Shown: piece by piece, positions 1 to 6,919 of the stretch | How the letters are laid out: every line of letters starts with the position of its first letter | Position numbering within the stretch: the stretch's first letter is position 1 | Origin: Acidobacteriaceae bacterium | Lineage (GTDB): Bacteria; Acidobacteriota; Terriglobia; Terriglobales; SbA1 | DNA: 6,919 nucleotides | Assembly (NCBI GenBank): GCA_019237515.1 | Contig: JAFAGX010000059.1 | Coordinates: 1-6,919, forward strand | Direction of reading: 5' to 3' | Program-made: the position numbers and the translations under genes | The notes under the pieces: model-generated | Seen by the model: the letters and a program-made list of their open reading frames with translations, nothing else | The model's database searches: none | What the model was told of the DNA's origin: nothing

Positions 1-612
1 GAATACCGCTACCCCCAACTTGGCGTCGTCACCGCCAACGAGCTGCACATTCCGGTGAGCGATCCCGCCCATCCGAGGCCGACGTTCCTTCAGTTGCTTT
101 CGGCTGACACCGACTATAGCTTCTGGGTGCCACAGTTGGCCGGCAAGACGGATCTCGTTCCGAATCATCCCAACCGGATGTGGGTGGATCCGGAGCGAGC
201 GGGAGTCTTTTTCGGTCAGTGCGCACAATACTGCGGAACCCAGCACGCCAAGATGCTCCTGCGGGTGTCGGTCGATACTCCGGAAGACTTTGCACAGTGG
301 ATTCGTGGCCAACAACGGCCCGCAGTTGCAGACGAACGAGTTGCCGCCGGGCAACAGGTATTCGAAACCACGGCCTGCATTAATTGTCACTCAATCAGCG
401 GGACTGTAGCGAACGGGCGCTTTGGCCCGGATTTGACGCACTTGATGAGCCGCACCACGATTGCCGCGGGCGCGGCGCTCAACACGCCGGAGAATCTCCG
501 CCTGTGGATCCAGAACCCAGAGGCGATCAAGCAGGGTTCACTCATGCCGGCGATGAAGTTAAGCGATTCGGATTTGGACGCAGTGGTGGGTTATCTCAAG
601 ACGCTTCATTAG
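1..612 (+). CDS. coxB: Cytochrome c oxidase subunit II with fused cytochrome c (caa3 type), 5' truncated
   Basis: This is the C-terminal 203 residues of subunit II; the reading frame is open from base 1, so the start and the N-terminal membrane hairpin lie upstream of the window. The protein receives electrons on the outer face of the membrane and passes them to CoxA. Residues 1-20 hold the start of the cupredoxin domain (EYRYPQLGVVTANELHIPV). SFWVPQLAGKTDLVPN at 40-55 and the CuA loop GQCAQYCGTQHAKM at 72-85 follow, giving Cys74, Cys78, His82 and Met85. The first CuA ligand, normally His just before SFWVP, is Tyr39 (codon TAT, 115-117), and the loop Glu is Gln76. Residues about 105-203 are a cytochrome c domain with CINCH (Cys126, Cys129, His130) and a Met-Pro ligand at Met182. 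The fusion defines a caa3-type oxidase. It is followed 18 bases later by coxA. Identity is very secure; whether CuA is functional is open. Confidence 0.96.
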   Translation, partial: EYRYPQLGVVTANELHIPVSDPAHPRPTFLQLLSADTDYSFWVPQLAGKTDLVPNHPNRMWVDPERAGVFFGQCAQYCGTQHAKMLLRVSVDTPEDFAQWIRGQQRPAVADERVAAGQQVFETTACINCHSISGTVANGRFGPDLTHLMSRTTIAAGAALNTPENLRLWIQNPEAIKQGSLMPAMKLSDSDLDAVVGYLKTLH

Positions 613-630
613 GGAAGCCGAAGAACAGTT

Positions 631-2304
631 ATGTCATCAAACGCGATCACAATTCCTGGCCTGCGGGTTGAAGAGAAGCCTTGGGCGGACGTGCTTCACG
701 GTTGGATAACAACTGTCGATCATAAGCGACTGGGGATTCTCTACATCATTTATGCGCTGGTGTTTCTGCTGTTCGGTGGCATCGAGGTCCTGATCATTCG
801 CATTCAGTTGATGCATTCGCACAACGATTTCGTCTCTCCCCAAGCCTTCAACCGCATGTTCACCATGCACGGCACAACCATGATCTTTTTCGTGGTGATG
901 CCTGTTCTGTTCGGATTTGCGAACTACCTCGTGCCGTTGATGATTGGCGCGCGGGACATGGCGTTTCCCCGGCTGAATGCATTCGGTTTTTGGCTGACGG
1001 CATTTGGCGGTCTCCTGCTGTACTTCAGTTTCCTTGGGGGAAGCGGACTTTACGGCGCAGGCAACGCACCGGACGTCGGCTGGTGGGCGTACGCGCCTTT
1101 AACCGCGCGCGCGTTTTCACCTGGCCACAGCTCAGACTATTGGACGCTGGCACTCCTGGTTTCCGGATTTGGAAGCATCGCAACGTCGATCAACATTATC
1201 GCCACAATTTTTTGTCTGCGATGCCCTGGTATGACGCTCAATCGCATGCCCCTGCTAGTGTGGCTCTACCTTGTGATGGCAGGCCTGGTACTGATCGCGC
1301 TCACGCCGCTATCGGCTGCACAGATCATGTTGATGATCGATCGGTATCTCGGAGGCCATTTCTTCGAAACCCACGCCGGCGGATCCGCGGTGCTCTGGAT
1401 GCACTTCTTCTGGATCTTCGGTCATCCAGAAGTTTACGTATTGGTGATTCCAGCTTTTGGTTTCTTGTCGGAAATTGTTCCTGTTTTTTCACGCAAACCG
1501 ATTTTCGGATACCCAGTTATGGTGGCCGCCTCGGTGGGCATCGGGTTTATAAGCCTCAGCGTGTGGGCACACCACATGTTCACGGTCGGAATGAATTCTT
1601 ATGCCAACAGCTTTTTCGCGATCACCACCATGGCGATCGGCGTTCCAACCGGAATCAAGATCTTTAACTGGCTTGGCACCATGTGGGGCGGCAAGATTCA
1701 GTTCAAGGTACCGATGCTGTTCTCGATCGGCTTTCTGTTTCAGTTCTTGATCGCAGGTCTCACCGGCATCATGCAAGCGGCTGCGCCCTTCGACTGGCAG
1801 CTCAGTCTGTCCTATTTCGTTGTGGCGCACTTTCACTATGTGATCGTGGGCGGGATTATGTTTGCTCTATTTGGAGCGTTTTATTACTGGTATCCGAAAA
1901 TGATTGGCCGGATGCTGAACGAGCGTCTGGGCAAATGGCATTTCTGGCTCTTCCTGATCGGTTTCCATCTCACCTTCGACGTGATGCACATTCCCGGATT
2001 ACTGGGCATGCCGCGGCGCATCTACACCTACGAGCCCGGGCGCGGTTGGGACACACTGAATCTCATCGTGTCGATCGGCGCCTTCATTCAGGCGATCGCG
2101 ATTCTCGTGTTCGTCGCCAACCTCATCATTTCGTACTTCAAGGGAGCCGAAGCGGGGAACGATCCCTGGGATGCATGGACGCTGGAGTGGTCTACAAGCT
2201 CTCCACCCCCTGCCTACAACTTTGCAGCGGTACCGCTGGTTGCGAGCCGCCGTCCGTTGTGGGACCTGAAACATCCGGAAGATCCGGACAGCCAGTATGA
2301 ATGA
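631..2304 (+). CDS. coxA: Cytochrome c oxidase subunit I (heme-copper oxidase, A1-type)
   Basis: Catalytic subunit that reduces O2 to water and pumps protons across the inner membrane. The 557 residues form a core of about 12 helices plus a short hydrophilic tail. Ligands are recognisable: His80 (FTMHGTT) and His402 for low-spin heme a; His400 for heme a3; His265, His314 and His315 for CuB; Tyr269 (GHPEVY) for the His-Tyr cross-link. Glu267 in HPEVY, Asp109 and Asn116 (RDMAFPRLN) mark an intact D channel. Thr340 and Lys343 (PTGIK) mark the K channel. These define the A1 class. The pair that normally binds Mg/Mn above heme a3 (His-Asp in QLHDTYFVVAHFH) is Ser392-Leu393 here (QLSLSYFVVAHFH). 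The ATG at 631 follows a modest purine-rich stretch (GGGAAG, 612-617) and gives an N-terminus of normal length for the family. It sits between coxB and coxC in the usual order. Confidence 0.98.
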   Translation: MSSNAITIPGLRVEEKPWADVLHGWITTVDHKRLGILYIIYALVFLLFGGIEVLIIRIQLMHSHNDFVSPQAFNRMFTMHGTTMIFFVVMPVLFGFANYLVPLMIGARDMAFPRLNAFGFWLTAFGGLLLYFSFLGGSGLYGAGNAPDVGWWAYAPLTARAFSPGHSSDYWTLALLVSGFGSIATSINIIATIFCLRCPGMTLNRMPLLVWLYLVMAGLVLIALTPLSAAQIMLMIDRYLGGHFFETHAGGSAVLWMHFFWIFGHPEVYVLVIPAFGFLSEIVPVFSRKPIFGYPVMVAASVGIGFISLSVWAHHMFTVGMNSYANSFFAITTMAIGVPTGIKIFNWLGTMWGGKIQFKVPMLFSIGFLFQFLIAGLTGIMQAAAPFDWQLSLSYFVVAHFHYVIVGGIMFALFGAFYYWYPKMIGRMLNERLGKWHFWLFLIGFHLTFDVMHIPGLLGMPRRIYTYEPGRGWDTLNLIVSIGAFIQAIAILVFVANLIISYFKGAEAGNDPWDAWTLEWSTSSPPPAYNFAAVPLVASRRPLWDLKHPEDPDSQYE

Positions 2305-2316
2305 AGGCAGAACTCA

Positions 2317-2913
2317 ATGAGCGCCGAGGCAATATCACTTCCTGATCTACAGCGACCCTGGACTCTTCCAAATCGCGGCAATGTCGCGATGGTCTGCCTG
2401 ATCATCGCGGAGTCGGCGATCTTCACGATTTTCGTCGTCGCCTACCTCTTCTATATAGGCAAGAGCCTGACCGGGCCAACTCCGCGCGAAGTGCTCGAAA
2501 CTCCGATTTTCTATACGATCTGCCTGCTCTCCAGCAGCCTGACCATTCACTACGCGGGAAAATTCCTTCAAGGGGGCAAGCAAGGCGCATTCTTGACCTT
2601 TTGGTCGCTCACCATTCTGCTGGGCGGCCTGTTTCTTTTTGGAACCGGACGGGAATGGCACCGGCTGATCTATCAACACGGGCTGACGATCTCCACCAAT
2701 CTCTTTGGGACAACCTATTACTCACTCGTCGGCCTGCACGGGTTTCACGTCACCGCAGGACTGATCATGCTCTCAATTGTTGGGATCCTCGCCTTTGCTG
2801 GCCGGGTTGGCAGTGAACACTCCCGTCGTGTGGAAGTGCTTTCATTGTATTGGCATTTTGTCGATGCGGTTTGGGTCGTCGTTTTCACCGTCGTTTACGT
2901 TCTGGGACGCTGA
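2317..2913 (+). CDS. coxC: Cytochrome c oxidase subunit III, short five-helix form
   Basis: Integral membrane subunit that stabilises the CoxA core and supports proton uptake. It has 198 residues with about five hydrophobic helices (roughly 22-46, 63-80, 92-110, 138-160 and 175-196). This matches the short bacterial subunit III type rather than the seven-helix mitochondrial form. Diagnostic features are the conserved Glu32 in the first helix (IIAESAIF), the block FGTTYYSLVGLHGFHVTAGL at 130-149, and YWHFVDAVW at 178-186 near the C-terminus. The ATG at 2317 lies 12 bases after the coxA stop and is preceded by AAGGCAG (2304-2310) as a ribosome binding site. Gene order and spacing support co-translation with coxA. 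Nothing is missing apart from the two N-terminal helices that this class lacks. Confidence 0.96.
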   Translation: MSAEAISLPDLQRPWTLPNRGNVAMVCLIIAESAIFTIFVVAYLFYIGKSLTGPTPREVLETPIFYTICLLSSSLTIHYAGKFLQGGKQGAFLTFWSLTILLGGLFLFGTGREWHRLIYQHGLTISTNLFGTTYYSLVGLHGFHVTAGLIMLSIVGILAFAGRVGSEHSRRVEVLSLYWHFVDAVWVVVFTVVYVLGR

Positions 2914-2916
2914 GGG
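2912..2916 (+). promoter_or_regulatory. Ribosome binding site for the 2922 gene
   Basis: GAGGG overlaps the coxC stop codon and lies five bases before the ATG at 2922. It favours that ATG over an in-frame TTG at 2850, which would extend the protein 24 residues back into coxC with an arginine-rich sequence that looks like a frame shadow. Confidence 0.6.
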
Positions 2917-2921
2917 AAAGA

Positions 2922-3788
2922 ATGGGAACCTTATTGACGACGGAGCAATTGACCGAAAACCGCGAGACTCCACGCGAAATCGAAGTACCGGCGCCTACAG
3001 CCTGGCCTTTTATCCTGGCTTTTGGATGCACCCTATTGTTTGCGGGCCTTGTTACCAGCGTTTCTGTGAGTTTGCTTGGCGCTGTGCTGTCGCTCGCAGG
3101 ATCGGTCGGTTGGTTTCGCGAGGTCTTCCCCCACGAGCACGAAGTGACAGTGCCGGTGGTTGCGGAAGAGATTCGCATAACGACCGAGCGGCGCGTAGTC
3201 GAGCAGGTTGCTGTTCCGGCCTACCAGCGCGCGTGGCTCCCGGTTCATACGTATCCAGTTTCGGCGGGCGTGAAAGGTGGACTTGCGGGAGGTGTAGCGA
3301 TGGCGGCTCTGGCCTGTGCATACGGCGTGTTAAAAGCCGGAAGCATCTGGTATCCGATCAATCTCCTCGCCGCTGCTGTCTATGCCGAATCGCTGAAACT
3401 CGGCCCCACGCAGCTTTATTCCTTTCATGCGGACAGTTTCGCGATTGCCCTGGGCCTTCACGCTGTCGTGTCAACTCTGGTGGGACTGCTGTATGGCGCG
3501 ATGCTGCCCATGTTTCCGCGCCGGCCGATTGTCCTTGGAGGACTCATTGCTCCAGTGCTGTGGTCGGGACTCCTTTACACCATTCTCGGGCTGTTGAATC
3601 CATTGCTTGCGAGCCATATTGACTGGCCCTGGTTCACGGCTTCGCAGGCGGCCTTCGGAATCGTGGCCGGGTTCGTGGTCATCCGTCATTCGCCGATGCC
3701 CACGCGCGAGAACCTGTCCTTCGTCATCCGCGCCGGGATCGAGGCTCCGGGAATTACTCCACCGCGAGAAGGGGAGGCGCGGCGATGA
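2922..3788 (+). CDS. Uncharacterised multi-spanning membrane protein in the oxidase operon (possible subunit IV-like N-terminus)
   Basis: I do not recognise a named family for the whole protein. It has 288 residues. A hydrophilic acidic start (1-25) is followed by a two-helix hairpin (about 28-64) ending in GWFREVFPHEHEVTVPV, and then a charged segment (about 80-112). The C-terminal half is hydrophobic, with about four or five helices (116-138, possibly 142-156, 172-196, 203-226 and 240-255). It ends in a polar tail. No heme or copper motif is visible. Isolated histidines (71, 73, 169, 180, 232) could be structural. Position directly after coxC, where small subunit IV genes are often found, and the small hairpin suggest that residues 23-75 may act like a subunit IV, with an extra membrane domain appended; this is inference. 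Its stop overlaps the next ATG (ATGA), so it is probably translationally coupled to the di-heme cytochrome. It could be an accessory or assembly subunit of either complex. Confidence 0.85.
   Translation: MGTLLTTEQLTENRETPREIEVPAPTAWPFILAFGCTLLFAGLVTSVSVSLLGAVLSLAGSVGWFREVFPHEHEVTVPVVAEEIRITTERRVVEQVAVPAYQRAWLPVHTYPVSAGVKGGLAGGVAMAALACAYGVLKAGSIWYPINLLAAAVYAESLKLGPTQLYSFHADSFAIALGLHAVVSTLVGLLYGAMLPMFPRRPIVLGGLIAPVLWSGLLYTILGLLNPLLASHIDWPWFTASQAAFGIVAGFVVIRHSPMPTRENLSFVIRAGIEAPGITPPREGEARR
3769..3777 (+). promoter_or_regulatory. Strong Shine-Dalgarno for the di-heme cytochrome
   Basis: AAGGGGAGG lies seven bases upstream of the ATG at 3785, inside the end of the preceding gene. It supports the overlapping ATGA start and suggests strong independent initiation in addition to coupling. 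Confidence 0.65.
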
Positions 3789-4516
3789 ACCGATTTTTCT
3801 GTCAATGTGCGGCGGGGCTCGTGAGCCTGCTACTCACGGCCTGCAGCTCTCCGCCTGGCCGCCCAAGCAAGGATTCGGAAGACCCGGCTCCGAGCCAGAT
3901 CAGCGACTTCAGTACCCTCTACGCAGAAAACTGCGCAGGTTGCCACGGAGCACGAGGACGCGGCGGAGCAGCCATCGCGCTCGCTGATCCCGTTTATCTC
4001 GCCATCATTGACGAGCCTTCCATGCGGAAAGTCATCGCCAACGGGGTACATGGAACCTCCATGCCGGCCTTCGCTCAAAGCGCGGGAGGAATGCTGACCG
4101 ATAAACAGATTGATGTGATCACTAGAGAAATTCGCTCGCGTTGGAGCCGGACAGGAATTCTCGGTGGGGCCAATACACCTTCCTATGCGGCAAGAAATCC
4201 AGGCAGTGCCGCGAATGGCGAACTCGTTTACGGAACATACTGTGGATCCTGCCACGGCCCAGATGGTCGGGGTGGGCCCAAGGGCAGCGCTATCACCGAC
4301 GATTCGTTCCTGGCTCTTGTCAGCGATCAGGAATTGCGCACGATTGTCATCGCTGGCCGACCGGAACTCGGCGCGCCAGACTGGCGTGGAAACGTGCGTG
4401 GGGAGGCAATGTCGGACCAGGAAATTACCGACGTAGTGGCATGGCTAGCATCGCACCGAGTCCAGACCCCCGGGCAGCCGTATTCCGTCGCGAATAAGCC
4501 CAACACTAAGAGGTAG
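3785..4516 (+). CDS. Di-heme c-type cytochrome lipoprotein
   Basis: Predicted outer-face, lipid-anchored electron carrier of 243 residues. The N-terminus has a positive start, a hydrophobic stretch and a lipobox LLTAC, so Cys20 would be acylated after cleavage. Two cytochrome c domains follow. The first has CAGCH (Cys50, Cys53, His54) and a typical distal ligand Met93 in TSMPAF. The second has CGSCH (Cys153, Cys156, His157), but the position where Met-Pro is expected reads GAPDW (Ala197). Met209 is the nearest later candidate. A linker of about 30 residues (120-145) separates the domains. Lying between the oxidase genes and the Rieske gene, it probably carries electrons between the bc complex and CoxB, functionally like the di-heme subunit of actinobacterial bcc complexes, although that relationship is inference. 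It could alternatively be an accessory oxidase subunit. Identity as a di-heme c cytochrome is firm. Confidence 0.93.
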   Translation: MNRFFCQCAAGLVSLLLTACSSPPGRPSKDSEDPAPSQISDFSTLYAENCAGCHGARGRGGAAIALADPVYLAIIDEPSMRKVIANGVHGTSMPAFAQSAGGMLTDKQIDVITREIRSRWSRTGILGGANTPSYAARNPGSAANGELVYGTYCGSCHGPDGRGGPKGSAITDDSFLALVSDQELRTIVIAGRPELGAPDWRGNVRGEAMSDQEITDVVAWLASHRVQTPGQPYSVANKPNTKR

Positions 4517-4520
4517 AGCA

Positions 4521-5090
4521 ATGGCCACCAAAACCGCACTTGTTCCGTCGACCGGTGCAACGATTTCCCGGCGCGGATTCTTCACGAAGTTGGGAATTCT
4601 GTTCGATGGGTTGGCGGCGGCGGTGGTCGCCGTGCCAATTGTCGGATTCCTGCTCTCGGCAATTACGCGCGGCCGGGGCAATGGATATCTGTCGTGGGTG
4701 CAACTCGGGAAGGTCGCCGATTTCCCGGAAGGCGAAACGCGGCTAGCTACATTCCAAAATCCCTACGTCATGCCGACTGACGGCGCAACCGCCGACACGG
4801 CCTGCTGGGTGCGGCGCATCGCCGGCGACCAATTTCAAGTCTTCCCGGTGAACTGCGCGCACCTGGGCTGCCCCGTTCGCTGGTTTCCACAGTCTGGTTT
4901 ATTCATGTGTCCCTGCCATGGCGGAGCGTACTACCGCGATGGCTCCCGAGCCTCAGGACCGCCCGAGCGCGGGCTTTTCGAATACCCCTACAAGGTGGAG
5001 AACGGCGTGATCACCATTCAAGCCGGTGAGTTGCCGACGCCGGGAGCAGCGATTGCAGCTCTTACCGGGAAGAAGCCACCATGCGCGTGA
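4521..5090 (+). CDS. qcrA: Rieske [2Fe-2S] iron-sulfur protein of a cytochrome bc complex
   Basis: Takes the first electron from quinol at the Qo site of cytochrome b and passes it to a c-type heme. The protein has 189 residues. A twin-arginine sequence SRRGFF at 16-21 precedes a single hydrophobic helix (about 27-48), consistent with a Tat-exported, uncleaved membrane anchor. The cluster-binding fold carries CAHLGC (Cys112 and His114 as ligands, Cys117 in the disulfide) and CPCHGG (Cys130 and His133 as ligands, Cys132 in the disulfide). GPPERGLFEYPYKV at 146-159 resembles the usual Pro-loop of the family. All cluster residues are present. The ATG at 4521 is four bases after the preceding stop, with GAGGT (4510-4514) as a ribosome binding site. 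Its stop overlaps the cytochrome b start by ten bases, so the two partners are likely made together. The symbol follows bacterial qcr naming; petA or petC are used for equivalents. Confidence 0.96.
   Translation: MATKTALVPSTGATISRRGFFTKLGILFDGLAAAVVAVPIVGFLLSAITRGRGNGYLSWVQLGKVADFPEGETRLATFQNPYVMPTDGATADTACWVRRIAGDQFQVFPVNCAHLGCPVRWFPQSGLFMCPCHGGAYYRDGSRASGPPERGLFEYPYKVENGVITIQAGELPTPGAAIAALTGKKPPCA
5067..5075 (+). promoter_or_regulatory. Ribosome binding site for cytochrome b within the Rieske gene
   Basis: GGGAAGAAG sits five bases upstream of the ATG at 5081, inside the last codons of the Rieske gene. It supports the start that overlaps that gene by ten bases. Confidence 0.5.
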
Positions 5091-6553
5091 TCAGCAGAAT
5101 CGGACAATGGTTCGACCAGCGCTTGCAGCTCGCGGCGCCGGTTCGCGAAGCAGCCGAACATCGGATCCCTCGCAAAACTTCCAGCTGGTGGTACGTTTTC
5201 GGCAGTGCCGCCTTGACTGTGTTCGTGCTGCAGATCGTGACGGGAATTCTGCTGGCGCTGGTTTATGTGCCCTCGGGCGCGGAAGCCTGGAGCAGCTTGC
5301 AAGCCCTGAACCACGCTGTGACGCTTGGCTGGTTCATCCGCGCGATGCACGGATGGGGTTCGAACTTCATGGTCGCGATCGTCCTGATCCACATGGTCCA
5401 GGTGTTTCTTTTTGGTGCGTACAAGTTTCCCCGCGAACTTACCTGGATCTTAGGCGTCTTCCTGTTGCTGATGACGCTGGGCATGGCTTTCAGTGGGCAG
5501 GTGCTGCGCTTCGATCAGGATGCCTATTGGGGGCTGGGAATTGGGGCCTCAATCTCGAGCCGCGTTCCCATTCTTGGTCCTGCGATTGTGAAATTGTTGC
5601 TAGGAGGACCAATCATTGCGGGAGCGACTCTGTCACGATTTTTCACTTTGCACGTGTTCGTGATCCCGGGATTGTTGATTGGCTTCGTTGGCCTCCATGT
5701 CTTGATGGTGCTCACGCTGGGCATCAATGAATGGCCGATGCCGGGGCGCATTGTAAAGCGGGCGACATACATCAGCGAGTACCACGAATTAACCAAGAAA
5801 GATGGTGTGCCGTTCTTCTCCTATGGCGCGTGGAAAGATATGTTCTTCGCAGCATTCATCATCCTGGCCGTCGCCGCCTGCGCGCTCTACTTCGGTCCGT
5901 TTGGGCCGACCGGCACCCCCGATCCAACCATCATCCAGACCGTTCCTAAACCGGACTACTTTTTCCTCCGGCTGTATGCTTTGCTGTCGCTGCTCCCGCC
6001 TTCGCTTGAGACCCCGGTACTTCTGATCGGGCCCGTGATGGTGATTGCCGGACTGTTGCTTCTTCCGTTTCTCTCCGGCGAAGGGGAGAAAAGTTGGAAG
6101 CGCCGGCCGATTGCGGTTCTGACCGTGCTACTGATCGCAATCACGCTCGGCACTTTCACCCATCTCGCGGGATACACGCCCTGGAGTCCGCACATGAATG
6201 CGTGGAGCAGCGATCCGGTGCCTGACGACTTCATCCATGGCTCGACCGCGTTAGAGCGGCAAGGCGCTTTGGTGTTCCAGGTCAAGCAGTGCCGTAACTG
6301 TCACTCACTTGGAGAAAGTGGTGGACAGAGAGGGCCGGCTCTTGACCGGGTGGCCGTGCGTCTCACGCAAGACCAGCTTATCCGGCAGGTCATTCAAGGA
6401 GGCGGCAACATGCCGGCTTACGGCAAGAACTTAACTCCCGCGGAAACCACCGCCCTGGTGGCTTTTCTCAAGACTCTGCATCCGAAGGGACAACCTCCAG
6501 CGCGCGATTCTTCCCGCGATATCGCGCTCAAGCAATCTGGATCGCAACCATAG
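5081..6553 (+). CDS. qcrB: Cytochrome b fused to a C-terminal cytochrome c
   Basis: Core of the quinol:cytochrome c oxidoreductase, 490 residues. Helices A-D (about 36-62, 84-110, 121-143 and 187-216) carry the b-heme ligands His90/His104 and His191/His206. The second pair is 15 apart, as in b6-type proteins. Three further helices (about 253-272, 310-330 and 343-362) resemble b6f subunit IV fused in line. The Qo motif is PDYF (291-294) instead of PEWY or PDWY. The Cys that attaches the extra heme in b6 (before the first long helix) is Val39 here. With seven helices the C-terminus should lie on the outer face, where residues about 385-470 form a cytochrome c domain with CRNCH (Cys404, Cys407, His408) and Met444 in GNMPAYG. 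This tethered heme may replace cytochrome c1. It shares ten bases with the Rieske gene and is followed by ctaG. Identity is firm; the symbol is by analogy (petB is also used). Confidence 0.95.
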   Translation: MRVISRIGQWFDQRLQLAAPVREAAEHRIPRKTSSWWYVFGSAALTVFVLQIVTGILLALVYVPSGAEAWSSLQALNHAVTLGWFIRAMHGWGSNFMVAIVLIHMVQVFLFGAYKFPRELTWILGVFLLLMTLGMAFSGQVLRFDQDAYWGLGIGASISSRVPILGPAIVKLLLGGPIIAGATLSRFFTLHVFVIPGLLIGFVGLHVLMVLTLGINEWPMPGRIVKRATYISEYHELTKKDGVPFFSYGAWKDMFFAAFIILAVAACALYFGPFGPTGTPDPTIIQTVPKPDYFFLRLYALLSLLPPSLETPVLLIGPVMVIAGLLLLPFLSGEGEKSWKRRPIAVLTVLLIAITLGTFTHLAGYTPWSPHMNAWSSDPVPDDFIHGSTALERQGALVFQVKQCRNCHSLGESGGQRGPALDRVAVRLTQDQLIRQVIQGGGNMPAYGKNLTPAETTALVAFLKTLHPKGQPPARDSSRDIALKQSGSQP

Positions 6554-6558
6554 GAGAG
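6552..6558 (+). promoter_or_regulatory. Shine-Dalgarno for ctaG
   Basis: AGGAGAG, starting inside the cytochrome b stop codon, lies seven bases before the ATG at 6566 and selects that start. Confidence 0.6.
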
Positions 6559-6565
6559 CGGTCCC

Positions 6566-6919
6566 ATGCCACATCTACATGCCGCTCTAGGATCGTCCCG
6601 ATCAGTGTTTTTCGAACTGATTCTGGTTTTCACAGAGCTGGTTTACCTAAGGGGATGGCTGTCTCTTCGTTCTAGCCTCGTGCATCGAACCTCTGGTTGG
6701 CGCGTCGTCAGTTTTCTGGTTGGACTGTTCTTGATCTGGGCCGCGGTCGCGTCCCCAATCGCTGGGCTTGACCACGAATTACTCACCATCCACATGCTGC
6801 AACATCTGCTGCTCATGACGCTTGCTCCCCCACTGATCTGGCTAGGCGCACCCATCCGTCCACTATTACACGGTTTGCCGCCGCGATTTATAGAGAGTCG
6901 GCTTGCTCCGTTGTGGCAG
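6566..6919 (+). CDS. ctaG: CtaG-type cytochrome c oxidase assembly factor (caa3_CtaG family), 3' truncated
   Basis: The first 118 codons of a membrane protein that runs off the right edge without a stop. Translation gives a short hydrophilic start, a helix region whose first part contains FFELILVFTELVYLRGW (about 15-31), a strong hydrophobic segment around residues 49-65, and the motif HMLQHLLLMTLAPPLIWLGA at about 75-94, followed by PIRPLLHGLP. The HMxQHxxL and APPLxxLG motifs are the hallmark of the caa3-type CtaG family, multi-spanning proteins associated with building the copper centre of caa3 oxidases. They are unrelated in sequence to the Cox11-like CtaG of proteobacteria. Its place at the end of a caa3 operon fits this role. 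The ATG at 6566 is 12 bases after the preceding stop and has a good ribosome binding site. Family assignment is strong; the remainder of the protein cannot be seen. Confidence 0.9.
   Translation, partial: MPHLHAALGSSRSVFFELILVFTELVYLRGWLSLRSSLVHRTSGWRVVSFLVGLFLIWAAVASPIAGLDHELLTIHMLQHLLLMTLAPPLIWLGAPIRPLLHGLPPRFIESRLAPLWQ

Follow-up and report, generated by a model that had tools for sequence, protein, structure and literature searches.

The first gene of the soil acidobacterial stretch analyzed here (6,919 nucleotides, referred to below as the window), coxB, carries a tyrosine codon, TAT, at bases 115-117 of the forward strand, at the position of the distal histidine ligand of the CuA site. 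The encoded residue, Tyr39, is a genuine departure from a histidine column that is otherwise invariant among the sequences compared. Very probably it reflects either a base-call or consensus error close to the end of the contig or a recent point mutation in a single strain, and not a new type of copper site. We rank error as somewhat more likely than recent mutation, and by our judgement it stands a little over one half.

The tyrosine codon and the remaining CuA ligands

Frame 1-612 (+) is open at its 5' end and encodes 203 amino acids of the 3' part of coxB/ctaC, the 5' part of the gene, with the N-terminal transmembrane region of subunit II, lying off the contig. In the fragment a CuA domain is followed by a mono-haem cytochrome c fused at the C-terminus, with Pfam COX2 (PF00116) matching residues 29-88 and Cytochrom_C (PF00034) residues 114-202, both over the cut-off; against the NCBIfam CoxB model the score is 83.1 for a cut-off of 147.7, the query being a partial protein. 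The top sequence match in the PDB is 2yev_B (E 7.5e-43), subunit II of the caa3 oxidase of Thermus thermophilus, an organism of a different phylum from the window's host, which likewise joins a CuA domain to a cytochrome c and can be aligned over residues 2-202 of the fragment. In phmmer comparisons with solved structures Tyr39 is aligned to the His of VIHSFWVP in 2yev_B, where the Thermus protein thus differs from the window's, and to the His of VIHSWTVP in both 1m56_B and 2gsm_B, a position that we take to be that of bovine His161. Where a subunit II of the CuA type has its distal His before S-F-W-V-P, the window's CoxB has Tyr39 instead.

The other CuA side-chain ligands are all present, encoded within bases 220-255 (+): the bridging cysteine pair of the CxxxC motif, Cys74 and Cys78, and, after the second cysteine, the proximal His82 and Met85. 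None of these four columns varies in the 80 genome loci compared (the best 80 of 315) or among the 119 nearest proteins listed besides the window's own. The haem c motif of the fused cytochrome, C126-I-N-C-H130, is found at 376-390 (+) from the sequence and from the ligand columns. An earlier note on this DNA had read Tyr39 as standing in place of the CuA histidine, with both Cys, the second His and the Met kept, and the reading of the codon together with the structure alignments bears this out on every point.

Gene order and type of oxidase

Seven further genes follow on the same strand. They are coxA/ctaD (631-2304), for a haem-copper oxidase subunit I with GHPEVY (PF00115; TIGR02891 over cut-off); coxC/ctaE (2317-2913), for subunit III (PF00510); a gene for a conserved 288-residue protein with no Pfam or NCBIfam match (2922-3788), which occupies the same place in relatives, between coxC and the next gene; a gene for a di-haem cytochrome c with two CxxCH motifs (3785-4516; PF13442 in two stretches); a gene for a Rieske iron-sulphur protein (4521-5090; PF00355); one for cytochrome b with a C-terminal cytochrome c domain (5081-6553; PF00033, PF13442), for which, among cytochrome b models, the N-terminal ones alone match; and the 5' part of ctaG, for a caa3 assembly factor (6566-6919; PF09678), which continues past the end of the contig. 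Ligand columns show that CoxA keeps all of the residues that we take to be its haem and CuB ligands, and it has the Glu of GHPEV, a mark of type A1. Every frame is open and can be aligned along almost all of its length, and the eight genes, the two partial ones included, show no stop codon or frameshift.

Of the first 30 loci, 21 have the full set of eight genes in the window's order, as do 42 of all 80; many of the rest are short contigs. Most of the remaining nine among the first 30 are truncated by contig or locus ends, while L010 is without a ctaG match and L011 has ctaG upstream; in L060, too, the genes that were found depart from the window's order. The locus L001, one of the two nearest relatives for which DNA is available, has the same eight genes in the same order. 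A bc1-A1 caa3 superoperon of consistent synteny is described for Acidobacteria in the part of PMC8407424 available to us, with coxBAC upstream of the Rieske and cytochrome b genes, a fused cytochrome c and the GHPEVY motif. The window resembles it in each of these features, its caa3 genes lying directly upstream of the bc1-type genes and its cytochrome c being fused to subunit II, and is unlike it in having Tyr for one CuA His. Because the gene order is common in relatives and matches the published superoperon, and because the CoxA ligands are kept, the operon running from coxBAC through the Rieske protein and cytochrome b to ctaG is, judged by its sequence, an ordinary acidobacterial arrangement.

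Histidine in the relatives compared

In order to establish how widely the tyrosine is shared we pooled two protein listings, one of 119 other proteins from 8,000 scored on the whole protein and one of 119 others from 1,024 scored in a motif-weighted search, whose words were drawn solely from residues 19-62 so as to favour Tyr-bearing relatives. Together these give 176 distinct proteins, and in all 175 other than the window's own the residue at the Tyr39 column is His. No Tyr was found among the 119 others listed from the 1,024 of the motif-weighted search, in which a less similar Tyr protein could have ranked lower. The 119 closest of the proteins listed are 84-90% identical to the window's CoxB and have all five CuA ligands; the nearest, at 90% identity, carries His, and none was seen above 90%.

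The same result is obtained from genomic DNA. Histidine is encoded in 80 of 80 loci (the best 80 of 315 stretches encoding a relative), in 117 of the 117 loci that can be aligned here out of a set of 122 that includes repeats of the same places and distant paralogs (L092, L094, L100, L113 and L118 do not span the column and were left out), and also in L123, a partial CoxB of 87% identity. Three of the loci, L013, L077 and L079, are labelled Betaproteobacteria or Candidatus Binataceae and encode a CoxB near the acidobacterial type (76, 65 and 64% identity, respectively), a discrepancy that may reflect mis-binning or gene transfer.

Pattern scans of whole genomes were also carried out. The pattern D-Y-[S/T/R/C/W]-F-W-[V/I/M]-P has no match in 396 Acidobacteriota genomes, and with His in place of Tyr it matches in 16 of the 396, some of which may not be CoxB. 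For the order, 298 genomes were scanned with a pattern covering both the Tyr and the His codons, and 172 of them have matches. Among the matches listed, the places read were the seven of the form YSFW[V/I/M]P, with Ser after the Tyr, and none of the seven frames has the CuA GQC motif within the sequence retrieved around it. Viral contigs searched with the exact flanks gave no match and, among the open-licence papers listed on an altered CuA His, no title or abstract opening concerned Tyr at this position.

A clade sharing the tyrosine was to have been the sign of a true CuA variant, according to the earlier note, and searches of homologs, loci and patterns found none; histidine in all close homologs was to have spoken against it, and this is what every relative examined has. 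The note's lead reading, a CuA centre altered as a biological variant so as to change the entry of electrons, is therefore unsupported. Its alternative, an error or a strain variant, is upheld, Tyr being private to the window among the relatives examined. The codon is very probably a private change, confined to this one sequence, in a caa3 oxidase subunit II that is in other respects ordinary for Acidobacteria.

Origin of the codon and its possible consequences

In favour of an error, base 115 lies 115 nucleotides from the end of the 6,919-base contig, which is the sole contig listed for this protein. Of the 83 nucleotide changes private to the window, 8 fall within the first 300 bases, the highest count of any 300-base bin and too few to weigh, in weak agreement with a poorer contig end. 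These 83 changes compare with 80 on the L001 branch (seven genes, with seven outgroup loci), and a contig-wide excess of errors was rejected on the basis of these similar totals.

How unusual is a private change at such a site? At 83 near-invariant columns the 176 sequences have 19 private changes, the window's included, from which approximately 1.1 hits on the five columns of CuA side-chain ligands are expected, on the assumption that ligand columns are no more constrained than other conserved columns; a background of this size counts towards an error. Apart from the window's own there are 18 such changes, most of them milder exchanges and none on a CuA side-chain ligand, and 17 of the 176 sequences, counting the window's, have at least one such change. 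In a ranking of 55 by private changes at near-invariant columns the window comes 7th, with 8.2 per 1,000 where the median is 2.7, which is raised and not extreme. Its coxB product has 5 residues absent from the 119 closest proteins listed, where the others average 1.2 and at least 5 are found in 5 of 120, the window included. Also in favour of an error, the contig has another radical private change of a single base, in cytochrome b at residue 297, where the window has CGG (Arg) at 5969-5971 and the alignment has Trp in 47 of 48 rows and Phe in one.

The codon itself bears on the route by which TAT arose. Among the 80 loci (best 80 of 315) the histidine is encoded by CAC in 69 and by CAT in 11, and CAC is used in both L001 and L123, the two nearest relatives with DNA. 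Because of this preponderance of CAC a one-base origin, which requires a CAT ancestor, is not the default. Of the 32 positions where L001 has CAC and the histidine is kept in the window, 7 are CAT in the latter. On the evidence of these codons, CAC in the nearest relatives mildly favours a real, older two-step change, TAT being reached somewhat more easily by such a route than by one error.

The foremost alternative to an error, which we regard as possible though less probable than an error, is that the change is real: a recent loss-of-function mutation in one strain, with CuA unassembled, this copy of the caa3 oxidase dead or nearly so, and other oxidases serving as backup. Support for such backup comes from the genomes of four relatives, in each of which the CuA part of CoxB has 2 to 6 matching places, and from the available portion of PMC8407424, where caa3 oxidases number more than one in four of the five acidobacterial strains. 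Private amino-acid changes are also more numerous in the window than in L001 (43 versus 28 over seven genes; 26 versus 8 in coxBAC), a surplus compatible with random errors, with mild relaxation or with a longer branch. Against a decaying copy, many of these exchanges are conservative, with the exceptions of W297R, P247S and E464K in cytochrome b and A109P and E184K in the Rieske protein, and the eight genes, as described above, are free of visible stop codons and frameshifts.

If the change is real, with Tyr in place of His one of the CuA coppers would lose its nitrogen ligand and keep two Cys and the Met. Most likely CuA would then be poorly assembled or not assembled at all and this copy of the oxidase impaired, with electrons leaving through other oxidases, relatives commonly having more than one. 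Loss of the distal His may impair assembly or shift the potential. In the OUT form of that enzyme's CuA the corresponding ligand, H579, rotates off one copper and the site, though distorted, persists; the residue there is His, unlike that in the window's CoxB, and OUT is one of two conformations (PMC11573801, from the part accessible to us). We infer impairment or a shifted potential because the His-off form needs a Ser that, according to the same part of that paper, is conserved in N2O reductases and not in oxidases.

A tyrosine that is functional and fixed in a lineage, giving a Cys2-His-Met site with a phenolate or an open position, a shifted potential and supply of electrons by the fused cytochrome c, appears very unlikely. 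The persistence of the N2O reductase site with its distal His off the copper lends the idea some plausibility, as does a remaining operon that is intact and in its usual order, and a lineage-specific substitution could postdate the split from the nearest relatives, none having been seen above 90% identity. The want of the Ser in oxidases argues against it, however, and no second case was found in the 175 listed proteins, the 80 loci or the scanned genomes. Finally, a subunit II of quinol-oxidase type, or a paralog, that never had CuA can be dismissed. Quinol oxidase subunit II proteins, which would speak for it, appear as distant matches; against it, the protein keeps the fused haem c and four of the five side-chain ligands, the closest listed proteins have the full ligand set and the gene lies within a caa3 operon.

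Should the tyrosine prove both real and functional, the strain would be a natural mutant at a metal site that is among the most highly conserved in respiration, and a Tyr fixed in a working caa3 oxidase would show that the CuA His ligand is not strictly necessary. With an error or a recent point mutation as the preferred reading, the case counsels caution: a single altered residue near the end of one contig does not amount to new cofactor chemistry when the relatives examined all retain the ancestral residue.
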